IMG/VR virus record: IMGVR_UViG_3300008629_000005
Coordinates: 1-58,087 of that record
DNA length: 58,087 nt
Source of the DNA: a virus
Strand: one strand, 5' to 3'
Part shown: one piece after another, positions 1 to 58,087 of the stretch
How positions within the stretch are numbered: the stretch's first letter is position 1
How the letters are laid out: the number at the start of each line of letters is the position of its first letter
Notes under the pieces: model-generated
Told to the model about the DNA's origin: nothing
The model's database searches: none
The model's input: only the letters and a program-made list of their open reading frames with translations
Made by a program: the position numbers and the translations under genes

Positions 1-560
1 TTTACCTATAACCATAGGTCGCCGTTTACTTATCAAAATGCGGCAAGACAGCCGAATACTTATCAATATAGGTCACCGTTTACCTATAGGAATCCAGTTG
101 CGGCACAACAACCTACGATTAAGTCTGCTCAACAACCGACTATTAAGAATGCTCAAAGTCCTTCTAATGCACAAGAACCTAACATTAGGTCAGCTCAAGA
201 ACCTAACATTAGAAATCAACAAGAACCTAATATCAGGAACCAACAAGAACCTAATATCAGGAACATTCAAGAACCTAATATTAGAGATTCAAGACAACCA
301 GTAATATATGACCATAGGTCACCTTATACCTATGACCATAGGAGTCCATTTACTTATCAGAGAACTGGACAAACTCCTGATACATATCAACATAGGTCTC
401 CGTTTACTTATCAGAGAACTGGACAAACCCCGTTCACTTATAATTATAGGTCTCCGTTTACCTATGCTAGACAAGGTCAAACTCCTACAACATATGATCA
501 TAGAAGTCCATTCACTTATCAAAGGGCTGGTCGAACACCAGTTCCAAGATGGGATGGCGT
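1..560 (+). repeat. Tandem degenerate coding repeats (RSPFTY and QEPNIR units)
   Basis: Two interleaved repeat families are visible in DNA and protein. The first is a 21-nt core encoding [HY]RSP[FY]TY, copied seven times with 10-20 residue spacers. The second is a 24-nt unit encoding QEPNIRNQ-like octads, copied five times in tandem at about 172-300. Third-position differences between copies suggest old duplications kept at protein level. Confidence 0.8.
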
Positions 561-600
561 ATTACAACAACAGTGGCCTGCGACTCCGATTACCTCTTAA
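1..600 (+). CDS. Repeat-rich structural or tail-fibre protein, C-terminal part (5' end outside window)
   Basis: Frame 1 is open from the first base to TAA at 598-600; the start lies upstream. The 199 visible residues are low-complexity and repetitive: seven copies of a heptad of the form [HY]RSP[FY]TY, two QQPTIK units and five QEPNIR units, with few hydrophobic residues. It ends in an ordinary-looking tail (WDGVLQQQWPATPITS). Such Tyr/Pro/Gln/Arg-rich repeats are seen at the C-terminus of fibre-like or virion proteins of marine T4-like phages, and a structural role is inferred from that and from the neighbourhood. There is no enzymatic motif. Open frames in the other two phases here are by-products of the repeat. 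Confidence 0.75.
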   Translation, partial: FTYNHRSPFTYQNAARQPNTYQYRSPFTYRNPVAAQQPTIKSAQQPTIKNAQSPSNAQEPNIRSAQEPNIRNQQEPNIRNQQEPNIRNIQEPNIRDSRQPVIYDHRSPYTYDHRSPFTYQRTGQTPDTYQHRSPFTYQRTGQTPFTYNYRSPFTYARQGQTPTTYDHRSPFTYQRAGRTPVPRWDGVLQQQWPATPITS

Positions 601-608
601 AGTAAATC

Positions 609-616
609 ACTAAATA
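609..616 (+). promoter_or_regulatory. Late promoter box (ACTAAATA), leaderless start
   Basis: The TAAATA core of the T4 late consensus is followed by five bases (TAATT) and then the ATG at 622. In T4 the box covers -13 to -6, so the predicted +1 is the A of this ATG. There is no Shine-Dalgarno sequence, which agrees with a leaderless mRNA. Confidence 0.5.
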
Positions 617-621
617 TAATT

Positions 622-2250
622 ATGACTATGGTGAAGATAGAAACACTTGAGGAAGCCCGCAAATTCACATTCCGTAGAGACCTCGATGAGGTAAAAAATT
701 CTCACGGGTCTCCGTCACGCGGTGAGGTTCAGGAATTTAACTTAGGTTCTATAAGTTTTATTAATCCCCACGATGCACCCGTTCTGCCGGGCAAGTATAA
801 AGAGACAGAAACTTATAAGATAATGGAGTATGTTGTCTCACAACAACCTCCGATACGAATGGTTCCATGGTCAGAAGTTAAAAAATTAATAGATGCTGGG
901 AAGTTGATGGGATATCAACAGTTGCATCATAATTCATTACAATATCATAGATACCTTCATTTAGGATATTCTCAAGAACCTAGACCCGACCACCCTGTAA
1001 AAGGTGGTTCTATGGATTTTAAAAATACAGATGATGAGTATCAATGGTTATCAACTGTTAGTGACCACCCTGATTGTAATAAGTTAAATATAGACGAAGA
1101 AAATGCATTACAAGCACAATATTATCACGCTGCAAAAGCACACTGGTTGATTAATAATATACAAAAAGAAGGTCTCTGGCAATGCATACAAGGACATACT
1201 GCAGCTGGTGGTAAATACCTTGGGGCCGATGGAGAAGAGCACGATATTATACCTAAGATAAGCATTCATCCCGGCTCGATTCGTTCAAAGGTATTTGAAA
1301 CAATAGACATACCTGAACTTCCTATTTTAGTTACAGATTATACAAATTTATTTCCTAACATTGACTCAATGACTTTAGATGATATCTTAGATTATTGGAA
1401 AGACACAGTAAAGGGAGACTCACTCACAGCTATATACACTAGAGACGGTAAGATTGAATGGTCTCCTAGTAATGTTGGTGGGTTAAATTTTAGAGATTAT
1501 GTTTATGATTTTAATAAAAAAGTAACTAAATTATGTAAAAAGAAACCAGTTAATATCTATCTTGGCTATGATTCTTCTCATAGTGATATATTTAAAATTG
1601 CAGAGAATTCTATACACGATTCAATAGATAAATGTAGAAGCGGTGGCGATGGCCAAGAGTTTTTTAATGATTACAAAGTAGAAGTTAAGAAACTTGACAT
1701 AAGCCAAATTCCCGAATATAATAGGGACTACGCAAATCAATCGACAGAGTTTACTTACAGTAGATTCTTAATTCCATATTTAGAAAACTATGAAGGATTT
1801 AGTTTCTTTATAGACGATGACTACATATGGAAATATTCACCTATGTCTTTATTTTATTTCTTAGACCCTGATCATGCTATTGCATGTGTTCAATATGATT
1901 TTAAAGAGCATGACGAGACAAAAATGGGTGGAGAAAAGAATGTTTCATATCCTAAAAAATTGTGGTCTAGTATGATGATATTTAATAATGGTCATGAAGA
2001 TTGTAGGAAATTAACACCCGAAGTAGTTAATACTGCAAGTGGTCAGTTTTTACACCAGTTTGAATGGACTAATCAAATTAGTAAGATACCACATGATAAA
2101 ATTGCAACCGAAGGATATGAAAAAACCATGTTAAATAGTCACCATGCAGTTCACTATACAAGAGGTGGCCCATGGATAAAAGGCATGGATTGTGAACACA
2201 TAAATATGTTAGAAGTATATGAAACATATAAAAGAATGTTAAAGGTATAA
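622..2250 (+). CDS. Glycosyltransferase-like protein (GT8-type C-terminal half)
   Basis: 542 residues. The C-terminal half looks like a retaining GT-A glycosyltransferase: a strand NIYLGYDSS near residue 315, a long helix-rich stretch, then FFIDDDYIW with a DDD triad near 398-400 in the place of the metal-binding DxD, and a late HAVHYTRGGPW segment like the GT8 end motif. The N-terminal 240 residues are of unknown fold. The start at 622 fits the late box five bases upstream. It stands between a structural protein and a small gene 10 bp downstream. The substrate could be a virion protein, cell-surface glycan or modified DNA; nothing in the sequence decides. Enzyme class is inferred from motifs only. 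Confidence 0.55.
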   Translation: MTMVKIETLEEARKFTFRRDLDEVKNSHGSPSRGEVQEFNLGSISFINPHDAPVLPGKYKETETYKIMEYVVSQQPPIRMVPWSEVKKLIDAGKLMGYQQLHHNSLQYHRYLHLGYSQEPRPDHPVKGGSMDFKNTDDEYQWLSTVSDHPDCNKLNIDEENALQAQYYHAAKAHWLINNIQKEGLWQCIQGHTAAGGKYLGADGEEHDIIPKISIHPGSIRSKVFETIDIPELPILVTDYTNLFPNIDSMTLDDILDYWKDTVKGDSLTAIYTRDGKIEWSPSNVGGLNFRDYVYDFNKKVTKLCKKKPVNIYLGYDSSHSDIFKIAENSIHDSIDKCRSGGDGQEFFNDYKVEVKKLDISQIPEYNRDYANQSTEFTYSRFLIPYLENYEGFSFFIDDDYIWKYSPMSLFYFLDPDHAIACVQYDFKEHDETKMGGEKNVSYPKKLWSSMMIFNNGHEDCRKLTPEVVNTASGQFLHQFEWTNQISKIPHDKIATEGYEKTMLNSHHAVHYTRGGPWIKGMDCEHINMLEVYETYKRMLKV

Positions 2251-2260
2251 TGGAGTTAAT

Positions 2261-2839
2261 ATGAATGCATTAGTTTACTGCGAAAACGGAAATCTTTTTA
2301 TAAGAAAACCAAATGGATTAGAGTGGAGACATGAAAGTGTTGACGCTCCTGACTTAGGATTTGACTATCAAGTTATAATATATGATGATATTGAATGCAA
2401 AGTTGAAGAATGGGAAGACGGTAAAGAGCTTGACGAACAAGCAAAACTTCCTTTATCTGAAAATGAAAAGGACGCAATCGAAGCTTATATTGAAAATTCT
2501 GAACCACCAAGTGGGGTTAGTTTAAATCAACAATATGCTGGTCGAGTTGCAGAAGGGGTTAGAAGAAACACTTATCAACAAGTCGAACAGTATGGTTTTG
2601 ATGATATAGTAGAAGTTTCTATTGCTGCTCGTGAAGGGTCAGCGCATCCACACAGATCAAATGCCCGAAGGGTTTTGGAATATACAGACGCATTGGCTTG
2701 TGTTGCTGAAGAAGTATTCAGAGAGATATCGATAACAAGAGAAGATACTCTTAAACCTTTAGAGGAATACTTAATGCAGCTGCCTCCACCTTCTCATTTG
2801 AGAAGCAGTGGTGGGTTACAACCAAATGACGCTGGATAA
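2261..2839 (+). CDS. Unknown protein, 192 aa
   Basis: Not recognised. It is acidic in the first half and helical in the second (residues about 120-165, with an AHPHRSNARRVLEYTDALACVAEEVF stretch broken by His/Arg), and ends with a proline-rich tail. GGAG five bases before the ATG supports the start. It lies 10 bp after the glycosyltransferase-like gene and overlaps the following oxygenase by 14 bp, so the three are probably co-transcribed. No signal peptide or membrane segment. Confidence 0.7.
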   Translation: MNALVYCENGNLFIRKPNGLEWRHESVDAPDLGFDYQVIIYDDIECKVEEWEDGKELDEQAKLPLSENEKDAIEAYIENSEPPSGVSLNQQYAGRVAEGVRRNTYQQVEQYGFDDIVEVSIAAREGSAHPHRSNARRVLEYTDALACVAEEVFREISITREDTLKPLEEYLMQLPPPSHLRSSGGLQPNDAG

Positions 2840-3533
2840 TATCAATGTCCATTTTATAGACGAGCCTTTCTATATTCAGGACAGTTTTCCATTAGAGAAC
2901 AATGTTTATGTTCTAGATAATTATCTAGAAACTTCATTGTGGAAAAATGTAGATGATGAATTACACAGAAGAACTGCTTGGTCTAAAAATAATCAAGTAA
3001 ACGGTAACATTCCTAATAGAGGTGGTTTACCAAATCACCAATTATGGGGTTGTTCTTATTTTGCTGGGATAGACTTCACTCCAGCTGGAGACAATCCAAA
3101 TAAACCTTTAATGAGGTGGTTAGATAGAAAAATCCGAACTGATTTTGGTTTTGATTGGGTTAGGTTTCAATATATGGGTGGCAATTCTCAAACACATGGA
3201 CAACATGGAACATGTCATTCAGATGCTTCTCAAGAAGATGAATGGAGCCTTTCTTTTTTATACTACTCAAATAGTTTTTGGAACCCAAATTTTGGTGGAA
3301 GATTAAGATTTTATAAAGATACTATTCCTATGGGGATTTTAAAAGAAATGGATCGCCTTGAAATTGGTTCTGTTGATTTTGTTCCAAATAGATTATTAAT
3401 GTTTGACGGAAGAATACCACACGGTGCAGAGGCACCTCATAAAAAAGCTAAATACTTAGACAGACGGTCAATCGTATTACGAGGAGATGAGATTGCAGTA
3501 TTAGACGAGAAAAGAAGATATGCCAACGATTGA
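2826..3533 (+). CDS. 2-oxoglutarate/Fe(II)-dependent oxygenase
   Basis: 235 residues from the ATG at 2826, which overlaps the end of the previous gene by 14 bp. The double-stranded beta-helix signature is visible: HSD (in GTCHSDAS) as first His and Asp ligands, a GGRLRFYKD strand, LLMFDGRIPHGAEAP carrying the distal His, and a final Arg-rich strand (RRSIVL) for 2-oxoglutarate. This resembles prolyl-4-hydroxylase-like phage enzymes. Substrate unknown; such proteins are numerous in marine T4-like phages. It overlaps the next gene by 14 bp. Confidence 0.75.
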   Translation: MTLDNINVHFIDEPFYIQDSFPLENNVYVLDNYLETSLWKNVDDELHRRTAWSKNNQVNGNIPNRGGLPNHQLWGCSYFAGIDFTPAGDNPNKPLMRWLDRKIRTDFGFDWVRFQYMGGNSQTHGQHGTCHSDASQEDEWSLSFLYYSNSFWNPNFGGRLRFYKDTIPMGILKEMDRLEIGSVDFVPNRLLMFDGRIPHGAEAPHKKAKYLDRRSIVLRGDEIAVLDEKRRYAND

Positions 3534-4458
3534 ATTTAGAACTTATGACGAAGAGTCTTATGCAAGCTTTAGACCAATAGCAGCTAGAGACTATCAGCCA
3601 GAATGGTGGAAGAAGATGAAAGTCAGAATTGACCATAGAGGTAGATTGACTCAAACTATTAGGTCTTGTCCAGCAATGCAAGACTGGTTAACAATGGGTT
3701 ATTACATTGTTTGCACTAAGGATATTCCAGTAAGAAACGGAGTAGATTGGAATTGGCCAGACGGTAGTCAGGAAATGCAAGTCGAAGAAGGTATAACAGA
3801 AGTATCACAATCACACCCTTCGGCACAACTTGCAGATACTATTCAATATATTGATGATTCACCAGTTAAAGATGCATTTAAAATATCTTCTCATTGGAAT
3901 ATGACAACTCCGCCGGGCTATTCTGTTTTGTTTATAGACCCGTTTTTATTTCAGAATAAATACTTTGCAGTATGGCAAGGGGTTATCGATACCGATAAAT
4001 TTAATGTTGGCGTAGATAACGGACAAATCATATTCTATCCTAGGGTAGATTACTCGTTCATAATTCCAACTGGAACTCCTATACTACAGGTAGTACCTTT
4101 TAAAAGAGAAGAATGGGCATCGACATACTTCTATGGGGAGTCCGAGACTTGGTTTAATGAACATGCAATAGCAGAGAATTCGATGCAAAAATGGCAAAGA
4201 GATTTAAAGTTAGTGGACGAAGAAACTGGACTTCCGAACTCTCGATTAAATATTGGTGGATATAGACAGGCTAAGATATGGAATCCAAAAAGTAAATTCT
4301 TTCAGCATATGAAAGAAGGAGAATCACCTCCACCTGAATGTCCTATGCATGAAAAGGACGAAAATCAGTTAGAGATGGATTTCGTTGAGAAGCAAAGAAG
4401 TCAAACAGATTTAAACTGGGACGGTGCGGAGTCTAACGAAAATATAGACAGAGATTGA
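3520..4458 (+). CDS. Conserved marine-phage protein, DUF6065-like
   Basis: 312 residues with no catalytic motif I can name. The pattern of a WW-containing N-terminus, a segment TPPGYSVLFIDPF near residue 130 and a beta-rich middle (IIFYPRVDYSFIIPTGTPILQVVPF) recalls the DUF6065 family found beside phage oxygenases. The C-terminus is charged and contains PPPECPMH, a possible Cys/His metal site. It lies between two oxygenase genes with overlapping ends, suggesting a joint role. Family assignment is from memory of the pattern and is uncertain. Confidence 0.5.
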   Translation: MPTIEFRTYDEESYASFRPIAARDYQPEWWKKMKVRIDHRGRLTQTIRSCPAMQDWLTMGYYIVCTKDIPVRNGVDWNWPDGSQEMQVEEGITEVSQSHPSAQLADTIQYIDDSPVKDAFKISSHWNMTTPPGYSVLFIDPFLFQNKYFAVWQGVIDTDKFNVGVDNGQIIFYPRVDYSFIIPTGTPILQVVPFKREEWASTYFYGESETWFNEHAIAENSMQKWQRDLKLVDEETGLPNSRLNIGGYRQAKIWNPKSKFFQHMKEGESPPPECPMHEKDENQLEMDFVEKQRSQTDLNWDGAESNENIDRD

Positions 4459-4460
4459 TT

Positions 4461-5141
4461 ATGGCAGTTAGATTATTATTTCCTACCTTTTTGTTTGAGT
4501 ATAACTTACTTGAAGAAGGTTTAGTGACGGAGACATATCTGCAACAACTGAAAGCAGATATGGATAGCATGAGAGCCAAAGACCCCGTAGGACGGAGAAT
4601 ATCTAACGCATATACGGGCTGGCAATCTAATGACGGGGTTGAGCGGAGACCAATATGGAATAAAATGTTGAGAGTCATGAAAGATAAATTGAACCAAGAT
4701 ATTGTTCGATTTCATGGTATTGATTTAAGTAAAGTTCAGGTAACTATTGGTAATGTTTGGGCTAATATTAATGACCACCTTGCGTGGAATAAACCACATT
4801 TGCATAACGGTTGTTGGTATAGTGGTGCATTATATATTCATGCTGAAGGTGACGAAGGAAATTTTGTTGCAATTAATACAGACCCAAAAGTTGTTTCAGA
4901 CTTCCCACATAACATGAGACAGCGTGAATCACATGAAGTTCGACCAATATCAGGAACCCTTCTTATGTTCCCTAGTGCTATGATGCATATGGTAGAACCT
5001 AATCCAACCAATAAGGATAGATATAGTGTTGCATTTAATACAGATACCCGATATTTGACTGGAGGAAGGTCAGAACCTTTAGAAATTGATACAGCTTGGG
5101 ACAGGTTTGAAATAGGAGAAGACGGCGAACTGACGAAGTGA
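4461..5141 (+). CDS. Putative 2OG-Fe(II) oxygenase, cyanophage type
   Basis: 226 residues from the ATG at 4461, two bases after the previous stop. It matches the small oxygenase family common in marine T4-like phages: an N-terminal LLFPTFLFEYNL strand, WANINDHLAWNKPHLHNGCWYSG with the HxH-type ligand region broken here for length, then GTLLMFPSAMMHMVEPN containing the distal His, and RYSVAFNT with the 2OG Arg. Cytoplasmic enzyme; substrate unknown. It is third in a run of short, overlapping accessory genes. Confidence 0.75.
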   Translation: MAVRLLFPTFLFEYNLLEEGLVTETYLQQLKADMDSMRAKDPVGRRISNAYTGWQSNDGVERRPIWNKMLRVMKDKLNQDIVRFHGIDLSKVQVTIGNVWANINDHLAWNKPHLHNGCWYSGALYIHAEGDEGNFVAINTDPKVVSDFPHNMRQRESHEVRPISGTLLMFPSAMMHMVEPNPTNKDRYSVAFNTDTRYLTGGRSEPLEIDTAWDRFEIGEDGELTK

Positions 5142-5145
5142 ATTC

Positions 5146-5153
5146 CATAAATA
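5146..5153 (+). promoter_or_regulatory. Late promoter box (CATAAATA), leaderless start
   Basis: The box is followed by five bases (ACCAT) and then ATG at 5159, which would be +1 on the T4 late-promoter model. This decides the start of the downstream gene over an upstream in-frame GTG at 5138. Confidence 0.6.
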
Positions 5154-5158
5154 ACCAT

Positions 5159-5419
5159 ATGGAAATCACGATATCACCATACATCTTATGGAATCTTATA
5201 ATGACTATAATCATTCTCCCTCTTGGGTTTTTGATTCGTAATGTATTATCAGAACAAAAAAGATTAGACATTCTTGTCAATAAAACTCGTGAAGAGATAG
5301 CAAGAGACTACGCAACAAGAGAACAAATTGAGGCTGATTTTGAGAGAGTTTTATCTTCAATTCAGAAGATTGACGAGAAACTTGACCGTCTACAGCATAA
5401 AACTTTTTTCCAAGAGTAG
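5159..5419 (+). CDS. Small membrane protein with coiled-coil tail
   Basis: 86 residues. One hydrophobic segment (residues about 6-28, through a WNLIMTIIILPLGFLI core) is followed by a long charged helix with heptad character to the end. The start is chosen because the late box CATAAATA ends exactly five bases before this ATG; an in-frame GTG at 5138 would instead couple to the previous stop. The architecture resembles phage small membrane proteins of the holin-accessory kind, but no function is demonstrated. Confidence 0.6.
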   Translation: MEITISPYILWNLIMTIIILPLGFLIRNVLSEQKRLDILVNKTREEIARDYATREQIEADFERVLSSIQKIDEKLDRLQHKTFFQE

Positions 5420-5425
5420 AAAAGG

Positions 5426-5433
5426 TATAAATA
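5426..5433 (+). promoter_or_regulatory. Late promoter box TATAAATA before gp13
   Basis: Perfect T4 late consensus. The predicted +1 is near 5439, within the left arm of the inverted repeat 5431-5459. It drives the neck/terminase block. Confidence 0.75.
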
Positions 5434-5459
5434 GTAGTATACGAAAGGGATACTACTAT
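5431..5459 (+). repeat. 10-bp inverted repeat overlapping the late promoter of gp13
   Basis: ATAGTAGTAT (5431-5440) pairs perfectly with ATACTACTAT (5450-5459), leaving a 9-nt loop that contains AAAGGG, the likely ribosome-binding site of gp13. Transcripts coming from upstream would form the full hairpin; transcripts starting at the late +1 near 5439 would lack most of the left arm. Confidence 0.75.
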
Positions 5460-5460
5460 T

Positions 5461-6276
5461 ATGGCAAAACCGAACAGTAAAGCAACACTAAAAGAATATG
5501 TAAAAAGGAAATTGGGTGCGCCCGTCCTTGATATTAATGTGGACGATGAGCAGTTTGATGATAGACTGGACGAAGCATTACAATACTTCCAAGAGTATCA
5601 TTATGACGGTTCAATAAGATGTTATCTAAAACACCAACTTACCGCAGACAATCTCGCCACCATGAAGACAGACGAGTCATTCGTAGAGAATGTAGCTGGG
5701 ACTCATGACTATGCTAATCAAGTAGTTAAACAACAAAAGAACTATATTGTTCTTCCCGAATTTGTTTTGGGTGTAAATAAGATATTCCCTTTCAACGATA
5801 AACACAATCTTAACATGTTTGACCTTAGATATCAAATGAGGTTAAATGATTTATATGACTTAACTGCAACCAATATTTTATATTACGAACAAGTGCAACA
5901 ACACATTAGTATGATGGATAGTATTTTAGTAGGTCAAATGCCTGTTAGATATAAGCAACATATGAATAGACTATACATTGACGGTGATATGGACAGTTTT
6001 GTAGCAGGCGAGTATCTTATTATAGAATGCTTTAGAAAGATTGACCCTACAGACATGACAGATATCTATGATGATATGTGGTTGAAAAGATATTCAACTG
6101 CATTAGTCAAATACCAATGGGCAGAGAATCTCTCGAAGTTTCAAGGAGTTGCATTGCCAGGCGGAGTGACTATGGATTCGACAGAAATGAAATCACAGGC
6201 ACAAGAGGAGATAACAAGATTAGAAGAGGAGTCGCGACTTAACTACGAACTTCCTGTCATGGACTTAATGGGGTAA
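5461..6276 (+). CDS. gp13: Neck protein gp13
   Basis: 271 residues. The N-terminus (YVKRKLGAPVLDINVDDEQF, then DRLDEALQYFQEYHYDGS) has the conserved beginning of T4-like gp13 neck proteins. In T4, gp13 forms the head-completion/neck ring with gp14, closing the portal after packaging and allowing tail joining. Followed by gp14 four bases later and then gp15, gp16 and gp17, the usual T4-like order. A long charged C-terminal helix precedes the stop. Start supported by AAAGGG upstream and late-promoter spacing. Confidence 0.88.
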   Translation: MAKPNSKATLKEYVKRKLGAPVLDINVDDEQFDDRLDEALQYFQEYHYDGSIRCYLKHQLTADNLATMKTDESFVENVAGTHDYANQVVKQQKNYIVLPEFVLGVNKIFPFNDKHNLNMFDLRYQMRLNDLYDLTATNILYYEQVQQHISMMDSILVGQMPVRYKQHMNRLYIDGDMDSFVAGEYLIIECFRKIDPTDMTDIYDDMWLKRYSTALVKYQWAENLSKFQGVALPGGVTMDSTEMKSQAQEEITRLEEESRLNYELPVMDLMG

Positions 6277-6280
6277 TTAA

Positions 6281-7141
6281 ATGCCTACGAATGTTTACTT
6301 TAACCATGCTGTAAAATCAGAACAGCATCTCTATGAAGACTTAACCGTTGAATCATTACGATTCTATGGTCATGATGTTCTATATCTCCCTCGCACGATA
6401 GTAGAAGAAGACACTATATTTACCGAAGATGTCCAAGCTAGATTTGGAGACTCATACAGTGTTGATATGTATTTGGAGAATACGGAGGGGTTCGAAGGAG
6501 AAGGAGACCTAGTCTCGAAATTCGGTGTTCAAATTCAAGAAGAAGCAACATTCATAATATCATTAAGAACTTGGGAAAGATTTATTTCCCTAGACTCAAA
6601 TCTTGCAGTTGCATTAAGACCCAATGAAGGAGACCTTATATACTTCCCATTAACAGGGTCATTATTTGAAATTAGATTTGTAGAAGACCAAGACCCATTC
6701 TTCCAGTTAGGAAAAATGTTTGTATTCAAGTTGAGATGTTCATTGTTCGAATACAGTGGAGAAGATTTCGATACTGGAACTTCTGCAGACTTGGTAGAAG
6801 CAGACCAAGCTTACACAATCGAAATGACTATGAATACTGGTGCTGGAAACTTTACACATGGAGAGGAATTAACTACGGTTATTGATTCAGTCACATATAC
6901 AGTTGGTGAGGTAGTCTTGTGGCAACCACAATCAAATAAACTTACAATTAAGGATAACACCAAGACACTACAAGTTGGAGATACACTCACGGGTAAGAGC
7001 TCTTCAACTGCAAGAGTGATTGGGGCGATAGTAGATACTCAAACATTCCACAATTTATCTTCTGCACAGAATAAAGAATTTGAAGATAAGGATAGTTCAT
7101 ATCTAGACTTTAGTGAAGTAAATCCATTTGGTGAACCATAA
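6281..7141 (+). CDS. gp14: Neck protein gp14
   Basis: 286 residues. Begins MPTNVYFN and continues with an EQ-L-EDLTVESLRFYGHDVLYLPR region characteristic of T4-like gp14 head-completion proteins. Marine members, like this one, carry a beta-rich C-terminal extension (residues about 170-270). With gp13 it forms the neck that connects packaged head to tail. It ends one base into the ATG of gp15 (stop/start overlap), so translation is probably coupled. Confidence 0.88.
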   Translation: MPTNVYFNHAVKSEQHLYEDLTVESLRFYGHDVLYLPRTIVEEDTIFTEDVQARFGDSYSVDMYLENTEGFEGEGDLVSKFGVQIQEEATFIISLRTWERFISLDSNLAVALRPNEGDLIYFPLTGSLFEIRFVEDQDPFFQLGKMFVFKLRCSLFEYSGEDFDTGTSADLVEADQAYTIEMTMNTGAGNFTHGEELTTVIDSVTYTVGEVVLWQPQSNKLTIKDNTKTLQVGDTLTGKSSSTARVIGAIVDTQTFHNLSSAQNKEFEDKDSSYLDFSEVNPFGEP

Positions 7142-8184
7142 TGTTCGGAACATATTTTTACAACGAGACTATTAAAAGAGCCATATCAATCTTTGGAACT
7201 CTATTTAATAATATCTACATTAAGAAAACACAATCAGACGGAACTGTATTAACACAGCAAATTGTCCCGATATCCTATGGCCCAAAGCAAAAGTTTTTAT
7301 TAAGACTACAAGACGATGCAAAAGCAAGAGACGGAAGTGTGACTTCTATCTCATTACCTCGGATTGCATTTGAACTTACAGGATTAGAATACGACTCAAC
7401 AAGACAACAAAACAAATTAATAAGAGCTGAAAAAAGACTATTAGAAACTGGTGGAAAGAGAGGTTTCCAATATCAACCAGCACCTTATAATTTATCTTTT
7501 TCCCTTTCTGTTCTTGCAAAGAATGTTATTGATGCAATTCAGGTAGTAGAACAAATACTTCCATATTTCCAACCCGAGTATACCGTTGCAATGAAAATGG
7601 TAGACAGCATGGACGAAGTGAGAGATGTTCCAGTCATATTAAATTCTGTAACAATGGAAGATATGTATGAAGGTGCATTCGAAGAAAGAAGGGTTATAGA
7701 ATATACCCTAGAGTTTACTATGAAGTTATACTTCTTCGGCCCAGTTTATACTGGAGAAGTTATTAAAAATGTTATTGAAAGAACATATATTAATGACCAA
7801 GTTCAGACTGGATTTACTACAAGTGAAATTCAAGGTTCAGGGTTGGTTAAAGAAGTTAAACATTATGAACCAGCTTTTGGTGAGACTGCAAATGCAGTAT
7901 CCAATTCCACGACAGTGACCTTTGCTACGGCAATAAATAGTAAGATAAGTGTAGGTGATGAAGTGTTTGGAACAAACTTAGCAACTAACCCAACCATTGT
8001 TTCTAGAGCTGAAAATGGAACTAATATGGTATTGAGTAGTGCAATTACTATTGATGCAGGCACTACATTGAAGTTTGTTGGTTCAGTTGACCCAACCGAT
8101 ACATTTGTGGTTGCTGAAACGGTGACTTTTTATGATGAAGGCACGACCTCTACATATGCTGAGGATACGGCTGGTGATAGTTAA
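7141..8184 (+). CDS. gp15: Tail sheath stabiliser and completion protein gp15
   Basis: 347 residues. The N-terminal region (FGTYFYNETIKRAISIFGTLFNNIYI) and the following IVPISYGPKQKFLLRLQ strand match T4-like gp15, which caps the tail tube and sheath and joins the neck. The first 225 residues carry the family; the last 120 are Thr/Ala/Val-rich and beta-like, a C-terminal extension compared with T4 gp15 (272 aa). Overlaps gp14 by one base; gp16 starts two bases after its stop. Confidence 0.87.
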   Translation: MFGTYFYNETIKRAISIFGTLFNNIYIKKTQSDGTVLTQQIVPISYGPKQKFLLRLQDDAKARDGSVTSISLPRIAFELTGLEYDSTRQQNKLIRAEKRLLETGGKRGFQYQPAPYNLSFSLSVLAKNVIDAIQVVEQILPYFQPEYTVAMKMVDSMDEVRDVPVILNSVTMEDMYEGAFEERRVIEYTLEFTMKLYFFGPVYTGEVIKNVIERTYINDQVQTGFTTSEIQGSGLVKEVKHYEPAFGETANAVSNSTTVTFATAINSKISVGDEVFGTNLATNPTIVSRAENGTNMVLSSAITIDAGTTLKFVGSVDPTDTFVVAETVTFYDEGTTSTYAEDTAGDS

Positions 8185-8186
8185 TT

Positions 8187-8600
8187 ATGGCAAAAGAAAT
8201 AGACGAAAAATTAGATGATCTTCTAGATATTAGTTCTAATATCAAACAAGAAACCAAGTTAGTCAAGGTTCCTGATAGAGAAAAGAACATTGAAACAGAC
8301 TACAGGTATGCCCGTGAGAACCTCTACGACCTTGTAGAACGGGGCCAAGACGCCATAGACGGCATACTAGAACTCTCCAAAGAAACGGAACACCCTCGTG
8401 CATATGAGGTTGCCGGCCAGTTAATTAAAACTGTATCTGAAACTGCTGAAAAGTTAATAGACATACAAAAGAAATTAAAGGATTTAGAAAAGGAGAATGA
8501 TTCTGTAAGAACACAGCACAATCACTTATATGTGGGGTCAACTCATGAGTTGCAGAAGTTCTTAAAGAAAGAGTCTAAAAAAGATGTTCAGGATAGCTAA
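8187..8600 (+). CDS. gp16: Small terminase subunit gp16
   Basis: 137 residues, almost entirely helical with a central coiled coil (residues about 40-115), matching the compact marine T4-like gp16, which lacks the longer ends of T4 gp16 (164 aa). It regulates and positions the gp17 motor on DNA. Identification rests on the ENLYDLVERGQDAIDGILEL helix region, size and position directly before gp17, though one extra gene intervenes here. Ends overlap the next ORF by 17 bp. Confidence 0.8.
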   Translation: MAKEIDEKLDDLLDISSNIKQETKLVKVPDREKNIETDYRYARENLYDLVERGQDAIDGILELSKETEHPRAYEVAGQLIKTVSETAEKLIDIQKKLKDLEKENDSVRTQHNHLYVGSTHELQKFLKKESKKDVQDS

Positions 8601-9036
8601 AGACTACCAAACTAAGATACCACCAGTAACAGAAGACCACCCATTGTGGGTAATGTCTCTTGGATTTATGACAAGAAAGTATACAAACTACTGGAACAAG
8701 ACCGTAAATATTTCAAAACTTGAAAGAGAGTTTGATTTTAAAGATAAAATTGTATGTATTTTAGGAAGTGGGATTGGTTTATTAGGACACATTGCAGACA
8801 TATATGGTGCAAAAAAGATTATAGGAGTGGAAAAGGAATTCTGGCCAGTAGTATATACTAGAGGTTTATATCCTAATTGGGATATAAGGTGGGGAGATTA
8901 TAACCAAGGAGAGTTGCCCAAAGCTAATTTATATTTGTATGGTGATAAATTACAGATAAAGGGTAACGATTTTATGAGCGAATTCTATCAAAAGCACCAA
9001 AGAGCATTTAAAGAAATGGAACGAATAAATGGTTAA
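8584..9036 (+). CDS. Methyltransferase-like Rossmann protein inserted between terminase genes
   Basis: 150 residues. The centre has a Rossmann-like motif: hydrophobic strand VCILGSGIGLLGHIA (Gly-rich loop, residues about 58-72) and 15 residues later the acidic strand end IIGVEKEF, as in class I SAM-dependent methyltransferases. It stops well short of a full 200-plus residue enzyme, with no motif IV that I can see, so it may be a minimal or degenerate form. It overlaps gp16 by 17 bp and gp17 by 8 bp, so it is translated as part of the terminase operon. Function unknown. Confidence 0.6.
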   Translation: MFRIAKDYQTKIPPVTEDHPLWVMSLGFMTRKYTNYWNKTVNISKLEREFDFKDKIVCILGSGIGLLGHIADIYGAKKIIGVEKEFWPVVYTRGLYPNWDIRWGDYNQGELPKANLYLYGDKLQIKGNDFMSEFYQKHQRAFKEMERING

Positions 9037-10633
9037 ACCAACTAACGAAGGATACCTCGGAAACACACTCATTAAACGAGCTGGTGTTGAAGAGCAGTAT
9101 ACCAAAGAACAGTTGGAAGAATATATGAAGTGTTCTAAAGACCCTAAACATTTCATTGAATCATATACACAGATTATATCCCTAGACGAAGGTATGGTTC
9201 CTTTTGCACTTCGTGGATATCAAGAAGACTTAATAGACCATTATAATGATAATCGATTTAGTGTAGTATTGGCTGCAAGACAATCAGGCAAATCAATCAC
9301 TTCTTGTGCATTCTTATTGTGGTATCTCTTATTTCACCCCGAAGTAACTGTTGCTGTTCTTGCAAACAAAGGTGCTATTGCGAGGGAAATGATTGCGAGA
9401 ATCGTGACCATGTTAGAGTCTGTTCCATTTTTCTTACAGCCCGGCGTTAAGATTCTTAACAAGGGTTCAATAGAATTTTCAAATGATTCTAAAGTAGTTG
9501 CAGCTGCAACGAGTTCAAGTTCAATTCGTGGTATGTCAATCAATATGTTGTATCTAGATGAGTTTGCTTTCGTAGAAGATGCAGATACATTCTATACTGC
9601 AACATATCCCGTTATCACATCAGGTAAAGATTCAAAGGTGATTATAACCTCAACTGCAAATGGTGTGGGTAATATGTTTCATAAAATATATGAATCTGCA
9701 GTACATGAACAATCAGAATATAGACATTTTATTATAAACTGGTTTGATGTGCCAGACCGAGATGAAGAATGGAAAGCAATGACCATTGCAAATACCTCGG
9801 AGGCTCAGTTCGAACAAGAGTATGGTAATAGTTTCTTAGGAACAGGAAATACACTTATTAATGCAGATACCTTGTTAGGTATGAAAGCATGGGAACCTGA
9901 ATGGCATAGAGACGGGGTCAACATATATAAAAGACCAAAGGAAGGTCATGAATACATCTGCACAGTAGATGTTGCAAAAGGAAGAGGTATGGATCACTCC
10001 ACCTTTACCGTAATTGATGTATCTACGAAACCTTTTGAACAGGTTGCAACATACAGGGATAGTATGATAAGTCCCATGCTGTTTCCTGATATTATAAATA
10101 AGTATGTAAGGACATATAATGAGGCGTTAGTTATTATAGAAAACAACGCAGAAGGTGCAATGGTAGCAAATCAGTTGCACTATGATATAGAATATCCCAA
10201 TGTTTTTACTCAAGGTTTATTAAAAGCAGAAGATATTGGGGTCACAGTAAACAGAAAAATTAAACGAGTCGGTTGTTCTACTCTTAAAGAATTATTAGAA
10301 GAAACCCGACTAACAGTTGTAGACCGTGCTACTATAACAGAACTTATGACCTTTGTCACAAAAGGAAATTCCTTTGAAGCTGACAGAGGATACCATGATG
10401 ATATGGTTATGAATCTCGTATTATTCAGTTGGTTTATTACTACTGAATACTTTTATCACCTTACGGATACACAAGTCAAAGACTTATTGTATGCCGAACA
10501 ACAGAAGTTGATAGAAGATGATGTCTTACCAGCTGGTGTTTTCGGAGAAGAAAGACCCGAAGAGACTACCTTCGTTGATGATGAAGGAGACCGTTGGTTT
10601 AACAAAGATATGGAAAACGAAATAAATTGGTAG
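9029..10633 (+). CDS. gp17: Large terminase subunit gp17
   Basis: 534 residues, the ATP-driven DNA packaging motor and nuclease. N-terminal ATPase: Walker A AARQSGKS near residue 82, Walker B MLYLDEFAF near 174, coupling motif TSTANG near 208. C-terminal RNase H-like nuclease: first Asp in DVAKGRGMDHS near 313, then VIIENN and a final DDMVMN carrying the catalytic acidic residues. Slightly shorter than T4 gp17 (610 aa), as usual in marine relatives. The 8-bp overlap with the upstream ORF implies coupled translation. Confidence 0.96.
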   Translation: MVKPTNEGYLGNTLIKRAGVEEQYTKEQLEEYMKCSKDPKHFIESYTQIISLDEGMVPFALRGYQEDLIDHYNDNRFSVVLAARQSGKSITSCAFLLWYLLFHPEVTVAVLANKGAIAREMIARIVTMLESVPFFLQPGVKILNKGSIEFSNDSKVVAAATSSSSIRGMSINMLYLDEFAFVEDADTFYTATYPVITSGKDSKVIITSTANGVGNMFHKIYESAVHEQSEYRHFIINWFDVPDRDEEWKAMTIANTSEAQFEQEYGNSFLGTGNTLINADTLLGMKAWEPEWHRDGVNIYKRPKEGHEYICTVDVAKGRGMDHSTFTVIDVSTKPFEQVATYRDSMISPMLFPDIINKYVRTYNEALVIIENNAEGAMVANQLHYDIEYPNVFTQGLLKAEDIGVTVNRKIKRVGCSTLKELLEETRLTVVDRATITELMTFVTKGNSFEADRGYHDDMVMNLVLFSWFITTEYFYHLTDTQVKDLLYAEQQKLIEDDVLPAGVFGEERPEETTFVDDEGDRWFNKDMENEINW

Positions 10634-10653
10634 TTCATTAGAGTTAAGAAAGT

Positions 10654-10661
10654 TATAAATA
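10654..10661 (+). promoter_or_regulatory. Late promoter TATAAATA for gp18-gp19
   Basis: Perfect late consensus. The predicted +1 is about 10667, giving a leader of about 33 nt with a GTAA...TTAC hairpin and AGGAG before the ATG at 10700. Confidence 0.8.
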
Positions 10662-10699
10662 AAACAGTAAACAACTTTTTACATTAACAGGAGAAAAGT

Positions 10700-12673
10700 A
10701 TGGCATTTCAAGTATCACCAGGCGTTCAGGTCAAAGAAGTAGACTTGACAAATGTTGTGCCTGCAGTATCTTCCACAACTGGAGGATTCGCGGGTTCATT
10801 TAGATGGGGCCCTGTTGATGAAGTAGTATCAGTTTCAGATAGCGTAGGTTTAGTAGATACCTTCTTTACACCAGCAGACACAGACGCTGGTGCAGAGGAT
10901 TTCTATTCTGCAGAGGCTTTCTTACGATATGGTTCATCATTAAGAGTTGTTCGTGTTGCCAGTTCAACAGCTTACAATGCAAACATAGGTGGAGACACCG
11001 ATGCAAGTATTAAAAACCTTTCAGGGTATCAATCGTCTCATGAAGACGGTGGTGCTGCTGGAACGGTTGGGGCATGGACTGCAAAATATCCCGGCGCAAT
11101 CGGTAATTCATTAAAGGTTAGTGTTTGTGCATCAAGTGATGCATATTACAATGACAATGTGACTACTACTGACGAAGCAGAAGCTATAGGACAAACTGTT
11201 ATCAGTGTAACTGCTGAAACAGGTTTCCAAATTAGAGATATAGTTAGGTTTGGGACTGACACTCAAGAATATAGAGTGACAGCAAAAGCAACAGGAACAA
11301 TAACCGTAGAAGCCCTTAACCAACCAGCTGGAACTGGGTTAGTTACCGCAGTAGCTAACGCAACACAAGTTCACAGATATTGGGAGTTTTATAACAAATT
11401 TGATAAAGCACCCGGCACATCTGCATCTGCAACAGCAGTATCAGGTAGTGCAGACGAGATTCATGTAGTCGTAGTAGACGAAGACGGAGTAATTTCAGGA
11501 AAACAAAACGAGATTTTAGAATCTTACGGATTTGTTTCTTGTGCTTCTGATGCAAAAAATTCAGAAGGTGCTTCAAACTACTACAAAACTGTAATCAATA
11601 ATCAATCCAAATGGATTTGGTGGACTGGTCACTCAACATCAACTCACGCTGCAAATAACAGTGTGACCACTCACGCAGCTTCAGGAAGCACTGCATTCGG
11701 CAGACCTTCAGCACCAATATCCTCATCATTGGCAAACGGAGCTGACGGAACATTACCTACACCAGCAGTAAAATATGCTGGATATGTAGATAATTTCGGA
11801 GATTCCGAAACAGTAGATGTTAGTTTCTTAGTAACAGGTTCAACTAGAACCTCTAACGGAGACATAGTAGCAGACCACAACACTATCGTCAATCAATTAA
11901 TTCAGATTGCAGAAAACCGAAAAGACTGTATGGTAATTGCTTCACCTAGAAAAGCATCAGTCGTTAATGTCACTTCTGAATCAACTCAAAGTTCAAATGT
12001 TACAACTGATTTTTCAAGTGTAACTTCAAGTTCTTATGCAGTTCTAGATTCAGGCTGGGTATACCAGTATGACAGATACAATGACAGATATGTTTGGGTG
12101 CCTGGCAACGGACATACAGCAGGTATCATGGCCAGAGCAGACCTATTACGAGACCCTTGGTATTCACCAGCGGGATTCTCTAGAGGTCAGTATCTAGGAA
12201 TAACTAAACTTGCATTTAACCCATCACAATCATCTAGAGATGATTTATACAGTGCAAGAATCAATCCTATATGCACATTTCCCGGCCAAGGAACAGTTCT
12301 CTTCGGAGATAAGACTGCATTAACAAGTCCTTCAGCATTTGACAGAATAAATGTTAGAAGGCTGTTCATCGTTTTAGAGAAGGCAATAGCAACAGCTGCT
12401 AAATCACAACTCTTTGAATTCAATGATGCATTCACAAGAGCACAGTTTAGAGCTGCTGTAGAACCTTTCTTAAGAGATGTTAAGAACAGAAGAGGCCTAG
12501 TAGATTTCACAGTATTATGTGACGAAACAAACAACACGGATAGTGTTATTGATAGAAACGAATTTGTTTGTTCTATCTTTGTTAAACCTGCTAGAAGTAT
12601 TAACTTTATCACTCTTAACTTCGTGGCTGCAAGGTCAGGGGTTGAGTTTGAAGAAATCTACGGAGCAGTTTAA
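10700..12673 (+). CDS. gp18: Tail sheath protein gp18
   Basis: 657 residues, close to T4 gp18 (659 aa). The N-terminus SPGVQVKEVDLTNVVPAVSS is the conserved contractile-sheath start and the C-terminal region (LLRDPWYSPAGFSRGQYLG, then DRINVRRLFIVLEKAI and a final FVAARSGVEFEEIYG) is the conserved sheath core. The variable Ser/Thr-rich middle (about 120-400) would form the outer domains. Forms the contractile sheath around the gp19 tube. AGGAG five to six bases before the ATG and its own late promoter suit high expression. Confidence 0.96.
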   Translation: MAFQVSPGVQVKEVDLTNVVPAVSSTTGGFAGSFRWGPVDEVVSVSDSVGLVDTFFTPADTDAGAEDFYSAEAFLRYGSSLRVVRVASSTAYNANIGGDTDASIKNLSGYQSSHEDGGAAGTVGAWTAKYPGAIGNSLKVSVCASSDAYYNDNVTTTDEAEAIGQTVISVTAETGFQIRDIVRFGTDTQEYRVTAKATGTITVEALNQPAGTGLVTAVANATQVHRYWEFYNKFDKAPGTSASATAVSGSADEIHVVVVDEDGVISGKQNEILESYGFVSCASDAKNSEGASNYYKTVINNQSKWIWWTGHSTSTHAANNSVTTHAASGSTAFGRPSAPISSSLANGADGTLPTPAVKYAGYVDNFGDSETVDVSFLVTGSTRTSNGDIVADHNTIVNQLIQIAENRKDCMVIASPRKASVVNVTSESTQSSNVTTDFSSVTSSSYAVLDSGWVYQYDRYNDRYVWVPGNGHTAGIMARADLLRDPWYSPAGFSRGQYLGITKLAFNPSQSSRDDLYSARINPICTFPGQGTVLFGDKTALTSPSAFDRINVRRLFIVLEKAIATAAKSQLFEFNDAFTRAQFRAAVEPFLRDVKNRRGLVDFTVLCDETNNTDSVIDRNEFVCSIFVKPARSINFITLNFVAARSGVEFEEIYGAV

Positions 12674-12683
12674 GGAGTAAAGA

Positions 12684-13181
12684 ATGGCAACAATAGATGA
12701 ATTTAAAGCACAACTGATTGGTGGTGGCCCAAGACCTAACCGTTTCAGAGTCTTCATTCCTAGAGCAGGCAATAGGATTGAGTTCCTATGTAAGGCTGCA
12801 AATATACCAGCTGCGACCCTAGGTGAAATTGCATTAAACTTTAGAGGACATATTCTCAAATTAGCTGGAGACAGGACATTCGAAGATTGGTCAATTACCG
12901 TAATCAATGATTCTGAATTCAGTGCTAGAAGTGGTCTCGAAGCTTGGCAACAAGACATTCAAGAACTTGATTCAGGTGTAGGTATGGCAAGTAATGATTA
13001 CCTACTCTCAAGAGCGTTTGTCGAACAATTAGGTAAAGACGACGCTGTTCTCGCGAGATATGAGTTCTTCAACATGTTCCCTAAAAACATTGCTGCTATC
13101 GAATTAAATTACGAAACAGTAGATGCATTAGAGGAGTTTACAGTTGATTTCACATATTCTCATTGGGAAAGAGTCAAGTAA
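12684..13181 (+). CDS. gp19: Tail tube protein gp19
   Basis: 165 residues against 163 in T4. N-terminal KAQLIGGGPRPNRFRVFIP and the PAATLGE strand, then FEDWSITVINDSEF, follow the tube-protein fold. It polymerises into the inner tail tube. Placed 10 bp after the sheath gene with AAGGAG before its ATG and probably read from the same late promoter. A hairpin and a new late box separate it from gp20. Confidence 0.94.
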   Translation: MATIDEFKAQLIGGGPRPNRFRVFIPRAGNRIEFLCKAANIPAATLGEIALNFRGHILKLAGDRTFEDWSITVINDSEFSARSGLEAWQQDIQELDSGVGMASNDYLLSRAFVEQLGKDDAVLARYEFFNMFPKNIAAIELNYETVDALEEFTVDFTYSHWERVK

Positions 13182-13195
13182 TTACAGTGACATAA

Positions 13196-13210
13196 CCTCG
13201 GTTAGCGAGG
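13196..13210 (+). terminator. Short hairpin between gp19 and gp20
   Basis: CCTCG and CGAGG (5 bp) flank a GTTAG loop directly before the CATAAATA late box. There is no U-run, so it is more likely an RNA 3'-end stabiliser or weak terminator for the gp18-gp19 mRNA. Confidence 0.45.
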
Positions 13211-13218
13211 CATAAATA
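13211..13218 (+). promoter_or_regulatory. Late promoter box (CATAAATA), leaderless start of gp20
   Basis: Box, then ATATT, then ATG of gp20 at 13224. The sequence through -1 matches the extended T4 late consensus closely. Predicted +1 is the A of the start codon. Confidence 0.7.
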
Positions 13219-13223
13219 ATATT

Positions 13224-14759
13224 ATGGAATTATTTGGGTTTGAAATAACTCGGAAGAAAGACGAGTTACGAGTCAAGGAAACACAAACGGCAAAATCGTT
13301 TGTGCCTCCTATTGACGATGATGGCACTCCAGTCATTCAACAACAAGCTGGATATATATCTGGCGGAGCATATGGTGCTTATGTTGATATGGAAGGTGGT
13401 ATCAAGAATGAGGCTGAGCTCATTCGAAGATACAGAGAGACATCATTAGTTCCCGAATGTGACTCAGCAATAGAAGATATAGTTAATGAGTGTATTACTT
13501 CTGATACTTCGGATAGAATAGTTGCACTCGACCTCCGAGATGTCAAACTCTCGGACAGCATCAAGAACAAGATGCAAGACGAGTTTGCACACATCTTATC
13601 CCTAATGAAGTTCAATTCGAACTCTCATGAAATTTTCAGAAAGTGGTATGTTGACGGCAGGATTTATTTCCATAAAGTCGTTGATACTAAACGCCCAAAA
13701 CTAGGTATCGTAGATTTAAGGAACATTGACCCTCTTAAAATTAAGAAGGTTAGAAATGTCGAAAAGGGTAAAGACCCAAAGACGAAGATAGAACGAGTAG
13801 AGAAAGTCGAAGAGTTCTATGTCTTTAACGACAAAGGTTTTGATAAGACATCTGCAATGGAAGGTTCAACCGTTAAGATTGCACCTGAAGCAGTAACTTA
13901 CACAACCAGTGGATTACTAGACTACACAAGGAATGTAGTCATAGGTTATCTACACAAGGCATTGAAGACTGCAAACCAGTTAGCAATGATGGAAGATGCA
14001 CTTGTTATCTATAGGATTTCAAGGGCTCCTGAGAGGAGAATCTTCTACATTGATGTTGGTAACTTGCCAAAAGCAAAGGCAGAACAATACCTTACAGATG
14101 TTATGCACAAGTATAGAAATAAACTCGTGTATAATGCAGAGACAGGTGAAATCAAGGACGATAGAAAACACATGTCAATGCTAGAGGACTTTTGGTTGCC
14201 TCGGAGAGAAGGTGGTAGAGGAACAGAGATTACCACATTGCCAGGCGGTCAAAACCTTGCAGACATAGATGATATTGAATACTTCAAGAAGAAGTTATAT
14301 CAATCTTTAAATGTGCCTGCAACGAGAATGGAAGCAGATAACGGATTCAATATGGGTCGTGCTTCTGAAATCTCAAGAGATGAACTTAAATTTAATAAGT
14401 TCACAAACAGACTTCAAAAGAAGTTTGCAAGAATTTTTACAGATGTCCTTAAGACACATTTGGTTCTTAAGGAAATTGTAACTGGTGAAGAGTTTGATAA
14501 AGTCAAAGACTTCATACAGTTTGATTTTGCGACTGACAACCACTTTACAGAGTTGAAAGAAGCAGAAATTTTAAGAGAGAGATTAGATACTCTTTCAACC
14601 ATAGGAGACTATGTTGGTAAATACTACTCTAATGAGTACATTAGAAAGTATGTGTTAAGACAAACCGAAGAGGATATTAAACTCATCGACAAACAAATTG
14701 CCAGTGAAGGTGAAGCGGAAGGCGGTGACGATAGTTCTCAAGATGACGGGGGATGGTAA
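13224..14759 (+). CDS. gp20: Portal protein gp20
   Basis: 511 residues (T4: 524). Recognised by AELIRRYRETSLVPECDSAI near residue 63, the RISRAPERRIFYIDVGNLPK core near 265 and RMEADNGFNMGRASEISRDE near 370, the stretch much used as a marker for T4-like myoviruses. Dodecameric portal at the head vertex; nucleates prohead assembly and is the DNA channel. The start is fixed by the late box five bases upstream, with no ribosome-binding site. Stop overlaps the next start (TAATG). Confidence 0.96.
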   Translation: MELFGFEITRKKDELRVKETQTAKSFVPPIDDDGTPVIQQQAGYISGGAYGAYVDMEGGIKNEAELIRRYRETSLVPECDSAIEDIVNECITSDTSDRIVALDLRDVKLSDSIKNKMQDEFAHILSLMKFNSNSHEIFRKWYVDGRIYFHKVVDTKRPKLGIVDLRNIDPLKIKKVRNVEKGKDPKTKIERVEKVEEFYVFNDKGFDKTSAMEGSTVKIAPEAVTYTTSGLLDYTRNVVIGYLHKALKTANQLAMMEDALVIYRISRAPERRIFYIDVGNLPKAKAEQYLTDVMHKYRNKLVYNAETGEIKDDRKHMSMLEDFWLPRREGGRGTEITTLPGGQNLADIDDIEYFKKKLYQSLNVPATRMEADNGFNMGRASEISRDELKFNKFTNRLQKKFARIFTDVLKTHLVLKEIVTGEEFDKVKDFIQFDFATDNHFTELKEAEILRERLDTLSTIGDYVGKYYSNEYIRKYVLRQTEEDIKLIDKQIASEGEAEGGDDSSQDDGGW

Positions 14760-14947
14760 TGAGCGAAGAAAACATATCAAGAAAGATAGTTGACGGAATT
14801 GAAGCAGGAAAGTTAGAACAAGCAAAGACAGATGTTTTTGACGGAATCAAACAGAAAGCTGCAGAAGTTGTTGATATGAAACGAGTTGAGAAGTCTGTTA
14901 ATTGGGCAGATAATCAACCCGAACCTTCTGAAACAGAGGAGTCTTAA
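14759..14947 (+). CDS. Probable prohead core protein (gp67-like)
   Basis: 62 residues from the ATG overlapping the gp20 stop. Charged and helical, with the pattern IVDGIEAGKLEQAKTDVFDGI followed by a basic/acidic tail. In T4-like genomes the gene between gp20 and the protease encodes the small prohead core protein gp67 (80 aa in T4), and size, composition and position agree. The sequence similarity itself is weak, so the call rests mainly on synteny. Confidence 0.6.
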   Translation: MSEENISRKIVDGIEAGKLEQAKTDVFDGIKQKAAEVVDMKRVEKSVNWADNQPEPSETEES

Positions 14948-15240
14948 TGAAAGATTTTAAGGAGTTGGCTCAGGAGCTCCATGAGGCAAAGTTTGTTTGT
15001 CCCGATGGGCATGAGTTGATTCGAACAGAAAGTTTAAAACTTGGTGCAGAAGCTATAAATATATATTACACCGAGTGTAAAGAGGGTATTTCAGTATTTC
15101 TTAACGGACATGAAATACAAGAAACCTTCGGGGACGAAGAGTCCTTAAAAATTGGTATGCAGAGTGTGAAGCAAATATTGCAAGACATGTCCGAAGAAGG
15201 TATATCAATAGAGGAAATTACGAATGAAATTAATATCTGA
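14947..15240 (+). CDS. Unknown small protein between core and protease genes
   Basis: 97 residues, not recognised. Mixed helix/strand, acidic, with an N-terminal amphipathic helix and a VCPDGHEL segment. Stop/start overlap with the gene before and 17-bp overlap with gp21 place it within the prohead assembly operon. In T4 this position holds gp68, another prohead core protein; no clear resemblance can be claimed. Confidence 0.6.
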   Translation: MKDFKELAQELHEAKFVCPDGHELIRTESLKLGAEAINIYYTECKEGISVFLNGHEIQETFGDEESLKIGMQSVKQILQDMSEEGISIEEITNEINI

Positions 15241-15877
15241 ATTTCAAGATTACGGGGTTAGTCCTGTAATTGTAGAAGAAAACAAAGACGGTAAGAAAGA
15301 TTACTTTATCGAAGGTATCTTTATGCAAGCTGAAATTAAGAATCGTAATGGCCGCATATACCCCAAAGAAGTTATACAAACAGAAGTTAAAAGGTATAAC
15401 AAAGAATTCATAAAAGAAGATAGAGCGTTTGGAGAACTAGGACACCCCGAAGGCCCAACGATCAATCTTGACAAAGTATCTCACATGATAACCAAGTTGG
15501 AAGAAGATGGAAACAACTATGTGGGAAGAGCAAAGATTTTATCAACACCAAACGGACAGATAGTTAAAAACTTGATTGATGATGGTGCTAAACTGGGAGT
15601 TTCTTCTAGAGGACTAGGTTCACTAGAGTCTAAAGGAAATGCTCAGTATGTAAAAGACGATTTTCAGTTAGCAACTGCTGCTGATATCGTAGCAGACCCT
15701 TCTGCACCTGAAGCCTTCGTTGAAGGAATAATGGAAGGAGTTGAATGGGTCTATGAGAGTGGTATCTTAAAAGCAAAGGATTTAGACAAAATGCAGTCAG
15801 AATTGAGGACTGCAAAGCTAAATCAGTTGGAAGAAACCAAATTGGAACTATGGAAAAGGTTTGTTGAAAGCCTGTAA
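15224..15877 (+). CDS. gp21: Prohead protease gp21
   Basis: 217 residues (T4: 212). Serine protease of the herpesvirus-assemblin fold: EGIFMQAEIKNRNGRIYP near residue 29, catalytic His in FGELGHPEGP near 73, and catalytic Ser in GVSSRGLGS near 128, with ATAADIVADPSAPEAFVEG after it. It cleaves scaffold, capsid and itself during prohead maturation. The start overlaps the upstream gene by 17 bp. The usual gp21-gp22-gp23 order follows. Confidence 0.95.
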   Translation: MKLISEFQDYGVSPVIVEENKDGKKDYFIEGIFMQAEIKNRNGRIYPKEVIQTEVKRYNKEFIKEDRAFGELGHPEGPTINLDKVSHMITKLEEDGNNYVGRAKILSTPNGQIVKNLIDDGAKLGVSSRGLGSLESKGNAQYVKDDFQLATAADIVADPSAPEAFVEGIMEGVEWVYESGILKAKDLDKMQSELRTAKLNQLEETKLELWKRFVESL

Positions 15878-15879
15878 CA

Positions 15880-15887
15880 TATAAATA
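15880..15887 (+). promoter_or_regulatory. Late promoter TATAAATA for gp22-gp23
   Basis: Perfect consensus. Predicted +1 about 15893, then a GTAAT/ATTAC leader hairpin and CAGGAG before the ATG at 15925. The leader resembles that of gp18. Confidence 0.8.
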
Positions 15888-15924
15888 AAAAAGTAATCAA
15901 TTATTACATAAACAGGAGAAATTT

Positions 15925-17301
15925 ATGTCAGATTTAGAAAACCAAGTAGAGAACACCGAAGAGGTTGATTCCATCGTGGAAGAACCTACTAAAGGTGCCG
16001 AAAAGGGTGACAAGTCTGCTCACAAACAAGGTTCGTCTGCTGAAGAGAAAATCGAAAGCGGTAAAGGCGAAGTCGTCAAACCTGATGAAAATCCTGTTGA
16101 CAAAGCTGTTGCAAGTATTAAAGCTGCAGAAAAAGGTTCGAAAGAAGCTAAAGATGCAGTAAACAAGAATGCTGGCAAAGCAGAGAAGCCCGAGAAACTC
16201 AAAGAAGATGAGGAAAGTTCAGAAGAAGACGAGGTTGTAGCAGAAACTAAAGAAGAAGAAGCTCCAGTTGAATCTAAAATGGAACTAATCAAGGCTGCAG
16301 TCGACAGTATGAAAGGTCTGAACAAAGAAGAAATGAACAAGTTGTTCGCTTCATTGTCAGAAGACGAGGTCGATGAATCCTTGACTAAGGCAGAAGTTGC
16401 ACGAAAAATAGTAGAAGCATTAAAGGCTTCATCTCAAGAAGAAGTTAAAAAGTTTGTAGAATCACTTTCTGCAGAACAAACTGAATCAAAAGATGAAGAA
16501 GACGAGAAAGAAGAATCCGTCAAAGAAGAAGCTTCCGCTGAAGTAGAATCTTCATTAGTTGAGATTGAAATAGATGACGACCTATCTAAAATCTCGGAAT
16601 CACTAGATTTATCAGAAGAGAATGCTGAAAAAGCAAAAACTATCTTCAAAGCTGCAGTTCATAGCAAAGTTGACGAAGTCAAGAAAGAGCTAGAAGAGCA
16701 GTATTCAGAGAATTTAAAAACCCAAGTTGAGACTGTCAAAGAAGAACTAACTGGTTCTGTTGACAAATACTTAACATATTGTGCTGAAGAGTGGTCGAAA
16801 GAAAACGAACTCGCAATAGAAAGGGGTTTGAGATCAGAAATGACTGAAAACTTTATTGAAGGACTCAAAAAATTGTTCGTAGAACATTATGTTGAAGTTC
16901 CCGAAGATAAGTATAATGTCGTTGACGAACTCGCAAATCGTCTTGACGAGATGGAATCCAAACTTGATGCTGAAGTTTCCAAGAATATGGAAATAACAGA
17001 AGAGATTGGTGGTCTTAAAAGACAAAATGTTGTGAGAAAGGCATGTGAAGACTTGTCTGAATCACAAAAAGAGAAAATGGAATCATTATCAAATGGAATA
17101 GATTTCACTGACGAAGCAGATTTCGAAGAGAAAGTTGCAGAAATCAAAGAAGCTTATTTCGGTGTTGACGGTGAATCCATCTCGGAAGAAACCAAGGAAG
17201 AGGAAGGAACAGGTGAATTCTCTACTACTGTAGAAGAAGTCCTTGACCCAACTATTGCTAGGTATTCCGAGGCATTAACTAAACTAAAACCATTAGGTTA
17301 A
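15925..17301 (+). CDS. gp22: Prohead scaffold (core) protein gp22
   Basis: 458 residues, extremely rich in Glu, Lys and Ala and predicted nearly all helical. T4 gp22 is 269 aa; the marine forms are longer, mainly through the acidic low-complexity N-terminal third seen here (residues about 1-210). The C-terminal half, with VPEDKYNVVDELANRLDEM and a NGIDFTDEADFEEKV region, resembles the conserved scaffold core. It forms the internal prohead scaffold and is degraded by gp21. Own late promoter and strong AGGAG. Confidence 0.9.
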   Translation: MSDLENQVENTEEVDSIVEEPTKGAEKGDKSAHKQGSSAEEKIESGKGEVVKPDENPVDKAVASIKAAEKGSKEAKDAVNKNAGKAEKPEKLKEDEESSEEDEVVAETKEEEAPVESKMELIKAAVDSMKGLNKEEMNKLFASLSEDEVDESLTKAEVARKIVEALKASSQEEVKKFVESLSAEQTESKDEEDEKEESVKEEASAEVESSLVEIEIDDDLSKISESLDLSEENAEKAKTIFKAAVHSKVDEVKKELEEQYSENLKTQVETVKEELTGSVDKYLTYCAEEWSKENELAIERGLRSEMTENFIEGLKKLFVEHYVEVPEDKYNVVDELANRLDEMESKLDAEVSKNMEITEEIGGLKRQNVVRKACEDLSESQKEKMESLSNGIDFTDEADFEEKVAEIKEAYFGVDGESISEETKEEEGTGEFSTTVEEVLDPTIARYSEALTKLKPLG

Positions 17302-17320
17302 ATTTAAGGGGTATAACAGT

Positions 17321-18625
17321 ATGTTTTTATCAGAAAACTTACAAGAGAAGTGGGAGCCAATTCTAGAGCACTCCGATCTACCTAAGATCGAAGACAACTA
17401 CAAGAAGGCCGTCACTGCAGTAATACTTGAAAACCAAGAGAAAGCTCTTAACGAAGACAGAGCAACTCTTGAGGAAGCTGCACCTTTAAACTCTACTGGT
17501 AGTTCTATATCTAACTGGGATCCAATTTTGATCTCATTAGTGCGTAGAGCTATGCCAAATCTCGTTGCATACGACATTTGCGGTGTTCAACCAATGACAG
17601 GCCCTACAGGTCTTATCTTTGCTATGAAAGCAAGATACAACGATTATCCAACTGAAACTAGACTGAATAACAGTGAAGCCCTACACGGTGAAGCTCGTTC
17701 AGCTTATTCAAGTGGTGCAGACCCAACAGCTGGCCCAGCTGGTTCAGACCCAATAAGTGATCCATTCGACACTTCTTCACCTTCTTATGCAGATACAACT
17801 GGTAGTGGTATGACCACTGCAGCTGCAGAAAGTCTAGGTGACGCAGCGGGTAATCACTTTGCACAGATGTCTTTCACTATTGAGAAAGCAACTGTGACAG
17901 CGAAGTCAAGAGCACTCAAAGCAGAGTACACATTAGAATTAGCACAAGACCTCAAAGCAATCCACGGTCTTGACGCAGAATCAGAACTTGCAAATATTCT
18001 TTCAAGTGAGATTCTGGCTGAAATCAACAGAGAAGTAGTCCGTAATGTCAATCTTCAAGCGAAGACTGGTGCTGCTGACACTGCTACTGCTGGAACTTTC
18101 AACTTAGATGTTGATGCCAACGGTAGATGGTCTGTTGAGAAATTCAAAGGTCTATTATTCCAAATCGAAAGAGAAGCTAATACAATAGCACAAGAAACAC
18201 GAAGAGGTAAAGGTAACTTTATTCTTTGTTCTAGTGATGTTGCATCTGCTCTTTCTATGAGTGGAGTATTGGATTATGCACCTGCTCTATCAACTGGACT
18301 TAATGTTGATGACACTGGCAATACATTTGCTGGAGTTCTTAACGGAAGAGTTAAAGTATACATCGACCCATATGCTGGTGTTGATTATATGACAGTTGGT
18401 TACAGGGGTTCAAATCCTTATGACGCTGGTATGTTCTATTGCCCATATGTTCCACTTCAAATGGTGAGAGCAGTTGGCGAAAACACTTTCCAACCAAAAA
18501 TTGGTTTCAAAACCCGTTACGGTATGGTTAGTAATCCTTTCGTTGGCTCTACTCCATCAAATGGAATGGCTACGGCAGGAACAAATCAATACTACAGAAA
18601 AATGGCAGTAAGCAATATTCTGTAA
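17321..18625 (+). CDS. gp23: Major capsid protein gp23
   Basis: 434 residues (T4: 521; marine forms about 430-470). Diagnostic stretches include WDPILISLVRRAMPNLVAYD near residue 67, GVQPMTGPTGLIFAMKARY near 88, and YIDPYAGVDYMTVGYRG near 346. The N-terminal 50 or so residues are helical and would be the gp21-cleaved delta domain. Self-assembles into the capsid lattice. A strong UUCG-loop terminator follows, isolating this highly expressed unit. Confidence 0.97.
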   Translation: MFLSENLQEKWEPILEHSDLPKIEDNYKKAVTAVILENQEKALNEDRATLEEAAPLNSTGSSISNWDPILISLVRRAMPNLVAYDICGVQPMTGPTGLIFAMKARYNDYPTETRLNNSEALHGEARSAYSSGADPTAGPAGSDPISDPFDTSSPSYADTTGSGMTTAAAESLGDAAGNHFAQMSFTIEKATVTAKSRALKAEYTLELAQDLKAIHGLDAESELANILSSEILAEINREVVRNVNLQAKTGAADTATAGTFNLDVDANGRWSVEKFKGLLFQIEREANTIAQETRRGKGNFILCSSDVASALSMSGVLDYAPALSTGLNVDDTGNTFAGVLNGRVKVYIDPYAGVDYMTVGYRGSNPYDAGMFYCPYVPLQMVRAVGENTFQPKIGFKTRYGMVSNPFVGSTPSNGMATAGTNQYYRKMAVSNIL

Positions 18626-18644
18626 TCGAATTTCGTTTCGAGTG

Positions 18645-18673
18645 AAAAAGGTCTCTTCGGAGACCTTTTTTTT
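18645..18673 (+). terminator. Rho-independent terminator after gp23
   Basis: Eleven-base-pair stem (arms 18645-18655 and 18660-18670) capped by a TTCG loop and running into T residues to 18673. Strong and correctly placed after the capsid gene. Confidence 0.93.
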
Positions 18674-18675
18674 GC

Positions 18676-18683
18676 TATAAATA
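18676..18683 (+). promoter_or_regulatory. Late promoter TATAAATA after the gp23 terminator
   Basis: Perfect consensus. Predicted +1 about 18689 gives a leader of nearly 100 nt before the small gene at 18786, with a hairpin GGTGAC/GTTACC at 18695-18715. Confidence 0.75.
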
Positions 18684-18785
18684 TAATACAGGGGGGTGAC
18701 ATTGCTAAAGTTACCACAATATTTCCGAGCATCACAACAGGATGCCCCTTATTATTGACAGAAAACACACACACAGGAGGAAATT

Positions 18786-19001
18786 ATGTCAACAACAAAA
18801 TCAGGGTTCGAAATCCGAGCCGACTTACTATCTCAAGCTCAAGGTCTGTTAGAAGGAAACATCTACAGAATCAATGAGTCCGTTGGTATTCATAATGAAA
18901 ACTTCCCAAACGATAAGAAACCATTAGGTGACCAATTCGTTTCTACGGAAGAAGTCATTGCGACTGCTAGACAACTTAACGAGTTTGTAAACGAGAAGTA
19001 A
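18786..19001 (+). CDS. Small conserved marine-phage protein, 71 aa
   Basis: Not functionally recognised. Soluble, with an N-terminal IRADLLSQAQGLLEGN helix and a C-terminal TEEVIATARQLNEFVN helix, a pattern I associate with small conserved genes of marine T4-like phages. It has its own late promoter, a long leader, a strong AGGAGG ribosome-binding site and a UUCG hairpin after it, an arrangement suggesting high late expression such as a minor virion component. Confidence 0.75.
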   Translation: MSTTKSGFEIRADLLSQAQGLLEGNIYRINESVGIHNENFPNDKKPLGDQFVSTEEVIATARQLNEFVNEK

Positions 19002-19012
19002 GTGTCGAGATT

Positions 19013-19033
19013 GTGGGGCTTCGGCCCCACTTT
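19013..19033 (+). terminator. UUCG hairpin terminator
   Basis: GTGGGGC and GCCCCAC (7 bp) enclose TTCG, followed by only three T. Strong stem but weak U-tract; probably a moderate terminator or 3' stabiliser. Confidence 0.7.
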
Positions 19034-19034
19034 A

Positions 19035-19042
19035 CATAAATA
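19035..19042 (+). promoter_or_regulatory. Late promoter box (CATAAATA), leaderless start
   Basis: Box, GTTCT, then ATG at 19048. Spacing equals the other leaderless late units. Confidence 0.55.
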
Positions 19043-19047
19043 GTTCT

Positions 19048-19185
19048 ATGGAACGAAAAAATTATGTAGAATCGAAAATACCTTTAGACCAACACAAGTA
19101 TAGGGGTTGGTTTTGGTTTTGGCCGACTAGGAAATTTTACAGGTATAACGATATACCCTATCATTTAGAGAAAAAAGATGGCTGA
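19048..19185 (+). CDS. Small basic aromatic protein, 45 aa
   Basis: Starts exactly five bases after a late box and ends 8 bp inside the next gene (ATG at 19178), so it is well integrated. Rich in Tyr, Trp, Phe, Arg and Lys, with a WFWFWPTRKFYRY patch. No signal peptide. Too short for family recognition; support comes from promoter spacing, open frame and overlap. Could be a small virion or host-interacting protein. Confidence 0.5.
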   Translation: MERKNYVESKIPLDQHKYRGWFWFWPTRKFYRYNDIPYHLEKKDG

Positions 19186-19723
19186 TACTTCACTAATTAA
19201 TAAATCATTATTAAGTAAGAATAACTTTAGGTTACTTATTGATAAGGTTCCTAATACAGAATTCTTTGTTAAGACTGTAAATATTCCCGGCCTTCAATTT
19301 ACCGAGACAGTTCTTGCAGCGGGAATTGGTTTAGACGCATATTTTCCCGGCGATAAGATTACCTTTGATTCATTATCAGTTGGATTCTTAGTAGACGAAG
19401 ACCTTACAAACTTCAAAGAAATTTTCGATTGGATGGATCAAATTGTTCCAGTTTCCGACCCAACTAAGTTTCGTGACTTAGTTCAAGCTCAGAAAACTAC
19501 TACAGGGGAGTTAAGTTCTATTGATGCAGATGTTAATCAGTATTCAGATATCACATTGGTTACAAACACAAACAAAAATATACCAAATAGATACTTTAGA
19601 TTCCATGACGCATTCCCCATATCCTTAAGTGGTATAGAATTAGAATCAGGTGCAGACGGTGAGACCGTTGTTGCAACCGTTGAATTCAGATTTACATATT
19701 ACGACATAGCTACCACTTCCTAA
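19178..19723 (+). CDS. Second tail-tube-like (gp19-fold) structural protein
   Basis: 181 residues. LLSKNNFRLLIDKVPNTEFF followed by VKTVNIPGLQFTETVL corresponds to the first strands of phage tube proteins, and PNRYFRFHDAFPISLSGIEL with a final VVATVEFRFTYYDI strand to the end of that fold. It differs from the true gp19 at 12684. Homologous proteins in T4-like phages may act at the baseplate-tube junction or be minor tube proteins. Likely late and structural; exact role unknown. Confidence 0.7.
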   Translation: MADTSLINKSLLSKNNFRLLIDKVPNTEFFVKTVNIPGLQFTETVLAAGIGLDAYFPGDKITFDSLSVGFLVDEDLTNFKEIFDWMDQIVPVSDPTKFRDLVQAQKTTTGELSSIDADVNQYSDITLVTNTNKNIPNRYFRFHDAFPISLSGIELESGADGETVVATVEFRFTYYDIATTS

Positions 19724-19742
19724 AATCCCCTTCCCTAAAGAC

Positions 19743-19750
19743 CATAAATA
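19743..19750 (+). promoter_or_regulatory. Late box CATAAATA overlapping a -10-like TATAAT upstream of uvsY
   Basis: CATAAATA at 19743-19750 and TATAAT at 19754-19759 both lie just before uvsY (ATG 19769). No good -35 hexamer is visible. May give dual early/late expression. Confidence 0.4.
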
Positions 19751-19768
19751 TGGTATAATAGGTATATT

Positions 19769-20212
19769 ATGACTCTAGATGAATTGAAAGAAGAGTGGAA
19801 GAAGGATTGTGAAATTGACGATATCGAACTAGATAAGTCGTCTTTAGAACTTCCAAGACTCCACGCAAAATACTCCGAACTCTTAACTGACGCTGTTATT
19901 AGGCATAAGAATCTAAACCTTAGATATTCTATACTTCTTAAAGATAAATGGTTATGGTTCAATGGTAAAATGGACGAAGACAGAATCAAAGAACTTGGTT
20001 GGTCAGACGACCCATTTGACGGACTTAAAATTATGAAAAACGATATGCAGATATTCTTTAATGCAGATAAAGACTTGCAAACTATAAATGCACAGACCGA
20101 GTATGCACAGATAACGATTGATTTCTTAAAGAGGTGTATGGAAAATATAACATGGAGACACCAAACTATTAAGAATACCATTGAATGGCGTAAGTTTATG
20201 GCGGGTTCCTAA
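19769..20212 (+). CDS. uvsY: Recombination mediator UvsY
   Basis: 147 residues (T4: 137). Starts MTLDELKEEWKKDCEIDDIEL and continues LPRLHAKYSELL, the conserved start of UvsY, with a later W--R---IKN-IEWRKF helical end. UvsY helps load UvsX onto gp32-covered single-stranded DNA in recombination-dependent replication. Its partner UvsX is at 54446 and the helicase UvsW lies two genes downstream. Ends one base into the next ATG (TAATG). Confidence 0.88.
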   Translation: MTLDELKEEWKKDCEIDDIELDKSSLELPRLHAKYSELLTDAVIRHKNLNLRYSILLKDKWLWFNGKMDEDRIKELGWSDDPFDGLKIMKNDMQIFFNADKDLQTINAQTEYAQITIDFLKRCMENITWRHQTIKNTIEWRKFMAGS

Positions 20213-20910
20213 TGTTATATAAACAATATGTAGTTATTCTTGAGGGGTTTCTAACTCAAGAAGAAGTAGATTATATCCATGGATATGCTTTTAAGCTTCC
20301 CGTCCAAGAGGGAAGGTTGGGTTTTGGTGGAAAAGACAAAGACGGAATACAGCACCGAACAGAAGGTAAGAGTGGTAGTCAAGATTATTCAATAAGACAG
20401 TCTACTAATAAGTGGTTAGAACACGGTGCCGAACTAGGTGATTTTGACCAAGTGTTAAAACAAAAAATATTTGACGGAATGGTTCATGCAAATCAAGTGG
20501 CGGGTTGGAATTACGAAGTAGATGGTATGGAGGCATGGCAGTATACTATATACGAAGCTCAACCTGATAGACCAACTGGAGACTTCTATACTTGGCATAC
20601 AGACGCAGGTGCCGACACTTACAAAGATGGTAGAACTAGAAAGATATCTTGTTCAGTTCAATTATCAAATCCCGAAGAATATGAGGGTGGATATTTTCAA
20701 TGGTTAGAATCTATGCGTGTTTTTGATAGTTTAAAAACAAGGGATTCGGCAATAAGACCCGATGAGTTAATTCATACTACTCCCTTTAGTGGAAAAACTT
20801 TAGGTTCAATGGTAGTATTTCCTTCATGGTTACACCACCAAGTGACTCCAGTCACACACGGAACAAGAAAATCTTTAGTTGTTTGGAATACTGGATGGCC
20901 TCTGAAATAA
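20212..20910 (+). CDS. 2OG-Fe(II) oxygenase
   Basis: 232 residues. WHTDAGADTY supplies the His and Asp ligands (about residue 129), EEYEGGYFQW is the typical strand before the turn, and GSMVVFPSWLHHQVTPV with TRKSLVVW gives the distal His and 2OG-binding Arg. This is the PiuC/prolyl-hydroxylase-like family common in marine phages. Placed between uvsY and uvsW with overlapping ends, so co-expressed with recombination genes; substrate unknown. Confidence 0.8.
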   Translation: MLYKQYVVILEGFLTQEEVDYIHGYAFKLPVQEGRLGFGGKDKDGIQHRTEGKSGSQDYSIRQSTNKWLEHGAELGDFDQVLKQKIFDGMVHANQVAGWNYEVDGMEAWQYTIYEAQPDRPTGDFYTWHTDAGADTYKDGRTRKISCSVQLSNPEEYEGGYFQWLESMRVFDSLKTRDSAIRPDELIHTTPFSGKTLGSMVVFPSWLHHQVTPVTHGTRKSLVVWNTGWPLK

Positions 20911-22310
20911 CTCTCAAGAAGACAGACGAAGTCTTCATGCAAGTTCAATGTGACGATGGGTTAAAAAGAGACCTCTTCGATTTTTTCTCGTTCACTGTTC
21001 CTAATGCAAAGTTCATGCCCTCGGTAAGAAATAGATACTGGGACGGTAAGGTCAGGCTCTTCTCAATCAAAACAAATAAAATTTATATTGGATTGCTCCC
21101 TTATGTAGATGAGTTCTGCAGAGAAAGAGGATACGAAATAAATGGTATAAGTGATATCATTGGCGACAAGGAAAGAGAACCTGATGAAAACTTTATTAAA
21201 GAATTAAACTTACCCTTCGCACCAAGAGACTATCAATTAGACGCATTCAGAACAGCTGTTCAGTATGGTAGGCAACTCTTACTTTCACCTACTGCAAGTG
21301 GTAAGTCTTTAATCATTTATTTACTTGCAAGATATTACAATAAGAAAACGGTTATCATTGTTCCTACAACTGCTTTGGTTGAGCAAATGGCTAAAGACTT
21401 TGCAGACTATGGATACGATAAACCCATATGTAAAATCTATAGTGGAAAGGAAGTATTCGATTCAGAAATAACAGTTACTACATGGCAGTCATTTAGTAAA
21501 GCACCCAAGAATGTAATGCAATCATTTGATGTTGTTGTTGGAGACGAAGCTCATTTATTCAAAGCACAAACACTAAAAGGTATACTTGAAAAAATGAGTA
21601 AGACTGCAATTCGTATTGGAACTACAGGAACACTTGACGGTTCAGAATGTCATAGACTTCAGCTGGAAGGAATGTTCGGCCCAGTCAAGAAAGTAGTTTC
21701 TTCGAAAGAGTTAATGGACGATGGGACTATTGCTAAAATTGATATCGATTGTGTCATACTTCGTCATACTAAACAAAAGAAAATGTCTTACCAAGATGAG
21801 ATGGATTACCTTGTAGGTAGTGAAGCAAGAAATGAATTCATATGTAATCTTGTTTATAGTCTAAAAGGAAACACCTTAGTCTTATTTCAGTTCGTTGAGA
21901 AGCACGGTGTCTTACTTCATAAGAAAATGTTTAAAAGACTAGGAGAGAAATTACATTATGTCTATGGTGGAACAGATACAGAAGATAGAGAACAGGTTAG
22001 AGAATTAGTAGAGAAAGCTAAAGAGAGTGTTATACTAGCTTCATATGGAACTTTCTCAACTGGAGTTAATATAAAAAGAATCGATAATATTGTTTTTGCA
22101 AGTCCTTCTAAATCTAGAATACGGAATCTACAATCGATTGGTAGAGGCCTTCGTAAAGTGGAAGGTAAGGAAAACATGAGGTTATTTGATATCGCAGACG
22201 ACCTTCAATATAAGAATTATACCCTTAGTCACCTTAAAGATCGTATAAATATATACAACGAGGAAAATTTTTCTTACGAAATTAAACAATTTGATTTAAA
22301 TGAACCCTAA
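20895..22310 (+). CDS. uvsW: DNA/RNA helicase UvsW
   Basis: 471 residues from the ATG at 20895, which follows the family start; an in-frame upstream ATG at 20826 would lie deep in the oxygenase gene. Superfamily 2 motifs: Q-like APRDYQLDAF, Walker A PTASGKS near residue 132, DEAH near 216, TGTLDG motif III, and QSIGRGLRK motif VI near 413. The T4 enzyme (503 aa) unwinds branched DNA and R-loops, switching replication from origins to recombination. Overlaps the next gene by 11 bp. Confidence 0.94.
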   Translation: MASEITLKKTDEVFMQVQCDDGLKRDLFDFFSFTVPNAKFMPSVRNRYWDGKVRLFSIKTNKIYIGLLPYVDEFCRERGYEINGISDIIGDKEREPDENFIKELNLPFAPRDYQLDAFRTAVQYGRQLLLSPTASGKSLIIYLLARYYNKKTVIIVPTTALVEQMAKDFADYGYDKPICKIYSGKEVFDSEITVTTWQSFSKAPKNVMQSFDVVVGDEAHLFKAQTLKGILEKMSKTAIRIGTTGTLDGSECHRLQLEGMFGPVKKVVSSKELMDDGTIAKIDIDCVILRHTKQKKMSYQDEMDYLVGSEARNEFICNLVYSLKGNTLVLFQFVEKHGVLLHKKMFKRLGEKLHYVYGGTDTEDREQVRELVEKAKESVILASYGTFSTGVNIKRIDNIVFASPSKSRIRNLQSIGRGLRKVEGKENMRLFDIADDLQYKNYTLSHLKDRINIYNEENFSYEIKQFDLNEP

Positions 22311-22824
22311 CGACTTAGTCTCTCCTACCAAATACGAAGTCTTAAAACTTAAGACTGGTCAAGAGATTGTAGGCATGACTAAAGAAAATCAAAACGGTAT
22401 TGCAGTTACTTTACCTATGATATGTAAACTAGAACTTATTACAGCTCAGCAACAAACCCTTGCAACTTTCTATCCCTATTCACCAATGTCTTCTGACCCA
22501 ACCGTAATCATACCTCATGATATGGTTGCACACAGAAATTTATTGAATCAACAGTTCGTTCCTTTTTATGATGAAGCTTCTTCTAGATGGTTCGACATGG
22601 TTGAAAATGGAACAATCCCTTTAACAAAAGATAGAAAGGAATTACACAGAGCATATATGGATAGAATTATCCAAGACCTAATGGAACAAACAGGCGGGCC
22701 TATTACTCCAAGGGAACAAAGAATGTTAGAGAGAATTGAAGAAGAAGAGTGGGATGAGTTTGATGAACAGATGGCAGACTTTGAACACATGGTACAACCT
22801 ACCGACAAGAAAAAAATCCACTAG
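22300..22824 (+). CDS. Conserved phage protein with Sm/Hfq-like N-terminal pattern
   Basis: 174 residues. The N-terminal 60 residues (YEVLKLKTGQEIVGMTKENQ, then TLPMICKLEL) follow the strand pattern of small LSm/Hfq-like barrels found in marine T4-like phages. The C-terminal half is a charged helix ending in acidic residues. Overlaps uvsW by 11 bp. Possible RNA-binding or regulatory role is inference; the barrel assignment is tentative. Confidence 0.6.
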   Translation: MNPNDLVSPTKYEVLKLKTGQEIVGMTKENQNGIAVTLPMICKLELITAQQQTLATFYPYSPMSSDPTVIIPHDMVAHRNLLNQQFVPFYDEASSRWFDMVENGTIPLTKDRKELHRAYMDRIIQDLMEQTGGPITPREQRMLERIEEEEWDEFDEQMADFEHMVQPTDKKKIH

Positions 22825-22836
22825 GATTATTTCTTA

Positions 22837-22844
22837 TATAAATA
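22837..22844 (+). promoter_or_regulatory. Late promoter TATAAATA
   Basis: Predicted +1 about 22850, exactly where the left arm of an 8-bp hairpin begins. Drives two small membrane-protein genes. Confidence 0.7.
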
Positions 22845-22849
22845 AATCA

Positions 22850-22871
22850 GTGTTATATAACGGTATAACAC
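22850..22871 (+). repeat. 5'-terminal leader hairpin
   Basis: GTGTTATA pairs with TATAACAC around a 6-nt loop. On the predicted late transcript it occupies the very 5' end and may protect the mRNA or set its translation. Confidence 0.65.
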
Positions 22872-22898
22872 CTATGAATGTTTAATATTAAGGAACCC

Positions 22899-23078
22899 AT
22901 GACCACAGCAGTTTTACAATTTGCGAAGAGCATAGGGAAACATCTCGAAAACCTAAGAAGGACTGATGCATATCAGAGAACTTGTGAAGTCGTAGAATTT
23001 GTCATACTACTGTCTCTTCCAATACTATTACCATTTGGCTTAATTTGGATTACGGTCAACGCCAACTATCCAATGTAG
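22899..23078 (+). CDS. Small single-pass membrane protein
   Basis: 59 residues. N-terminal amphipathic, basic region (residues 1-33) then one hydrophobic segment about 34-53 (VEFVILLSLPILLPFGLIWI). The start at 22899 is preferred to 22878 because AAGGA stands five bases before it. Size, late promoter and topology fit a phage lysis or envelope protein, not provable here. Confidence 0.6.
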   Translation: MTTAVLQFAKSIGKHLENLRRTDAYQRTCEVVEFVILLSLPILLPFGLIWITVNANYPM

Positions 23079-23116
23079 CCAGAGTGATTATGGCAACTCC
23101 ACAGACAGGAGATGTC

Positions 23117-23230
23117 ATGAAATTTTTTATCGAATATTGGTTAAATGTTTGGGAATTTGCAAAGCAAGAACCCGTTTGGGCTGCAGCTTTCTTTTTCTGC
23201 GGATATATGATCGGTGTAATATACTTCTAA
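23117..23230 (+). CDS. Very small membrane protein, 37 aa
   Basis: The ATG at 23117 has AGGAGA five bases before it, the best ribosome-binding site in the vicinity, so longer in-frame starts (23045, 23090) are rejected. The product has an amphipathic aromatic N-terminus and one membrane segment (WAAAFFFCGYMIGVIYF). It follows the gene before by 38 bp on the same late transcript. No known family. Confidence 0.6.
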   Translation: MKFFIEYWLNVWEFAKQEPVWAAAFFFCGYMIGVIYF

Positions 23231-23419
23231 AGACGCAATAAATATATACAAAGGAAGTATACCTAAAGAGATATATGTTATATATTATAGTATCCCTTGG
23301 ATACAATATCATTTTACCACAAAATTCTCAAAACGCAAGAGGGTTTTGCTAAAAAATATAAAAAAATAAATATTAGAAAGCCTCTTGCTAAATAGGGGTA
23401 CTTCTAGTATAATATTACC
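23231..23419 (+). other. AT-rich intergenic region with hairpins before gp55
   Basis: 189 bp without a supported gene. It holds a weak late-like AATAAATA (23236), short inverted repeats (GTATCC/GGATAC at about 23290; CAAAAC/GTTTTG at about 23329-23348) and the gp55 promoter. An open frame of 25 codons at 23275 has no ribosome-binding site and is not called. Confidence 0.5.
23385..23413 (+). promoter_or_regulatory. Sigma-70-type promoter of gp55, leaderless
   Basis: TTGCTA, 17-bp spacer, TATAAT. The ATG at 23420 lies six bases after the -10 box, at the expected +1, and there is no Shine-Dalgarno. Confidence 0.7.
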
Positions 23420-23980
23420 ATGACTACTAAAAAAGACCGTAAAAAAGCAGAACACTATGTTAACAACAAAGAGTTCACATTAGCAGTCTCCGAGTATAAC
23501 AAAGCATGTAAACTCGCAGAATCAAAAGGTAAGGAACCGCCTAGAATGACTGAATACATTGGGGAGTGTATCTATAAGATTGCAACCCGATTATCCACTC
23601 GTCCTAACTTCATTAATTACACATACCGTGATGAAATGATATGTGATGCAATAGAGAATTGTATCCAATACATAGGCAACTTCAATACCGAAAAGTCAAA
23701 CAATGCGTTTGCATATGTAACCCAAATTTGTTATTATGCATTTCTTCGAAGGATACAAAAGGAGAAGAAACAAGTTTTTATCAAACAAAAACAAATCGAA
23801 GAATCAAATATTACAATGGACTCATACACAACTATAGACGGTGAACACGACCCGACTCTTACAAACACCAATGTTGAGTGGATGCAAGAGAACATGAATC
23901 GTGTTGTCTATGAACCTCGAAAATCAAAACGAACAAAAAAAGTAAAAAAAGAAACAAACCTAGAAAAATTTTCTGAATGA
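23420..23980 (+). CDS. gp55: Late-transcription sigma factor gp55
   Basis: 186 residues (T4: 185). Sigma-70 region 2-like core: YRDEMICDAIENCIQYIGNF followed by SNNAFAYVTQICYYAFLRRI, the conserved gp55 stretch that contacts RNA polymerase and the TATAAATA box. The tail is strongly basic. Its presence matches the many late boxes in the window. Read from a host-type promoter as a probable leaderless mRNA. Stop overlaps the start of gp47 (ATGA). Confidence 0.93.
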   Translation: MTTKKDRKKAEHYVNNKEFTLAVSEYNKACKLAESKGKEPPRMTEYIGECIYKIATRLSTRPNFINYTYRDEMICDAIENCIQYIGNFNTEKSNNAFAYVTQICYYAFLRRIQKEKKQVFIKQKQIEESNITMDSYTTIDGEHDPTLTNTNVEWMQENMNRVVYEPRKSKRTKKVKKETNLEKFSE

Positions 23981-25044
23981 AGATAGCAATTCTTAACGAC
24001 ACACACGCAGGTGTCCGTGGTGATATGCAGGCAATGGCAGATTATCAAGGACGATTTTATACGGAAGTGTTTTTCCCTTATCTAATAGAGCATGGTATAA
24101 CCCATATTCTACATTTGGGTGATTACTTTGACCGTAGGAAATATATCAATTTCTCTTCTTTAAAAGCAAATCGAGAACACTTTATTCAGCCTATGTTAGA
24201 TAATAACATGACAATGGATTTAGTTATTGGTAATCACGACACCTATTATAAGAACACTAACGATGTAAATGCACCTGAATTATTATTATTCGAGCATGAT
24301 AATATTAATATTATTACTGAACCTATAGTAAAGGAATATGACGGGGCAAATATTGCATTGAGTCCATGGATTAATAGTGATAACTATGCAGACTCAGTTG
24401 AGTTTCTTATGTCTGCAAATGCACCTATTTGTATGGGACACTTTGAATTTGAAGGTGCATTAATGATGCCCAATATGACATGTCAACATGGCCTTGACCA
24501 TTCATATGTAAAAAGATTTGATGTATGTTATAGTGGTCACTTCCACCAAAAATCTGCGTTTGCAAATATAGTTTATCTCGGTTCCCAAATGGAATTCACT
24601 TGGTCGGATTATGGGGATACAAAATACTTCCATATCTATGATACTGATACACAAGAAATGTTACCAGTTCACAACCCGATTAGAATTTTTGAAAAAGTTT
24701 TCTATGACGATACAAAGGAAAATTTTGAAACCATTAGTAATAAAGACTATAGTAATGTCACTGGGAAATTTACAAAAGTAATTGTTGTTAATAAGGATAA
24801 TCCATATTGGTTCGATTCATTTCTAGACAAGATACATACTGCAGCTCCATTACATTTACAAGTAGTAGATGACCATAAACATATGGACTTAATGGACGAT
24901 AGTGATGTTGAAAATGTAGAAGATACATTAACGATATTAAACAAGTATGTTGAGGGTATGGAGATACAAGGTAAGAAAAAGCCACTTACCGATTTAATGA
25001 CTTCGTTGTATAATGAAGCATTAGACGAACACACTTATCTATGA
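23977..25044 (+). CDS. gp47: Recombination endonuclease subunit gp47 (Mre11/SbcD-like)
   Basis: 355 residues (T4: 339). Calcineurin-like phosphoesterase motifs are complete: LNDTHAG at residues 5-11, HLGDYFDR near 46-53, GNHDTYY near 85, a mid-chain GHFEFEG, and SGHFHQ near 187. It is the nuclease of the gp46/gp47 complex that resects DNA ends for recombination and degrades host DNA. Overlaps both gp55 and gp46 by four bases, a tight translational cluster. Confidence 0.96.
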   Translation: MKIAILNDTHAGVRGDMQAMADYQGRFYTEVFFPYLIEHGITHILHLGDYFDRRKYINFSSLKANREHFIQPMLDNNMTMDLVIGNHDTYYKNTNDVNAPELLLFEHDNINIITEPIVKEYDGANIALSPWINSDNYADSVEFLMSANAPICMGHFEFEGALMMPNMTCQHGLDHSYVKRFDVCYSGHFHQKSAFANIVYLGSQMEFTWSDYGDTKYFHIYDTDTQEMLPVHNPIRIFEKVFYDDTKENFETISNKDYSNVTGKFTKVIVVNKDNPYWFDSFLDKIHTAAPLHLQVVDDHKHMDLMDDSDVENVEDTLTILNKYVEGMEIQGKKKPLTDLMTSLYNEALDEHTYL

Positions 25045-26756
25045 TAAAATTCAAGGAAGTAAGATATAAGAATTTACTATCATCGGGAAACAAGTTTACA
25101 AAGATACTACTTGACTCTCATCAAACAACCCTAATCTTGGGTGAAAACGGTGCTGGTAAATCAACATTATTAGATGCATTATGTTATGCATTGTATGGCC
25201 GTGGGTTTCGAAATCTTAAGAAAGACCTTCTAATCAATTCAATCAATCAAAAAGAACTGCTCGTAGAGTTGGACTTTACTATTGGTAAGAAGGACTATAA
25301 ATTAGTCCGTGGCGCAAAACCAAATAAATTTGAAATTTGGTGTAATGACATTTTGATTAATCAAGATGCAAGTGTCAGGGATTACCAAGACCACCTAGAG
25401 AATAATATACTCAAAATGAGCTATCGTTCATTCACACAGGTGGCAATTCTAGGGTCAGCAAACTTCACTCCATTCATGCAATTAAAAGCAAAGGATAGAA
25501 GAAAGTTAGTGGAAGACCTTTTGGATATAACTATTTTTACAACTATGATGCTATTGTTGAGAAAACGAAAATCTAATCATGCATTAGACATTAAGGAAAA
25601 TCAACATGAGATTGCAATTCTTGAAGAAAGGATTAATGGTCTTAATTCACAAATCAATGCACTTCGTGAGAATAGAGATGAAAAGATTTCTAAATTTGAA
25701 GGCACTATTAATCAAACTCAAACTAACATTGACAACTTATTAGGAGAGGTTGATGAAAAGACGAAAGATGTGGTGGCGCAAACACGACTTATCAAGGATA
25801 AAGATGATACGGAAAATCGACTCAAACAAACGGTTGAGTTGGAGAAACAACTGGAGACAGCTCGAAATAAAGCAATTAAAGATATTGAATTCTATGAGAA
25901 CAACGACAACTGTCCCACATGCAAACAAGGATTAGATGAAAAACACAAGAAGAAACACATTGAGGAAAAAACTGCTAAGGCAAAGGAGATCAAGGAAGCG
26001 GTCGCAACTATTGACTCTCAAATTAGAGGACTTCATGACGAGCTCGAAAGAATCAGAAAAATCCAAGACACAATCGAAGGAATCCAAAAAGAAATTGGAT
26101 TAAAACAAACTGAAATTGTATCGAATCAAAAGTATATCAATAAACTACAAGGTGAAATCAAAGACCTTGAAGAAGAACAAGAAGGTAATACTGACGCACA
26201 CGAACAAGTTAATAAGGCCGAAGACGATTTATCTACACTGTTAAAGAAGAAGGAACACTTATCCGACCATGGTCATTATCTAGAAATTGCAACTCTCTTA
26301 TTAAGAGACCAAGGTGTTAAGGAAAAGATTATTAAACAGTATGTTCCTATTATGAATAAACTTATTAATAAGTATCTTGCACAATTAGAATTCTATGTTG
26401 GGTTCGAACTGGACGAATCGTTTGACGAGACAATCAAATCTAGATTTAGAGATGTATTTAAATATGAAAACTTCTCTCAAGGTGAGAAAATGAGAATTGA
26501 CCTTGCATTACTCTTCACATGGAGAGCAGTTGCAAGAATGAAGAACTCCGTGAATACAAATCTATTAGTATTAGACGAAGTGTTTGATAGTTCATTAGAC
26601 GCAGCTGGAACAGATGAATTTATGAAAATGCTAAATACCTTGACAGAAAACACAAATGCATTCATTATATCTCACAAAGGTGACATATTATATGATAAAT
26701 TTGAGAATGTTGTTAGGTTTGAGAAGTATAAAAACTTTAGTCGTATCGCAGATTAG
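25041..26756 (+). CDS. gp46: Recombination endonuclease subunit gp46 (Rad50/SbcC-like ATPase)
   Basis: 571 residues (T4: 560). Walker A GENGAGKST near residue 34; long coiled coil interrupted by the zinc hook CPTC near 291; ABC signature FSQGEKMRIDLALLF near 478; Walker B LLVLDEVFDSS near 508; His switch in FIISHKGD. ATP-driven clamp that works with gp47. Starts within the gp47 stop. A late box overlaps its final bases and serves the next gene. Confidence 0.96.
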   Translation: MIKFKEVRYKNLLSSGNKFTKILLDSHQTTLILGENGAGKSTLLDALCYALYGRGFRNLKKDLLINSINQKELLVELDFTIGKKDYKLVRGAKPNKFEIWCNDILINQDASVRDYQDHLENNILKMSYRSFTQVAILGSANFTPFMQLKAKDRRKLVEDLLDITIFTTMMLLLRKRKSNHALDIKENQHEIAILEERINGLNSQINALRENRDEKISKFEGTINQTQTNIDNLLGEVDEKTKDVVAQTRLIKDKDDTENRLKQTVELEKQLETARNKAIKDIEFYENNDNCPTCKQGLDEKHKKKHIEEKTAKAKEIKEAVATIDSQIRGLHDELERIRKIQDTIEGIQKEIGLKQTEIVSNQKYINKLQGEIKDLEEEQEGNTDAHEQVNKAEDDLSTLLKKKEHLSDHGHYLEIATLLLRDQGVKEKIIKQYVPIMNKLINKYLAQLEFYVGFELDESFDETIKSRFRDVFKYENFSQGEKMRIDLALLFTWRAVARMKNSVNTNLLVLDEVFDSSLDAAGTDEFMKMLNTLTENTNAFIISHKGDILYDKFENVVRFEKYKNFSRIAD

Positions 26757-26763
26757 ATAAATA
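26756..26763 (+). promoter_or_regulatory. Late promoter box (GATAAATA), leaderless start
   Basis: Box, GTATT, ATG at 26769. Matches the T4 extended late consensus through -1; overlaps the gp46 stop codon. Confidence 0.65.
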
Positions 26764-26768
26764 GTATT

Positions 26769-28271
26769 ATGTCAGAAACAATCCACAGACTTATAAAAGA
26801 AAGAAGAGAGAACTTATTATTAGAGGGTTCAGTATTAAAACTGGATTATGTCGTTGGGCATAAGTTTTATTATAAGGGTGGACTATCAAAACAAATTCAA
26901 GCATTTGGTCTAGAGTGGAAAGAGGGCACTGTAGTAGAAAAGGTAAACCCAGTTAAAAACCCAGCTGGAGTAGAAGACCGCGGTTCAGAATATGAAGCAT
27001 ATCTACGAGGGCCGAATGGTAAGATTTTACATATCAAAGCAGACACAACCAGTGTAGGAAGTTTCACTCATGTTAAAGAAAGTGGGTCACCACCAAGTGG
27101 GGCAGAATGGGAAGAATTAATTATTAAAGAATATAATGATTTAAATAAAACAGATACACACCCTAAAGTTATTGAAACCTACGAAAAATTTGGAACTCAA
27201 CACCATGACATAGCAAAGAAAGTTGCAAAAAGTTTTAATGGAAAAGTAGGTGGTAATCAATTAGTTCATACTGGTCAGGGTGGTTTATCTAAAAAATTAG
27301 GTAAACACTGGAAAAATGCTGGTGCATCTAATACTACACCAAAAACTGATATTGCAAACTCTAGCTTTTCCGAAAGAATTTCACTAAAGAAAGAAGGTGG
27401 TTCTAGATCAGCTACTCCTGAAAAGAAAGAAGCAATAGCAATAGTCAACGCTGCACTTGAATTAGCTGGAGAAGAGGATAAGACTTGGGCAAAATCTCTT
27501 GTTACCAATATGGGTAATAAAATGGAACACTTAATCTCTAAAGAGAATGCAAGTTCCTTAAAGGCAAGATATAAGGACGGTGACAGAGATGCAGCCACTC
27601 AAAATTGGAAGAAGGTAGACGATGCAAATAGAGAATTATCTCAAGAACTTACCGATATATTTGCAAAAGATAAAAAAATAGGTGGAACATTTGCAAGATG
27701 TGTTCTTTATGAAGCTTCTACTGGGGCTGCAAAGTTTGATGGTAGAGACAAACACCCAGCTGCAAACAGACTTGCAAAATTTAGTTTAAGTGGGAAAGTT
27801 GAATATCATGAAATGAAGAATCCTGATTCACCTGTTATAGCAAAAAATGCAGAAAGATTAAAACCGTATGTTTCATTTAAGAAAGGTGGTGGTGGTTCTG
27901 CAGCTTATTCTGCATTCCAACTTGCATTAAAAGATGAATATACACCAACAACTGCAACAAGTATTATATTAAGTGAATTAAATAATATAGACGGGTTTGC
28001 ACAGTTCCTAACAGAAGACATGTTAGAAGAAGGTGTATTTGATACTATAAAAAGAGCTGGAGATTGGGCAAAAGAAATGGGACAAAAGGCATGGAAAGCC
28101 TTTGAAAAGGCATTGAAGGCTGCAATGAAAAAGATATGGTCTTGGTTAAAGAAGATTGCTAGTATGGGTAGAAAATTTTTCAGGGAATTATTAAAGTTTT
28201 TTGGAATAGAAATTGACAATGTTAAAGATACACATGGTATAAGTAGTCCCGACTTCCACTTATTAGCTTAG
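26769..28271 (+). CDS. PD-(D/E)XK-nuclease-like late protein with cationic helical C-terminus
   Basis: 500 residues. In the first half, NTTPKTDIANS (Asp194) and RISLKKEGGS (Lys207/208) follow the spacing of the PD-(D/E)XK nuclease core seen in T4-like virion proteins; VLYEASTGAAKFDG and HPAANRLAKF belong to the same family pattern. Residues about 424-480 form strongly amphipathic, Lys/Trp-rich helices (AWKAFEKALKAAMKKIWSW region), unusual for a nuclease and resembling membrane-active peptides. Late, probably leaderless expression suggests a virion-packaged protein acting on DNA or membrane at injection. Function is inference. Confidence 0.55.
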   Translation: MSETIHRLIKERRENLLLEGSVLKLDYVVGHKFYYKGGLSKQIQAFGLEWKEGTVVEKVNPVKNPAGVEDRGSEYEAYLRGPNGKILHIKADTTSVGSFTHVKESGSPPSGAEWEELIIKEYNDLNKTDTHPKVIETYEKFGTQHHDIAKKVAKSFNGKVGGNQLVHTGQGGLSKKLGKHWKNAGASNTTPKTDIANSSFSERISLKKEGGSRSATPEKKEAIAIVNAALELAGEEDKTWAKSLVTNMGNKMEHLISKENASSLKARYKDGDRDAATQNWKKVDDANRELSQELTDIFAKDKKIGGTFARCVLYEASTGAAKFDGRDKHPAANRLAKFSLSGKVEYHEMKNPDSPVIAKNAERLKPYVSFKKGGGGSAAYSAFQLALKDEYTPTTATSIILSELNNIDGFAQFLTEDMLEEGVFDTIKRAGDWAKEMGQKAWKAFEKALKAAMKKIWSWLKKIASMGRKFFRELLKFFGIEIDNVKDTHGISSPDFHLLA

Positions 28272-28275
28272 AATT

Positions 28276-28890
28276 ATGCACAAATTGATAGAAGAAGCCT
28301 CTAAGGTCTTACGAGAACCCACAGACTTATTCGACTTTGAAAACCCACCCGAAGACCCCAAAGAGATAGAAAAGAACCTTGCTGAGGTAATGGGAAGGTT
28401 TGGTGGTCTAGGTTTGTCTGCAAATCAATTAGGATTGAAATACAGGTGTTTTGTAATGAGAACTGCAGATAAAGGGACTATGGCATTCTTTAATCCCGAA
28501 CTTACAAAAGTATCCCAAGAAACAGAGTTACTTAAAGAAGGCTGCCTTTCTTTCCCCGATATATACTTAATGATAAAGCGAGCAAAAGTTATTGAGTTTG
28601 ACTTTATAGATTCTGATGGAGAGAAACATACATTACAATTAGACGGCATTGGTGCAAGATGTGTTCAACATGAAATAGACCATTTGAATGGTATCATATT
28701 TTTACAAAGAGCATCTCAATTCAAGATAGAAAGAGCATTAAAAGCCAGACCAAAAGAGAGAAGAAAACGATTAGATTATGAGCGAAGAATGGAAATTGCT
28801 AGACAACTCCAAAGTGTTCAATCACAAAGTGATTCCGATACTAACGAAGGAAGAGTGTCAGAGCCTGATACGATGGCACAACAGTCATAG
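28276..28890 (+). CDS. def: Peptide deformylase
   Basis: 204 residues. All three deformylase motifs are present: GLGLSANQLG near residues 44-53, EGCLSFP near 88 with the metal Cys, and HEIDH at 132-136 with the two metal His. It removes the formyl group from nascent proteins; phage forms probably speed processing of viral proteins. The last 35 residues are hydrophilic, lie outside the catalytic fold and overlap the next gene by 113 bp. Starts four bases after the previous gene. Confidence 0.93.
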   Translation: MHKLIEEASKVLREPTDLFDFENPPEDPKEIEKNLAEVMGRFGGLGLSANQLGLKYRCFVMRTADKGTMAFFNPELTKVSQETELLKEGCLSFPDIYLMIKRAKVIEFDFIDSDGEKHTLQLDGIGARCVQHEIDHLNGIIFLQRASQFKIERALKARPKERRKRLDYERRMEIARQLQSVQSQSDSDTNEGRVSEPDTMAQQS

Positions 28891-29545
28891 GCATTTAGAA
28901 ACCGTAGGGTCTGATACAGACTACCAAGGTATCAGAAAATTACATATTAATAATGAGTATGTCCGTTCGCTATTTCAAAAGGTCGAAAATACTTGTATAG
29001 GTGAAATCTATAAAGCGACTGGTAAACCATTTTACACTGAAATGTCTACTATATGTAGATGGTGGAATGGTGGATATCAAGACCCACATTTAGATACTTA
29101 TTCAAATCAAGAACAAGACATAGACCCTAATATAGAACAGAGAGTTGAGAGTGGTGAAGAGCAACCTTCAAGGGAATGGACTTGTATTCTATATTTAAAT
29201 GACCAATACACAGGTGGTGAAACCTATTTTCCACCGTCTGATTACTATCCATTTGGCCACCAAATCGAAAAGGAAGTTGGTGACGGTCTAATTTTCCAAG
29301 GAATATATCATGCTCATGGTGTATTTAAAGTAAGAAGAACTGAAAGACATACCATTGCATTGTGGTTTACAGAAGACCTAGGTAAAGCAATGACCCAAAG
29401 ACCAGTCAGTGACCTCGGTTTTAATGAAAACACCATAAAACCCGAACTTCAATACACTTTAGACGATATAATATTCGAAGGAAAAGACCCTACCCGAGAC
29501 CCACGCTCGTGGGCAGAATGGAAGAAAATCTCTAAAAACTCCTAA
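28778..29545 (+). CDS. Prolyl-4-hydroxylase-like 2OG-Fe(II) oxygenase
   Basis: 255 residues. Ligands visible: DPHLDTYS (His, Asp; about residue 108), GGETYFPPSDYYPF strand pair, and GLIFQGIYHAHGVFKV with the distal His, then RTERHTIALWF with the 2OG Arg. The start at 28778 is required to keep the conserved VFNHKVIPILTKEECQSLI N-terminus, so the gene truly overlaps the deformylase by 113 bp in another frame. Substrate unknown. Followed by a tRNA transcription unit. Confidence 0.8.
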   Translation: MSEEWKLLDNSKVFNHKVIPILTKEECQSLIRWHNSHRHLETVGSDTDYQGIRKLHINNEYVRSLFQKVENTCIGEIYKATGKPFYTEMSTICRWWNGGYQDPHLDTYSNQEQDIDPNIEQRVESGEEQPSREWTCILYLNDQYTGGETYFPPSDYYPFGHQIEKEVGDGLIFQGIYHAHGVFKVRRTERHTIALWFTEDLGKAMTQRPVSDLGFNENTIKPELQYTLDDIIFEGKDPTRDPRSWAEWKKISKNS

Positions 29546-29564
29546 AACCCAGTAAACACGGGCC

Positions 29565-29594
29565 TTGACAATGCCTTCAGCTTTTTGATATAAT
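29565..29594 (+). promoter_or_regulatory. Sigma-70-type promoter of tRNA-Asp
   Basis: TTGACA, 18-bp spacer, TATAAT; first of four promoters sharing the core CCTTGACAATG. The tRNA begins 22 bp after the -10 box. Confidence 0.8.
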
Positions 29595-29616
29595 GGTTGT
29601 ATGAATTGGAAAAATC

Positions 29617-29691
29617 GGTCTGTTAGTATATCGGTAAGTATGCCACCCTGTCACGGTGGAGAGAAGGGTTCGATTCCCTTACAGACCGCCA
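29617..29691 (+). tRNA. tRNA-Asp (anticodon GTC)
   Basis: Full cloverleaf: acceptor stem GGTCTGT/ACAGACC, D-stem GTAT/GTAT with a G-U pair at each end, anticodon stem CCACC/GGTGG enclosing CTGTCAC with GTC anticodon, T-stem AAGGG/CCCTT with TTCGATT loop, discriminator G and encoded CCA. 75 nt. Encoded CCA and its own promoter suggest a functional tRNA that supplements host Asp decoding. Confidence 0.95.
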
Positions 29692-29709
29692 ATCCCTATA
29701 AATCAGGCC

Positions 29710-29739
29710 TTGACAATGCCCCTCGCTTTTTGAGATAAT
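29710..29739 (+). promoter_or_regulatory. Sigma-70-type promoter, leaderless start of the VWA gene
   Basis: TTGACA, 18-bp spacer, GATAAT; ATG follows the -10 by six bases. Shares the CCTTGACAATGCC core with 29563 and 32620. Confidence 0.78.
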
Positions 29740-29745
29740 GTATAC

Positions 29746-32163
29746 ATGAGTGAGAAATTAAAGAACCAAAAAGACAATCTTGCCAAATTAATGGCGTCTG
29801 AAAATCTCACTATAGTGCATAGGAAAACTCCTACTGCATATTTTGATTTAAAGAATAGATTACTTTGTTGTCCTATATTTAAGGACGACATTTCTTCCGA
29901 ACTCTATGACCTTTTCATGGGTCATGAAGTTGGTCATGCATTATGGACTCCATATGAGGGTGTTCACTCTGCAGTGACTAAGAACAAAACACTTAAAGGA
30001 TATCTTAATGTTATAGAAGATGTTAGGATTGAAAAAAATATTAGAAACAAATACCAAGGATTGAGAAAATCATTCTACACTGCTTATAATGAGTTAATGG
30101 GAATGGACTTTTTTGGTGTTAAAGATAGAGACCTTAATAAAGATTTATCATTGATTGATAAAATTAACCTTATCACTAAATGTGGTTCTAGAATTCAAAT
30201 CAAACTTTCAAAAGAAGAACAAGTCTTTTTAGACTGGGCCGAAAGGTGTGAGTCTTGGGACGAAGTTGAAGAATGTGCTACTGCAATTTATGAGTGGTCT
30301 AAGACTAATGAAACAAGAACTGAAGCTGACGAAAAGTTAGTTCCACAAATGTTTGATGTTGGTGACGAAGAAGACGAAGATGAAGACGGTGAAGACATGG
30401 AAGAGATTTCATGGGGTGAATCCGAAACTTCCGAAGAAGAAGGTGACGGTGCCAAAGGTGACCAAGGTGAAGAGTCAGACGAAGATGAAGACTCTCTTCC
30501 TGATGTAGAGGAAGAAGAAGCTCCTAGTGAAGGTGGTGAAGAATCTGAAAGTGAAGAAGGTGAGTCAGACGAAGACGGTGAAAATCAAGGTGCTGGTAAA
30601 AAAACTACTGGTGGTAAATCTAATGACATGCCTGAAAGACCCGAAGATTATGATGATGAAGATGGTGCAAGGGAGTCTATTACAGAACACGCTGCACACA
30701 ACAACGAAGAGCAGTTCATTTCAGATACTAACATAATCAGAACTCAAATCGATTTAAAGAATAAAGGGTTCAATGAACATGCTGATAAAACTATCATTCC
30801 TTACAAAACTTTCATTAATGATTTTAGAAACTTTTTTAATGACGGTAAATATGAAGACGGTAGTGACCTTAACAAATTTATGGTTGCAAAATTTCCACAA
30901 CAAGCATTGAGAGCTATGCACTCAATGAAAAAAATGGAAAGAAAAAATAAAGCCATTGTTAACCACATGGCAAAAGAATTTGAAATGAGACAATCTGCAA
31001 TGTTGTCAAAACATGCATTCACTGGTAAGACTGGTAAATTAGATATGAACAGACTTGCCAAGTATCAGATTGTTGAAGATGTATTTAAGAGAGTGACTTA
31101 CATGCCAGAAGGTGAAAACCATGGTGTGAATATCATGATTGACTGGAGTGGTTCAATTTATAAGGAAGTAAGAGACCTTTTAGAACAATCAATTATCCTT
31201 ACCATGTTCTGTAGAAAAGTTGGTATCCCTCATAGAGTTTACTTATTTTCTGATAGATTTAATGATAGCTGGGGTAGTGACGGTAACCTAATCGAAATCT
31301 TCTCTAATGAAATGAACACCAAGGATTATAGAGAAGCATTCAAATATGTCATGAACATTTGGAACTGTTACTTTGGTGAATCAGTTACTAGGTGGGGCAG
31401 ACATTTTCAAAAGAACCTTGCGGTTTGGAATGAATGGTTCAGTGGTTGTGAATATGTTGACGGCTCTCAAGGTGGATACATTGACCTTCCTGATGAGTAT
31501 TATCCTCAAAGATACGGACTAGGTGGAACTCCACTGGATACTACTTTGGTTGCATTGAGAAAAATCCTTCCCGAGTTTAACAAAAGATATGCAGTTGAGA
31601 AATCAATCTTAACAGTAATCACTGATGGGTATTCTCACAGTGCAAACATTCTTAGACATAGTGATGAAGAGACCAAAGAAATTAAAGAACAAAGTGAAGG
31701 TGAGAGCTGGAACTACAAAAAAGAAAGAGAATTAATCGACCCGATTAGTGGAAGAGTTTATCCTTACGAAGGAAGAAGTGGTGGACAGTATTTTAGAAAA
31801 ACCCAAAATCTTTTACACTGGTTATCAGAAGAGACTGGGGTTATAGTTACTGGATACTTTGTTTGTGGAAGAAAGAGCGATATGTCTCAACTTCTCTACG
31901 AAGTTCAAAGTGATGTTGGTTGGTTGGATTATACTACTGAATGGAAAAAAGCTAGAAAAGAAGGAGCAGTCTACAAAGTTCATGGCTACAATAAATTATT
32001 CTTGACAGCGAGTTCAGCGATTGGAACTGACGGTGAAGAGACTTTGGACGATGAATTAATCGGTGCAAAGAAAGCAACACTGACTGCAAGATTTAAAAAG
32101 AACCAAAATGCAAAATCAACATCTAGGTTCTTAACTAATGAATTCATAAAGGAGATAGCATAA
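29746..32163 (+). CDS. CobT-like VWA-domain protein with HExxH metalloprotease motif
   Basis: 805 residues. HEVGH at 60-64 in GHEVGHALWTPYEG is a zinc-protease-type motif, as in marine-phage 'peptidase' homologues. Residues about 200-300 are an acidic low-complexity linker. The C-terminal domain is VWA: MIDAS DWSGS at 466-470, a mid Thr (GGTPLDTTLVAL) and TVITDGYSH. This is the arrangement of CobT-type partners of MoxR/CobS ATPases, and such an ATPase follows at 32681. The pair probably remodels or inserts metal into a target; vitamin B12 synthesis as such is not implied. Probably leaderless. Confidence 0.75.
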   Translation: MSEKLKNQKDNLAKLMASENLTIVHRKTPTAYFDLKNRLLCCPIFKDDISSELYDLFMGHEVGHALWTPYEGVHSAVTKNKTLKGYLNVIEDVRIEKNIRNKYQGLRKSFYTAYNELMGMDFFGVKDRDLNKDLSLIDKINLITKCGSRIQIKLSKEEQVFLDWAERCESWDEVEECATAIYEWSKTNETRTEADEKLVPQMFDVGDEEDEDEDGEDMEEISWGESETSEEEGDGAKGDQGEESDEDEDSLPDVEEEEAPSEGGEESESEEGESDEDGENQGAGKKTTGGKSNDMPERPEDYDDEDGARESITEHAAHNNEEQFISDTNIIRTQIDLKNKGFNEHADKTIIPYKTFINDFRNFFNDGKYEDGSDLNKFMVAKFPQQALRAMHSMKKMERKNKAIVNHMAKEFEMRQSAMLSKHAFTGKTGKLDMNRLAKYQIVEDVFKRVTYMPEGENHGVNIMIDWSGSIYKEVRDLLEQSIILTMFCRKVGIPHRVYLFSDRFNDSWGSDGNLIEIFSNEMNTKDYREAFKYVMNIWNCYFGESVTRWGRHFQKNLAVWNEWFSGCEYVDGSQGGYIDLPDEYYPQRYGLGGTPLDTTLVALRKILPEFNKRYAVEKSILTVITDGYSHSANILRHSDEETKEIKEQSEGESWNYKKERELIDPISGRVYPYEGRSGGQYFRKTQNLLHWLSEETGVIVTGYFVCGRKSDMSQLLYEVQSDVGWLDYTTEWKKARKEGAVYKVHGYNKLFLTASSAIGTDGEETLDDELIGAKKATLTARFKKNQNAKSTSRFLTNEFIKEIA

Positions 32164-32364
32164 ATGGATGAAACAATAAATGTTGACGGCATAGAATTCG
32201 AACCGTCTGAATATTTTGATACACTCGATACGATAAGAGAAATGGGTGTGATGAATATGTATGCAGCCCCCAAGTGGTTGAGAGACAACATGGGATTAAG
32301 TAGAGAACAATCGAACCTCGTGTTCATTAAATGGACGGAGACATATAAAAATGCCACATCTTAA
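32164..32364 (+). CDS. Small protein between VWA and AAA+ genes
   Basis: 66 residues, starting directly after the VWA gene stop and overlapping the next gene by 14 bp. Acidic N-terminus, helical C-terminus (MYAAPKWLRDNMGLSREQSN region). No motif recognised. Position suggests an adaptor or co-factor of the CobT/CobS-like pair, by context only. Confidence 0.7.
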   Translation: MDETINVDGIEFEPSEYFDTLDTIREMGVMNMYAAPKWLRDNMGLSREQSNLVFIKWTETYKNATS

Positions 32365-32617
32365 AGTAGACCCAGCATATTACCATACGGTAAATCCTGA
32401 TTACAGTAAGTTTGCTGACGCAGTTATGGATGTAGGGCCAAGTCCTTGTGTATTCCATAAGTGTCCACAATACGATAATTGTAAAGAAAAAGAAGTAGAA
32501 TGTTTTGCATTTAGAACATGGGTCAATAATGGTGAGAAATATTTGACCGAAAAGAGTGCAAAAGGTGAGATTAAATGTATCAAAAAGATGGGAACATATC
32601 TTGAACCTATTAAATAA
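32351..32617 (+). CDS. Cysteine-containing conserved phage protein
   Basis: 88 residues. A compact cluster of Cys (PCVFHKCPQYDNC, then VECFAF) near residues 32-52 could bind a metal or Fe-S centre; the same CP-Y--C---C pattern occurs in small conserved proteins of marine T4-like phages. Overlaps the upstream gene by 14 bp. Function unknown. A new promoter follows. Confidence 0.7.
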   Translation: MPHLKVDPAYYHTVNPDYSKFADAVMDVGPSPCVFHKCPQYDNCKEKEVECFAFRTWVNNGEKYLTEKSAKGEIKCIKKMGTYLEPIK

Positions 32618-32621
32618 GGCC

Positions 32622-32651
32622 TTGACAATGCCTCTCGCTTTTTGATAAAAT
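32622..32651 (+). promoter_or_regulatory. Sigma-70-type promoter of the AAA+ gene
   Basis: TTGACA, 18-bp spacer, TAAAAT, in the CCTTGACAATG family. Unlike its relatives it leaves a leader of about 23 nt with AAGGAG before the ATG. Confidence 0.72.
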
Positions 32652-32680
32652 GTATATATGATGAGAAATAAGGAGACAAA

Positions 32681-33934
32681 ATGACAGATTCGACAGAAAT
32701 TAACGGAAATAAGTTCACCTACACTCCCGATAGGACGGAGTTTTTAGACGAACTGGTTTCTAAATTTGGTTCACAGACCAGTTTTACTAGGGCTGAAATC
32801 AAAGAAGCTATGGGTGGATATTTCCCTTCATGGTTGAAAGATAACAAATTTGGGTTCAAAGAGGAACAGAGTTCTGGCCCTCTTCTTTATAATATTACCC
32901 AAGTTATCGAGGGTTATAACGGTGGTTATTCTCACGGTGGTGAGACACCAGTTAAAGTTGTCCCAGTAAGGGCAACAGCAGACCCCATGAACATGCCAGT
33001 TGCTGCTGCAACTGAAAGTGTTAATCTTCTTGATGAGAATGTGAAAATCATTCCCGAGAAAATGGTTAACTATGTTCCATTTGGTCATTTCAAAGATGTG
33101 AAAAACATCATTAAATCTAAAATCTTTTTCCCAGTTTTTGTAACTGGTTTGAGTGGTAACGGTAAAACCTTAATGGTTGAACAAGTTTGTGCCCAATTAA
33201 AAAGAGAGCTTTACAGAGTCAACATTACGATTGAGACTGACGAAGATGATTTAATGGGTGGACATTCACTGGTCAATGGAAACATTGTCTTTAGAGAAGG
33301 CCCAGTTATCAAAGCAATGAGGAAAGGAGCTGTCCTTCTTCTTGACGAAGTTGACTTGGGTTCAAACAAATTAATGTGCTTACAATCAGTTCTTGAAGGT
33401 AAAGGTTACCTAATCAAGAAAACTGGTGAGTGGGTGAGTCCTAAAGCTGGTTTCACTATCCTTGCTACTGCAAACACTAAAGGACAAGGTTCCGAAGATG
33501 GAAAGTTCATTGGAACTCAAATCATGAATGAAGCCATGTTGGAAAGGTTTGCAATCACAATGGGTCAAGAATATCCACCAGTGAAAACTGAAAGAACCAT
33601 TCTTAAAAAAGAAATGGCTCTGACTGGTGAAGTTGATGATGAGTTTTGTGAGAAGCTTGTTGACTGGGCTGACATAATCAGAAAAACATACTACGAAGGT
33701 GGTATTGATGATGTTGTCACCACTAGAAGACTGGTTCACATAGTGAATGCATTTAGAATGTTTAACGACAAAATCAAATCAATCACCATGTGTATCTCAA
33801 GGTTCGATGAGGAAACAAGGGCTTCAATCCTTGACCTCTACACTAAGGTTGACGCTGGTGTTGACCTTAATGCTGAAGTCGAAGAAGACACGGTCATTGA
33901 AGATGACATCTTAGACTCAGACACCGACTACTAA
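32681..33934 (+). CDS. MoxR/CobS-like AAA+ ATPase
   Basis: 417 residues. Walker A GLSGNGKT near 158, Walker B VLLLDEVDLGS near 220, sensor ILATANTKG near 263, then an Arg-rich TTRRLVH segment. The N-terminal 100 residues include a helix-turn-like recognition region. It is the type often labelled CobS in cyanophages. ATPase partner for the VWA protein two genes upstream; the pair likely forms a chaperone or chelatase-like machine. Acidic C-terminus. Confidence 0.85.
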   Translation: MTDSTEINGNKFTYTPDRTEFLDELVSKFGSQTSFTRAEIKEAMGGYFPSWLKDNKFGFKEEQSSGPLLYNITQVIEGYNGGYSHGGETPVKVVPVRATADPMNMPVAAATESVNLLDENVKIIPEKMVNYVPFGHFKDVKNIIKSKIFFPVFVTGLSGNGKTLMVEQVCAQLKRELYRVNITIETDEDDLMGGHSLVNGNIVFREGPVIKAMRKGAVLLLDEVDLGSNKLMCLQSVLEGKGYLIKKTGEWVSPKAGFTILATANTKGQGSEDGKFIGTQIMNEAMLERFAITMGQEYPPVKTERTILKKEMALTGEVDDEFCEKLVDWADIIRKTYYEGGIDDVVTTRRLVHIVNAFRMFNDKIKSITMCISRFDEETRASILDLYTKVDAGVDLNAEVEEDTVIEDDILDSDTDY

Positions 33935-33953
33935 GAAATCTACAAAAACCCTA

Positions 33954-33982
33954 TTGTCAGGAAAGATAAGATAGAGTATAAT
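33954..33982 (+). promoter_or_regulatory. Sigma-70-type promoter before the DUF3310-like gene and clamp
   Basis: TTGTCA, 17-bp spacer, TATAAT. Predicted +1 is 33989-33990, coinciding with the ATG at 33990. Confidence 0.65.
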
Positions 33983-33989
33983 GGTAACA

Positions 33990-34277
33990 ATGACTGGAAT
34001 TAACTACAAATACAATGAGAAGGAACTATTAAGTGAATTCATGAAGTATGTAGATAAGACCTATGAACAACACTATTCCAAGGATAAGTTTCAGGCAACT
34101 GAATTTATCATGGACGGTGGACATGGAGAGGGATTCTGTATCGGAAATATCTTAAAGTATGCACAACGCTACGGTAAGAAAGACGGATACAATCGTGCAG
34201 ACTTATTAAAAGTCATACATTATGGGTTCCTTGCTTTATATAATCACGACACGCATATAAAGGAGGCTAACAAGTGA
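33990..34277 (+). CDS. DUF3310-like (SaV) protein
   Basis: 95 residues. HYSKDKFQATEFI, FCIGNILKYAQRYGKKDG and DLLKVIHYGFLAL follow the pattern of the small DUF3310 proteins of phages, often placed with nucleotide metabolism or replication genes. I chose the ATG at 33990, which sits at the predicted transcription start; the in-frame ATG at 33981 overlaps the -10 box and could be used only on read-through RNA. Overlaps the clamp gene by one base (TGATG). Confidence 0.7.
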   Translation: MTGINYKYNEKELLSEFMKYVDKTYEQHYSKDKFQATEFIMDGGHGEGFCIGNILKYAQRYGKKDGYNRADLLKVIHYGFLALYNHDTHIKEANK

Positions 34278-34942
34278 TGAAAATTAGTAATGACACGAGG
34301 AATGTCTTAAAAAATTTCTCAACTATTAATTCGGGTATCCGAGTTAAGACTGGAAATAAATTAGAAACTATTTCCAATATGAAAAACATTCTTGCAGTGG
34401 CAACGGTAGATGAATCGTTCCCTCAAGATTTTAGTATATATAACTTGCCTGAATTTTTGGGTGCAACATCTTTGTTGTCTGACCCCGAGTTTACATTTGG
34501 AGACGCAAGTTTGACTGTTGCAGATGACGATTCAAGTCTTGCATATTTCTATGCAAGCGAAGGTATGGTCACCGCACCTGATAAAATGATAACAATGCCT
34601 GAAGCAGAAATCACTCTTGATATTAGTTCTACTCTTCTTTCTGAATTACAGAAAGCTGGAAGTGTTCTTGGAGTGAATGATTTAGTTTTATCCAGTGACG
34701 GAACCACTATCAAGTTAGAAGTAACTGATAAGAAGAATACGACTTCAAATACATTCTCAAGAATTGTAGGTGAAGGTAATGGTTCTACATATACAATGAA
34801 TTTTAAAATGGAAAATCTTAAAGTTCTAGACGGAAACTATACAGTTTCAGTTTCTTCTAAAGGAATATCTCATTTTAACAATACAGATATCGATTTAGAG
34901 TATTTTATTGCGTTGGAGCCTGACTCAAATTACAATGCTTGA
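34277..34942 (+). CDS. gp45: Sliding clamp gp45
   Basis: 221 residues (T4: 228). The N-terminus MKISNDTRNVLKNFSTINSGI is almost the T4 start pattern and the remainder alternates strands like the two-domain clamp monomer. Trimeric processivity factor for gp43 and, in T4, activator of late transcription through gp55. AGGAGG ten bases upstream; an in-frame GTG at 34274 is an alternative start. Followed by a structured 120-nt gap before gp44. Confidence 0.93.
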   Translation: MKISNDTRNVLKNFSTINSGIRVKTGNKLETISNMKNILAVATVDESFPQDFSIYNLPEFLGATSLLSDPEFTFGDASLTVADDDSSLAYFYASEGMVTAPDKMITMPEAEITLDISSTLLSELQKAGSVLGVNDLVLSSDGTTIKLEVTDKKNTTSNTFSRIVGEGNGSTYTMNFKMENLKVLDGNYTVSVSSKGISHFNNTDIDLEYFIALEPDSNYNA

Positions 34943-35062
34943 CCTATATATTAGTGTTAATATTGTGCCAGTCTCTGCAATATTTTCGGGAGTAATCCAA
35001 TCTCATCAATCTTCAAGGGTGGATTGCACTGTAGACTCGGCGGGGAATCTACAACCTTAATT
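34943..35062 (+). promoter_or_regulatory. Structured leader between gp45 and gp44
   Basis: Three consecutive perfect inverted repeats: AATATTG/CAATATT (34959-34984), AATCCA/TGGATT (34994-35025), TGTAGA/TCTACA (35030-35053). No promoter hexamers or ORF. G-richer than the surroundings (CGGCGGGGA in the last loop). Candidate cis-regulatory RNA for clamp-loader expression; I cannot assign it to a known riboswitch class. Confidence 0.45.
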
Positions 35063-36004
35063 ATGAAAGAAGAATATTTATTCGTTGAAAAGTATAGACC
35101 TCAAACTATTGAGGACACGATACTACCAGTTCACCTAAAATCCACATTCCAAGAGTTTGTAAAACAAGGGGAAGTCCCTAACTTGATGTTGTGTGGGTCT
35201 GCTGGTGTAGGTAAAACAACGGTCGCTAAGGCACTCTGTAACGAGCTAGGGGCCGACTTTATCGTAATCAATGGTAGTGACGAGGGGAGACTCATAGATA
35301 CCCTTAGAACGAAGATAAAGAACTTTGCATCGACAGTTTCATTGTCAGATGCACCAAAGGTGGTTATACTGGACGAGGCCGATTACATATCTGCAGATTC
35401 AGTTCAACCAGCACTTAGAAATTTTATAGAAGAGTTTTCTTCTAACTGTAGATTCATTTTTACTTGTAATTATAAGAATAGGATTATTCCACCATTACAT
35501 TCTAGAACTACAGTCATAGATTTTACCATGACACCTGATGAGAAACAAAGACTTGCGTCAGTGTTTCTTGCAAGACTTATGGAGATATGCACAACCGAAG
35601 GAATTACATATGACCAAAAAGTTCTAGTTGAACTGGTTATTAAATTCTTTCCTGATTATAGAAGGTGTATAAACGAAGTCCAAAGATATGGTGTAAGTGG
35701 TGTAATCGATAGTGGGCTTCTCACCACTTTAAACGAAGAGAAGTTAACACCATTAATCGATATGATTAAAGAAAAGAATTGGACTGGTATGAGGAAATGG
35801 GTTGGTAAGAATTCCGATAACGACTTTAATACTTTGTATCGAAAGTTATTTAACGCACTTGAGTTGAGATTAGAACCGACTTCTGTTCCAGCTGCTGTCT
35901 TGTTCATTGCTGACTATCAATACAAATCAGCATTTGCAATGGATAGTGAAATCAATTTCGTTGCATGTTTAACAGAAATTATGAGCGAGTGTAAATTTAA
36001 ATGA
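35063..36004 (+). CDS. gp44: Clamp loader large subunit gp44
   Basis: 313 residues (T4: 319) from the ATG at 35063, which gives the conserved start MKEEYLFVEKYRPQTIEDT. AAA+ motifs: Walker A GSAGVGKTT near residue 46, Walker B VVILDEADYIS near 101, SRC-like HSRTTV with Arg finger near 151. With gp62 loads the gp45 clamp. An upstream in-frame start at 35024 is rejected because it enters the structured leader. Four-base overlap with the next gene. Confidence 0.95.
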   Translation: MKEEYLFVEKYRPQTIEDTILPVHLKSTFQEFVKQGEVPNLMLCGSAGVGKTTVAKALCNELGADFIVINGSDEGRLIDTLRTKIKNFASTVSLSDAPKVVILDEADYISADSVQPALRNFIEEFSSNCRFIFTCNYKNRIIPPLHSRTTVIDFTMTPDEKQRLASVFLARLMEICTTEGITYDQKVLVELVIKFFPDYRRCINEVQRYGVSGVIDSGLLTTLNEEKLTPLIDMIKEKNWTGMRKWVGKNSDNDFNTLYRKLFNALELRLEPTSVPAAVLFIADYQYKSAFAMDSEINFVACLTEIMSECKFK

Positions 36005-36222
36005 ATAAATTTTTAATGGGATTACTATTTTGTGGTCTAAGTGGTTGTCAAAGTTATGGCAATTATAATGCAGTGAATGATAGATATTATAGGCACCCCG
36101 ATAGGTTCTCATGTCCCGTTGGTTATTTTGCTTTTTGTGAAGGAAGACAAAGGTCAACTATGACTTGTGTATGCTTAGAATGGAGAGAACAAAGAAGTAT
36201 ACTGGAGCAGTTAGCCAGATGA
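36001..36222 (+). CDS. Small predicted lipoprotein
   Basis: 73 residues. Signal peptide with lipobox LSGC (Cys16), then a Tyr-rich segment and four further Cys (SCPVGYFAFC, TCVC), which could form two disulfides in the periplasm. Inserted between clamp-loader subunits, an odd position for an envelope protein. Could be a superinfection-exclusion or lysis factor; no homologue is recognised. Overlaps gp44 by four bases. Confidence 0.65.
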   Translation: MNKFLMGLLFCGLSGCQSYGNYNAVNDRYYRHPDRFSCPVGYFAFCEGRQRSTMTCVCLEWREQRSILEQLAR

Positions 36223-36392
36223 ACGATTCAATAGGGTGGAATTTTATTTACCGATTGAGGTATGCAGATATGATACAAGAAGAGAGACAACGAGAAGCTC
36301 TAGTTAATTTAACTCAAGGACAAGAGGAAGAAGATAAGAAAAAACATAATGCAATTTTGAAAGCATTATATAAACCAGTGGAGAAAAAATGA
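36219..36392 (+). CDS. Small charged helical protein
   Basis: 57 residues from the ATG that overlaps the previous stop (ATGA); longer upstream starts lie within the lipoprotein gene. Highly charged, helical C-terminal half (EEERQ and EEEDKKKHN-type runs). No family recognised. Four-base overlap with the next ORF. Confidence 0.6.
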   Translation: MNDSIGWNFIYRLRYADMIQEERQREALVNLTQGQEEEDKKKHNAILKALYKPVEKK

Positions 36393-36676
36393 CACAATAT
36401 GAAGACCGAGTGGAGAAACAAAGAAGTATGTTAGTTGCCGAGAAATGGGCTAAAGGTATTAAAGCATATCATGCACATTCATTAGATTCATGTTGGTATG
36501 ACCAAAGACCCGAAGACACTGCTAACGGCACGAGAAGAGTCGTAGATACCCAATATAACAATGGTGTAATCCGTAGAGAATTAGATACTGGAGAGATTGT
36601 TGTTATGGGTGACCAACTCAAAGGTGACGAACTCTTAAGCGAGTGGATTCGCCATGGTTCACCCAATACCCAGTAA
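36389..36676 (+). CDS. Unknown protein, 95 aa
   Basis: Soluble, with N-terminal helix (residues 1-30) and a beta-rich C-terminus (TRRVVDTQYNNGVIRRELDTG, then EIVVMGDQL). Overlaps neighbours by four and one bases (ATGA and TAATG), so it is part of the gp44-gp62-regA translation chain. No known domain. Confidence 0.65.
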   Translation: MTQYEDRVEKQRSMLVAEKWAKGIKAYHAHSLDSCWYDQRPEDTANGTRRVVDTQYNNGVIRRELDTGEIVVMGDQLKGDELLSEWIRHGSPNTQ

Positions 36677-37068
36677 TGACCAAACGAAATCCATTTGACT
36701 TTGTTAAGTCAGTTTCGTATACAAAAAAAGACCTCATGGTTGATGAGGTCGAAGAAAAAGCATATCAACCATTTTTAATCAACAAAGCATTATCTTATCA
36801 CCAAGATTCTGTTTTCCTTACTAACGAAATGAATGTGAGACACGGAGTCGATACCCGCCTCCAATATGTCTTTTTCCTAAATACTCTTAGGAAAAGACAA
36901 AGATTTTCACAGTGGTCTAAACCATATATTAGTAAGAAAATCGATACTGTAAAACAATATTATCAGATATCAACAAAAGAGGCTAAAGAGTATGTTAATC
37001 TATTGTCTGATAAACAGATTCGAGAATTGAAAAACAGAATGAATATTGGTGGTAAGGATAATGGATAG
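36676..37068 (+). CDS. gp62: Clamp loader small subunit gp62
   Basis: 130 residues from the ATG overlapping the previous stop. NPFDFVKSVSYTKKDLM followed by EEKAYQPFLINKALSYHQDS and FFLNTLRKRQRFSQW is the conserved pattern of short marine-phage gp62 (T4: 187 aa). It anchors the gp44 tetramer in the clamp loader. RegA starts 8 bp before its end, as in T4 where regA follows gp62. Confidence 0.9.
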   Translation: MTKRNPFDFVKSVSYTKKDLMVDEVEEKAYQPFLINKALSYHQDSVFLTNEMNVRHGVDTRLQYVFFLNTLRKRQRFSQWSKPYISKKIDTVKQYYQISTKEAKEYVNLLSDKQIRELKNRMNIGGKDNG

Positions 37069-37471
37069 CCAAGAAGCTATAGTCAAAGACCTAGTCGAGG
37101 TCACATTCCCTGAAAAAGACGACTTTCTCAAGATAAGAGAGACTCTCTCACGCATAGGTGTTGCCTCTAGAAGAGAGCAAGAACTTTTCCAGTCGTGTCA
37201 TATATTACACAAACGCGGTAAGTATTACATTACCCATTTCAAAGAACTATTCAAATTAGATGGTAAACCTACCAACATTGATGAGTCCGATATAGGACGA
37301 AGGAACACTATTGTTTCTTTATTAGAACAATGGAAGTTAGTTTCTGTCGTGAATACACAACAAATAGCAGAACCAAGAGCTCCACTTTCACAGATAAAAA
37401 TCATTCCGTTCAAGGAAAAATCTAATTGGAAGTTAACTACTAAATACTCAATAGGTAGTAATAACTCCTAA
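37061..37471 (+). CDS. regA: Translational repressor RegA
   Basis: 136 residues (T4: 122). DDFLKIRETLSRIGVASRRE, FQSCHILHKRGKYYITHFKE and a final IIPFKEKSNWKL-TKYSIG match T4 RegA along its length. RegA binds start regions of many early phage mRNAs, including gp44 and gp45 in T4, and represses them. The ATG at 37061 gives the conserved start and overlaps gp62 by 8 bp. Confidence 0.93.
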   Translation: MDSQEAIVKDLVEVTFPEKDDFLKIRETLSRIGVASRREQELFQSCHILHKRGKYYITHFKELFKLDGKPTNIDESDIGRRNTIVSLLEQWKLVSVVNTQQIAEPRAPLSQIKIIPFKEKSNWKLTTKYSIGSNNS

Positions 37472-37474
37472 ATA
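37467..37474 (+). promoter_or_regulatory. Late-type box CCTAAATA
   Basis: Lies over the regA stop. Predicted +1 is 37480, one base before the hairpin 37481-37502, which ends at the AAGGAG of the next gene. Confidence 0.5.
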
Positions 37475-37480
37475 TACCTA

Positions 37481-37502
37481 CGAAAGACTTTTATTTCTTT
37501 CG
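37481..37502 (+). repeat. 5'-terminal leader hairpin
   Basis: CGAAAGA and TCTTTCG (7 bp) with an 8-nt loop, abutting the GAAGGAG ribosome-binding site of the gene at 37514. Confidence 0.6.
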
Positions 37503-37513
37503 AAGGAGAAAAT

Positions 37514-37687
37514 ATGTTAGAATTCCTACAATGGATTATAGCATGGATTCAAGTGATACCTTGGTTAGTTATGGGTGCTTCATTAGTTGCAGCTTTAACT
37601 CCAACACCAGTAGATGACGGCATCGTTAAAAAGTGCTATAAAGTAATAGACTGGGTAGCAATAAATGTTGGTAAAGCTAAGGACTAA
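37514..37687 (+). CDS. Small holin-like membrane protein
   Basis: 57 residues. One strongly hydrophobic stretch (WIIAWIQVIPWLVMGASLVAAL in two halves, residues about 7-29), then TPTPVDDGIVKKCYKVID and a second weakly hydrophobic WVAINVG before a basic end. AAGGAG seven bases before the ATG and late control fit. Similar small proteins with TPTP-DD---K-YK-ID-A-N-GKAK endings occur in phages near lysis genes, so a holin-like role is proposed but unproven. Confidence 0.65.
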   Translation: MLEFLQWIIAWIQVIPWLVMGASLVAALTPTPVDDGIVKKCYKVIDWVAINVGKAKD

Positions 37688-37690
37688 ATA
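37683..37690 (+). promoter_or_regulatory. Late-type box ACTAAATA
   Basis: Overlaps the stop of the previous gene. Predicted +1 about 37696, leader of about 30 nt with GAGGAAA before ATG 37726. Confidence 0.45.
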
Positions 37691-37725
37691 AGAGTATTAA
37701 TTAATTAATTATGAGGAAATAGATT

Positions 37726-37989
37726 ATGGAAACTTCAAGTATCGTAGTTTTAATTATCGTAGCCGTAGTTGCTTTTCTAGTATGGAAGGAACAGGGTTCT
37801 AAGAAGACCCAAACTTCCAAACCAGTAGTGACTGCTGACAGGAACAACAATGGTGTTGTCTCTAAAGCAGAACTTGGAAAACTAACTAAGGGTCAACTTT
37901 TTGATTTCGCAGAGAAACGCTCTCTAAAGGTTAAAAAGTCAGGTAATAAAGCTGCTGTCATTAGTGAAATACATTCACAACTGAAATAA
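37726..37989 (+). CDS. Membrane-anchored mini protein with EF-hand-like loop and SAP-like helix pair
   Basis: 87 residues. N-terminal membrane segment (residues 5-20), Lys/Thr linker, then DRNNNGVVSKAE at 38-49 with acidic/Asn/Ser residues at EF-hand positions 1, 3, 5, 9 and 12, as in single calcium-binding dockerin-type loops. The last 35 residues (LTKGQLFDFAEKRSLKVKKS region) resemble a SAP/Rho-N-like helix-extended-helix. Its combination is unusual. A strong terminator follows. Confidence 0.65.
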   Translation: METSSIVVLIIVAVVAFLVWKEQGSKKTQTSKPVVTADRNNNGVVSKAELGKLTKGQLFDFAEKRSLKVKKSGNKAAVISEIHSQLK

Positions 37990-38010
37990 ATCTTATTTAC
38001 AAGAACTAAA

Positions 38011-38036
38011 AAGGAGGCTTCGGTCTCCTTTTTTTT
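38011..38036 (+). terminator. Rho-independent terminator before the curli-like operon
   Basis: Eight-base-pair stem (one G-U) around a TTCG loop, running into eight T. It isolates the small membrane genes from the operon that starts at 38091. Confidence 0.93.
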
Positions 38037-38077
38037 GTTCAATTTTGGAATATTTGTTCCAAAGCAGAGCTCATTTT

Positions 38078-38085
38078 CATAAATA
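38078..38085 (+). promoter_or_regulatory. Late promoter box (CATAAATA) of the curli-cyclase operon, leaderless
   Basis: Box, ATGGT, ATG at 38091. Placed right after a terminator, so it is the likely main promoter of the genes up to 45106. Confidence 0.7.
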
Positions 38086-38090
38086 ATGGT

Positions 38091-38384
38091 ATGGATATAT
38101 TAACATTTTTGAGTGAAGTGGGCATTCCTATAGGAAGTGCAGTGATTATGGCCTTCTTTATATTCCTGACTTTGAAGTATATTTTAGAGTCAGTGGTAGG
38201 ACAAGTAAAAGGATTGGCTGGTATTATGGAATCTTTAGAGAATCGTGTTCGAATGATGAACAATGATATGATTAAGATTGACTTATTGGTTTCTTCGGCT
38301 TTAGATTTAAAGCCAGACATTGATAGAATTGCTCGTGCAGAGAATTTTATAGAAGATGAGAAGATAGATTCTCGTAGGGACTAA
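38091..38384 (+). CDS. Membrane/coiled-coil protein A of the curli-like operon
   Basis: 97 residues. Hydrophobic segment about 12-32 (GSAVIMAFFIFLTLKYIL), then a helical coiled-coil region with RVRMMNNDMIKIDLL near 63. It is paralogous to the next gene: both have TM segment, 25-residue linker, R-RM--ND-I--- core. First gene of the operon with its start at the predicted late +1. The form resembles BhlA/holin-type small proteins; it may aid export or lysis. Stop/start overlap of one base with the next gene. Confidence 0.7.
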   Translation: MDILTFLSEVGIPIGSAVIMAFFIFLTLKYILESVVGQVKGLAGIMESLENRVRMMNNDMIKIDLLVSSALDLKPDIDRIARAENFIEDEKIDSRRD

Positions 38385-38662
38385 TGAATACCATAGCTCA
38401 GATGATTGCAGAATTCGGTTTTCCCGTGGTTCTCGCACTGGGCATGGGGTATTTTATATTTTTTGTGTGGAAATTTGTCACACAAGAACTAAAACCTGCT
38501 CTAGGAAAATCTAATACAATCCTTATAAGACTTCTTGACCAAATTAGAATGTTAGATAACGACTTGATTCGTTTACAGCAGAAGGTTAACACAGTGCTAG
38601 AATATAAGGAACAGCAAGAACAAGAGGAAAAGAATGTCAGTAATAAAAAAAGTCGTAAGTAG
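38384..38662 (+). CDS. Membrane/coiled-coil protein B, paralogue of A
   Basis: 92 residues. Membrane segment about 13-33 (VVLALGMGYFIFFVWKFV) followed by QIRMLDNDLIRLQQKV, closely parallel to the preceding gene, and a Lys/Glu-rich tail. Overlaps the CsgF-like gene by 29 bp. The duplicated pair suggests a heteromeric membrane assembly serving the downstream secretion genes, or a lysis pair; inference only. Confidence 0.7.
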   Translation: MNTIAQMIAEFGFPVVLALGMGYFIFFVWKFVTQELKPALGKSNTILIRLLDQIRMLDNDLIRLQQKVNTVLEYKEQQEQEEKNVSNKKSRK

Positions 38663-39170
38663 CATTATCATTGTAGGGGTTTTATTTCTACATGCAACGA
38701 ATGTTTACGCAGATGAGATTGTTCATAAATTTGGAAATCCATCGTTTAGTAAACAGGGTCAGGGTGCTCATTATTTAACTATCGAGAATCAGGAATTTTC
38801 TCGGAAGAAACAAATCGAAGATGCTTTGGAGTCAGCTAGGAAAGCTGCAGAAAGAGAAGCAGACAATACGGTTCTTGCAAAATTTATTAGAAACTTAGAA
38901 AGCAGAATTTATGCTACACTTGCAAAACAGTTAGTTGAATCTATGTTCTCAAATGATAATTCAAGTTCATTTGGTTCATTTATTCTAGAAGGAAACACTA
39001 TTACTTGGGAAGTATTAACAGATGAAGCAGGGGTTGAGTTCATACGAATGACCATTATAGGTGAAGACGGAACATCAACCATTATTGAAATACCTATAGG
39101 AACTGGTAATTTTGCACAAGACCCTGACGCGATTCCTGTCGATGGCGGGGGTGGCGACGGAGGAACCTAA
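38634..39170 (+). CDS. csgF: CsgF-like curli assembly protein
   Basis: 178 residues with a Sec signal peptide ending at VYA|DE. Mature N-terminus VHKFGNPSFSKQGQGAHYL resembles the CsgF start (F-NPSFGG-----LL), which in E. coli inserts into the CsgG pore; the central helix (AKQLVESMF region) and the beta-rich end (WEVLTDEAGVEFIRMTI, then GTSTIIEIP) correspond to the rest of CsgF. Longer than E. coli CsgF (138 aa), with a charged helical insertion at about 45-85 and a Gly-rich tail. Immediately followed by CsgG, as in curli operons. GAGGAAA precedes the ATG. Confidence 0.8.
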   Translation: MSVIKKVVSSIIIVGVLFLHATNVYADEIVHKFGNPSFSKQGQGAHYLTIENQEFSRKKQIEDALESARKAAEREADNTVLAKFIRNLESRIYATLAKQLVESMFSNDNSSSFGSFILEGNTITWEVLTDEAGVEFIRMTIIGEDGTSTIIEIPIGTGNFAQDPDAIPVDGGGGDGGT

Positions 39171-40099
39171 TGATTAAGGTTCTTTCATTAGCATTACTTT
39201 TAGTATTGAGTAGCTGTGCTTCAATTCCTAAGTGGACAGACGACCCACAAAATTGTGGTCGCTGGGACGAAGGGTTTAAGAAAGATGTATACACTGGGGT
39301 AAAGAAACAGTTTGCACGAAAATATATTTGTGTGGAAGACCCCGAAGTAGTAAGACTACCCTCATTTCTTGAACTATTAAGATTACCACCAGCAGAAGAG
39401 ATGCCAGTAGTTGCAGTTTATCAGTTCTTAGATAAGACTGGACAGAGGAAGTCCGTAGACAACATTGCAAGCTTCTCTACTGCAGTGACCCAAGGTGGAC
39501 AAGAAATGGTCATAGACGCTCTTAAAACGGCTGGAAATGGTACTTGGTTTAGGGTAGTAGAACGAAGTGGTATAGACCACTTAGTTAGAGAAAGGCAGAT
39601 TATTAGGTCTGCAAGAACAGAATTTGCTAAGGCTGAAGGTAAAGACGAAGCCGAAGGAATACAACCACTACTCTTTGCGGGTATGATAATAGAGGGTGGA
39701 GTAATTGGTTATGATACCAATATAAGAACAGGTGGACGAGGCGCACGGACACTAGGTATTGGTTATAGTAAACGATATCGTCAAGATGTCGTGACCATTT
39801 CAATAAGAGCTGTATCAGTTCTTACTGGAGAGGTTTTATTAAATGTCCAAACTCGAAAGACTATATTGAGTTATGGAACGGGAGGCGATGTTTTCCGTTT
39901 CGTAGAACAAGGAACTCAATTAATAGAGATAGAGGATGGCATTGGAAATAATGAGTCAGTGACTTACGCAGTGCGAACAGCTATTGAAGCTGGAGTGCTG
40001 GAATTAGTATACCAAGGACACGAAAGAGGTTTTTGGAACATAACGGGGTATGACGAAAAGTTCCCCGAGGGGTATAACGAAAATGAAGAAACTAATTAG
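39170..40099 (+). CDS. csgG: CsgG-like curli secretion channel lipoprotein
   Basis: 309 residues (E. coli: 277). Lipobox LSSC with Cys16. Matching stretches to CsgG include PVVAVYQFLDKTGQRK near 84, FSTAVTQGGQEMVIDALK, WFRVVERSGIDHLVRERQII, the transmembrane-hairpin regions GVIGYDTNIRTGGRGARTLG and VVTISIRAVSVLTGEVLL, then TRKTILSYGTGGDVFRF and a C-terminal GVLELVYQGHERGFW. It would form the nonameric outer-membrane pore for curlin export. Stop of CsgF-like gene overlaps its start. The N-terminal insertion (about 20-75) is extra. Confidence 0.95.
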   Translation: MIKVLSLALLLVLSSCASIPKWTDDPQNCGRWDEGFKKDVYTGVKKQFARKYICVEDPEVVRLPSFLELLRLPPAEEMPVVAVYQFLDKTGQRKSVDNIASFSTAVTQGGQEMVIDALKTAGNGTWFRVVERSGIDHLVRERQIIRSARTEFAKAEGKDEAEGIQPLLFAGMIIEGGVIGYDTNIRTGGRGARTLGIGYSKRYRQDVVTISIRAVSVLTGEVLLNVQTRKTILSYGTGGDVFRFVEQGTQLIEIEDGIGNNESVTYAVRTAIEAGVLELVYQGHERGFWNITGYDEKFPEGYNENEETN

Positions 40100-40829
40100 T
40101 TTATTAGGAGCAATATTATTATTGGCTTCGCCTATCGTTTTCGGAGCAGCCACTGATGACAATGAAATTAAGATTACCCAAACGGGTGATACATTAAAAA
40201 TATACATTGACCAAATAGGTTTTGGTAATAAGATAGGTGGTAACGATGGTTCCAGCGGAAGCATAACCGCCATGCTTATTACAGGACAAACTTTGGAGTT
40301 CGATTTAGACTTTACTGGTAATCAGAATGTCTTATTCGGGCCCGTTGTTGCAGACAGTTCGAAATATACATTAACCTTCACAGGTGATTCGAACAAGATA
40401 GACTGGAACATTGGTAATGTAGGGTCAGCAGATGCTACTGATTATCTTTTCACTGTTCAAGGAGATTCAAACATCTTTGACATTGACCAAGGATATGGTT
40501 TAGGAGCAGAAAGATTAAATGCAGATTTAGTCTTAGTGGGTTCTTCGAATGTATTTGATTTGGATTTTGAATCCGATGATGTTGTTTGGAACTGGGATAT
40601 AACTGGTGACTCAAATAATGTTAATACATTACAGAAAGATGGTGCAAACGAAATGACGGTTGAATTAACAGGAGATAGTGCAGATGTGGATATCAATCAG
40701 ATATCAGGAACATGTGTAAGTGGAGCTGGAAACAGTTGTGCAACTCCAAATGCTTTAATTACATTAGATATAACAAGTGATAATGCAGTTATTCAAATCA
40801 ATCAGAAAGACGCAGCTAACGATTCTTAA
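40083..40829 (+). CDS. Curlin-like secreted repeat protein 1
   Basis: 248 residues. Signal peptide ending around FGA|AT, then about eight imperfect 22-28 residue repeats built around [TQ]GDSN-[IV]-[IV]-Q, for example ITQTGDTLKIYIDQ, TGDSNKIDW, QGDSNIFDIDQ, TGDSADVDINQ. The Gly/Asn/Gln spacing imitates CsgA/CsgB curlin repeats (Q-G--N-A---Q), but Asp replaces much of the Ser/Ala. One Cys pair near the end. Start at 40083 lies 17 bp within CsgG. Likely substrate of the CsgG-like pore forming an amyloid-type beta solenoid. Confidence 0.75.
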   Translation: MKKLISLLGAILLLASPIVFGAATDDNEIKITQTGDTLKIYIDQIGFGNKIGGNDGSSGSITAMLITGQTLEFDLDFTGNQNVLFGPVVADSSKYTLTFTGDSNKIDWNIGNVGSADATDYLFTVQGDSNIFDIDQGYGLGAERLNADLVLVGSSNVFDLDFESDDVVWNWDITGDSNNVNTLQKDGANEMTVELTGDSADVDINQISGTCVSGAGNSCATPNALITLDITSDNAVIQINQKDAANDS

Positions 40830-41925
40830 TATATTGTTATTCAGTGGGGTCGCATTTGCAGACCCCATTGGAGACATTGTTGAGTCTACTGGTATAGGCC
40901 AGATAGTTAGAAACAATGAAGTGCAACAGAATAATGTCGGTGGTGACATTTTTTTGTATGACGAAGCCGAAACAGTAAACGGCAGAATGAAGATTGAGTT
41001 CTTAGACGAAGAGGAACTTGATTTAATCGAACACACAGTAGTATACATAGACGAAGTATACTATGACCCTAATCCCTCATTATCAAAAATGTCCTTGAGA
41101 ATGGTTCAAGGAACAGCAAGGTTTGCTTCAGGGAAAGGGAAAAAAATAAAGAAAGCAAACATAGATATTTCAACGCCGACAGCTCAAATAGCAATCAACG
41201 GCACAGATTTTACAACTACTATTGACGAGCTCGGGAGAACACTCGTGATTCTGCTACCTGATGAAACAGGTGGTTCTAGTGGTGAGATAAAAGTATTTAA
41301 TGAGGGTGGAGAAACCTTACTCAATCTTCCATATCAGGCAACTATGGTTTCTACTTTGGAATCTCCTCCAACACAAAATGTTATTATTCAAAACATAACA
41401 CCTTCAATGATTGATAACATGTTTATTGTTTCTCCACCTGCGGAAGTTAAACAAGCAATAGAAGACGCTGTCGCTGACGACCAAAATGACGATACTGGAA
41501 TACTAGATGTAGACTTTTTAGAGTTCAATGATTTAGAGTCAGACGAACTCGAAGATACCATGGAAGATGATTTCACTGAGCTTGATATAGATATGCTTGG
41601 AGTTGACTTCTTGACAGATTTATTAGATGTGGTAGAAGCACTAGATAAAAAGATTAAAGGGTCAGGCTCAACTGGTGGTGGAGCAACCCTAGGACAATTC
41701 AATATTAAAGGTGCAGTCCAAGGATTCAATAAAGACTCACAGTTTAATGTATTTGTCCAAGACGGAGACCTATATCTCTATAGAGATGTGAATGGAAAGA
41801 TTGAGATAATCATTGCAGCTGGAGGTTTAGGATACTTAGATTTAACTTTAGACGGGTATGAAGGGATTATTGATTTCGGTCAAGGAGACACCAATATTGA
41901 AATTGTAATCAGGCAAACTAACTAA
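40783..41925 (+). CDS. FecR-domain secreted protein with curlin-like C-terminus
   Basis: 380 residues. Signal peptide ending VAFA|DP, then a FecR-type domain: MVQGTARFASGKGKKIKKANI, ISTPTAQIAINGTDFTTTID (the xIRGTxF-type strand) and LVILLPDETGG. The middle (about 225-285) is acidic; the C-terminus GFNKDSQFNVFVQDGDL and QGDTNIEIVIRQ looks like curlin repeats. FecR-domain proteins often occur beside CHASE2 cyclases in bacteria, and such a cyclase ends this operon. Overlaps curlin-like 1 by 47 bp. Probably a periplasmic or surface sensor/anchor. Confidence 0.78.
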   Translation: MQLFKSIRKTQLTILNILLFSGVAFADPIGDIVESTGIGQIVRNNEVQQNNVGGDIFLYDEAETVNGRMKIEFLDEEELDLIEHTVVYIDEVYYDPNPSLSKMSLRMVQGTARFASGKGKKIKKANIDISTPTAQIAINGTDFTTTIDELGRTLVILLPDETGGSSGEIKVFNEGGETLLNLPYQATMVSTLESPPTQNVIIQNITPSMIDNMFIVSPPAEVKQAIEDAVADDQNDDTGILDVDFLEFNDLESDELEDTMEDDFTELDIDMLGVDFLTDLLDVVEALDKKIKGSGSTGGGATLGQFNIKGAVQGFNKDSQFNVFVQDGDLYLYRDVNGKIEIIIAAGGLGYLDLTLDGYEGIIDFGQGDTNIEIVIRQTN

Positions 41926-41928
41926 ATA
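41921..41928 (+). promoter_or_regulatory. Possible internal late box ACTAAATA
   Basis: Overlaps the FecR-gene stop, about 20 bp before a small gene with TTAGGAG. Could boost the second half of the operon. Confidence 0.4.
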
Positions 41929-41947
41929 AAAGACATTAGGAGTAAAT

Positions 41948-42097
41948 ATGAAATATTTAAAGGACTTTTTAGAATGGCACGAAAGACTTTGTTGGAAGTT
42001 TATCGATAGATTCAACCTTACAGATTACCAAGCACTTTGGATAGCATGGGCTGAAGGTGTAATTCTTGTTTTACTTGTTTGGTGGATTTGTGGGTGA
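41948..42097 (+). CDS. Small membrane protein, 49 aa
   Basis: TTAGGAG seven bases before ATG. Sequence is aromatic and basic at first (WHERLCWKFIDRF) and ends with one membrane segment (AEGVILVLLVWWICG). Its TGA overlaps the GTG start of the next gene (GTGA), suggesting coupled translation with curlin-like 2. No family recognised. Confidence 0.65.
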   Translation: MKYLKDFLEWHERLCWKFIDRFNLTDYQALWIAWAEGVILVLLVWWICG

Positions 42098-42954
42098 AAC
42101 AAACTGAGGGAAAATTGGACTGGTCAGCAAAATTATTCATAGGGTGTTTTACACTCATGGTGTTATTTTCAGCAATTAAAGCATTTGCTGATGATGATAA
42201 CCGTATCAATATTAATCAGGTCACAGCGGGTGGAGATAATCTCGACCTAACTATCGACCAAGAAGGATTCAACAACAATATCTTTTTCTCACTTGGAGAC
42301 GGAGACGATTACGATATAGAAATCTTACAAAAAGGAAACAATAATGAAATTGGATACGCAAATGATTCCCCCAGCTGGGGCTCAGGTTATGGTTGGGGTG
42401 GCGATATTGACGGAGAAAGACAATCACTTAAACTCTACCAAAACTGCACGAAAAATTCGTCCTGCGGTAAAAACGACATTCAGTTCCACATAGCATATGG
42501 AGATGACAATACACTTTGGTGGGCCCAAGGATATGAATTCTCAAACCGTAACGACACTACATGGTCAATAGATAATAATGACGGCGGTAATCATACTGTC
42601 ACCATAGATATCCATGGTAGTGATAATTCAATAAAAGGACAGCAAAGGAATTGTGCAAACAATAATTGTGACGGACATTCAGCAAGAATCTATCTCTATG
42701 GAGATGACAATGATGTGTTTGGAAAACAGAAAGGAGACAGTTCAAAGACATTAAACTTAACAGTTCATAATGACTCTAATATTGTTGACTATCTTCAAGA
42801 CGGTAATGCTCAACATACTGCAAATATTACTTTGAATGGTACTTATGGAACTACTTTAGATTTAACGCAACACGCAGGCTCAGCTCAGTCATATACTTTG
42901 TCTCAAGCTTGTTATACAGTCGGCGGTTGCACAATTACAGTAACACAAGATTAA
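42094..42954 (+). CDS. Curlin-like secreted repeat protein 2
   Basis: 286 residues from the GTG at 42094 that overlaps the previous stop; an in-frame TTG at 42079 is less likely. N-terminal membrane/signal segment (LFIGCFTLMVLFSAI) ending AFA|DD, then Asn/Asp/Gly-rich repeats such as INQVTAGGDNLDLTIDQ, ILQKGNNNEIGYA, YGDDNTLWW, HGSDNSIKGQQ and YGDDNDVFGKQ. Curlin-like Q-G--N spacing is clearer here than in protein 1, with four Cys pairs or so. Two curlin-type subunits recall CsgA/CsgB (major fibre and nucleator). Confidence 0.78.
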   Translation: MKQTEGKLDWSAKLFIGCFTLMVLFSAIKAFADDDNRININQVTAGGDNLDLTIDQEGFNNNIFFSLGDGDDYDIEILQKGNNNEIGYANDSPSWGSGYGWGGDIDGERQSLKLYQNCTKNSSCGKNDIQFHIAYGDDNTLWWAQGYEFSNRNDTTWSIDNNDGGNHTVTIDIHGSDNSIKGQQRNCANNNCDGHSARIYLYGDDNDVFGKQKGDSSKTLNLTVHNDSNIVDYLQDGNAQHTANITLNGTYGTTLDLTQHAGSAQSYTLSQACYTVGGCTITVTQD

Positions 42955-42957
42955 ATT

Positions 42958-43065
42958 ATGTGGGATAAAATAATAAATTATAAATTTCATATCAAATGGG
43001 TTTTTATAGTATTAGGAACCTTATTGGTTGGATTAGCACTGTCGTTTTATCGACTGGTCTCCTAA
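42958..43065 (+). CDS. Tiny membrane protein, 35 aa
   Basis: Starts three bases after the curlin-like 2 stop. Basic N-terminus (YKFHIKW) and one membrane segment (VFIVLGTLLVGLALSFY). TAATG overlap with the next gene supports that it is translated. Too short to classify. Confidence 0.5.
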   Translation: MWDKIINYKFHIKWVFIVLGTLLVGLALSFYRLVS

Positions 43066-43229
43066 TGAAACAATGGTTGTTTAATAAGATGGTTCCGCAC
43101 GCCATCAGGTTCAGGGAATGGTCTAAAGGAAAAACTTGGATACAGATTCCCTTATGGATTTTTATATTGTGGCTTTTAGGAGTAGCTAATCCTTACTGGT
43201 GTGTATATCCAGTTTGTTGGATAACATAA
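43065..43229 (+). CDS. Small membrane protein, 54 aa
   Basis: ATG at 43065 overlaps the preceding stop; its own stop overlaps the cyclase start (TAATG again). Basic N-terminal half (NKMVPHAIRFREWSKGK) and one hydrophobic segment rich in Trp with two Cys (IPLWIFILWLLGVANPYWC). May be a partner of the cyclase or exporter. Confidence 0.55.
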   Translation: MKQWLFNKMVPHAIRFREWSKGKTWIQIPLWIFILWLLGVANPYWCVYPVCWIT

Positions 43230-45106
43230 TGTACTCGTGGAAGACAGTATTAATAACTGTCTCGTTATTATTCGGACTTAAGGTATGGAATCCATATCTT
43301 ATTGAGAATGTTACATGGTCTTGGTTTGACTTCCTACACCAATCAAAAGAAATAGAACAAACCGATAACATAGTTCTAGTAGACATAGACGAGAAGTCAC
43401 TACAGAAGTATGGTCAATACCCATGGCCGAGAAATATCTATGCAGATATAATGTTGGAATCACATTATACCAACACTCATGTATTTACCCAGTTGTTTAA
43501 AAACCCTGATAGGTTTTCAGGGGACGAAGCTTTTGCAGAAGGATTAGTTAATCGGCTATCGATTTTATCAGCTGCACCCACAACTCAATTAGATACTGGG
43601 TCTGCACCATTTGTTAAGACTTCGGTGTTCGGTGACGGCGAGATAAAAGACCATATTTGGAGCTTCTCTGGCATTGCTTCACCAGTTGATATCCTGAAAC
43701 AGAATTCGTATGGTTCAGGAGTGACAGTCACAACACCTAGTATTTCAGGAACACCAAACTTTGACGGGACAATCCGTTCAGCACCATTAATAGTATCTGC
43801 AAATGATGTTGTATATCCTTCGGTTGCACTAGAGGTTCTTCGTGCATTTGGTGACCATAAGAATTATCAAACACGAGTCACGGAAGAAGCTGGAATCGAG
43901 TGGATTCGAATGGGTAGGAGCCCTCCCATAGAAACAACCTCAACTGCAGATGTTCAAATTGGATACTGGTTCGATTTTGAGAGAATATCTGCAATGGATT
44001 TACCCAACTCAGACCTTGAAGGTAAGATACTGATTTGGGGATTAACTGCAGAGGGACTTAATAATCCAGTTTCAACCCCAGTGGGTGTAATGTATCCTCA
44101 TAAAGTTCAAGCCTCACTTCTCCAAACCGTTTTGCAAGATGTTCGAATACAACAATCCTACTATCTTGAATTCTTATCTCTCGCTCTTCTGCTGACAGTC
44201 CTTCTAGGAATATTGGTAATGGTCTACACACTTCCCACAGCCGTTGCGGGGATAGCTTCTCTAGTCTTCGTTGGATTTCAGGTGGGTGGGTCTCTCTATT
44301 GGTGGTCTTCATCTCTCGTTCTTTTCGATACTTTCTACTCATCGATTGCCTCCATTATAGTTTTCGGACATGCTTCCTTCAACAAATACTATACAACTTA
44401 TCAACTCAAAGAACTTATTAAGAAGCAGTTTCAAAAATATTTATCTCCTGACATGGTTGAAGAACTCCAAAAAAACCCTGAATTATTGAAACTTGGTGGA
44501 GATAGAAGAGAACTTTCATTCCTCTTCGCAGACATAGTTGGGTTCACTCCAATATCAGAAGCATACATGAAGAATGACGACCCCGAAGGATTAGTGGAAC
44601 TAATTAATAGATTCCTAGACGGTATGTCTAAAATTGTCCTAGCAAATGGTGGAACCATCGACAAATATATGGGTGACTGCTTGATGGCATTTTGGGGAGC
44701 TCCTCTTGATTGCCCTGACCATGCACAAATGGCTTTGAAATCTGCAATAGAAATAGAACTATTAACAGAACAAATGAATATAGATATAGAAAGGGAAGGA
44801 TTAGATTTACCACCAGTAGTCATTGGCACGGGAATTAATACAGGCCCATGCATTGTCGGAAACATGGGAAGTGAAGCACGATTCGATTATTCAGTTGTCG
44901 GTGACGCTGTTAACCTTGCAGCTAGACTCGAAGTCCAAACAAGGCAATATGACACTCCAATTATAATGTCAGAGTTCACAAAGAAACAAGTTGATTGTGA
45001 ATGGCAGTATCTTGACGAAATAAATGTTAAAGGAAAGGAAATTCCAGTTAAGATATATGCACCTTTAATTGATAGGAAATTAAGAAAATTACAAAAACCC
45101 TCTTGA
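43229..45106 (+). CDS. CHASE2-domain class III adenylate cyclase
   Basis: 625 residues, complete. N-terminal membrane helix, then a periplasmic CHASE2 sensor domain (about 25-305; NIVLVDIDEKSLQKYGQYPWPR is typical), three membrane helices (about 310-395) and a C-terminal cyclase domain. Catalytic residues intact: metal Asp435 (FADIVGFT) and Asp483 (KYMGDC), adenine-selective Lys479 and Asp559 (VVGDAVNLAARLE), transition-state Asn562 and Arg566. Predicted to make cAMP in the host cytoplasm in response to an envelope signal. Unusual in a phage. Starts within the previous stop. Confidence 0.93.
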   Translation: MYSWKTVLITVSLLFGLKVWNPYLIENVTWSWFDFLHQSKEIEQTDNIVLVDIDEKSLQKYGQYPWPRNIYADIMLESHYTNTHVFTQLFKNPDRFSGDEAFAEGLVNRLSILSAAPTTQLDTGSAPFVKTSVFGDGEIKDHIWSFSGIASPVDILKQNSYGSGVTVTTPSISGTPNFDGTIRSAPLIVSANDVVYPSVALEVLRAFGDHKNYQTRVTEEAGIEWIRMGRSPPIETTSTADVQIGYWFDFERISAMDLPNSDLEGKILIWGLTAEGLNNPVSTPVGVMYPHKVQASLLQTVLQDVRIQQSYYLEFLSLALLLTVLLGILVMVYTLPTAVAGIASLVFVGFQVGGSLYWWSSSLVLFDTFYSSIASIIVFGHASFNKYYTTYQLKELIKKQFQKYLSPDMVEELQKNPELLKLGGDRRELSFLFADIVGFTPISEAYMKNDDPEGLVELINRFLDGMSKIVLANGGTIDKYMGDCLMAFWGAPLDCPDHAQMALKSAIEIELLTEQMNIDIEREGLDLPPVVIGTGINTGPCIVGNMGSEARFDYSVVGDAVNLAARLEVQTRQYDTPIIMSEFTKKQVDCEWQYLDEINVKGKEIPVKIYAPLIDRKLRKLQKPS

Positions 45107-45130
45107 AATTTTTGAAAAAACCCATATAAT
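45103..45130 (+). promoter_or_regulatory. Sigma-70-type promoter of hsp20
   Basis: TTGAAA, 16-bp spacer, TATAAT. The -35 box overlaps the cyclase stop. Gives an early route to hsp20 ahead of the late box at 45145. Confidence 0.6.
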
Positions 45131-45144
45131 AGGTATATAAGTAT

Positions 45145-45152
45145 TATAAATA
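45145..45152 (+). promoter_or_regulatory. Late promoter TATAAATA of hsp20
   Basis: Perfect consensus; predicted +1 about 45158. The leader contains a GTAAT/ATTAC hairpin (45160-45179) like those of gp18 and gp22, then AAAGGAG before ATG 45214. Confidence 0.72.
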
Positions 45153-45213
45153 CTTTAGTAATTGCTCAATAGAGGATTACATATATTAACTTGCTTAATT
45201 AAAGGAGAAAAAT

Positions 45214-45624
45214 ATGACGCATTTAGATATATTTGGTCAATTCAGACCGTTCGCAATAGGATTTGATAGATATTTCGAAGACCTCGAAAGAATGTCTACA
45301 ATCTCACAATCAAACTATCCACCATACAATGTGGTAAAAGTAGACGATGAAAATTTCACCGTTGAACTTGCTGTTGCTGGATTCGATAAGAAGGAAATTT
45401 CTGTTACTAAAGAGAAAAACATTCTTGTTATCGAGGGTAGTTCAGAAGATTCTGAGAAGGACTTTGTCCATAAAGGATTAGCTTCTAGAGCATTCAACCG
45501 TAGATTTACACTTGCAGACGATGTAGAAATCGCCAGTGCAGTGTATAAAAACGGTATATTGAGTGTCAACTTAGAGAGAGTCATTCCCGAAGAAGACAAA
45601 CCAGTTTCTATCAAAATTTCATAG
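45214..45624 (+). CDS. hsp20: Small heat-shock protein (Hsp20)
   Basis: 136 residues. Alpha-crystallin domain: YNVVKVDDENFTVELAVAGF near residue 38, KNILVIEGSSED, ASRAFNRRFTLADDVEIASA and the signature YKNGILSVNLER near 109, ending with a KPVSIKI tail. ATP-independent chaperone, common in marine T4-like phages and probably useful in capsid or scaffold folding. Dual early and late promoters and a strong AAAGGAG site suggest high expression. Confidence 0.94.
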   Translation: MTHLDIFGQFRPFAIGFDRYFEDLERMSTISQSNYPPYNVVKVDDENFTVELAVAGFDKKEISVTKEKNILVIEGSSEDSEKDFVHKGLASRAFNRRFTLADDVEIASAVYKNGILSVNLERVIPEEDKPVSIKIS

Positions 45625-45638
45625 AAACCCACTATACA

Positions 45639-45671
45639 GATACCACTGTTATGTGATATAATGGTGGTATC
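45639..45671 (+). promoter_or_regulatory. Inverted repeat flanking a -10 box, possible operator
   Basis: GATACCAC (45639-45646) and GTGGTATC (45664-45671) are perfect inverted arms around TATAAT at 45657-45662. The loop is 17 nt. May be an operator or RNA hairpin regulating the gene at 45691 and ahpC-like gene. Confidence 0.45.
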
Positions 45672-45690
45672 ATTTTATTATGGAGTAATT

Positions 45691-45885
45691 ATGAAAAAAG
45701 AAGAGGGCATACAAGAGTGTGCAAAAAATGACAGAGTCGCAATAGAAGCAGACCTAAACAAATATCTTAATGATTTGACAGATAGAGAAATGATTAAGTT
45801 ATGTAATACTATAGCAAGTCAAGGTGGGACTAGAACACTCTCCACTTACGATTATAGTTGGAATCCTTTAAGGGAGATGTTATGA
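45691..45885 (+). CDS. Unknown small protein, 64 aa
   Basis: The ATG at 45691 with TGGAG upstream is preferred to an in-frame ATG at 45661, which lies inside the promoter/operator. Charged helical protein (DRVAIEADLNKYLNDLTDREM) with a YDYSWNPLREML end. Its TGA overlaps the peroxiredoxin start (ATGA), so the two are co-translated. No family recognised. Confidence 0.65.
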   Translation: MKKEEGIQECAKNDRVAIEADLNKYLNDLTDREMIKLCNTIASQGGTRTLSTYDYSWNPLREML

Positions 45886-46391
45886 AAACAGTAGGTGAAC
45901 AATTCCCCGACTTCTCATTAGAGGGGATTAATAAGTTTAATGAATTTGTGACAGCAGACAATGACTGGCTTCAAGGTTGGTCAGTGGTTTACTTTTATCC
46001 AAAAGACTTTACTTTTATCTGTCCAACAGAGATTGCTGGATTTGATGCATTGGTAGACGCGGGTGTATCAGTTATCGGTATCAGTGGTGATAACGAGTTT
46101 TGTAAATTAGCATGGAAACAAGATAATGAGTTGATAGGTAATATTCAACATACGCTTGCAGCTGACACTGGACTTAGATTATCAAGCGACCTTGGTGTGG
46201 TAGATATAGAAAATGGTGTATGCTATAGAGCAACATTTATTATCGACCCTGATGGAGTAATCCAACATGCATCAAGCAATGCATTAGACACTGGTAGAAA
46301 CCCACAAGAAGTTCTAAGAACTGTAAGGGCACTACAAGCTGGTGGACTAACTGGTTGTGCATGGAACGAAGGCGAGGACTTCGTTGGATAG
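45882..46391 (+). CDS. Peroxiredoxin (AhpC/typical 2-Cys type)
   Basis: 169 residues. Peroxidatic Cys47 in YPKDFTFICPTEIAGFD with the TxxC pattern, and a C-terminal Cys159 (LTGCAWNEGEDF) in the place of the resolving Cys. RATFIIDPDGVIQHAS matches the strand after the active site. Reduces hydrogen peroxide or organic peroxides; in a phage it may protect against oxidative burst during infection. No AhpF-like partner is visible, so host thioredoxin or glutathione would be the reductant. Confidence 0.92.
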   Translation: MKTVGEQFPDFSLEGINKFNEFVTADNDWLQGWSVVYFYPKDFTFICPTEIAGFDALVDAGVSVIGISGDNEFCKLAWKQDNELIGNIQHTLAADTGLRLSSDLGVVDIENGVCYRATFIIDPDGVIQHASSNALDTGRNPQEVLRTVRALQAGGLTGCAWNEGEDFVG

Positions 46392-46401
46392 TAAAACCCT
46401 C

Positions 46402-46430
46402 TAGTCAAATCTCGCTAAATATAATATAAT
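46402..46430 (+). promoter_or_regulatory. Sigma-70-type promoter of the methyltransferase gene
   Basis: TAGTCA, 17-bp spacer, TATAAT (46425-46430). The same CCCTCTAGTCAAA context recurs at 53287-53299 before the ParB-like gene. Confidence 0.55.
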
Positions 46431-46450
46431 ATGTTTAGTGGGATTTTTTT
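46408..46450 (+). terminator. Terminator-like hairpin with U-run directly before the methyltransferase ATG
   Basis: Twelve-pair stem including two G-U pairs (46408-46419 with 46434-46445), 14-nt AT loop containing the -10 box, then seven T to 46450. It would end upstream transcription, while RNA started at the promoter within the loop escapes it. Confidence 0.6.
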
Positions 46451-47692
46451 ATGAACGAATATTTTAGATATAGATTATCAGACCTTGAAGAAGGTGCTTC
46501 AACAAAGAAGTTTAATTATATAACTTTCTTTGCTGGCGGAGGCGGTTCTTCATGTGCATACAAACTCTTAGGTGGAGATTGTAAATACATGAATGAATTT
46601 CAACAACTTCATGTTGATACCTACCTTTTAAATTTCCCAAACACAGTTCACGAATGTAAAGACATTAAAAAAGTTACTGGTAAAGATATCATGGAACTTA
46701 GTGGACTAGGAGTTGGTGAAATAGATATTCTAGATGCAAGTCCACCTTGTCCGCCATTTTCAATGGCTGGATCAAAACGAGAAGGTTGGAACAAAGAGAA
46801 GATTGCATATGGAATGAAGCAAGAAAACATTGAAGATTTAACTTGGGAAGTAATTAGAATTACTGGTGAACTCCAACCCAAGATTGTTATTTGTGAAAAT
46901 GTAAAAGGTCTTACAATGGACTATGCAAGAGACCATTTGAATAGAATGATTACAGACTTTGAAGCACAAGGATATTCTGCAGTTTATAAAGTTATGAATG
47001 CAGCCCAACATGGAGTTCCACAAAAAAGAGAAAGAACATTTATACTTGCAGTTCGTAATGATGTATTAGATAAAATTGGAATGCCATGGATGGTTTTAGG
47101 AAGTGTATTTCCTGAACCTTCTCAAAAAGAATGGACTGTAAGAGATGCAATAGAAGACTTACAAGATGACGAACAAAACATAACCGATGCAAAATACCTA
47201 GAAGAATCTTTGAGACATTCTTCAAAGGCTCATTGGGTATTTGGATTTGATACTCACCCTGACTATCCCAACTCGGGCCCATGCTTAGGTATGAGGGGCA
47301 TAAATAATATGGAAAGGGTTGTTAGTATTGGAGACGATATCGTTGGCCCGTGGTTCAAAGAACAAATTGCAAGGGGTATCATTGACCCCGAAGATGAAAA
47401 ACATTCTTATTACATGTCAAGGATTGTACCTTGGACTCAAGCTGCACATTCATTAACTGAACAAGGGTGTCAACCAAAGTTTATGGGTGGTAATCATTTT
47501 CACCCCAGTGGAGAAAGGATATATACTCCAAAGGAATTACAAAGGATTATGACTCTTCCCGATGACTATAGGAGTACGGGAGATTATAACGACAAGGGTG
47601 CAAGAATAGGATTAATGGTCGCACCACTTTGTCTTAAGGCATTAGTTGAAAGTGTCTTAGAAAATATTTTGGAGAAGTATAATGTCAATTAG
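46451..47692 (+). CDS. DNA cytosine-C5 methyltransferase
   Basis: 413 residues with intact motifs: FAGGGGSSCAYK (I, near 27), DILDASPPCPPFSMAG (IV, catalytic Cys100), VICENVKG (VI, ENV near 149), GVPQKRERTFILAV (VIII, QxRxR), and the C-terminal RLMTLPDDY-like LQRIMTLPDDYR with a GLMVAP region (IX-X). Makes 5-methylcytosine in DNA. No restriction enzyme gene adjoins. The next gene, 11 bp overlapping, encodes a TET/JBP-like dioxygenase, suggesting further oxidation of the methyl group. Confidence 0.93.
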   Translation: MNEYFRYRLSDLEEGASTKKFNYITFFAGGGGSSCAYKLLGGDCKYMNEFQQLHVDTYLLNFPNTVHECKDIKKVTGKDIMELSGLGVGEIDILDASPPCPPFSMAGSKREGWNKEKIAYGMKQENIEDLTWEVIRITGELQPKIVICENVKGLTMDYARDHLNRMITDFEAQGYSAVYKVMNAAQHGVPQKRERTFILAVRNDVLDKIGMPWMVLGSVFPEPSQKEWTVRDAIEDLQDDEQNITDAKYLEESLRHSSKAHWVFGFDTHPDYPNSGPCLGMRGINNMERVVSIGDDIVGPWFKEQIARGIIDPEDEKHSYYMSRIVPWTQAAHSLTEQGCQPKFMGGNHFHPSGERIYTPKELQRIMTLPDDYRSTGDYNDKGARIGLMVAPLCLKALVESVLENILEKYNVN

Positions 47693-48698
47693 AACACACA
47701 CACCAACAGTTGACCATGGTTTTAAAGAAACTATGGAGAAGTATAACGGTCAGTGGTTAGACGGAAGTGAAGTCACAGACCTAGTATCTACCGTGGGAAC
47801 AGACCACGAGTTAACCAAGATTTATAAACCAGTATCTACACTTGGAGAGGAACCACCTCTACTTGCATGTATTGTTAAAGGCGTATACGAAGGTGAGAAG
47901 TTAGAAGAATTAAGGTCAACAGTTCAATCTATTGAAGATGTATCTACACTTCGTGCAAATGCAGCTGGCCCTATTGATAAAGATGAAATGGCAAAGAAAG
48001 GTATGATAGAGGGAGTTCATTATAAATTAAGAACTGCAAACTCATACTATCCACTAAAGAAAAATGGTGAGTTCAATCGAATTGCAGAAGCAAACCCTAT
48101 TCATTCTATTTTTATGGGACATAAGAGAGGAAGATTTACGGGAATGATTGGTTTAAGTGGTTGGGCAAAACTAAAAAGAAACCAAGAGAAGTGGGAAAGC
48201 ATGCAAGAGATAGCAGTTCTAAATGAACAAGCATTAAAAATAGGGGCCCCCGAAGTTTGGAAAAAACAAAGAGATTTTTGTGATGAGTGTGTTGAAGAAA
48301 AATACTGGTTGCAAGGAGCTCCGTTCACTTCTATATCTGCAAACAAATATTCATATGTTGAAGGTGCTGGAAAAATGTCTGCACATATTGACGGTGACGA
48401 TTTAGATTTTGGAATGACAACAATGTGTGTATTTCGTTGTGGAGATTTTGAAGGTGCATATCTATCATTCCCAAGATATGGAATTGGTATCGATGCAGAT
48501 GATGGTGATGTTATTATTGCAGATTCAAATGAATTGCATGGTGTGACTCAAATTAAAGGTGAAGGTGTCAGACATACATGTGTTGCATATTGTGGAAGTG
48601 ATGTTGCAACAAAAGGTGTAAGAGGTAAAACAGAGAATCCTATCGGACACCATCATAGAGACAAACATGGTAGCTTAGATAGTTTCTTAGGAGACTAA
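47682..48698 (+). CDS. TET/JBP-like 2OG-Fe(II) dioxygenase
   Basis: 338 residues. The C-terminal half has the TET/JBP-type core: ANKYSYVEGAGKMSAHIDGD with His235 and Asp237, a GAYLSFPRYGIGIDADDGDV strand pair, ADSNELHGVTQ with distal His286, and GVRHTCVAYC with Arg297 for 2-oxoglutarate. The N-terminal 200 residues are helical and family-specific. Adjacent to a C5-methyltransferase with overlapping ends, so the likely substrate is phage 5mC, giving 5-hydroxymethylcytosine. Enzyme class is well supported; the DNA substrate is inferred from context. Confidence 0.8.
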   Translation: MSIRTHTPTVDHGFKETMEKYNGQWLDGSEVTDLVSTVGTDHELTKIYKPVSTLGEEPPLLACIVKGVYEGEKLEELRSTVQSIEDVSTLRANAAGPIDKDEMAKKGMIEGVHYKLRTANSYYPLKKNGEFNRIAEANPIHSIFMGHKRGRFTGMIGLSGWAKLKRNQEKWESMQEIAVLNEQALKIGAPEVWKKQRDFCDECVEEKYWLQGAPFTSISANKYSYVEGAGKMSAHIDGDDLDFGMTTMCVFRCGDFEGAYLSFPRYGIGIDADDGDVIIADSNELHGVTQIKGEGVRHTCVAYCGSDVATKGVRGKTENPIGHHHRDKHGSLDSFLGD

Positions 48699-49012
48699 TG
48701 TCAAAATTATTTAAAAATGTATTTCAAGTGGTAGAAAATCCACATGAGAAAGATGCTGGCATAGAAATAGTCAGTGGAGAATTTGAAGGGTTAGTGTATC
48801 AGTATGGTAATGTGGAGTTTGTTGAAGGTAAACCACATTTAAATTTTCAACGAACAATTCGTAGACTTCCTAACGATGAAAATTTGACAATGGACGAACT
48901 ACTAAATAATGATACATTAGAAAAGCTTATGGGAGATATCCTAGTGGAACTCCTAGAGGAACAAGTCGAGAGGGACAAAAATGAACAGAGAAGTATTGAA
49001 GGAACAGATTAA
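48698..49012 (+). CDS. Unknown conserved-looking small protein
   Basis: 104 residues. Beta-rich first half (GIEIVSGEFEGLVYQYGNVEF) and acidic helical second half with LTMDELLNNDTLEKLMGDIL. One-base overlap with the TET-like gene and 32-bp overlap with the lysozyme gene. No motif known to me. Context does not separate a role in DNA modification from lysis. Confidence 0.7.
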   Translation: MSKLFKNVFQVVENPHEKDAGIEIVSGEFEGLVYQYGNVEFVEGKPHLNFQRTIRRLPNDENLTMDELLNNDTLEKLMGDILVELLEEQVERDKNEQRSIEGTD

Positions 49013-49421
49013 GAGACACGAAGGCGAGGTCTTAGAAATATATGAAGACTCCCTTGGATACCTTACACTTGGTGTTGGACATTTGATACAGAAGTCTGAC
49101 CCCGAATACGGAAAACCAGCAGGAACCCCAGTTAGTCAAGAAGTAGTTGACATATATTATGATGACGACTTTGACAAACATGTAATTGAAGCAAAACACT
49201 TAGTATCAGATTTTGATACTTTACCCGAAAACATACAACATGTATTAGTGAATATGTGTTTTAATCTTGGTGCAAACAGATTAGGTAAATTTAAAAATAT
49301 GCTTCATGCAGTTGAGATTAGAGACTGGAAAGAAATGGCAGCTCAAATGGAAGATAGCCGTTGGTTTAGACAAGTAGGCCGTAGGTCTAAAGAATTACAA
49401 GAACAAGTTTTAGGAGTATAA
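48981..49421 (+). CDS. e: T4-type lysozyme (endolysin)
   Basis: 146 residues (T4: 164). Catalytic residues keep exact T4 spacing: Glu14 (RHEGE), Asp23 (YEDSLG) and Thr29 (LTLGVGH), with the later conserved NMCFNLGANRLGKF and SRWFRQVGRRSKEL segments. Cleaves the peptidoglycan glycan strand at lysis. No signal peptide, so it needs a holin; candidates are the small membrane proteins at 37514 or 38091-38662. It overlaps the upstream ORF by 32 bp. Confidence 0.95.
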   Translation: MNREVLKEQIKRHEGEVLEIYEDSLGYLTLGVGHLIQKSDPEYGKPAGTPVSQEVVDIYYDDDFDKHVIEAKHLVSDFDTLPENIQHVLVNMCFNLGANRLGKFKNMLHAVEIRDWKEMAAQMEDSRWFRQVGRRSKELQEQVLGV

Positions 49422-49643
49422 ATGACTGATTTATTAAGAGCATTAGTGAAGAGATACGAAGGTGATATTGCAGCTGCAACTGCAAATATTGAAGTTTATC
49501 AATCAAACCCAGTAGGAATTGGAGAACACCCTGATGTTGTCGCTGCAATGGATATGGAAGTTACAAAACTTGCTGACGCAGAAGATAAACTAGAAACAGT
49601 AAAAAACCTCTTACACCCAACAAGAACTACATTGACAGAATAG
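49422..49643 (+). CDS. Small helical protein after lysozyme
   Basis: 73 residues, starting directly at the base after the lysozyme stop, with GGAG upstream. Predicted two-helix protein rich in Ala, Val and acidic residues (AAATANIEVY and MDMEVTKLADAEDKLETV). No recognised domain. The -35 box of the polymerase promoter overlaps its final codons. Confidence 0.7.
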   Translation: MTDLLRALVKRYEGDIAAATANIEVYQSNPVGIGEHPDVVAAMDMEVTKLADAEDKLETVKNLLHPTRTTLTE

Positions 49644-49660
49644 ACCTTCCGTAGTATAAT
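49632..49660 (+). promoter_or_regulatory. Consensus sigma-70 promoter of gp43, leaderless
   Basis: Perfect TTGACA, 17-bp spacer, perfect TATAAT. The polymerase ATG at 49667 is six bases after the -10, at the expected +1, with no Shine-Dalgarno. Confidence 0.85.
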
Positions 49661-49666
49661 TATATA

Positions 49667-52171
49667 ATGGATTTTTATACAAATGTTTGTCGCACACGAG
49701 ATAAAATTTTAGTCAAGGGATACAAAGGAAAGAAACAATTAAAACTTTCCGTTGCATATCGTCCCAACCATTACATACCCTCAAAAAAAGGAGAAACAGC
49801 ATTCCGTGCATTAGACGGAAGACCCCTTGAGGCAGTTAATCTTAACTCCATGGGTGGTGCAAGAAAGTTTCGAGAAAGATATAATGCCGTTGACGGATTT
49901 GAAATCCACGGATACGACAAATATATCTACACCTATATTGCAGATAAGTTTCAAGGTGATATAGAATTCAATCCAAAATTAATTAAGACAGCTTCACTCG
50001 ATATTGAGTGTGAGTGTGAAGACGGATTTCCTGAGCCTATGATTGCAGGCGAGAAGGTTAATGCAATCACTATGAAACCATTTGGTAAACCTCCAGTAGT
50101 ATTCGGTCTTGGTGAATGGAATCATGGTAAGAATTATGATTATCGTCCTTGCACAAATGAAGCAGACCTTTTAATGCAGTTTATCAAATACTGGAGAAAG
50201 GAATCATTCGATATTATCACTGGTTGGAATGTAAACTCTTTTGATATAACTTATCTTTGTAATCGTATTGATAAAATTATTGGAGAAGACGAACATAAGA
50301 AATTATCTCCATGGGGAATGTCAGATGTTAGAGAATTCGTTTCACAAGGATATCAAAAACAACAAGTATTCAATCTTTATGGGATTAATGTTCTTGATTA
50401 TCTCGAGCTCTATAGGAAACATACTTTTGTAAATCAAGAATCCTATTCATTAAACCATATTTCACACATTGAACTTGGTAAAGGTAAGTTAGATTATTCA
50501 GAGTATGGAAACTTACACACACTTTATCGACAAGATTATGAAAAGTTTTTAGAGTATAATGTTGTTGACGCTGTATTAGTTGAAGAACTAGAAGAGAAAC
50601 TTGGACTGATTGAGTTGGTTCAAACAATGTCTTATAATGCAAAGTGTAATTATAATGATACATTTGGTATGGTTAAGTATTGGGAAACCATAATCTATAA
50701 CTTCTTAAAAGAACAGAATATCCAAACACCACCACAAAAAATGTCTCGTGAGAAGACAAGTCGTATCATAGGTGCATATGTTAAAGAACCATTAGTTGGT
50801 GGACATGATTGGGTTGTGAGTTTTGATTTAAATTCTCTATACCCACATATCATTATGCAACATAATATCTCACCCGAGAAAATGGTTAAGTCTGCAAAGG
50901 AAGAGGTTTCTATTAAGTCTTTACTCAATAGAGAAGTTGACCTTAGTCATTTAAAGAAAGAGAATAATACTGTTTGTCCTAACGGTGCAAAGTTTACACG
51001 AAACCGACAAGGTTTTCTTCCCGAACTCATGGAGAAGTTCTATGACGAGAGAAAGGCTTGGAAGAGGAAAATGATTGACTATCAAATTGAATATCAGAGT
51101 GCAGATAAACCAAGACGAAAAGAACTCGATACTTTAATTAAGAGAGCTAATAACAATCAAATGGTTCGAAAGATTGCACTCAATTCAGCATACGGAGCTC
51201 TTGCAAATCAATACTTTGCTTTCTTTAGTGTCGACCTTGCAGAAGCAATCACCACTAGCGGGCAACTAATCATTCAGTGGGCTGAGAAAACCATAAACGA
51301 ATTCTTAAACAAAACTCTTGAAACTGATAATGAAGATTATGTAATTGCAATGGATACTGATTCACTTTATATTACTATGGATAAATTAGTTCAAAGAGTT
51401 CTTCCCGAAGAAACAAACAAGGGTAAGATTGTAGACTTCTTAAACAGCTCCGAAGGTTTGATTGAGAAAGTTCTTGCTGAAGGGTTTGACGAACTTGCAG
51501 AATATACAAATGCATATCAAAACAAAATGGAAATGGGCAGAGAGATTATTGCAGACCGTGGTATTTGGACTGCAAAGAAACGATATATTCTTAATGTGCA
51601 TGATAACGAAGGGGTCAGATTAAAAACTCCTAAACTTAAAATGATGGGTATTGAAACTGCAAAGAGTTCAACACCACAATGGGTTAGAGGAAAACTCACA
51701 GAGGCTTTTCAAGTTGTTATGAATGGTGAAGAAACAGACTTGTGGGAGTTTGTTGAGAATGCCCGAAAAGAGTTTAGGAATTTACCACCCGAGGAAGTTG
51801 CATTTCCTAGAGGGTGTAAAGGATTAGTTCAGTATGCAGACCCAACACATATCTATTCAAAAGGAACTCCGATTCATGTAAGAGGTTCCTTGTTATATAA
51901 CCACCACCTTAAGAAGAAGAATATCGATAGAAGATATGAAATGGTTAAGAATGGTGAGAAGATACATTTCAGTTATTTGTCAACCCCTAATCCTATTAAT
52001 GAGAATGTCATTGCATTCCTTAATGTATTACCTAGAGAATTAGATTTACATAGATTTATAGATTACGATATGCAATTTGATAAAGCATTCGTAGACCCTT
52101 TGAAGGTTGTTATTAGTTTAATTGGCTGGAATGTTGAACCAGTTGCTAGTCTTGACTCATTTTTTGGATAA
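49667..52171 (+). CDS. gp43: DNA polymerase gp43 (family B)
   Basis: 834 residues (T4: 898). Proofreading exonuclease: Exo I SLDIECECEDG near 111, Exo II FDIITGWNVNSFDI near 184, Exo III YNVVDAVLVEEL near 299. Polymerase: motif A SFDLNSLYPHII near 384, motif B RKIALNSAYGALANQYF near 500, motif C AMDTDSLYI near 562. The C-terminus ends with a hydrophobic DSFFG that may be the clamp-binding peptide. Replicative polymerase with gp45. Uninterrupted, no intein or intron. Confidence 0.97.
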   Translation: MDFYTNVCRTRDKILVKGYKGKKQLKLSVAYRPNHYIPSKKGETAFRALDGRPLEAVNLNSMGGARKFRERYNAVDGFEIHGYDKYIYTYIADKFQGDIEFNPKLIKTASLDIECECEDGFPEPMIAGEKVNAITMKPFGKPPVVFGLGEWNHGKNYDYRPCTNEADLLMQFIKYWRKESFDIITGWNVNSFDITYLCNRIDKIIGEDEHKKLSPWGMSDVREFVSQGYQKQQVFNLYGINVLDYLELYRKHTFVNQESYSLNHISHIELGKGKLDYSEYGNLHTLYRQDYEKFLEYNVVDAVLVEELEEKLGLIELVQTMSYNAKCNYNDTFGMVKYWETIIYNFLKEQNIQTPPQKMSREKTSRIIGAYVKEPLVGGHDWVVSFDLNSLYPHIIMQHNISPEKMVKSAKEEVSIKSLLNREVDLSHLKKENNTVCPNGAKFTRNRQGFLPELMEKFYDERKAWKRKMIDYQIEYQSADKPRRKELDTLIKRANNNQMVRKIALNSAYGALANQYFAFFSVDLAEAITTSGQLIIQWAEKTINEFLNKTLETDNEDYVIAMDTDSLYITMDKLVQRVLPEETNKGKIVDFLNSSEGLIEKVLAEGFDELAEYTNAYQNKMEMGREIIADRGIWTAKKRYILNVHDNEGVRLKTPKLKMMGIETAKSSTPQWVRGKLTEAFQVVMNGEETDLWEFVENARKEFRNLPPEEVAFPRGCKGLVQYADPTHIYSKGTPIHVRGSLLYNHHLKKKNIDRRYEMVKNGEKIHFSYLSTPNPINENVIAFLNVLPRELDLHRFIDYDMQFDKAFVDPLKVVISLIGWNVEPVASLDSFFG

Positions 52172-52188
52172 GTTTACCTATATAGAGT

Positions 52189-52617
52189 ATGGCATACAGT
52201 AAAAAGGTTGTAGATAGATTCAACAATGTCCTCAACAACCCCGATAAACACGGTGTAGGTAGATTCGACCCCAAAGACCCAAATGTTGCAACAGGAATGA
52301 CTGGAGCACCAGCTTGTGGCGATGTCATGAAACTTGATTTAAAAATTAATCCCGAAACAGATGTTATAGAAGATGTTAAGTTTAAAACTTATGGTTGTGG
52401 TAGTGCAATCGCTTCCTCTTCATTATTTGTTGATATGTTAATGGGATTAACAATAGAACAAGCAAAACTTATCGAAGATAAGGACATTGCAGAAAAACTA
52501 GAGCTCCCACCAATTAAACTTCACTGTTCAGTTCTTGCAGAAGATTCAATTTCACAAGCAGTAAAGGACTGGGAATCAAAAATCGAACATAGAAACCACA
52601 ATAAAAGTAACCTATAA
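52189..52617 (+). CDS. iscU: IscU/NifU-like Fe-S cluster scaffold
   Basis: 142 residues. All three scaffold Cys are present: Cys43 (GAPACGDVMKL), Cys70 (KTYGCGSAIASSS) and Cys113 (KLHCSVLAED), with LPPIK at the HscA-binding LPPVK site. IscU builds Fe-S clusters in bacteria. No IscS, HscA or Fdx is visible, so it would work with host partners, perhaps to support phage or host Fe-S enzymes. Between the polymerase and a nuclease gene. Confidence 0.92.
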   Translation: MAYSKKVVDRFNNVLNNPDKHGVGRFDPKDPNVATGMTGAPACGDVMKLDLKINPETDVIEDVKFKTYGCGSAIASSSLFVDMLMGLTIEQAKLIEDKDIAEKLELPPIKLHCSVLAEDSISQAVKDWESKIEHRNHNKSNL

Positions 52618-52628
52618 TTCAAGAATAT

Positions 52629-52636
52629 CCTAAATA
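52629..52636 (+). promoter_or_regulatory. Late-type box CCTAAATA, leaderless start
   Basis: Box, AGGGT, ATG at 52642; same five-base spacing as the other leaderless late units. Confidence 0.5.
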
Positions 52637-52641
52637 AGGGT

Positions 52642-53106
52642 ATGTACGAATATAATGTAAATGTTACCCGCGTGGTTGATGGTGACACAGTTGATGTAGA
52701 TATCGATTTAGGATTCGGAATGGTTTATAAGAAACAAAGAGTGAGGCTAAAGGGTATAGATACCCCTGAATCTCGCACACGAGATAAAGTCGAAAAGCTC
52801 TTTGGCAAGGCATCAAAATACCACTTACAACACTTGTTAGAAGAACAAGATGTCACCCTTATCTCTCATGATAAAGGGAAGTTTGGTAGAATTCTTGGTG
52901 AGTTATTTGTTAAACATGAAGCAAATTTAAGAGATGGTCATGTGAAAGGTAAAGTTAGTATAAATCAACAAATGATTGCAGACCACCATGCAGTTGATTA
53001 TGCTGGTGGTAATAAAGAAGAAATCCAAGAACAACATTTAATCCACCGCAAGCTTCTTATAGAAAAAGGAACAGTCACCCAAGAACAAATTGACGAGGTA
53101 TCATAA
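52642..53106 (+). CDS. Staphylococcal-nuclease-like endonuclease
   Basis: 154 residues. Thermonuclease (SNase) core: RVVDGDTVDVDIDLGFG near residue 10 with the calcium-binding Asp, RVRLKGIDTPESR near 35 with catalytic Arg and Asp/Glu, and GKFGRILGELFV near 78 with the second Arg. No signal peptide, so a cytoplasmic nuclease, possibly degrading host DNA or processing phage nucleic acid. Late box upstream suggests late expression. Stop overlaps the next start (TAATG). Confidence 0.9.
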   Translation: MYEYNVNVTRVVDGDTVDVDIDLGFGMVYKKQRVRLKGIDTPESRTRDKVEKLFGKASKYHLQHLLEEQDVTLISHDKGKFGRILGELFVKHEANLRDGHVKGKVSINQQMIADHHAVDYAGGNKEEIQEQHLIHRKLLIEKGTVTQEQIDEVS

Positions 53107-53294
53107 TGGTTATTGAATTTCTAGACTGTTTCTACATTGCCATGATAGCGGTTATCTTTGGTTTTATTATTCATTTGGAATGTCAAATTTATCTAATCAA
53201 AACTATGATAGAGAAGTCTTTAGCAAGAAACGACACTATTAAAGACATCAGACAAGAAAGAAAAGAAAGAAAAGAAAAGAGAAAAACCCTCTAG
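53106..53294 (+). CDS. Small membrane protein with basic tail
   Basis: 62 residues: membrane segment about 3-30 (FLDCFYIAMIAVIFGFIIHLE) and a strongly charged C-terminal helix of Arg/Lys/Glu. Overlaps the nuclease stop. Could be an envelope or regulatory protein; no homologue recognised. A promoter overlaps its end. Confidence 0.65.
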   Translation: MVIEFLDCFYIAMIAVIFGFIIHLECQIYLIKTMIEKSLARNDTIKDIRQERKERKEKRKTL

Positions 53295-53320
53295 TCAAAC
53301 TCCCAAGCACACTATATAAT
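53292..53320 (+). promoter_or_regulatory. Sigma-70-type promoter of the ParB-like gene
   Basis: TAGTCA, 17-bp spacer, TATAAT, sharing the CCCTCTAGTCAAA context with 46397. Leader of about 55 nt carries a TATTCC/GGAATA hairpin and AAGGAG. Confidence 0.55.
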
Positions 53321-53381
53321 AGTAGTATTCCTAGCGGAATATGTTAATAACAACTGTTGGAAACAACAAGGAGAAAGACTT

Positions 53382-54380
53382 ATGAAGAAGTCACAAGCGT
53401 TTGCACAAATCGGTGCAATGTCGGAAGTCGTCAAACTTTCGGATATCATAATGATTATCTTGCAAATAGATAATTTCAAATTTGACACTCTTAAAAAACT
53501 CAAACCAGCATCACCATATACAGGTGAGGATTTAATTCCTTTGTCTGATATCTATGTTGATTTGACTTACCAAAGAAAACTCAAAATCCAAAGACTAATC
53601 AATCGTTTGATTGACAGCGGTGGTTTTGATAAAGCAGTAGCAGGTCATGTTGACCTTGCAGTCAGACCTGATGGAAGAAAGTTCGTATGGGACGGATTCC
53701 ACAGAAGTATCATGGCTGCAATCGTTGGTCTTTTAGGTATTAAAACTTCTATATTTACACATGACATTACTCATTCAGAAGCTAAGTGTCAAAGAATCGA
53801 AGCAAAAATGTTTAAAACTCGTAATGCAGATCAAACCTCAATGGCACCTGATGAAATCTTTAGAGCAAAGGTTGTCTTTAGAGACTCAACTGCAATGGAT
53901 CAACTTGCATTACTAAAAAGATGTAAATTGAATGTCGGTAATACCAACCTTGATACAGATGCATATGACCTAGGTGGTTTTGGAATGTTCGACAAAAACT
54001 GGGAATCTGTAGATTCAAGGTTTATGGTTGAAGCTTCCGAAGTTATCAGGAAAGCATATCCAAATGTGAAAACTATGTCAGTAAATCTATTATTAGGTAT
54101 GGCTGCACTCTTAAGTGCAAATGAAAATGAGGTGACAGTTAACACTGCGTCTATCACTGAAATCAAAAACACATTTGCAGAAATGACAAACGGTGGTAAT
54201 ACACCACAAGCAGACTTTATCAAACCTTTGATTGCTGGTAAGAAAATCGAATCAGTAGCTAGAAACCTATTGAGACGAGGACTTCAAAAACTATACAATG
54301 ATGGTGGTGATGAAGTTCATTCACTTATCAGAGCCATTGGCATAACAGACGATGACGAAGAAAGCTTAGAAGAAAGTTAA
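53382..54380 (+). CDS. ParB-like nuclease-domain protein
   Basis: 332 residues. IPLSDIYVDLTYQRKLKIQRL near 47-68, SGGFDKAVAGHVDLAVRPDG and KFVWDGFHRSIMAAI near 100 follow the ParB/Sulfiredoxin-type fold (nucleotide-binding DG-HR). The rest is helical, without an obvious helix-turn-helix. Phage proteins of this form lie near replication genes and may be nucleases or nucleotide-dependent switches. AAGGAG and a host-type promoter suggest early expression, just before uvsX. Confidence 0.72.
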   Translation: MKKSQAFAQIGAMSEVVKLSDIIMIILQIDNFKFDTLKKLKPASPYTGEDLIPLSDIYVDLTYQRKLKIQRLINRLIDSGGFDKAVAGHVDLAVRPDGRKFVWDGFHRSIMAAIVGLLGIKTSIFTHDITHSEAKCQRIEAKMFKTRNADQTSMAPDEIFRAKVVFRDSTAMDQLALLKRCKLNVGNTNLDTDAYDLGGFGMFDKNWESVDSRFMVEASEVIRKAYPNVKTMSVNLLLGMAALLSANENEVTVNTASITEIKNTFAEMTNGGNTPQADFIKPLIAGKKIESVARNLLRRGLQKLYNDGGDEVHSLIRAIGITDDDEESLEES

Positions 54381-54389
54381 AAAACCACC

Positions 54390-54418
54390 TTTACAACACT
54401 CCACATAAATAGTATAAT
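54390..54418 (+). promoter_or_regulatory. Dual promoter of uvsX (TTTACA/TATAAT, with CATAAATA inside)
   Basis: TTTACA, 17-bp spacer, TATAAT at 54413-54418. A late box CATAAATA (54404-54411) lies in the spacer. A leader with GAGGAG precedes ATG 54446. Confidence 0.6.
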
Positions 54419-54445
54419 AGTAGTATACATTTATGAGGAGTGTTT

Positions 54446-55498
54446 ATGTCATTTATTAAAGACTTAGTTAAATCATCAGGAAACGAATATGCAAGTGTCG
54501 TTTCTGACGGTGTAAGTGCTGGAGATGTTGACTCATTCGTTGATACGGGTAGTTATGTTTTCAATGCATTATTGAGTGGTTCATTATATGGTGGACTACC
54601 AACAAACAAAATTACTGCAATCGCAGGAGAATCAGCAACTGGTAAAACTTATTTTGCACTTGGAATGGTTAGACAATTCCTTGAGGATAATAAAGACGCA
54701 GCTGTAATCTTTTTTGAATCTGAATCTGCAATCAGCAGAGAAATGATTGAAGATAGAGGTATTGATTCAAAGAGAATGATCATTGTGCCTGTAGTGACCG
54801 TTCAAGAATTCAGACAACAGGCAATTTCTATATTAGACAAATATCTAGAAACCCCAAAAGCTAAAAGACCACCAATGATGATGTGTCTTGACTCTTTGGG
54901 TATGTTATCTACTACAAAAGAAATCGAGGACACTGCAGAGGGTAAAGAAACCCGAGACATGACTCGTGCTCAAATTGTTAAAGGCACATTCAGAGTATTG
55001 ACTCTCAAACTAGGAAGGACAGGCGTCCCATTAATAGTTACGAATCACACTTATGATGTTATTGGTTCTATGTTCCCTCAAAAAGAAATGGGTGGTGGTA
55101 GTGGATTGAAGTATGCAGCTTCAACTATTATCTATCTGTCCAAGAAAAAAGAGAAGGAAGGGACAACAGTTATCGGAAATATTATTCACTGTAAAAATGC
55201 AAAGTCAAGACTTACAGTGGAAAACCGAATGGTTGATGTCCGACTAAACTATGAAACTGGTTTGGATAGATACTACGGATTACTTGACCTTGCTCTTGCA
55301 AGTGAAATATTCAAGAAGTCCTCAACACGAGTGGAATTACCAAACGGTAAAACTGAATTTGCAAAAACGATTAATAATAACCCCGAGAAGTTCTTTACAC
55401 CTGATGTAATGGAAAGGCTTGAGGTAGTAGTGAGAGATTATTTTAAATATGGAAACGAGACTAGAACAGACGATACTCAAGAATCTGATTCAGAATGA
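54446..55498 (+). CDS. uvsX: RecA-like recombinase UvsX
   Basis: 350 residues (T4: 391). Walker [13 protein letters not shown] near 60, Walker [12 protein letters not shown] near 150, then TNHTY and the [19 protein letters not shown] loop of UvsX. Catalyses strand exchange in recombination-dependent replication with UvsY. Start at 54446 has GAGGAG six bases before it; an in-frame GTG at 54440 lies in that site. Acidic tail. Overlaps gp41 by 50 bp. Confidence 0.95.
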
Positions 55499-56831
55499 AG
55501 AGTTTACACGGAAGTGCATACCTTTTCTGAAGCCAGAGTATTTCACAGATATATCTGAAAAAACAATCTATGAATTCTCATACGATTACTTTCAGAAATA
55601 TACTAAACCACCAACAGTAGAAGCACTTCTCATAAATCTTGAGAATAGCACTTCCCTTAATGAGAAGACTCTCAAGGACGCAAAAACTATTGTTAAAGGT
55701 TTCGGTGGAGATGACACTCCACAAGAGTGGTTGGTAGACGAGACAGAGAAATGGTGCAAAGATAGAGCAATCTATATTGCAGTCATGGATTCTATCGAAG
55801 TCATAGACAAGAAGTCCCAACGCTCCACTGGTGAAATACCTGAACTTCTTAAAGATGCACTCTCCGTGTCCTTTGATACCCATATTGGTCATGATGTGAT
55901 AGAGGATTCAGACGATAGATTTGAATTCTATCATACGGAAGAAGAGAAGATTCCATTTGACTTAGAGTATTTTAATAAGATTACCAAGGGTGGATTACCT
56001 AACAAGACATTAAACATTTGTCTTGCTGGAACTGGTGTTGGTAAATCATTATTCATGTGTCATTGTGCAGCTGCAAATCTTATGATGAATAAGAATGTAT
56101 TGTATATCACACTTGAAATGAGTGAAGAAAGAATTGCAGAAAGGATTGACGCAAATACCTTGAATATTCCCATGAAGGAATTGCCTGACTTATCAAAGAA
56201 AATGTTTGATAAGAAGATTGATAAACTTAAAAACAAAACCAAGGGTAAACTTATTGTAAAAGAATATCCTACTGCAGCTGCTCACGCTGGTCATTTCAGA
56301 CATTTATTACAAGAGTTGAATATTAAAAAAGACTTTCAGCCCGACATTATCTTCATTGATTATCTAAATATATGTGCATCACATAGAATTCGGCCGGGAG
56401 CTGGTGCAAACTCTTACACATTAGTTAAGAGTATCGCAGAAGAATTAAGAGGACTTGCAGTGGAATATGATGTTCCTATTGTGAGTGCAACACAGACAAC
56501 CCGAAGTGGCTATGGTTCCACAGATATTGGACTCGAAGACACTTCGGAATCTTTTGGACTGCCTGCAACTGCAGATTTAATGTTTGCACTGATTACCAGT
56601 GACGAACTAGAAGATTTAGACCAGTTAGTAGTCAAACAATTAAAGAACAGATACAATGACCCTACAATATTTAAACGATTTGTTATAGGTGTAGATAGAA
56701 GTCGCATGAAACTTTATGATTGTGAACAAGAAGCACAAGAAGAGTTGATAGATTCAGCTGAAGAAGATTTTGACGATTCAGTTCCAGTAGCAGATAGAGG
56801 ACGAGATAGATACTCCGATTTTAAGATTTAG
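55449..56831 (+). CDS. gp41: Replicative DNA helicase gp41
   Basis: 460 residues (T4: 475). DnaB-like: N-terminal helical domain (about 1-140), then [16 protein letters not shown] Walker A near 190-205, [15 protein letters not shown] (motif 1a), [12 protein letters not shown] Walker B near 300, and [16 protein letters not shown] (motif 3). Unwinds the lagging strand and binds the primase. The 50-bp overlap with uvsX is unusual but the [19 protein letters not shown] start is the conserved one. Confidence 0.95.
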
Positions 56832-56833
56832 CC

Positions 56834-56863
56834 TTGACAATGGGTGTCATTTTTTGATAATAT
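56834..56863 (+). promoter_or_regulatory. Sigma-70-type promoter, leaderless start of the phosphatase gene
   Basis: TTGACA, 18-bp spacer, TAATAT, in the CCTTGACAATG family. ATG at 56870 is six bases after the -10. Confidence 0.68.
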
Positions 56864-56869
56864 ATAGGT

Positions 56870-57313
56870 ATGAAAACAGTAATTTTTGATGTAGACGGAA
56901 CTATTGCCGATTGTGAACATAGGAGACATTTGGTAGACGGTTCTCAGCCTAAAGATTGGAATGAATTTAGGAGGCAAACAGCCTTCGATACACCAGTTGA
57001 ATGGGTTTGTAACATTGCAAAAAGATTCATTGCAGCTGGTGACCAAGTTGCATTCTTTTCAGCAAGGAATGAGTCAGAAAGAGCTGTTACCGAATCACAA
57101 ATTCATGAGTGGATTGGTGATGGTCATCAAGGTCTTTTTCTTAGACCTGATGGTTCATATGACCCTGATGAAGTATTCAAAGCAGAACTTGCTGACAAGT
57201 TTGAAGAAATTGGTGGTAAAATTGACCTTGTATTTGACGATAGGAACAAAGTCGTTGATATGTGGAGAGCAAGAGGAACCACTGTAGTTCAAGTTGCAGA
57301 TGGAGACTTCTAA
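56870..57313 (+). CDS. HAD phosphatase resembling the 3'-phosphatase domain of T4 polynucleotide kinase
   Basis: 147 residues. HAD motif I IFDVDGTIADCEHR (Asp8, Asp10), motif II FFSARNESERA near 63, a conserved Lys region and motif III LVFDDRNKVVDMWRARG near 124, ending in VVQVADGDF, close to the C-terminal end of T4 PseT. The N-terminal kinase domain of PseT is absent, so only end-healing phosphatase or nucleotidase activity is expected. Own early promoter. Confidence 0.85.
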   Translation: MKTVIFDVDGTIADCEHRRHLVDGSQPKDWNEFRRQTAFDTPVEWVCNIAKRFIAAGDQVAFFSARNESERAVTESQIHEWIGDGHQGLFLRPDGSYDPDEVFKAELADKFEEIGGKIDLVFDDRNKVVDMWRARGTTVVQVADGDF

Positions 57314-57319
57314 AGTAAC

Positions 57320-57327
57320 CCTAAATA
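57320..57327 (+). promoter_or_regulatory. Late-type box CCTAAATA, leaderless start
   Basis: Box, GTATT, ATG at 57333. Identical from TAAATA to the start codon to the box at 26756. Confidence 0.55.
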
Positions 57328-57332
57328 GTATT

Positions 57333-57548
57333 ATGAGAATTTTGACTATATTATTTCTGACAGCATCGTTATTTGCATGTGGTTCTATGGAAGTATTGGA
57401 CGGACTTTGTTATAATGACAGAGAAGGGACATTTCTATGTCCACCTGAACTAGAAGAGATACCAATTCAAGAGCCTATTGAGGAACCACTATGTAATCCA
57501 TTAGAGTCTTTAGAAGAGCAATTAGAATCGTGCATAATGGTGGCGTGA
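57333..57548 (+). CDS. Small predicted lipoprotein
   Basis: 71 residues. Signal peptide with lipobox LFAC (Cys14 or so), then a short mature part rich in Glu, Pro and Leu with four more Cys. The start at 57333 is fixed by late-box spacing; longer frames enter the phosphatase gene. Second lipoprotein of the window besides 36001 and CsgG. Could be a spanin-like or exclusion protein; not demonstrable. Confidence 0.65.
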   Translation: MRILTILFLTASLFACGSMEVLDGLCYNDREGTFLCPPELEEIPIQEPIEEPLCNPLESLEEQLESCIMVA

Positions 57549-57727
57549 TGATAAGAAAGACTTTAAAATCAGACGAAGTTATTGAAACGATAACACATAA
57601 AATTGCGCTCAAGAAAAAATTGAAAGAAGCTAAGACTAATGGGGAAGAACGCAAGGTTCAACTTATTCAGCTAAAAATAGATCAATTAGAAGATAAACTT
57701 CACTCCTCACCCCTTTCGAAAACCTAA
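57548..57727 (+). CDS. Small basic coiled-coil protein
   Basis: 59 residues from the ATG overlapping the previous stop (TGATG). Lys/Glu-rich helical protein with heptad hydrophobics (ITHKIALKKKLKEAK and QLIQLKIDQLEDKL). No family recognised. Its last codons contain the late box of the following gene. Confidence 0.65.
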   Translation: MIRKTLKSDEVIETITHKIALKKKLKEAKTNGEERKVQLIQLKIDQLEDKLHSSPLSKT

Positions 57728-57744
57728 ATAGTTCTATATTTAGG
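57723..57744 (+). promoter_or_regulatory. Late box CCTAAATA as left arm of a hairpin covering the next ribosome-binding site
   Basis: CCTAAATA (57723-57730) pairs perfectly with TATTTAGG (57737-57744), which overlaps the AGGAGG at 57742-57747. Predicted late +1 is 57736, so late RNA lacks the left arm and leaves the site free. Confidence 0.65.
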
Positions 57745-57753
57745 AGGAAGCAT

Positions 57754-58087
57754 ATGGCATATGCAGATGAAAAAGCAAGTGTAGATGAAAAAATTTTAGG
57801 AATCCAAAGAGCCATTGACTGGATAGAAGGTGTTAATTCAAATACCTTTGGCCCAAATGGAGATACTGATGCGGAGGCATTAGCACACACAACTACAACA
57901 ACGGGTGGTGGTGATGCGTATTTTGCATGGTGGAGAACTCAATTTCCGACAGCTGATGAAACCACAACTGGTGGTAGCACTAGAGCAACTTCCTTAGTTA
58001 GGGGAGTCTATAAGGTGTGGAAAAATTGGAGTGACAATGGTGAAGATGTCGCAGCTCAAGAAGGTGCAGCTGCTCTGACCAAACTAA
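57754..58087 (+). CDS. Probable structural protein, N-terminal part (continues past window)
   Basis: 111 visible residues, no stop before the window end. AGGAGG six bases before ATG 57754. Soluble, rich in Ala, Thr, Gly and Trp (YFAWWRTQFPTADETTTGG, VYKVWKNWSDNGED), without signal peptide. Late control with hairpin gating and composition suggest a virion or fibre-associated protein. No family recognised. Confidence 0.6.
   Translation, partial: MAYADEKASVDEKILGIQRAIDWIEGVNSNTFGPNGDTDAEALAHTTTTTGGGDAYFAWWRTQFPTADETTTGGSTRATSLVRGVYKVWKNWSDNGEDVAAQEGAAALTKL

Follow-up and report, generated by a model that had tools for sequence, protein, structure and literature searches.

An operon of eleven ORFs on one strand, at 38091–45106 of the window (the whole stretch of 58,087 nt analysed here, a 58 kb IMG/VR virus, G000), encodes a CsgG secretion pore with its CsgF accessory protein, two secreted curlin-repeat proteins, a FecR-domain protein, a CHASE2 class III adenylate cyclase and several small membrane proteins (Table 1). 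Most of the ORFs overlap (by 1–47 nt, with two gaps of 22 and 3 nt), and the single-operon reading of the initial annotation is upheld. We also recover the terminator and late-type promoter box that it had placed at the front boundary. The operon is real, intact and strongly conserved, and its kind has already been described; its late expression and its function are what we infer here. Our main reading, to which we give a probability of roughly 0.5, is that it represents a late-expressed phage type VIII (curli) secretion module, related closely to an alphaproteobacterial operon, that alters the surface of the infected cell. The phage itself has a T4-type large terminase, closest to that of Phage C48C1 (Kyanoviridae; 55%), with those of cyanomyophages next, and a 106 kb contig (L003) carries operon proteins identical to those of the window.

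Table 1. Features of the operon and its boundaries; bit scores are followed by the curated Pfam cut-off
Feature	Position	Strand	Remarks
Intrinsic terminator	38008..38033	+	Upstream of operon; 11-pair stem and T tract
Late promoter box CATAAATA, T4-type	38078..38085	+	5 nt before first ATG (small1)
small1, 97 aa	38091..38384	+	One TM, coiled coil-like tail; PHROG 18771, E 8e-27
small2, 92 aa	38384..38662	+	Divergent paralogue of small1; PHROG 18771, E 9e-30
CsgF-like secreted accessory protein	38634..39170	+	Signal peptide; CsgF 41.1 bits (25.8)
CsgG outer-membrane secretion pore lipoprotein	39170..40099	+	CsgG 172.1 bits (20.8); lipobox LSSC
Curlin-repeat secreted protein 1 (CsgA/B-like)	40083..40829	+	Curlin_rpt 21.8 bits (20.7); 5 IxIxQ motifs
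FecR-domain secreted periplasmic protein	40783..41925	+	FecR 32.5 bits (24); separate C-terminal beta domain
tm1, 49 aa membrane protein	41948..42097	+	Relatives at 10 phage loci
Curlin-repeat secreted protein 2	42094..42954	+	Curlin_rpt 21.1 bits (20.7); 7 IxIxQ motifs
tm2, 35 aa TM ORF	42958..43065	+	Relatives only in near-identical contig
tm3, 54 aa TM ORF	43065..43229	+	Relatives only in near-identical contig
CHASE2 class III adenylate cyclase, 625 aa	43229..45106	+	TM-CHASE2-3TM-cyclase; CHASE2 100.2 bits (26.3), Guanylate_cyc 65.6 bits (21.9)
Next late promoter box TATAAATA	45145..45152	+	Marks operon 3' boundary; HSP20 gene starts at 45214

Profile searches place CsgF, CsgG, both curlin-like proteins, FecR and the CHASE2 cyclase above their curated cut-offs, in line with the identities first proposed for them, and three starts are probably to be corrected (FecR to ATG 40783, the second curlin to GTG 42094, the cyclase to ATG 43229). 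The CsgG assignment of 39170–40099 is strong, with residues 61–295 matching solved E. coli CsgG structures in the PDB (E 9e-45), so that the lack of a match by which the initial annotation would have been refuted did not occur. The two curlin-repeat proteins score barely above the cut-off, which we count against the fibre explanation; their IxIxQ motifs are several times more numerous than in shuffled sequences, where 0.9 and 0.8 are found for the first and second protein, respectively. An AF2 model of the first, which like the FecR model below drew on sequences of the window and the collected loci and on none from the named phage records, is all-beta (pLDDT 79, pTM 0.74) and has no significant Foldseek match in the PDB, its nearest structures including beta-helices and, weakly, a CsgA. 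As in the E. coli curli system (csgBAC, csgDEFG), the window encodes a CsgG pore, CsgF and secreted curlin-repeat subunits; unlike that system it adds FecR and a CHASE2 cyclase, its curlins are longer and low-scoring, and neither the window nor three related contigs, themselves perhaps incomplete, gave a match to CsgE (PF10627). The CsgE periplasmic gate is not universal in curli systems. By its gene content, the operon belongs among type VIII (curli) systems, and its repeat proteins may form amyloid fibres.

The operon is conserved as a unit across phages. Among 97 CsgG loci from two viral-contig scans, supplemented with HTVC008M and Melnitz, all 31 with enough flanking sequence keep the order small1-small2-CsgF-CsgG-curlin 1-FecR-curlin 2-cyclase, and no other order was seen. 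FecR is present at 68/68 testable phage loci, the cyclase at 40/40 and the second curlin at 39/40, so that the secreted subunits and the sensor are retained together with the pore; as the loci were found via CsgG, these counts show that CsgG brings the others along, not the reverse. The co-occurrence of cyclase and csg genes in relatives, on which the initial annotation had staked its interpretation, thus holds wherever it can be tested. An operon of about 7 kb for secretion plus signalling that is kept across diverse marine phage lineages must pay its way.

The initial annotation was wrong, however, in taking the combination with a cyclase to be little known. The same module, HK-CsgF-CsgG-CsgA/B-FecR-CsgA/B-adenylate cyclase, has been published as a T8SS module of podo- and myo-pelagiphages (PMC9599517; mSystems 2022), its CsgF/CsgG part was also reported elsewhere (PMC7029224, 2020; PMC9004378, 2022), and it is present in the GenBank records of the cultured phages HTVC008M (I899_gp011–gp019) and Melnitz (genes 97–104), both of which have two small proteins, CsgF, CsgG, a curlin, a FecR-type protein, a second curlin and the cyclase. 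The window shares the published gene order from CsgF to cyclase; it differs in that its leading genes lack a kinase domain, and the paper does not name CHASE2. It is a divergent member of the group, with CsgG 50% and the cyclase 40% identical to those of HTVC008M, and its three tiny TM ORFs (tm1–tm3) are not found in HTVC008M or Melnitz. What is new beyond PMC9599517 is mostly the bacterial counterpart and the details of control (the late box). The Melnitz record (MZ577097, L028) has two curlin-repeat proteins, FecR and the cyclase annotated, contrary to the statement in PMC9004378 that this phage lacks csgA and csgB.

The leading genes small1 and small2 are paralogues of ~92–98 aa, each having a single TM segment and a tail that resembles a coiled coil, found at 81/82 and 82/82 phage loci, respectively. 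They occupy the position where PMC9599517 puts its histidine kinases, and are probably the genes so named there, a likeness by position that may reduce to a difference in naming. We reject histidine kinase as their identity: Pfam and NCBIfam HK profiles detect no kinase domain in either protein, small1 has no conserved His, and neither HisKA nor HATPase_c was found in the window or its three relatives.

A cellular counterpart of the module exists. On a 705 kb contig of Hyphomonas sp. TMED17 (L107), an FAA hydrolase gene upstream and a 2OG-Fe(II) oxygenase gene downstream enclose, in order, genes for CsgF, CsgG, a curlin-type protein of 504 aa, FecR and a CHASE2 cyclase, and two Caulobacteraceae genomes (L105, L106) have the same order with two curlins; all three are metagenome-assembled genomes (MAGs). 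These operons match the phage module in gene order and strand, and differ from it in the bacterial metabolic genes on their contigs, in the absence of small1 and small2, and in curlin length or number. As read from these assemblies, a bacterial CsgF-CsgG-curlin-FecR-CHASE2 cyclase operon is at odds with the statement in PMC9599517 that bacterial T8SS operons contain neither the cyclase nor the kinase, as far as the cyclase is concerned, and it offers a cellular setting in which the module can be studied. The other bacterial CsgG loci that we recovered have neither FecR nor cyclase, with flanks that are short in part of them. In the cyclase tree phages separate from bacteria (97/91); in the CsgG tree a bacterial pair (L105/L107) falls inside the phage group with weak support.

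Several other contigs assigned to bacteria carry curli genes and look like phage. Such contigs (L101–L104, L108–L110, L250, L251) occur in MAGs labelled Sphingobacteriales, Flavobacteriales, Planctomycetaceae, Rhodobacteraceae, Pelagibacter and others, a probable result of binning contamination; L101–L104, in which small1 and small2 are present and which resemble phage contigs drawn into MAGs by binning, were not counted as bacterial operons. An origin from a SAR11 chromosome was likewise rejected: of three CsgG contigs in Pelagibacteraceae-family genomes, one is a 3 kb fragment and the two readable ones carry phage genes (L250) or the phage-type small1/small2 module (L251). A very short 'phage' record (OR851715.1, Salmonella phage S.Kent 1-2-1, 1499 bases) whose match is a CsgG gene is probably a mislabelled host fragment.

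Late expression, also proposed at the outset, is suggested by the T4-type box in front of the operon, which is kept in relatives. All 17 occurrences of the motif [TC]ATAAATA in the window are on the + strand, with none on the - strand; when one mismatch is allowed, the motif shows no enrichment over shuffled sequence. It lies upstream of small1 in 63 of 71 non-identical loci, in 38 of them exactly 5 nt before the ATG; seven of the remaining eight have no box, and in the odd eighth, Melnitz, the box overlaps the start. HTVC008M has no box before small1. The T4 late box spans about -13 to -6, so that a 5-nt spacing would put the transcription start on the ATG or right beside it. Within the window only the gene at 13224 (box and start within 13211–13224) shares this spacing with that at 38091 (38078–38091), the other late boxes having longer leaders or lying inside genes, and these two genes are predicted, from spacing, to be possibly transcribed as leaderless late mRNAs.

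The FecR-domain protein and the cyclase would form the signalling half of the module. In an AF2 model (overall pLDDT 66) the FecR domain matches a PupR signalling domain (E 6.5e-4) and is followed by a stretch modelled with low confidence and then by a beta domain at the C terminus. A signal peptide-like segment runs straight into the FecR domain and there is no other TM; we found no N-terminal cytoplasmic anti-sigma part and no TM ahead of the periplasmic FecR domain. The protein thus appears to be secreted and, as it also lacks an anti-sigma part, the label of iron regulator is not supported. By predicted topology the FecR and CHASE2 domains are both periplasmic; among ordinary alphaproteobacterial CHASE2 cyclases, 3/29 adjoin a FecR-domain gene, which is divergently oriented. 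In most phages, and not in the Hyphomonas copy, the FecR protein ends in a curlin-like IxIxQxN strand (41888–41925 in the window), which might possibly serve for docking to the fibre.

The cyclase was said to have intact catalytic residues, and it does: metal (D435, D483), substrate (K479, S555) and N/R transition-state residues are all present and, a few substitutions aside, are kept across 57 phage copies. ATP is the likely substrate, judging from the K/S substrate pair and from the closest solved structures, which are those of adenylate cyclases. A cAMP output is therefore chemically plausible, as had been suggested, but in a SAR11-type host the product would lack a canonical reader, because 113 of 118 Pelagibacteraceae-family genomes, which may be incomplete, have no cNMP-binding domain (five have one). 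Searches of the window and of three longer contigs from related phages gave no such domain either. The argument is conditional, as the host of this phage may not be SAR11; where it applies, it counts against the signalling part of the fibre explanation and makes what reads the cAMP a concrete question. Only three of the 118 genomes have a class III cyclase match, and in two of these CsgG lies a few kb off, on contigs that look phage-derived.

How might these parts work together? The coat, aggregation and regulated-pore roles suggested for this operon had been proposed before (PMC7029224, PMC9004378, PMC9599517). Under our main reading, late transcription would be followed by passage of the curlin proteins through the host Sec system and their exit through CsgG/CsgF, so that the infected cell would acquire an amyloid-like surface material. 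Remaining in the periplasm, the FecR protein would report the state of secretion to the CHASE2 domain, through a contact that we infer, and the CHASE2 domain would switch cytoplasmic cAMP synthesis. What the phage would most likely gain is a late change in the infected cell surface, bringing cell–cell adhesion or the blocking of competing phages; if the module does coat or glue infected cells, encounters between the most abundant marine bacteria and their viruses would be affected. A variant that we consider improbable makes the same parts a checkpoint, with FecR sensing curlin secretion through CsgG and switching the cyclase, and a non-CRP target reading the cAMP so as to time late events (coating or lysis) in hosts without cAMP receptors.

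The module might instead time lysis, with the envelope permeabilised or primed late in infection by the CsgG pore together with the small TM/coiled-coil proteins, the cyclase acting as trigger or timer, and the curlins plugging or gating the pore. We think this rather unlikely: a simple pore needs neither two conserved secreted curlins nor CsgF nor FecR, the CsgG channel is ~1 nm wide, and small1 and small2 match no holin family. It would nonetheless fit the late box before the operon, and a podophage-like contig (L250) in which genes for an Rz-like spanin and an endolysin come after the module; a T4-type lysozyme also occurs in the sampled flanks of 18/37 loci, five times ~0.3 kb downstream of the cyclase, this proximity being a raw count from related genomes. 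A lysis role was proposed for Melnitz, whose infected cells showed no clumping (PMC9004378), an observation that we also hold against fibres.

The retention of curlins, FecR and cyclase in essentially all of the phages, with the cyclase active site kept, fits poorly with the idea that CsgG/CsgF open the outer membrane for import of nutrients or cofactors and that the other genes are passengers of a captured operon. Such an uptake pore has been suggested (PMC7029224, PMC9599517) and would accord with the failure to find the CsgE gate in the window or three related contigs, yet we give it little credence. Equally slight, in our view, is the chance that the cyclase mainly acts alone, as an ATP drain or as a signal to some other phage or host factor, from a merely incidental place in the curli operon; the lack of a detected cNMP-binding domain in most SAR11-family genomes and in the phages would suit it; in the phages as in three bacterial operons the genes strictly co-occur and keep their order, which speaks against it. 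Directly 3' of the operon, at 45214–47692, lie genes for HSP20, an AhpC/TSA peroxiredoxin and a C5 cytosine methylase, and an HSP20 gene is found near the cyclase in 22/37 loci.

Follow-up and report, generated by a model that had tools for sequence, protein, structure and literature searches.

What would a marine phage do with two Asp-rich curlin-like proteins encoded on either side of a FecR-domain protein? The window analyzed here is a 58,087-nucleotide contig from IMG/VR that belongs to a marine T4-like phage, and a preliminary description of its region 40083‒42954 proposed that the three proteins could represent fibre, nucleator, and membrane anchor. The open reading frames on which that proposal rests exist, namely curlin A (40083‒40829), FecR (40783‒41925), and curlin B (42094‒42954), and these roles form a plausible division of labour, in line with the FecR findings described below.

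Gene content and order of the phage curli cassette

Judged from its gene content, the region forms the central part of a curli (type VIII secretion) cassette carried by the phage. The cassette genes, all on the + strand, encode two small membrane proteins, CsgF, CsgG, curlin A, FecR, a 49-aa microprotein, curlin B, and a CHASE2 adenylate cyclase, in this order. A CsgF-like curli assembly protein (38634‒39170; Pfam CsgF, E = 2.4e-10, above the cut-off) and a CsgG-like outer-membrane curli export channel (39170‒40099; Pfam CsgG, E = 1.3e-50) are encoded directly upstream of curlin A by overlapping genes, and the last gene encodes a CHASE2-class III adenylate/guanylate cyclase (43199‒45106; Pfam CHASE2, E = 2e-28; Guanylate_cyc, E = 5.7e-18). 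The preliminary description had mentioned neither the upstream CsgF/CsgG pair nor the phage context.

Curli genes occur widely among ocean phages, and a pelagiphage T8SS/curli module has already been published (Wittmers et al. 2022, PMC9599517; Zaragoza-Solas et al. 2020, PMC7029224). FecR and the adenylate cyclase are present here in the order of that module. Most of the cassette recurs in the 80 relatives fetched of 329 found, with the gene order preserved among them, and the same order is seen in the annotated isolates HTVC008M and Melnitz. FecR is present in all sets compared, and the curlins and FecR are retained wherever the locus is long enough to show them. A DNA-level search of phages gave zero matches. 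CsgE (PF10627), cited as non-essential (PMC7029224), was absent from six phage records, several of them fragmentary, while the E. coli control was positive.

Two paralogous small membrane/coiled-coil proteins of 97 and 92 aa precede CsgF (38091‒38384, phrog_18771, E = 8e-27; 38384‒38662, phrog_18771, E = 9.3e-30). The first is found before CsgF in 71 of the 81 sets, the remainder being mostly truncated loci, and the presence of one or two genes at this position matches the publication, where they carry the label "histidine kinase" (PMC9599517/PMC7029224 module). Neither Pfam nor NCBIfam detected a kinase domain in the two proteins, and from their sequences it is this label, rather than module membership, that appears doubtful. 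Between FecR and curlin B lies the 49-aa membrane microprotein (MKYLKDFLEWHE...LLVWWICG; 41948‒42097), the stop of which overlaps the curlin B start (GTGA). It has no family match; homologous ORFs of 48‒51 aa occupy the same position in many relatives (L013, L020, L032, L034, L035, L041, L049, L054, and L069), and this recurrent microprotein, absent from the annotations consulted, looks to be unreported. A small hydrophobic protein ahead of the cyclase (42996‒43229), found in 17 of 81 sets, likewise has no family match.

The curlin pair and its acidic residues

By sequence comparison, both proteins flanking FecR are genuine divergent curlins, as originally suggested. Curlin A, the acidic and conserved member of the pair, and curlin B, the variable member (alternative start, TTG at 42079), score 21.8 and 21.0 bits against the Pfam Curlin_rpt cut-off of 20.7, and the genome search gave 25.7 and 23.3 bits for the two curlins. 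Aligned profile against profile, the two give a probability of 98.9% (E = 1.5e-17), and E. coli CsgA (8enq) is matched by the curlin B profile at E = 1.8e-4. The turn motif G-[DNSGT]-[STDNG]-[NA] occurs five times in each protein, against 1.0 expected from shuffles in curlin A (P = 0.0024) and 1.3 in curlin B (P = 0.012). The C-terminus of curlin B carries a conserved Cys pair (QxCxTxGGCxVxVTQ), of which C273 and C279 are invariant.

A β-solenoid is predicted for curlin A, in agreement with the structure anticipated in the preliminary description. Its AlphaFold model (pLDDT 77, pTM 0.73) consists of strand-turn-strand units with GDSN turns and resembles β-helix proteins in a second structure search, with Z up to 16.5. 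Foldseek with the same model returned nothing significant, with no curlin chain among the matches listed, and the curlin A profile matched no solved structure.

The acidity reported for the pair was confirmed. Asp accounts for 13.3% of curlin A and 12.2% of curlin B, compared with a median of 6.9% in the window proteome and 6.1% in E. coli CsgA, and Lys/Arg residues are few in both. The proposed acidic replacement of Ser/Ala holds only in the turns: Asp at turn position G+1 of curlin A stands in place of Gly or Ser, and further Asp residues are found at strand positions N+3 and N+5, whereas the Ala position (N+2) is occupied by F/I/L/V. Through these acidic turns, fibre assembly could come to require divalent ions such as seawater calcium, a dependence with which the scarcity of Lys/Arg, the Asp positions, and the high Asp content throughout the curlin A family (10.7‒15.6%) are consistent. 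However, Pfam detected no calcium-binding motif in the curlins, the curlin B family ranges from 4.5 to 12.3% Asp, hence no conserved requirement there, and acidic composition by itself is no proof of calcium binding; we consider ion dependence improbable.

In HTVC008M-type phages, unrelated N-terminal heads, one of which is PA14, are exchanged on a conserved curlin B stalk, and this head swapping looks to be unreported. Exchange of heads on a conserved stalk is expected of a displayed fibre. The dN/dS of curlin A is about 0.12, and the values for the curlins and FecR, 0.12‒0.18, indicate purifying selection. This selection, the head swapping in other phages, and the retention of the curlins and FecR in sufficiently long loci argue against vestigial curlins beside a CsgG/CsgF pore that serves lysis timing or uptake, a reading put forward for phage Melnitz (PMC9004378) and taken up in PMC7029224. 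The annotation of Melnitz itself includes two curlin repeat proteins, though PMC9004378 describes the phage as lacking csgA and csgB, and we regard the pore-only function as highly unlikely.

The FecR protein and its possible role in the fibre

The protein between the curlins does contain a FecR domain (Pfam FecR, E = 1.2e-7), as described previously. It comprises 380 aa (40783‒41925; alternative start, GTG at 40777) in a reading frame that overlaps curlin A, and is divided into a signal peptide (residues 1‒26, by inspection), the FecR fold (about 57‒220), an Asp-rich linker (226‒292, 27% Asp), and a conserved C-terminal domain (about 305‒380). Its dN/dS is 0.13, for the whole gene and the tail alike.

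The claim that FecR itself ends in curlin-like repeats was not borne out. Profile alignment (hhalign) of the FecR C-terminus with the two curlins gave probabilities of 0.9% and 0.7%, Pfam found no Curlin_rpt match, and the AlphaFold pLDDT of the C-terminus is below 50. GDTN occurs once in the C-terminus of this phage's FecR, and motifs of the G-[DNSGT]-[STDNG]-[NA] type were found within the last 84 residues in 9 of 42 family representatives. The turn repeats that the preliminary description saw in all three proteins exceed shuffles in both curlins, and FecR shares with them only one terminal strand signature, [IVLF]x[IVLF]xQ. This signature, picked out post hoc, ends 42 of 42 FecR, 35 of 35 curlin A, and 35 of 36 curlin B proteins and 0 of 344 background ORFs, and the C-terminus of E. 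coli CsgB also carries it.

FecR has been named an iron-dependent regulator (PMC9599517), and a signalling or iron-responsive role in controlling the curli genes would agree with the Pfam match and with the model fold, which resembles the periplasmic part of PupR (6ovk, Z 15.2) and a putative anti-sigma factor. However, the signal peptide is followed directly by the FecR domain, Pfam gives no match to an anti-sigma domain, reading the ORF list by eye revealed no partner ECF sigma factor or TonB transducer, and the nearest alphaproteobacterial FecR domains belong to large proteins, several of which also bear RTX or cadherin-like repeats. Such regulation therefore seems very improbable. Of these bacterial FecR-bearing proteins, one RTX protein matches the solved RTX-adhesin anchor 5ix9 in sequence (E = 0.0012), and residues 26‒121 of the phage FecR model (pLDDT about 78) match 5ix9 over 73 residues with Z 7.2, a score that unrelated folds can also reach; the FecR profile gave only weak unrelated matches to solved structures. 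Because of the signal peptide, the missing anti-sigma match, the large RTX/cadherin-type surface proteins that its closest cellular relatives head, and the 5ix9 match of one of them, we favour FecR as a fibre anchor or cap over the published regulator.

Full-length FecR homologues of cellular origin were also sought, and all eight genome-collection matches look like phage DNA binned into MAGs, on the basis of identity for L083‒L086 and of gene content for L087‒L089. The Maricaulis-binned locus L089 shares the small genes, CsgF, CsgG, curlin, and FecR with the cassette and probably represents a phage contig.

Alternatively, FecR could remain confined to the periplasm as a chaperone or gate that substitutes for the missing CsgE/CsgC. 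The protein appears exported, its frame overlaps curlin A, it is present in all sets, its terminal strand is similar to the curlin ends, and CsgE was not found in the six phage records. On the other hand, we saw no similarity to CsgE or CsgC, and this function leaves the long acidic linker and the C-terminal domain unaccounted for; we rate it as rather unlikely.

Taking the computed gene set, curlin identity, predicted solenoid, purifying selection, and FecR fold and relatives together, we lean slightly towards a cassette through which the infected cell can display a curli-like fibre, with FecR anchoring or capping it in the envelope; the export and anchoring of FecR, the roles of curlins A and B, fibre formation, and its benefit are what we infer from them. 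CsgG and CsgF would build the outer-membrane exit, and curlins A and B would be the exported β-solenoid subunits, of which A may act like a nucleator and B may serve as the bulk or displaying subunit, though this assignment is a guess. FecR would go to the periplasm, where its fold could be retained like an adhesin retention module, while the disordered acidic linker may extend to or through the channel and the C-terminal strand may dock onto curlin. Since FecR lacks the DDN[EH]I N-terminus common to both curlins, it is doubtful whether the protein itself passes through CsgG. The benefit might be aggregation or capture of neighbouring cells; the absence of clumping in Melnitz-infected cultures (PMC9004378) counts against the fibre. 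A more specific version, which we put forward tentatively and regard as less likely than not, has FecR as a retention module of an amyloid fibre, with a periplasmic plug, an acidic tether through CsgG, and a curlin-docking end, and has the fibres of related phages display exchangeable binding heads. If true, it would be a new mode of curli anchoring, cell-held like RTX adhesins, and the phage would make an adhesion organelle of exchangeable specificity. Reading FecR as a fibre part rather than an iron regulator, together with the exchangeable curlin heads, points to an adhesion organelle.

Comparison with known curli and anchoring systems

The cassette has the same genes in the same order as the pelagiphage module of HTVC008M and Melnitz: two small genes, CsgF, CsgG, curlin, FecR, curlin, and adenylate cyclase. 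However, curlin A has only 33% identity to its HTVC008M counterpart across 88% of the protein and FecR 43% across 63%, curlin B lacks the N-terminal head of the HTVC008M type, and the two small proteins have no histidine-kinase domain. With E. coli csgBAC-csgDEFG, it shares CsgG, CsgF, and curlin-repeat subunits, including the CsgA match of curlin B and the C-terminal strand signature of CsgB. It differs in that CsgE was not found in the six phage records, FecR and the cyclase are added, and the phage curlins have larger hydrophobic residues for Ala at N+2, more Asp, and Cys pairs in both.

The phage FecR shares the periplasmic fold of FecR/PupR-type anti-sigma regulators, but has an N-terminal signal peptide and no match to their cytoplasmic anti-sigma domain with a transmembrane helix ahead of FecR. 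Its likeness to 5ix9 (Antifreeze protein/Cell surface anchoring domain) is structural, the sequence link being via the bacterial relative only. In contrast to this RTX adhesin anchor, the phage FecR is a protein of its own, separate from the fibre, and would use CsgG instead of a type I exporter.

The curli cassette and its neighbouring genes

The 58,087-base window carries T4-like structural and replication genes, and its terminase matches those of cyanophage-type myoviruses at ~45% and that of phage C48C1 (Kyanoviridae) at 55%. On the plus strand (38091‒45106), genes for two small membrane proteins, CsgF, CsgG, curlin A, FecR, a 49-aa ORF, curlin B, a small hydrophobic protein, and a CHASE2-cyclase follow one another, all in the same direction and overlapping or closely spaced. 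This block is very likely a curli cassette, and it probably makes a surface fibre.

The two small proteins preceding CsgF (38091‒38662; 97 and 92 aa) carry the literature label histidine kinase, but a kinase domain was found in neither; one weakly matches Rz-like spanins (E = 6e-4), possibly by coiled-coil similarity alone. The 49-aa ORF that separates FecR from curlin B (41948‒42097) encodes a membrane microprotein with no family match; its relatives of 48‒51 aa (WHE...YQxMWxAxxxGxxxxLLxWIF) occupy the same site in many phages and are missing from others. In the CHASE2-class III cyclase (43199‒45106), the motifs FADIVGFT, GDCLMAFWG, and VVGDAVN appear intact by eye, and the enzyme may produce cAMP or cGMP in the host. 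Downstream (45214‒46391) lie ORFs for a chaperone resembling Hsp20 and for a peroxiredoxin-like protein, with Hsp20 at that site in 39 of 81 sets (the window and 80 relatives), many of the others being incomplete loci.

Curlin repeats and acidic residues

Curlin A (40083‒40829) and curlin B (42094‒42954) both exceed the Pfam curated score for the curlin repeat, their family profiles align with each other (probability 98.9%, E = 1.5e-17), and a search of solved structures with the curlin B profile recovers E. coli CsgA (E = 1.8e-4), in agreement with the preliminary description of both as curlin-like. The turn motif G-[DNSGT]-[STDNG]-[NA] is commoner than in shuffled sequence in both proteins. 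Unlike E. coli CsgA and CsgB, both phage curlins have invariant Cys pairs. Curlin A was modelled as the anticipated β-solenoid of strand-turn-strand units (pLDDT 77, pTM 0.73). Foldseek alone gave no significant match for this model; the re-aligned candidates were β-helix proteins with Z up to 16.5, a likeness of arrangement and not proof of amyloid.

Both proteins are Asp-rich, as first described (13.3% in curlin A and 12.2% in curlin B, against 6.1% in E. coli CsgA and a window proteome median of 6.9%). The high Asp content of curlin A holds in all relatives (10.7‒15.6%), and values for curlin B span 4.5‒12.3%. When repeats were compared with the turn as anchor, the E. coli consensus was QxGxxNxAxxxQ and the curlin A repeat was roughly [IVLF]-T-G-[DS]-S-N-x-[FILV]-D-x-x-Q/D, in which the first Gln is replaced by an aliphatic residue and Ala by a larger hydrophobic one. 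Besides the turn, Asp occupies N+3 and N+5, alternate positions of the strand that we take to face outward. Thus, the proposed acidic replacement of Ala does not hold; within the turn, Asp stands in place of Gly or Ser.

The C-terminus and role of FecR

FecR (40783‒41925) had been described as ending in curlin-like repeats. This is not borne out: profile comparison of its C-terminus with curlin A or curlin B gave probabilities below 1% each, and the turn motif is present there in only 9 of 42 family members. The last 80 residues form a conserved domain under purifying selection equal to that on the remainder (dN/dS 0.131). The signature [IVLF]x[IVLF]xQ followed by a few residues ends FecR (42/42 representatives), curlin A (35/35), and curlin B (35/36), and none of 344 other ORFs; by eye, it also ends the divergent FecR of the pelagiphages HTVC008M and Melnitz, and E. 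coli CsgB ends likewise (MAIRVTQR). Since this possible shared terminal strand was spotted post hoc in related sequences, we regard it as a lead rather than a test.

Only the N-terminal half of FecR was modelled with moderate confidence (pLDDT ~78; C-terminus <50), and this half matches PupR (Z 15.2) and BDI_1681 (Z 13.1). In the same moderate-confidence model, residues 26‒121 match PDB entry 5ix9 (Z 7.2; next row Z 5.2), deposited as 'Antifreeze protein' under the title 'Cell surface anchoring domain', which we take to be the anchor at the N-terminus of the Marinomonas ice-binding adhesin. A literature search found no paper naming this entry.

In 385 genomes of one class, presumably Alphaproteobacteria, reached through a Maricaulis-binned genome, the best non-phage matches cover only FecR residues ~22‒232 and lie mostly in long proteins (545 to >2,000 aa in the top dozen). 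Among ten partial sequences scanned, two have RTX repeats (L096 and L106) and three cadherin-like domains (L096, L097, and L104); L106 also matches 5ix9 in sequence (E = 0.0012). RTX adhesins are generally retained by N-terminal periplasmic retention modules (PMC13090378). Given these long proteins, the L106 match, and such modules, we prefer a structural role for FecR. That it anchors or caps the fibre is a tentative reading, given slightly less than an even chance, and a strict tether through CsgG is rather unlikely. Rated jointly and not as a product of steps, a curli cassette making a surface fibre with FecR as anchor or cap is marginally favoured; these gradings of the mechanism are judgements, not computed values.

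Head exchange and known phage curli modules

Curlin B of HTVC008M has a PA14 domain N-terminal to its curlin repeats (E = 2.7e-6). Among relatives with HTVC008M-type curlin B (L107‒L146), the stalk is 80‒92% conserved in many pairs and the ~200-aa N-terminal heads are exchanged. In L120, 229 stalk residues are 88% identical to those of HTVC008M, and nothing significant aligns across the >200 residues preceding them. Many of L115‒L142 bear a second, PA14-unrelated head with no Pfam match, with FecR upstream and the cyclase downstream wherever the locus extends far enough. This head swapping favours a displayed, binding fibre in the HTVC008M-type lineage. Curlin B of the window bears no head of this sort. 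A literature search found no paper linking curli, phage, and PA14.

Phage curli contigs (L083‒L090) were apparently binned into metagenome-assembled genomes labelled Sphingobacteriales, Synechococcus, Planctomycetaceae, Saprospirales, Neomarinimicrobiota, and Maricaulis, a pitfall when a bacterial origin of the module is claimed. The Melnitz record (L092) annotates two curlin-repeat proteins and FecR, and its paper states that csgA/csgB are absent.

In pelagimyophages, CsgF, CsgG, and a curli-associated protein were reported and 'sibling capture' was proposed (PMC7029224); in Melnitz, clumping was not seen and a lysis role was proposed (PMC9004378). The module in full, which also includes FecR, another curlin, histidine kinase, and adenylate cyclase, occurs worldwide and is transcribed (PMC9599517). 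Since this module is published and the HTVC008M and Melnitz records have the same gene order as the window, its cassette is of an already described phage curli kind.

Follow-up and report, generated by a model that had tools for sequence, protein, structure and literature searches.

The window analysed here is a 58,087-nucleotide stretch of DNA, positions 1–58,087 of the virus record IMGVR_UViG_3300008629_000005, and all coordinates count from its start. The window is from a genuine T4-like marine phage. The contig encodes T4-type terminase, portal, tail sheath, scaffold and capsid proteins, together with T4-type replication proteins (DNA polymerase, clamp, clamp loader and helicase). The capsid protein is closest to that of Melnitz (67.5% identity), followed by those of HTVC008M (65%) and Mosig (64.4%), which places the phage near the pelagimyophages and methylophages.

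A run of curli (amyloid-fibre) genes occupies the plus strand upstream of the gene at the centre of this study. Two small membrane proteins of 97 and 92 amino acids (38091–38384 and 38384–38662; both PHROG 18771) are followed by CsgF, the curli anchoring and assembly protein (38634–39170; Pfam CsgF, 2.4e-10), CsgG, the outer-membrane curli pore (39170–40099; Pfam CsgG, 1.3e-50), a curlin-repeat fibre protein (40050–40829; Pfam Curlin_rpt, 1e-5), a FecR-domain protein (40777–41925; Pfam FecR, 1.2e-7), a second curlin-repeat fibre protein (42079–42954; Pfam Curlin_rpt, 3.3e-4) and a small membrane protein of 77 amino acids (42996–43229). This last gene overlaps the start of the next (TAATG), which encodes a CHASE2-domain class III adenylyl cyclase of 625 amino acids (43229–45106). 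The 77-residue protein has homologues at 15 of 83 loci and no match in Pfam or PHROG. Wherever contigs are long enough, the order of the two small membrane proteins, CsgF, CsgG, curlin, FecR, curlin, cyclase and Hsp20 is kept.

The core of this order, from CsgF through CsgG, curlin, FecR and curlin to the cyclase, is that of the pelagiphage curli module and is found in the window gene by gene with Pfam. CsgF and CsgG have been reported in such marine T4-like phages (PMC7029224; PMC9004378), and FecR, both curlins and an adenylate cyclase are described in PMC9599517 as members of a pelagiphage type VIII secretion module. The window differs from the module as presented there in that Hsp20 follows the cyclase and in the genes that precede csgF. 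Whereas that text reports a histidine kinase at this position, the two genes found here encode proteins of only 92–97 amino acids in which neither Pfam nor NCBIfam detects a histidine-kinase domain. One of these two proteins weakly matches Rz-like spanins, and the pair is present in relatives too.

The cyclase reading frame runs from an ATG at 43229, or possibly from an earlier GTG at 43199, to 45106. It contains a CHASE2 domain (Pfam E = 2e-28, 100.1 bits against a cut-off of 26.3; residues 24–339 of the GTG-start form) and a Guanylate_cyc domain (E = 5.7e-18, 65.6 bits against a cut-off of 21.9). An AlphaFold model (mean pLDDT 84) consists of an N-terminal helix, a periplasmic alpha/beta domain, three membrane helices and the cyclase domain, the helices spanning residues 4–20, 311–334, 337–362 and 369–401, and Foldseek matches this model to CyaB, CyaC and Cya2 with TM-scores of 0.8–0.87 (normalised by target length), the cyclase domain being the part that resembles CyaB and CyaC. 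Pfam and the model agree on the layout of a CHASE2 receptor, in which the CHASE2 domain is flanked by an N-terminal membrane helix and by later membrane helices. A first-pass annotation of this DNA had proposed a complete CHASE2 class III cyclase on phage DNA, with a periplasmic sensor and membrane helices; the domain matches, the modelled layout and the T4-type genes on the contig bear out both proposals.

Alignment to CyaC and CyaB recovers the complete class III residue set, numbered here from the ATG at 43229: Asp435, Asp483, Lys479, Ser555, Asn562 and Arg566. The first-pass annotation had listed Asp559 as catalytic in place of Ser555. All six residues that it named are found at the numbers it gave, and five of them (Asp435, Lys479, Asp483, Asn562 and Arg566) align with catalytic positions of the solved cyclases CyaB, CyaC and Cya2, but the column of Asp559 holds Pro in CyaC, Arg in CyaB and Ala in Cya2, and Asp559 is therefore not a catalytic residue. 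Adenine is selected at Ser555, a position occupied by Thr in CyaC and CyaB and by Gly in the guanylyl cyclase Cya2. Based on established cyclase biochemistry, the combination of Lys479 and Ser555 predicts ATP as the substrate. Asp435, Lys479 and Asp483 are invariant across all 82 phage homologues, and Asn562, Arg566 and Ser555 are identical in all but 1–3 rows of the 82, most of these being gaps. The exception is the Melnitz cyclase (L083:7983-10034), in which Ser555 is replaced by Asp and Asn562 by Ser, substitutions that may alter its activity. The window enzyme, judged from its sequence, is apparently a working, cAMP-making cyclase.

The first-pass annotation also considered a phage enzyme that makes cAMP to be unusual, a view that comparison with other phages does not support. 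HTVC008M and Melnitz both carry this cyclase, with the genes in the same order, and their records already annotate it (the window protein shares 39.6% identity with HTVC008M gp019 and 33% with Melnitz gp104); relatives occur on hundreds of IMG/VR contigs. The cyclase is not new, since it belongs to the module published for pelagiphages (PMC9599517); it is confirmed, and it is ordinary within that module. Our tree groups the phage cyclases in a single viral clade (SH-aLRT 100), which sits on a long stem. Phylogeny had been suggested as a means to locate the donor lineage, but the tree offers no well-placed bacterial sister, and it neither confirms nor contradicts the alphaproteobacterial origin that has been published. 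Among the 80 closest bacterial cyclases, the best is about 36% identical.

The cyclase gene itself is a mosaic (window 43229–45106 compared with L003–L029 and L014/L021). Its CHASE2 part is near one phage group (dN 0.10–0.15) and its cyclase part near another (dN 0.05–0.12), with dN of 0.30–0.39 for the reverse pairings. The pattern looks as if phages swap sensor and enzyme domains.

The genomic neighbourhoods of bacterial and phage cyclases differ. A FecR gene often lies within 10 kb of the 80 closest bacterial CHASE2 cyclases, whereas csgG lies within 10 kb of none of them (0/80), and the phage copies form their separate clade beside curli genes. Conversely, neither FecR nor a cyclase is found within 10 kb of six true csgFG operons of Alphaproteobacteria, a small sample. 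A ready-made bacterial curli operon with FecR and cyclase was considered as a source and is absent from these six operons and from the 80 closest cyclase loci. Judged from these loci, a curli operon and a FecR/CHASE2-cyclase pair seem to have been joined in the phage module. That reading agrees with PMC9599517, which states that the histidine kinase, FecR and cyclase are absent from bacterial T8SS operons. Because the curli fibre genes and the FecR-domain gene adjoin the cyclase, an envelope-linked signal is a sensible guess. There is a precedent for envelope sensing of this kind: the S. meliloti cyclases CyaD1, CyaD2 and CyaK likewise combine a periplasmic CHASE2 domain, membrane helices and a class III cyclase domain, and in that species CHASE2 cyclases mediate the action of the outer-membrane protein NsrA (PMC13001267).

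The most novel part of the locus, which the first-pass annotation did not mention, lies on the other strand of the cyclase gene. An open reading frame for 94 amino acids (MSRKYRKEREMKTT...) occupies 44058–44342 on the minus strand, antisense to cyclase codons 276–371 and opposite the end of the CHASE2 domain and the membrane-helix region. The frame is open over 93–112 codons, with its ATG at the same place, in 80 of 80 close relatives. A Shine-Dalgarno sequence, GGAGG (44349–44353, minus strand), stands 6 nt before this ATG and is found near the antisense start in 75 of the 82 sequences examined. The Ala codon of the cyclase at this site is GCC in 71 of 80 sequences, a codon that accounts for only 28 of the 997 used for Ala in the remainder of the gene, and its use here is forced by the antisense GGAGG. 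Further upstream of the antisense gene is a motif resembling T4-type late promoters, ATAAATA (44438–44444, minus strand), which is kept in 80 of 80 relatives against an expectation from codon usage of about 24%. The sequence NATAAATA is the late promoter of T4-like cyanophages (PMC2984593), and in the window phage 12 of the 22 plus-strand copies of ATAAATA are located no more than 80 nt upstream of gene starts, where 1.8 would be expected. The features that define an overlapping antisense gene, namely a conserved open frame, start codon and ribosome-binding site beyond what the sense protein constrains, are all found here.

The first sign of this second gene came from measuring selection domain by domain, which showed far too little synonymous divergence in the membrane-helix region of the cyclase. 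A codon-conservation scan of 80 phage cyclases places the anomaly at residues 286–375, where the ratio of observed to expected codon identity is 1.8–2.6, compared with about 1.2–1.6 outside it. The rate of sense-synonymous change is 0.097 in the overlap and 0.22 and 0.21 in the flanks, a drop of more than 2-fold. Distances at the three codon positions are flat within the overlap (0.225/0.155/0.241) and steep in the flanks (0.273/0.158/0.521 and 0.21/0.13/0.452). Over codons 278–371, the 80 sequences together contain four stops in the antisense frame, all of them natural ends, whereas the two remaining antisense frames contain 579 and 613. When codons are redrawn for the same amino acids, the 93 codons stay open in 0.1–1.5% of draws per sequence, and under neutral drift from the window sequence the frame remains open in 0.04–5% of cases for close relatives and 0.06–1.6% for distant carriers, although these per-sequence probabilities are not independent of one another, as the sequences are related. 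Seven further genes from the module and its neighbourhood served as a control; their longest shared antisense run is 10–52 codons, compared with 93 in the cyclase gene.

Natural negatives point in the same direction. In L398, L399, L402 and L403, whose cyclases are about 65% identical overall, the reading frame is absent, and the corresponding segment has 33–35% GC and 8–10 stops in the antisense frame; the carriers set beside them have 40–44% GC and an open frame. The reading frame is also absent from HTVC008M, from most HTVC008M-like cyclases and from Melnitz, whereas the clade of the window has it. The carriers comprise the 80 close relatives, which include 24 that are distinct at less than 85% protein identity, and five more distant cyclases (39–49% identical overall) that contain a homologous antisense reading frame (E about 1e-20), some with other starts. 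Some of the antisense similarity in these five comes from homology of the sense strand, which does not explain their open frames. From these comparisons we conclude that the antisense reading frame is most plausibly a real overlapping protein gene, and the evolutionary pattern indicates selection on its protein product across a large clade of marine T4-like phages.

Could the synonymous conservation of cyclase codons 280–375 reflect an RNA structure, a DNA element or a codon constraint of the helices, with the open frame as a by-product? The hydrophobic helices do have a skewed composition, and segments rich in leucine and valine can bias the opposite strand. However, relatives that have the same helices and lack the reading frame are AT-rich and filled with stops there, recoding with the same amino acids seldom keeps the frame open, only one antisense frame is open where each of the other two has about 600 stops, and the antisense strand has kept its ATG, GGAGG and late-promoter motif. 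RNA structure in particular is rejected as the cause, as both strands fold more weakly than shuffled sequences (z about +2). We regard this explanation as very improbable. Scarcely more credible, in our estimation, is that the minus-strand element is mainly a cis-antisense RNA that lowers cyclase expression, with the reading frame secondary. The late-promoter motif is directed against the cyclase, and CfrI of the T4-like cyanophage S-PM2 is a known antisense RNA (PMC2984593), but an RNA needs no stop-free frame, start codon and Shine-Dalgarno sequence kept across 80 phages, and the rates follow the pattern of a second coding frame.

A rival of a different kind concerns the cyclase, which might no longer signal by cAMP and might instead serve the curli machinery as a membrane or structural component, or act as a consumer of ATP. 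The Melnitz enzyme, with Ser at the expected catalytic Asn, is in keeping with this idea, as is the distribution of cAMP receptors. A phage-encoded receptor was sought with Pfam cNMP_binding, which has no match in seven records (the window, four relatives of 106–153 kb, HTVC008M and Melnitz). On the host side, we surveyed 58 genomes of a SAR11-type order, centred on a genome whose 16S rRNA has an exact match to a SAR11 probe. None of the 58 has a class III cyclase or a Crp-type HTH above the cut-off. A cNMP domain occurs in four, and in the single case examined it belongs to a large fusion protein and not to a CRP-type regulator. If the host is a SAR11 bacterium, the enterobacterial cAMP-CRP-CsgD route cannot simply apply, because a CRP-type cAMP receptor is absent, and the published puzzle of phage curli is sharpened, as a cAMP-making enzyme would be delivered to hosts without such a receptor. 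The host of this contig may not be SAR11, however; in Methylophilaceae, the family of the Melnitz host, all 60 of the genomes sampled have cNMP-binding matches. The catalytic residues are, moreover, otherwise invariant across strongly diverged phages, and we consider a non-signalling cyclase unlikely, if less so than either alternative for the antisense strand. That the cyclase is bacterial sequence brought into the contig by misassembly or chance fusion is refuted by both phylogeny and synteny. Bacterial CHASE2 cyclases are common, and the first-pass annotation had looked to phylogeny to expose contamination, but the phage cyclases fall into their one well-supported clade within a conserved phage module that occurs in dozens of contigs and in the isolates HTVC008M and Melnitz, T4-type core genes accompany the window gene, and its sequence is found again in a 106-kb contig.

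We therefore favour a locus with two coding layers, a CHASE2 cyclase predicted to make cAMP and an antisense protein gene with its own start signals, probably expressed late; on the sequence evidence we hold this reading to be highly probable. We propose that the CHASE2 domain, on the periplasmic side, most likely responds to the condition of the envelope or of the adjacent curli and FecR proteins and would switch a dimeric cytoplasmic cyclase that converts ATP to cAMP. The antisense gene would be transcribed late, and its small helical product would probably be made late in infection. It is also possible that late antisense transcription damps the cyclase. The fuller version of this idea, in which the antisense element is a true late gene and its transcription, its product or both also turn the cyclase off, is one that we put forward tentatively, as it is somewhat less likely to be right than wrong. 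If that fuller version holds, the two genes would be a sense-antisense pair, with a single stretch of DNA specifying the membrane anchor of a sensor that makes cAMP as well as another phage protein.

The predicted antisense product has 93–112 amino acids, with a charged N-terminus (M-x-R/K-R/K-Y-R-K-E-R) and a conserved core (S-P-x-x-L-W-E, ...S-R-I-x-V-F-E-x-L, ...D-T-L-x-P-L-x-L-x-L-D). Its model is small and all-helical (pLDDT 71; 74–85 in the core) and has no significant fold match, and no homologue is found in Pfam, PHROGs, the PDB or phage records. A separate scan that started from the antisense protein recovered it inside cyclase genes in 80 of 80 cases and never outside them; a match in W02 (E = 8e-4), considered as a free-standing homologue, was discarded because of its five internal stops. 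A protein that lacks family and fold matches and never occurs outside the cyclase gene fits an origin by overprinting, in which a gene is born within an older gene. For the history after this origin, losses and spread by recombination both stand as readings. As to function, we can offer, with low confidence, the guess that the product is a small late helical regulator or a host-interaction protein.

To our knowledge, long and fully embedded antisense protein genes have rarely been established in prokaryotes or phages, most claims come from expression with weak evidence of selection, and annotation pipelines disallow such genes. The antisense gene described here is absent from the annotations, families and papers searched and appears to be new, and comparison supports it well as a candidate coding gene. 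The evidence of selection is broad, covering carriers, natural negatives and conserved start signals in abundant marine phages. In E. coli O157:H7, antisense overlapping genes (PMC9927249; reviewed in PMC7457138) are likewise embedded and have their own start signals, but those cases rest on expression data, whereas ours rests on comparison of diverged phages. CfrI of cyanophage S-PM2 (PMC2984593) involves antisense transcription beside an auxiliary gene of a marine T4-like phage; CfrI is described as an RNA, whereas the antisense strand in the window, where transcription is predicted, has a conserved coding frame.

Within 45214–46391, downstream of the cyclase, Hsp20 comes next in almost every relative, and the peroxiredoxin gene at 45858–46391 is present only in some. 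Beyond these, at 46451–48698, a C5-cytosine DNA methylase gene is followed by a gene for a TET/JBP-family 2-oxoglutarate oxygenase, suggesting that the phage DNA contains modified cytosines.

Follow-up and report, generated by a model that had tools for sequence, protein, structure and literature searches.

A cytosine C5-methyltransferase coupled to a TET/JBP dioxygenase in marine T4-like phages: a predicted post-replicative route to 5-hydroxymethylcytosine

Results

The window analysed here is a whole viral record of 58,087 bases, a contig that represents a genome fragment. The phage is T4-like, with genes for a T4-type neck protein, a tail sheath stabiliser and a terminase, its relatives are marine, and the window and pelagimyophage HTVC008M have a curlin repeat protein and an adenylate cyclase-like ORF in common. 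At the locus under study (Table 1), a methyltransferase gene and a dioxygenase gene overlap by 11 bp, as an initial annotation had reported, and a GGAG just 5' of the TET start codon would suit translational coupling of the two. The hairpin upstream of the pair is retained in three related loci (L005, L007 and L008) and could be terminator- or attenuator-like. A host-like gene cluster (42079-46391) encodes the curlin repeat protein, the adenylate cyclase-like ORF, a small heat shock protein-like ORF and an AhpC-type peroxiredoxin, with a different peroxiredoxin-like gene at the place of the latter in many relatives. A protein with a NifU-like N-terminal domain (iron-sulphur scaffold; 52189-52617) is encoded 3' of the DNA polymerase-like gene, and two more 2OG-Fe(II) oxygenases of other families lie near the neck genes (2808-5141).

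Table 1. Features of the window discussed in the text (window coordinates)
Feature	Coordinates	Strand	Remarks
542-aa protein with glycosyltransferase-like C-terminal domain	622..2250	+	
Hairpin, then T run ending at methylase start codon	46407..46446	+	17 pairs, -17.8 kcal/mol, z -5.15
C5-cytosine DNA methyltransferase, 413 aa	46451..47692	+	sister group of CmoX carboxymethyltransferases; Leu388 at CmoX Arg350 position
TET/JBP-family Fe(II)/2-oxoglutarate dioxygenase, 338 aa	47682..48698	+	ligands H235, D237, H286; 2OG Arg297
Exchangeable slot between TET and 104-aa gene	48698..48698	+	empty in window; kinase-like or glycosyltransferases in relatives
104-aa protein, phrog_3998, first gene past slot	48698..49012	+	
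DNA polymerase-like ORF, locus landmark	49667..52171	+	

Scans of IMG/VR gave about 85 distinct related loci. TET is the next gene after the methylase in 81 of the 83 methylase loci on these viral contigs, and the remaining two contigs stop 0 and 2 bases past the methylase, so that coupling holds in 81/81 testable loci. The overlap of the two genes is usual, and a small gene stands between them in L084 and L091. The cultured Melnitz-group phages of OM43 likewise carry the pair beside the DNA polymerase gene: in Methylophilales phage Melnitz, the genes again overlap, the two proteins are 56% and 47% identical to those of the window, an annotated polB lies directly 5' of the pair, and the TET is annotated only as a hypothetical protein. 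In the part of the Melnitz-group paper considered here, the methylase is mentioned and no mention of TET was found. Neither gene of the pair was found in the cultured pelagimyophages Mosig and HTVC008M.

This coupling bears on the possibility that the dioxygenase is JBP-like and modifies thymine or a different target, with the methylase serving as an independent anti-restriction orphan. TET/JBP homologues do occur without any C5-methylase in phages HTVC112P, Cr30 and Terij, but two independent genes would not be predicted to stay together in every testable locus, and we regard this alternative as very unlikely. In Microbacterium phage Terij (L200:642-2155), ParB-like, TET/JBP-like and kinase-like genes stand in a row with no C5-methylase, and this row may act on thymine. 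Masking of the phage DNA from host nucleases, which the initial annotation had also proposed, is a weaker suggestion than the modification pathway. A survey recorded a restriction-modification system in only 1 of >100 SAR11 genomes (PMC7029224); SAR11 may not be the host of the window phage.

The identification of the dioxygenase draws on profile, active-site and fold evidence. The search against the TET_JBP profile for which the initial annotation had called gave a match above the curated cut-off (PF12851 Tet_JBP; 44.4 bits versus 34.9 bits, E 1e-11), and the TET/JBP-type ligands that it had noted, here assigned as HxD...H together with the 2OG Arg (Table 1), are present in every relative that covers these positions. 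The competing outcome, a match to a protein-hydroxylase profile only, was thereby decided in favour of TET, and profile and predicted fold together rule out a protein-hydroxylase identity. Confidence in the predicted model is moderate (pLDDT 72; <50 around HxD). When it was used as the Foldseek query, the first 26 of 26 matches were TET enzymes, followed by FTO, with other AlkB-type enzymes and prolyl hydroxylases below FTO at far weaker scores. Similarly, VIA-align of the predicted fold gave a Z of 19.7 to TET2 (272 residues, rmsd 3.4) and of 13.7 to FTO. Searches of PDB sequences with phmmer and a profile found no TET, the sequence being too distant. The base-contacting His of TET2 and NgTET1, which we take to correspond to position 305, is not conserved, this position being mostly D, G or S in the family. 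On this profile and model evidence the ORF is a TET/JBP dioxygenase, with oxidation of 5-methylpyrimidines in DNA as its predicted activity.

The methylase matches PF00145 (E 1e-49) and TIGR00675 (144.7 bits; cut-off 100.65), and its membership of the C5-methylases is borne out by the PF00145 profile together with motifs I, IV, VI and VIII. The motifs FAGGGG, SPPC, ENV and QxRER are intact, as the initial annotation had held, and invariant in 65-66 relatives. The canonical motif X Asn (HhaI N304) is missing, with Leu388 in its place in 66/66 relatives, while Asn is present in PaeU8; this Asn is usual and not strictly defining for C5-methylases, as CmoX has Arg there. Because motif X carries Leu and not the usual Asn, we infer the use of SAM from the family.

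Among solved structures, the methylase is most closely related to CmoX of Synechococcus phage S-B43 (PDB 8YF3, E 4e-67), a cytosine carboxymethyltransferase with a GC motif that uses Cx-SAM and binds the carboxyl group through Arg350 (PMC12783734). In a small tree, TET-linked and CmoA-linked methylases are sister groups (support 91/100), and SPPC is common to both. Together with the relation to CmoX, this would be compatible with a first enzyme that transfers a carboxymethyl group from Cx-SAM, leaving the dioxygenase to act on carboxymethyl or another group. However, the position of R350 is Leu in 66/66 TET-linked methylases, and CmoA was absent from all pair-bearing records searched, yet found in 3/3 CmoX-type phages searched. 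These two observations rule out membership of CmoX, leave a carboxymethyl first step with a very remote chance of being right, and make methyl transfer from SAM the likely first step. The CmoX/CmoA/CmoY system of S-B43 is otherwise alike in its related cytosine C5-transferase and in the logic of installing a handle and then decorating it (PMC12783734). CmoX phages belong to the Kyanoviridae, as does Melnitz, and in S-CRM01 the system is also close to hsp20 and a polymerase gene. It differs in the carboxymethyl group from Cx-SAM made available with CmoA, where the pair described here has Leu for the key Arg, no CmoA and TET as the next gene.

Genomes with the pair are poorer in GpC (observed/expected 0.62-0.91) than five pair-free relatives (0.82-1.01; p 0.006, from only eight versus five genomes of different hosts), with no difference in CpG between the two sets. 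In the phage TET clusters of Burke et al. 2021, a GpC-specific methylase reportedly lies next to TET. CmoX phages have GpC ratios of 0.62-0.66, and a GC motif is recorded for CmoX carboxymethylation (PMC12783734). By its dinucleotide signature, the site of the TET-linked methylase is possibly GpC.

T4 makes 5hmC at the nucleotide level, on dCMP, using the dCMP hydroxymethylase gp42, which belongs to the thymidylate-synthase family. No member of this family (PF00303) was found in 15 records, including two complete phage genomes, one of them Melnitz, and the window record, which is a fragment; as a control, members were found in 9/14 control genomes. This result speaks against a T4-type pre-replicative route in the records searched and makes the post-replicative conversion of 5mC to 5hmC the best reading.

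The genes that follow TET vary between relatives. Among fully read loci, the slot 3' of TET holds only a kinase-like P-loop gene in 43, only glycosyltransferases in 9 and both in none; it holds neither in 15, of which 14 belong to the clade of the window. A Fisher test of this exclusivity (p 3e-5) counts related contigs as independent, and the at least five changes of slot state on the TET tree are the better guide. For example, the TET of L005 is 95% identical to that of the window, yet L005 has the kinase-like gene.

The kinase-like gene (L005:3277-3864, L001:7557-8090 and L055:5251-5787) encodes a protein whose predicted model has a nucleotide-kinase fold. Distant homologues precede terminase genes in actinophages, some of them without TET (Saguaro, Zenteno07), which rules out a strict link of this gene to TET; a homologue also precedes the terminase in Caulobacter phage Cr30, and in Terij one lies directly 3' of the TET/JBP-like gene. 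To our knowledge, 5hmC phosphorylated in DNA is not among the known cytosine modifications. Given the actinophage homologues, we offer a 5hmC kinase as a hypothesis only, prompted by the 5hmdU DNA kinase already described (PMC7653180).

Other genes recur in the post-TET cluster. Melnitz differs from the window in that a 427-aa gene and a kinase-like gene follow TET; the 427-aa protein (L001:6269-7552), directly 3' of TET, has no Pfam match, and its relatives lie near the pair in several contigs. A family of mostly 330-420 aa is encoded directly 3' of TET in L052 (7289-8560) and 26 other loci, usually before the kinase-like gene, and its representative had no Pfam match. A spermine/spermidine-synthase-like gene follows an epimerase and TAGT in L060 (5120-5872), with a gene from the same cluster after TET in L062, and L095 has a cytidylyltransferase.

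Two relatives encode a T4-type DNA alpha-glucosyltransferase (AGT; PF11440, ~250 bits) two genes after TET (L033:9025-10191 and L040:5754-6956). Both are 40% identical to annotated phage enzymes, and TAGT (PF20691) accompanies the alpha-glucosyltransferase in L033. Enzymes of these types act on 5hmC in DNA, with TAGT adding a second glucose in T2/T6 (PMC13216743), and 5hmC made by TET is accordingly the economical interpretation throughout the family. The core of the initial annotation, 5mC formed in DNA and then oxidised by TET in place of the T4 nucleotide route, is thus well supported by profiles, fold and coupling, by the lack of a dCMP hydroxymethylase homologue and by these alpha-glucosyltransferases close after TET.

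The same enzymes bear on where oxidation ends. Eukaryotic TETs oxidise past 5hmC to 5fC and 5caC, and the sequence here sets no particular end point, so the dioxygenase could in principle remove methylation of the host or of the phage itself by going beyond 5hmC. Against this stand the constant company of its own methylase and the alpha-glucosyltransferases of L033 and L040, which need 5hmC as the end point, and we consider such over-oxidation very unlikely. One paper states that phage TETs have not been described to oxidise further than 5hmdC (PMC11404850).

In the window and in a near-identical 106-kb contig, AGT, TAGT and the kinase-like gene are absent, and the part of the remainder of the 106-kb contig scanned by Pfam contained no other DNA glycosyltransferase. 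With the slot empty in this clade, the product may be bare 5hmC. The initial annotation had proposed that the distant gene at 622 could add sugar to it. Its glycosyltransferase-like character was upheld, the C-terminal part matching proteins annotated as glycosyltransferases, but the link to the pair was not: the gene, which adjoins a 2OG oxygenase and neck genes, is present in 5/12 records with the pair (including one that is near-identical to the window), no relative was found in the complete Melnitz genome, and a relative occurs in Mosig, a phage without the pair. We therefore rejected it as part of the pathway. A homologue (36% over 176 aa) lies a few genes after TET in L081. With the slot genes absent and the 622 gene unlinked, bare 5hmC is the simplest expectation for the window, and its completion by an unlinked enzyme is possible. 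The 106-kb contig G001 has a pair of HAD phosphatase and cytidylyltransferase (CTP_transf_3) genes (L197:12257-13533) that possibly makes an activated sugar.

Discussion

At these loci we observed the identities of the two genes, conservation of their active sites, the fold, a strict coupling, exchange of the gene that follows, and the absence of alternative routes from the records searched. As judged from sequences and a predicted model, a two-step post-replicative pathway, in which C5 methylation in DNA is followed by TET oxidation to 5hmC and, in relatives, by decoration through a third gene, is the probable function of the locus. The methyltransferase would place a methyl group from SAM on cytosine C5 in duplex phage DNA, probably at short sites and possibly at GpC, and TET would oxidise the resulting 5mC to 5hmC in DNA. 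In relatives, the hydroxymethyl group is the probable substrate of the exchangeable third gene product, which would transfer sugar to it or perhaps, in the kinase-like case, phosphorylate it. The window's clade has no such gene at the locus, and the 5hmC in its DNA is probably left bare or completed by an unlinked enzyme. The enzyme activities, site specificity, product and benefit to the phage are those that the gene families and their arrangement would suggest. That the slot offers swappable decorations on TET-made 5hmC, with T-even-type glucosylation (AGT, TAGT, GT8) in some phages and phosphorylation of 5hmC in DNA by the kinase-like protein in others, strikes us as possible but rather doubtful.

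Phage clusters with a methylase and TET have been published before, and the pair in the window is thus a further case of a known type of system. As described in PMC12730594 and PMC11404850, the clusters of Burke et al. 2021 are alike in having a C5-methylase and a TET/JBP enzyme that make 5hmC, with glycosyltransferases near in relatives. They differ from the present loci, which occur in T4-like marine phages near the DNA polymerase gene and have a third gene that alternates between kinase-like and glycosyltransferase and is missing in the clade of the window. Compared to 5hmC glucosylation in T-even phages (gp42 and alpha-glucosyltransferase in T4, TAGT in T2/T6), the same product base is expected and the glucosyltransferase families are those that follow TET in some relatives. 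T-even phages differ in that 5hmC is formed on dCMP and not by oxidation in DNA; here no dCMP hydroxymethylase was found and the window is without such a glucosyltransferase.

Four features make the present case valuable: the two genes are strictly coupled, a third gene is exchanged between relatives, T-even glucosyltransferases are joined to TET, and a cultured phage, Melnitz, carries the pair and makes the chemistry directly testable. The locus also connects the methylases that accompany TET with the carboxymethyltransferases of the CmoX type, and a single active-site residue, Leu or Arg, distinguishes the two branches. If the proposed pathway is correct, a widespread group of marine T4-like phages would obtain its 5hmC through TET oxidation in place of the dCMP hydroxymethylase used by T4, and in some members T-even glucosyltransferases would be joined to TET-based 5hmC.
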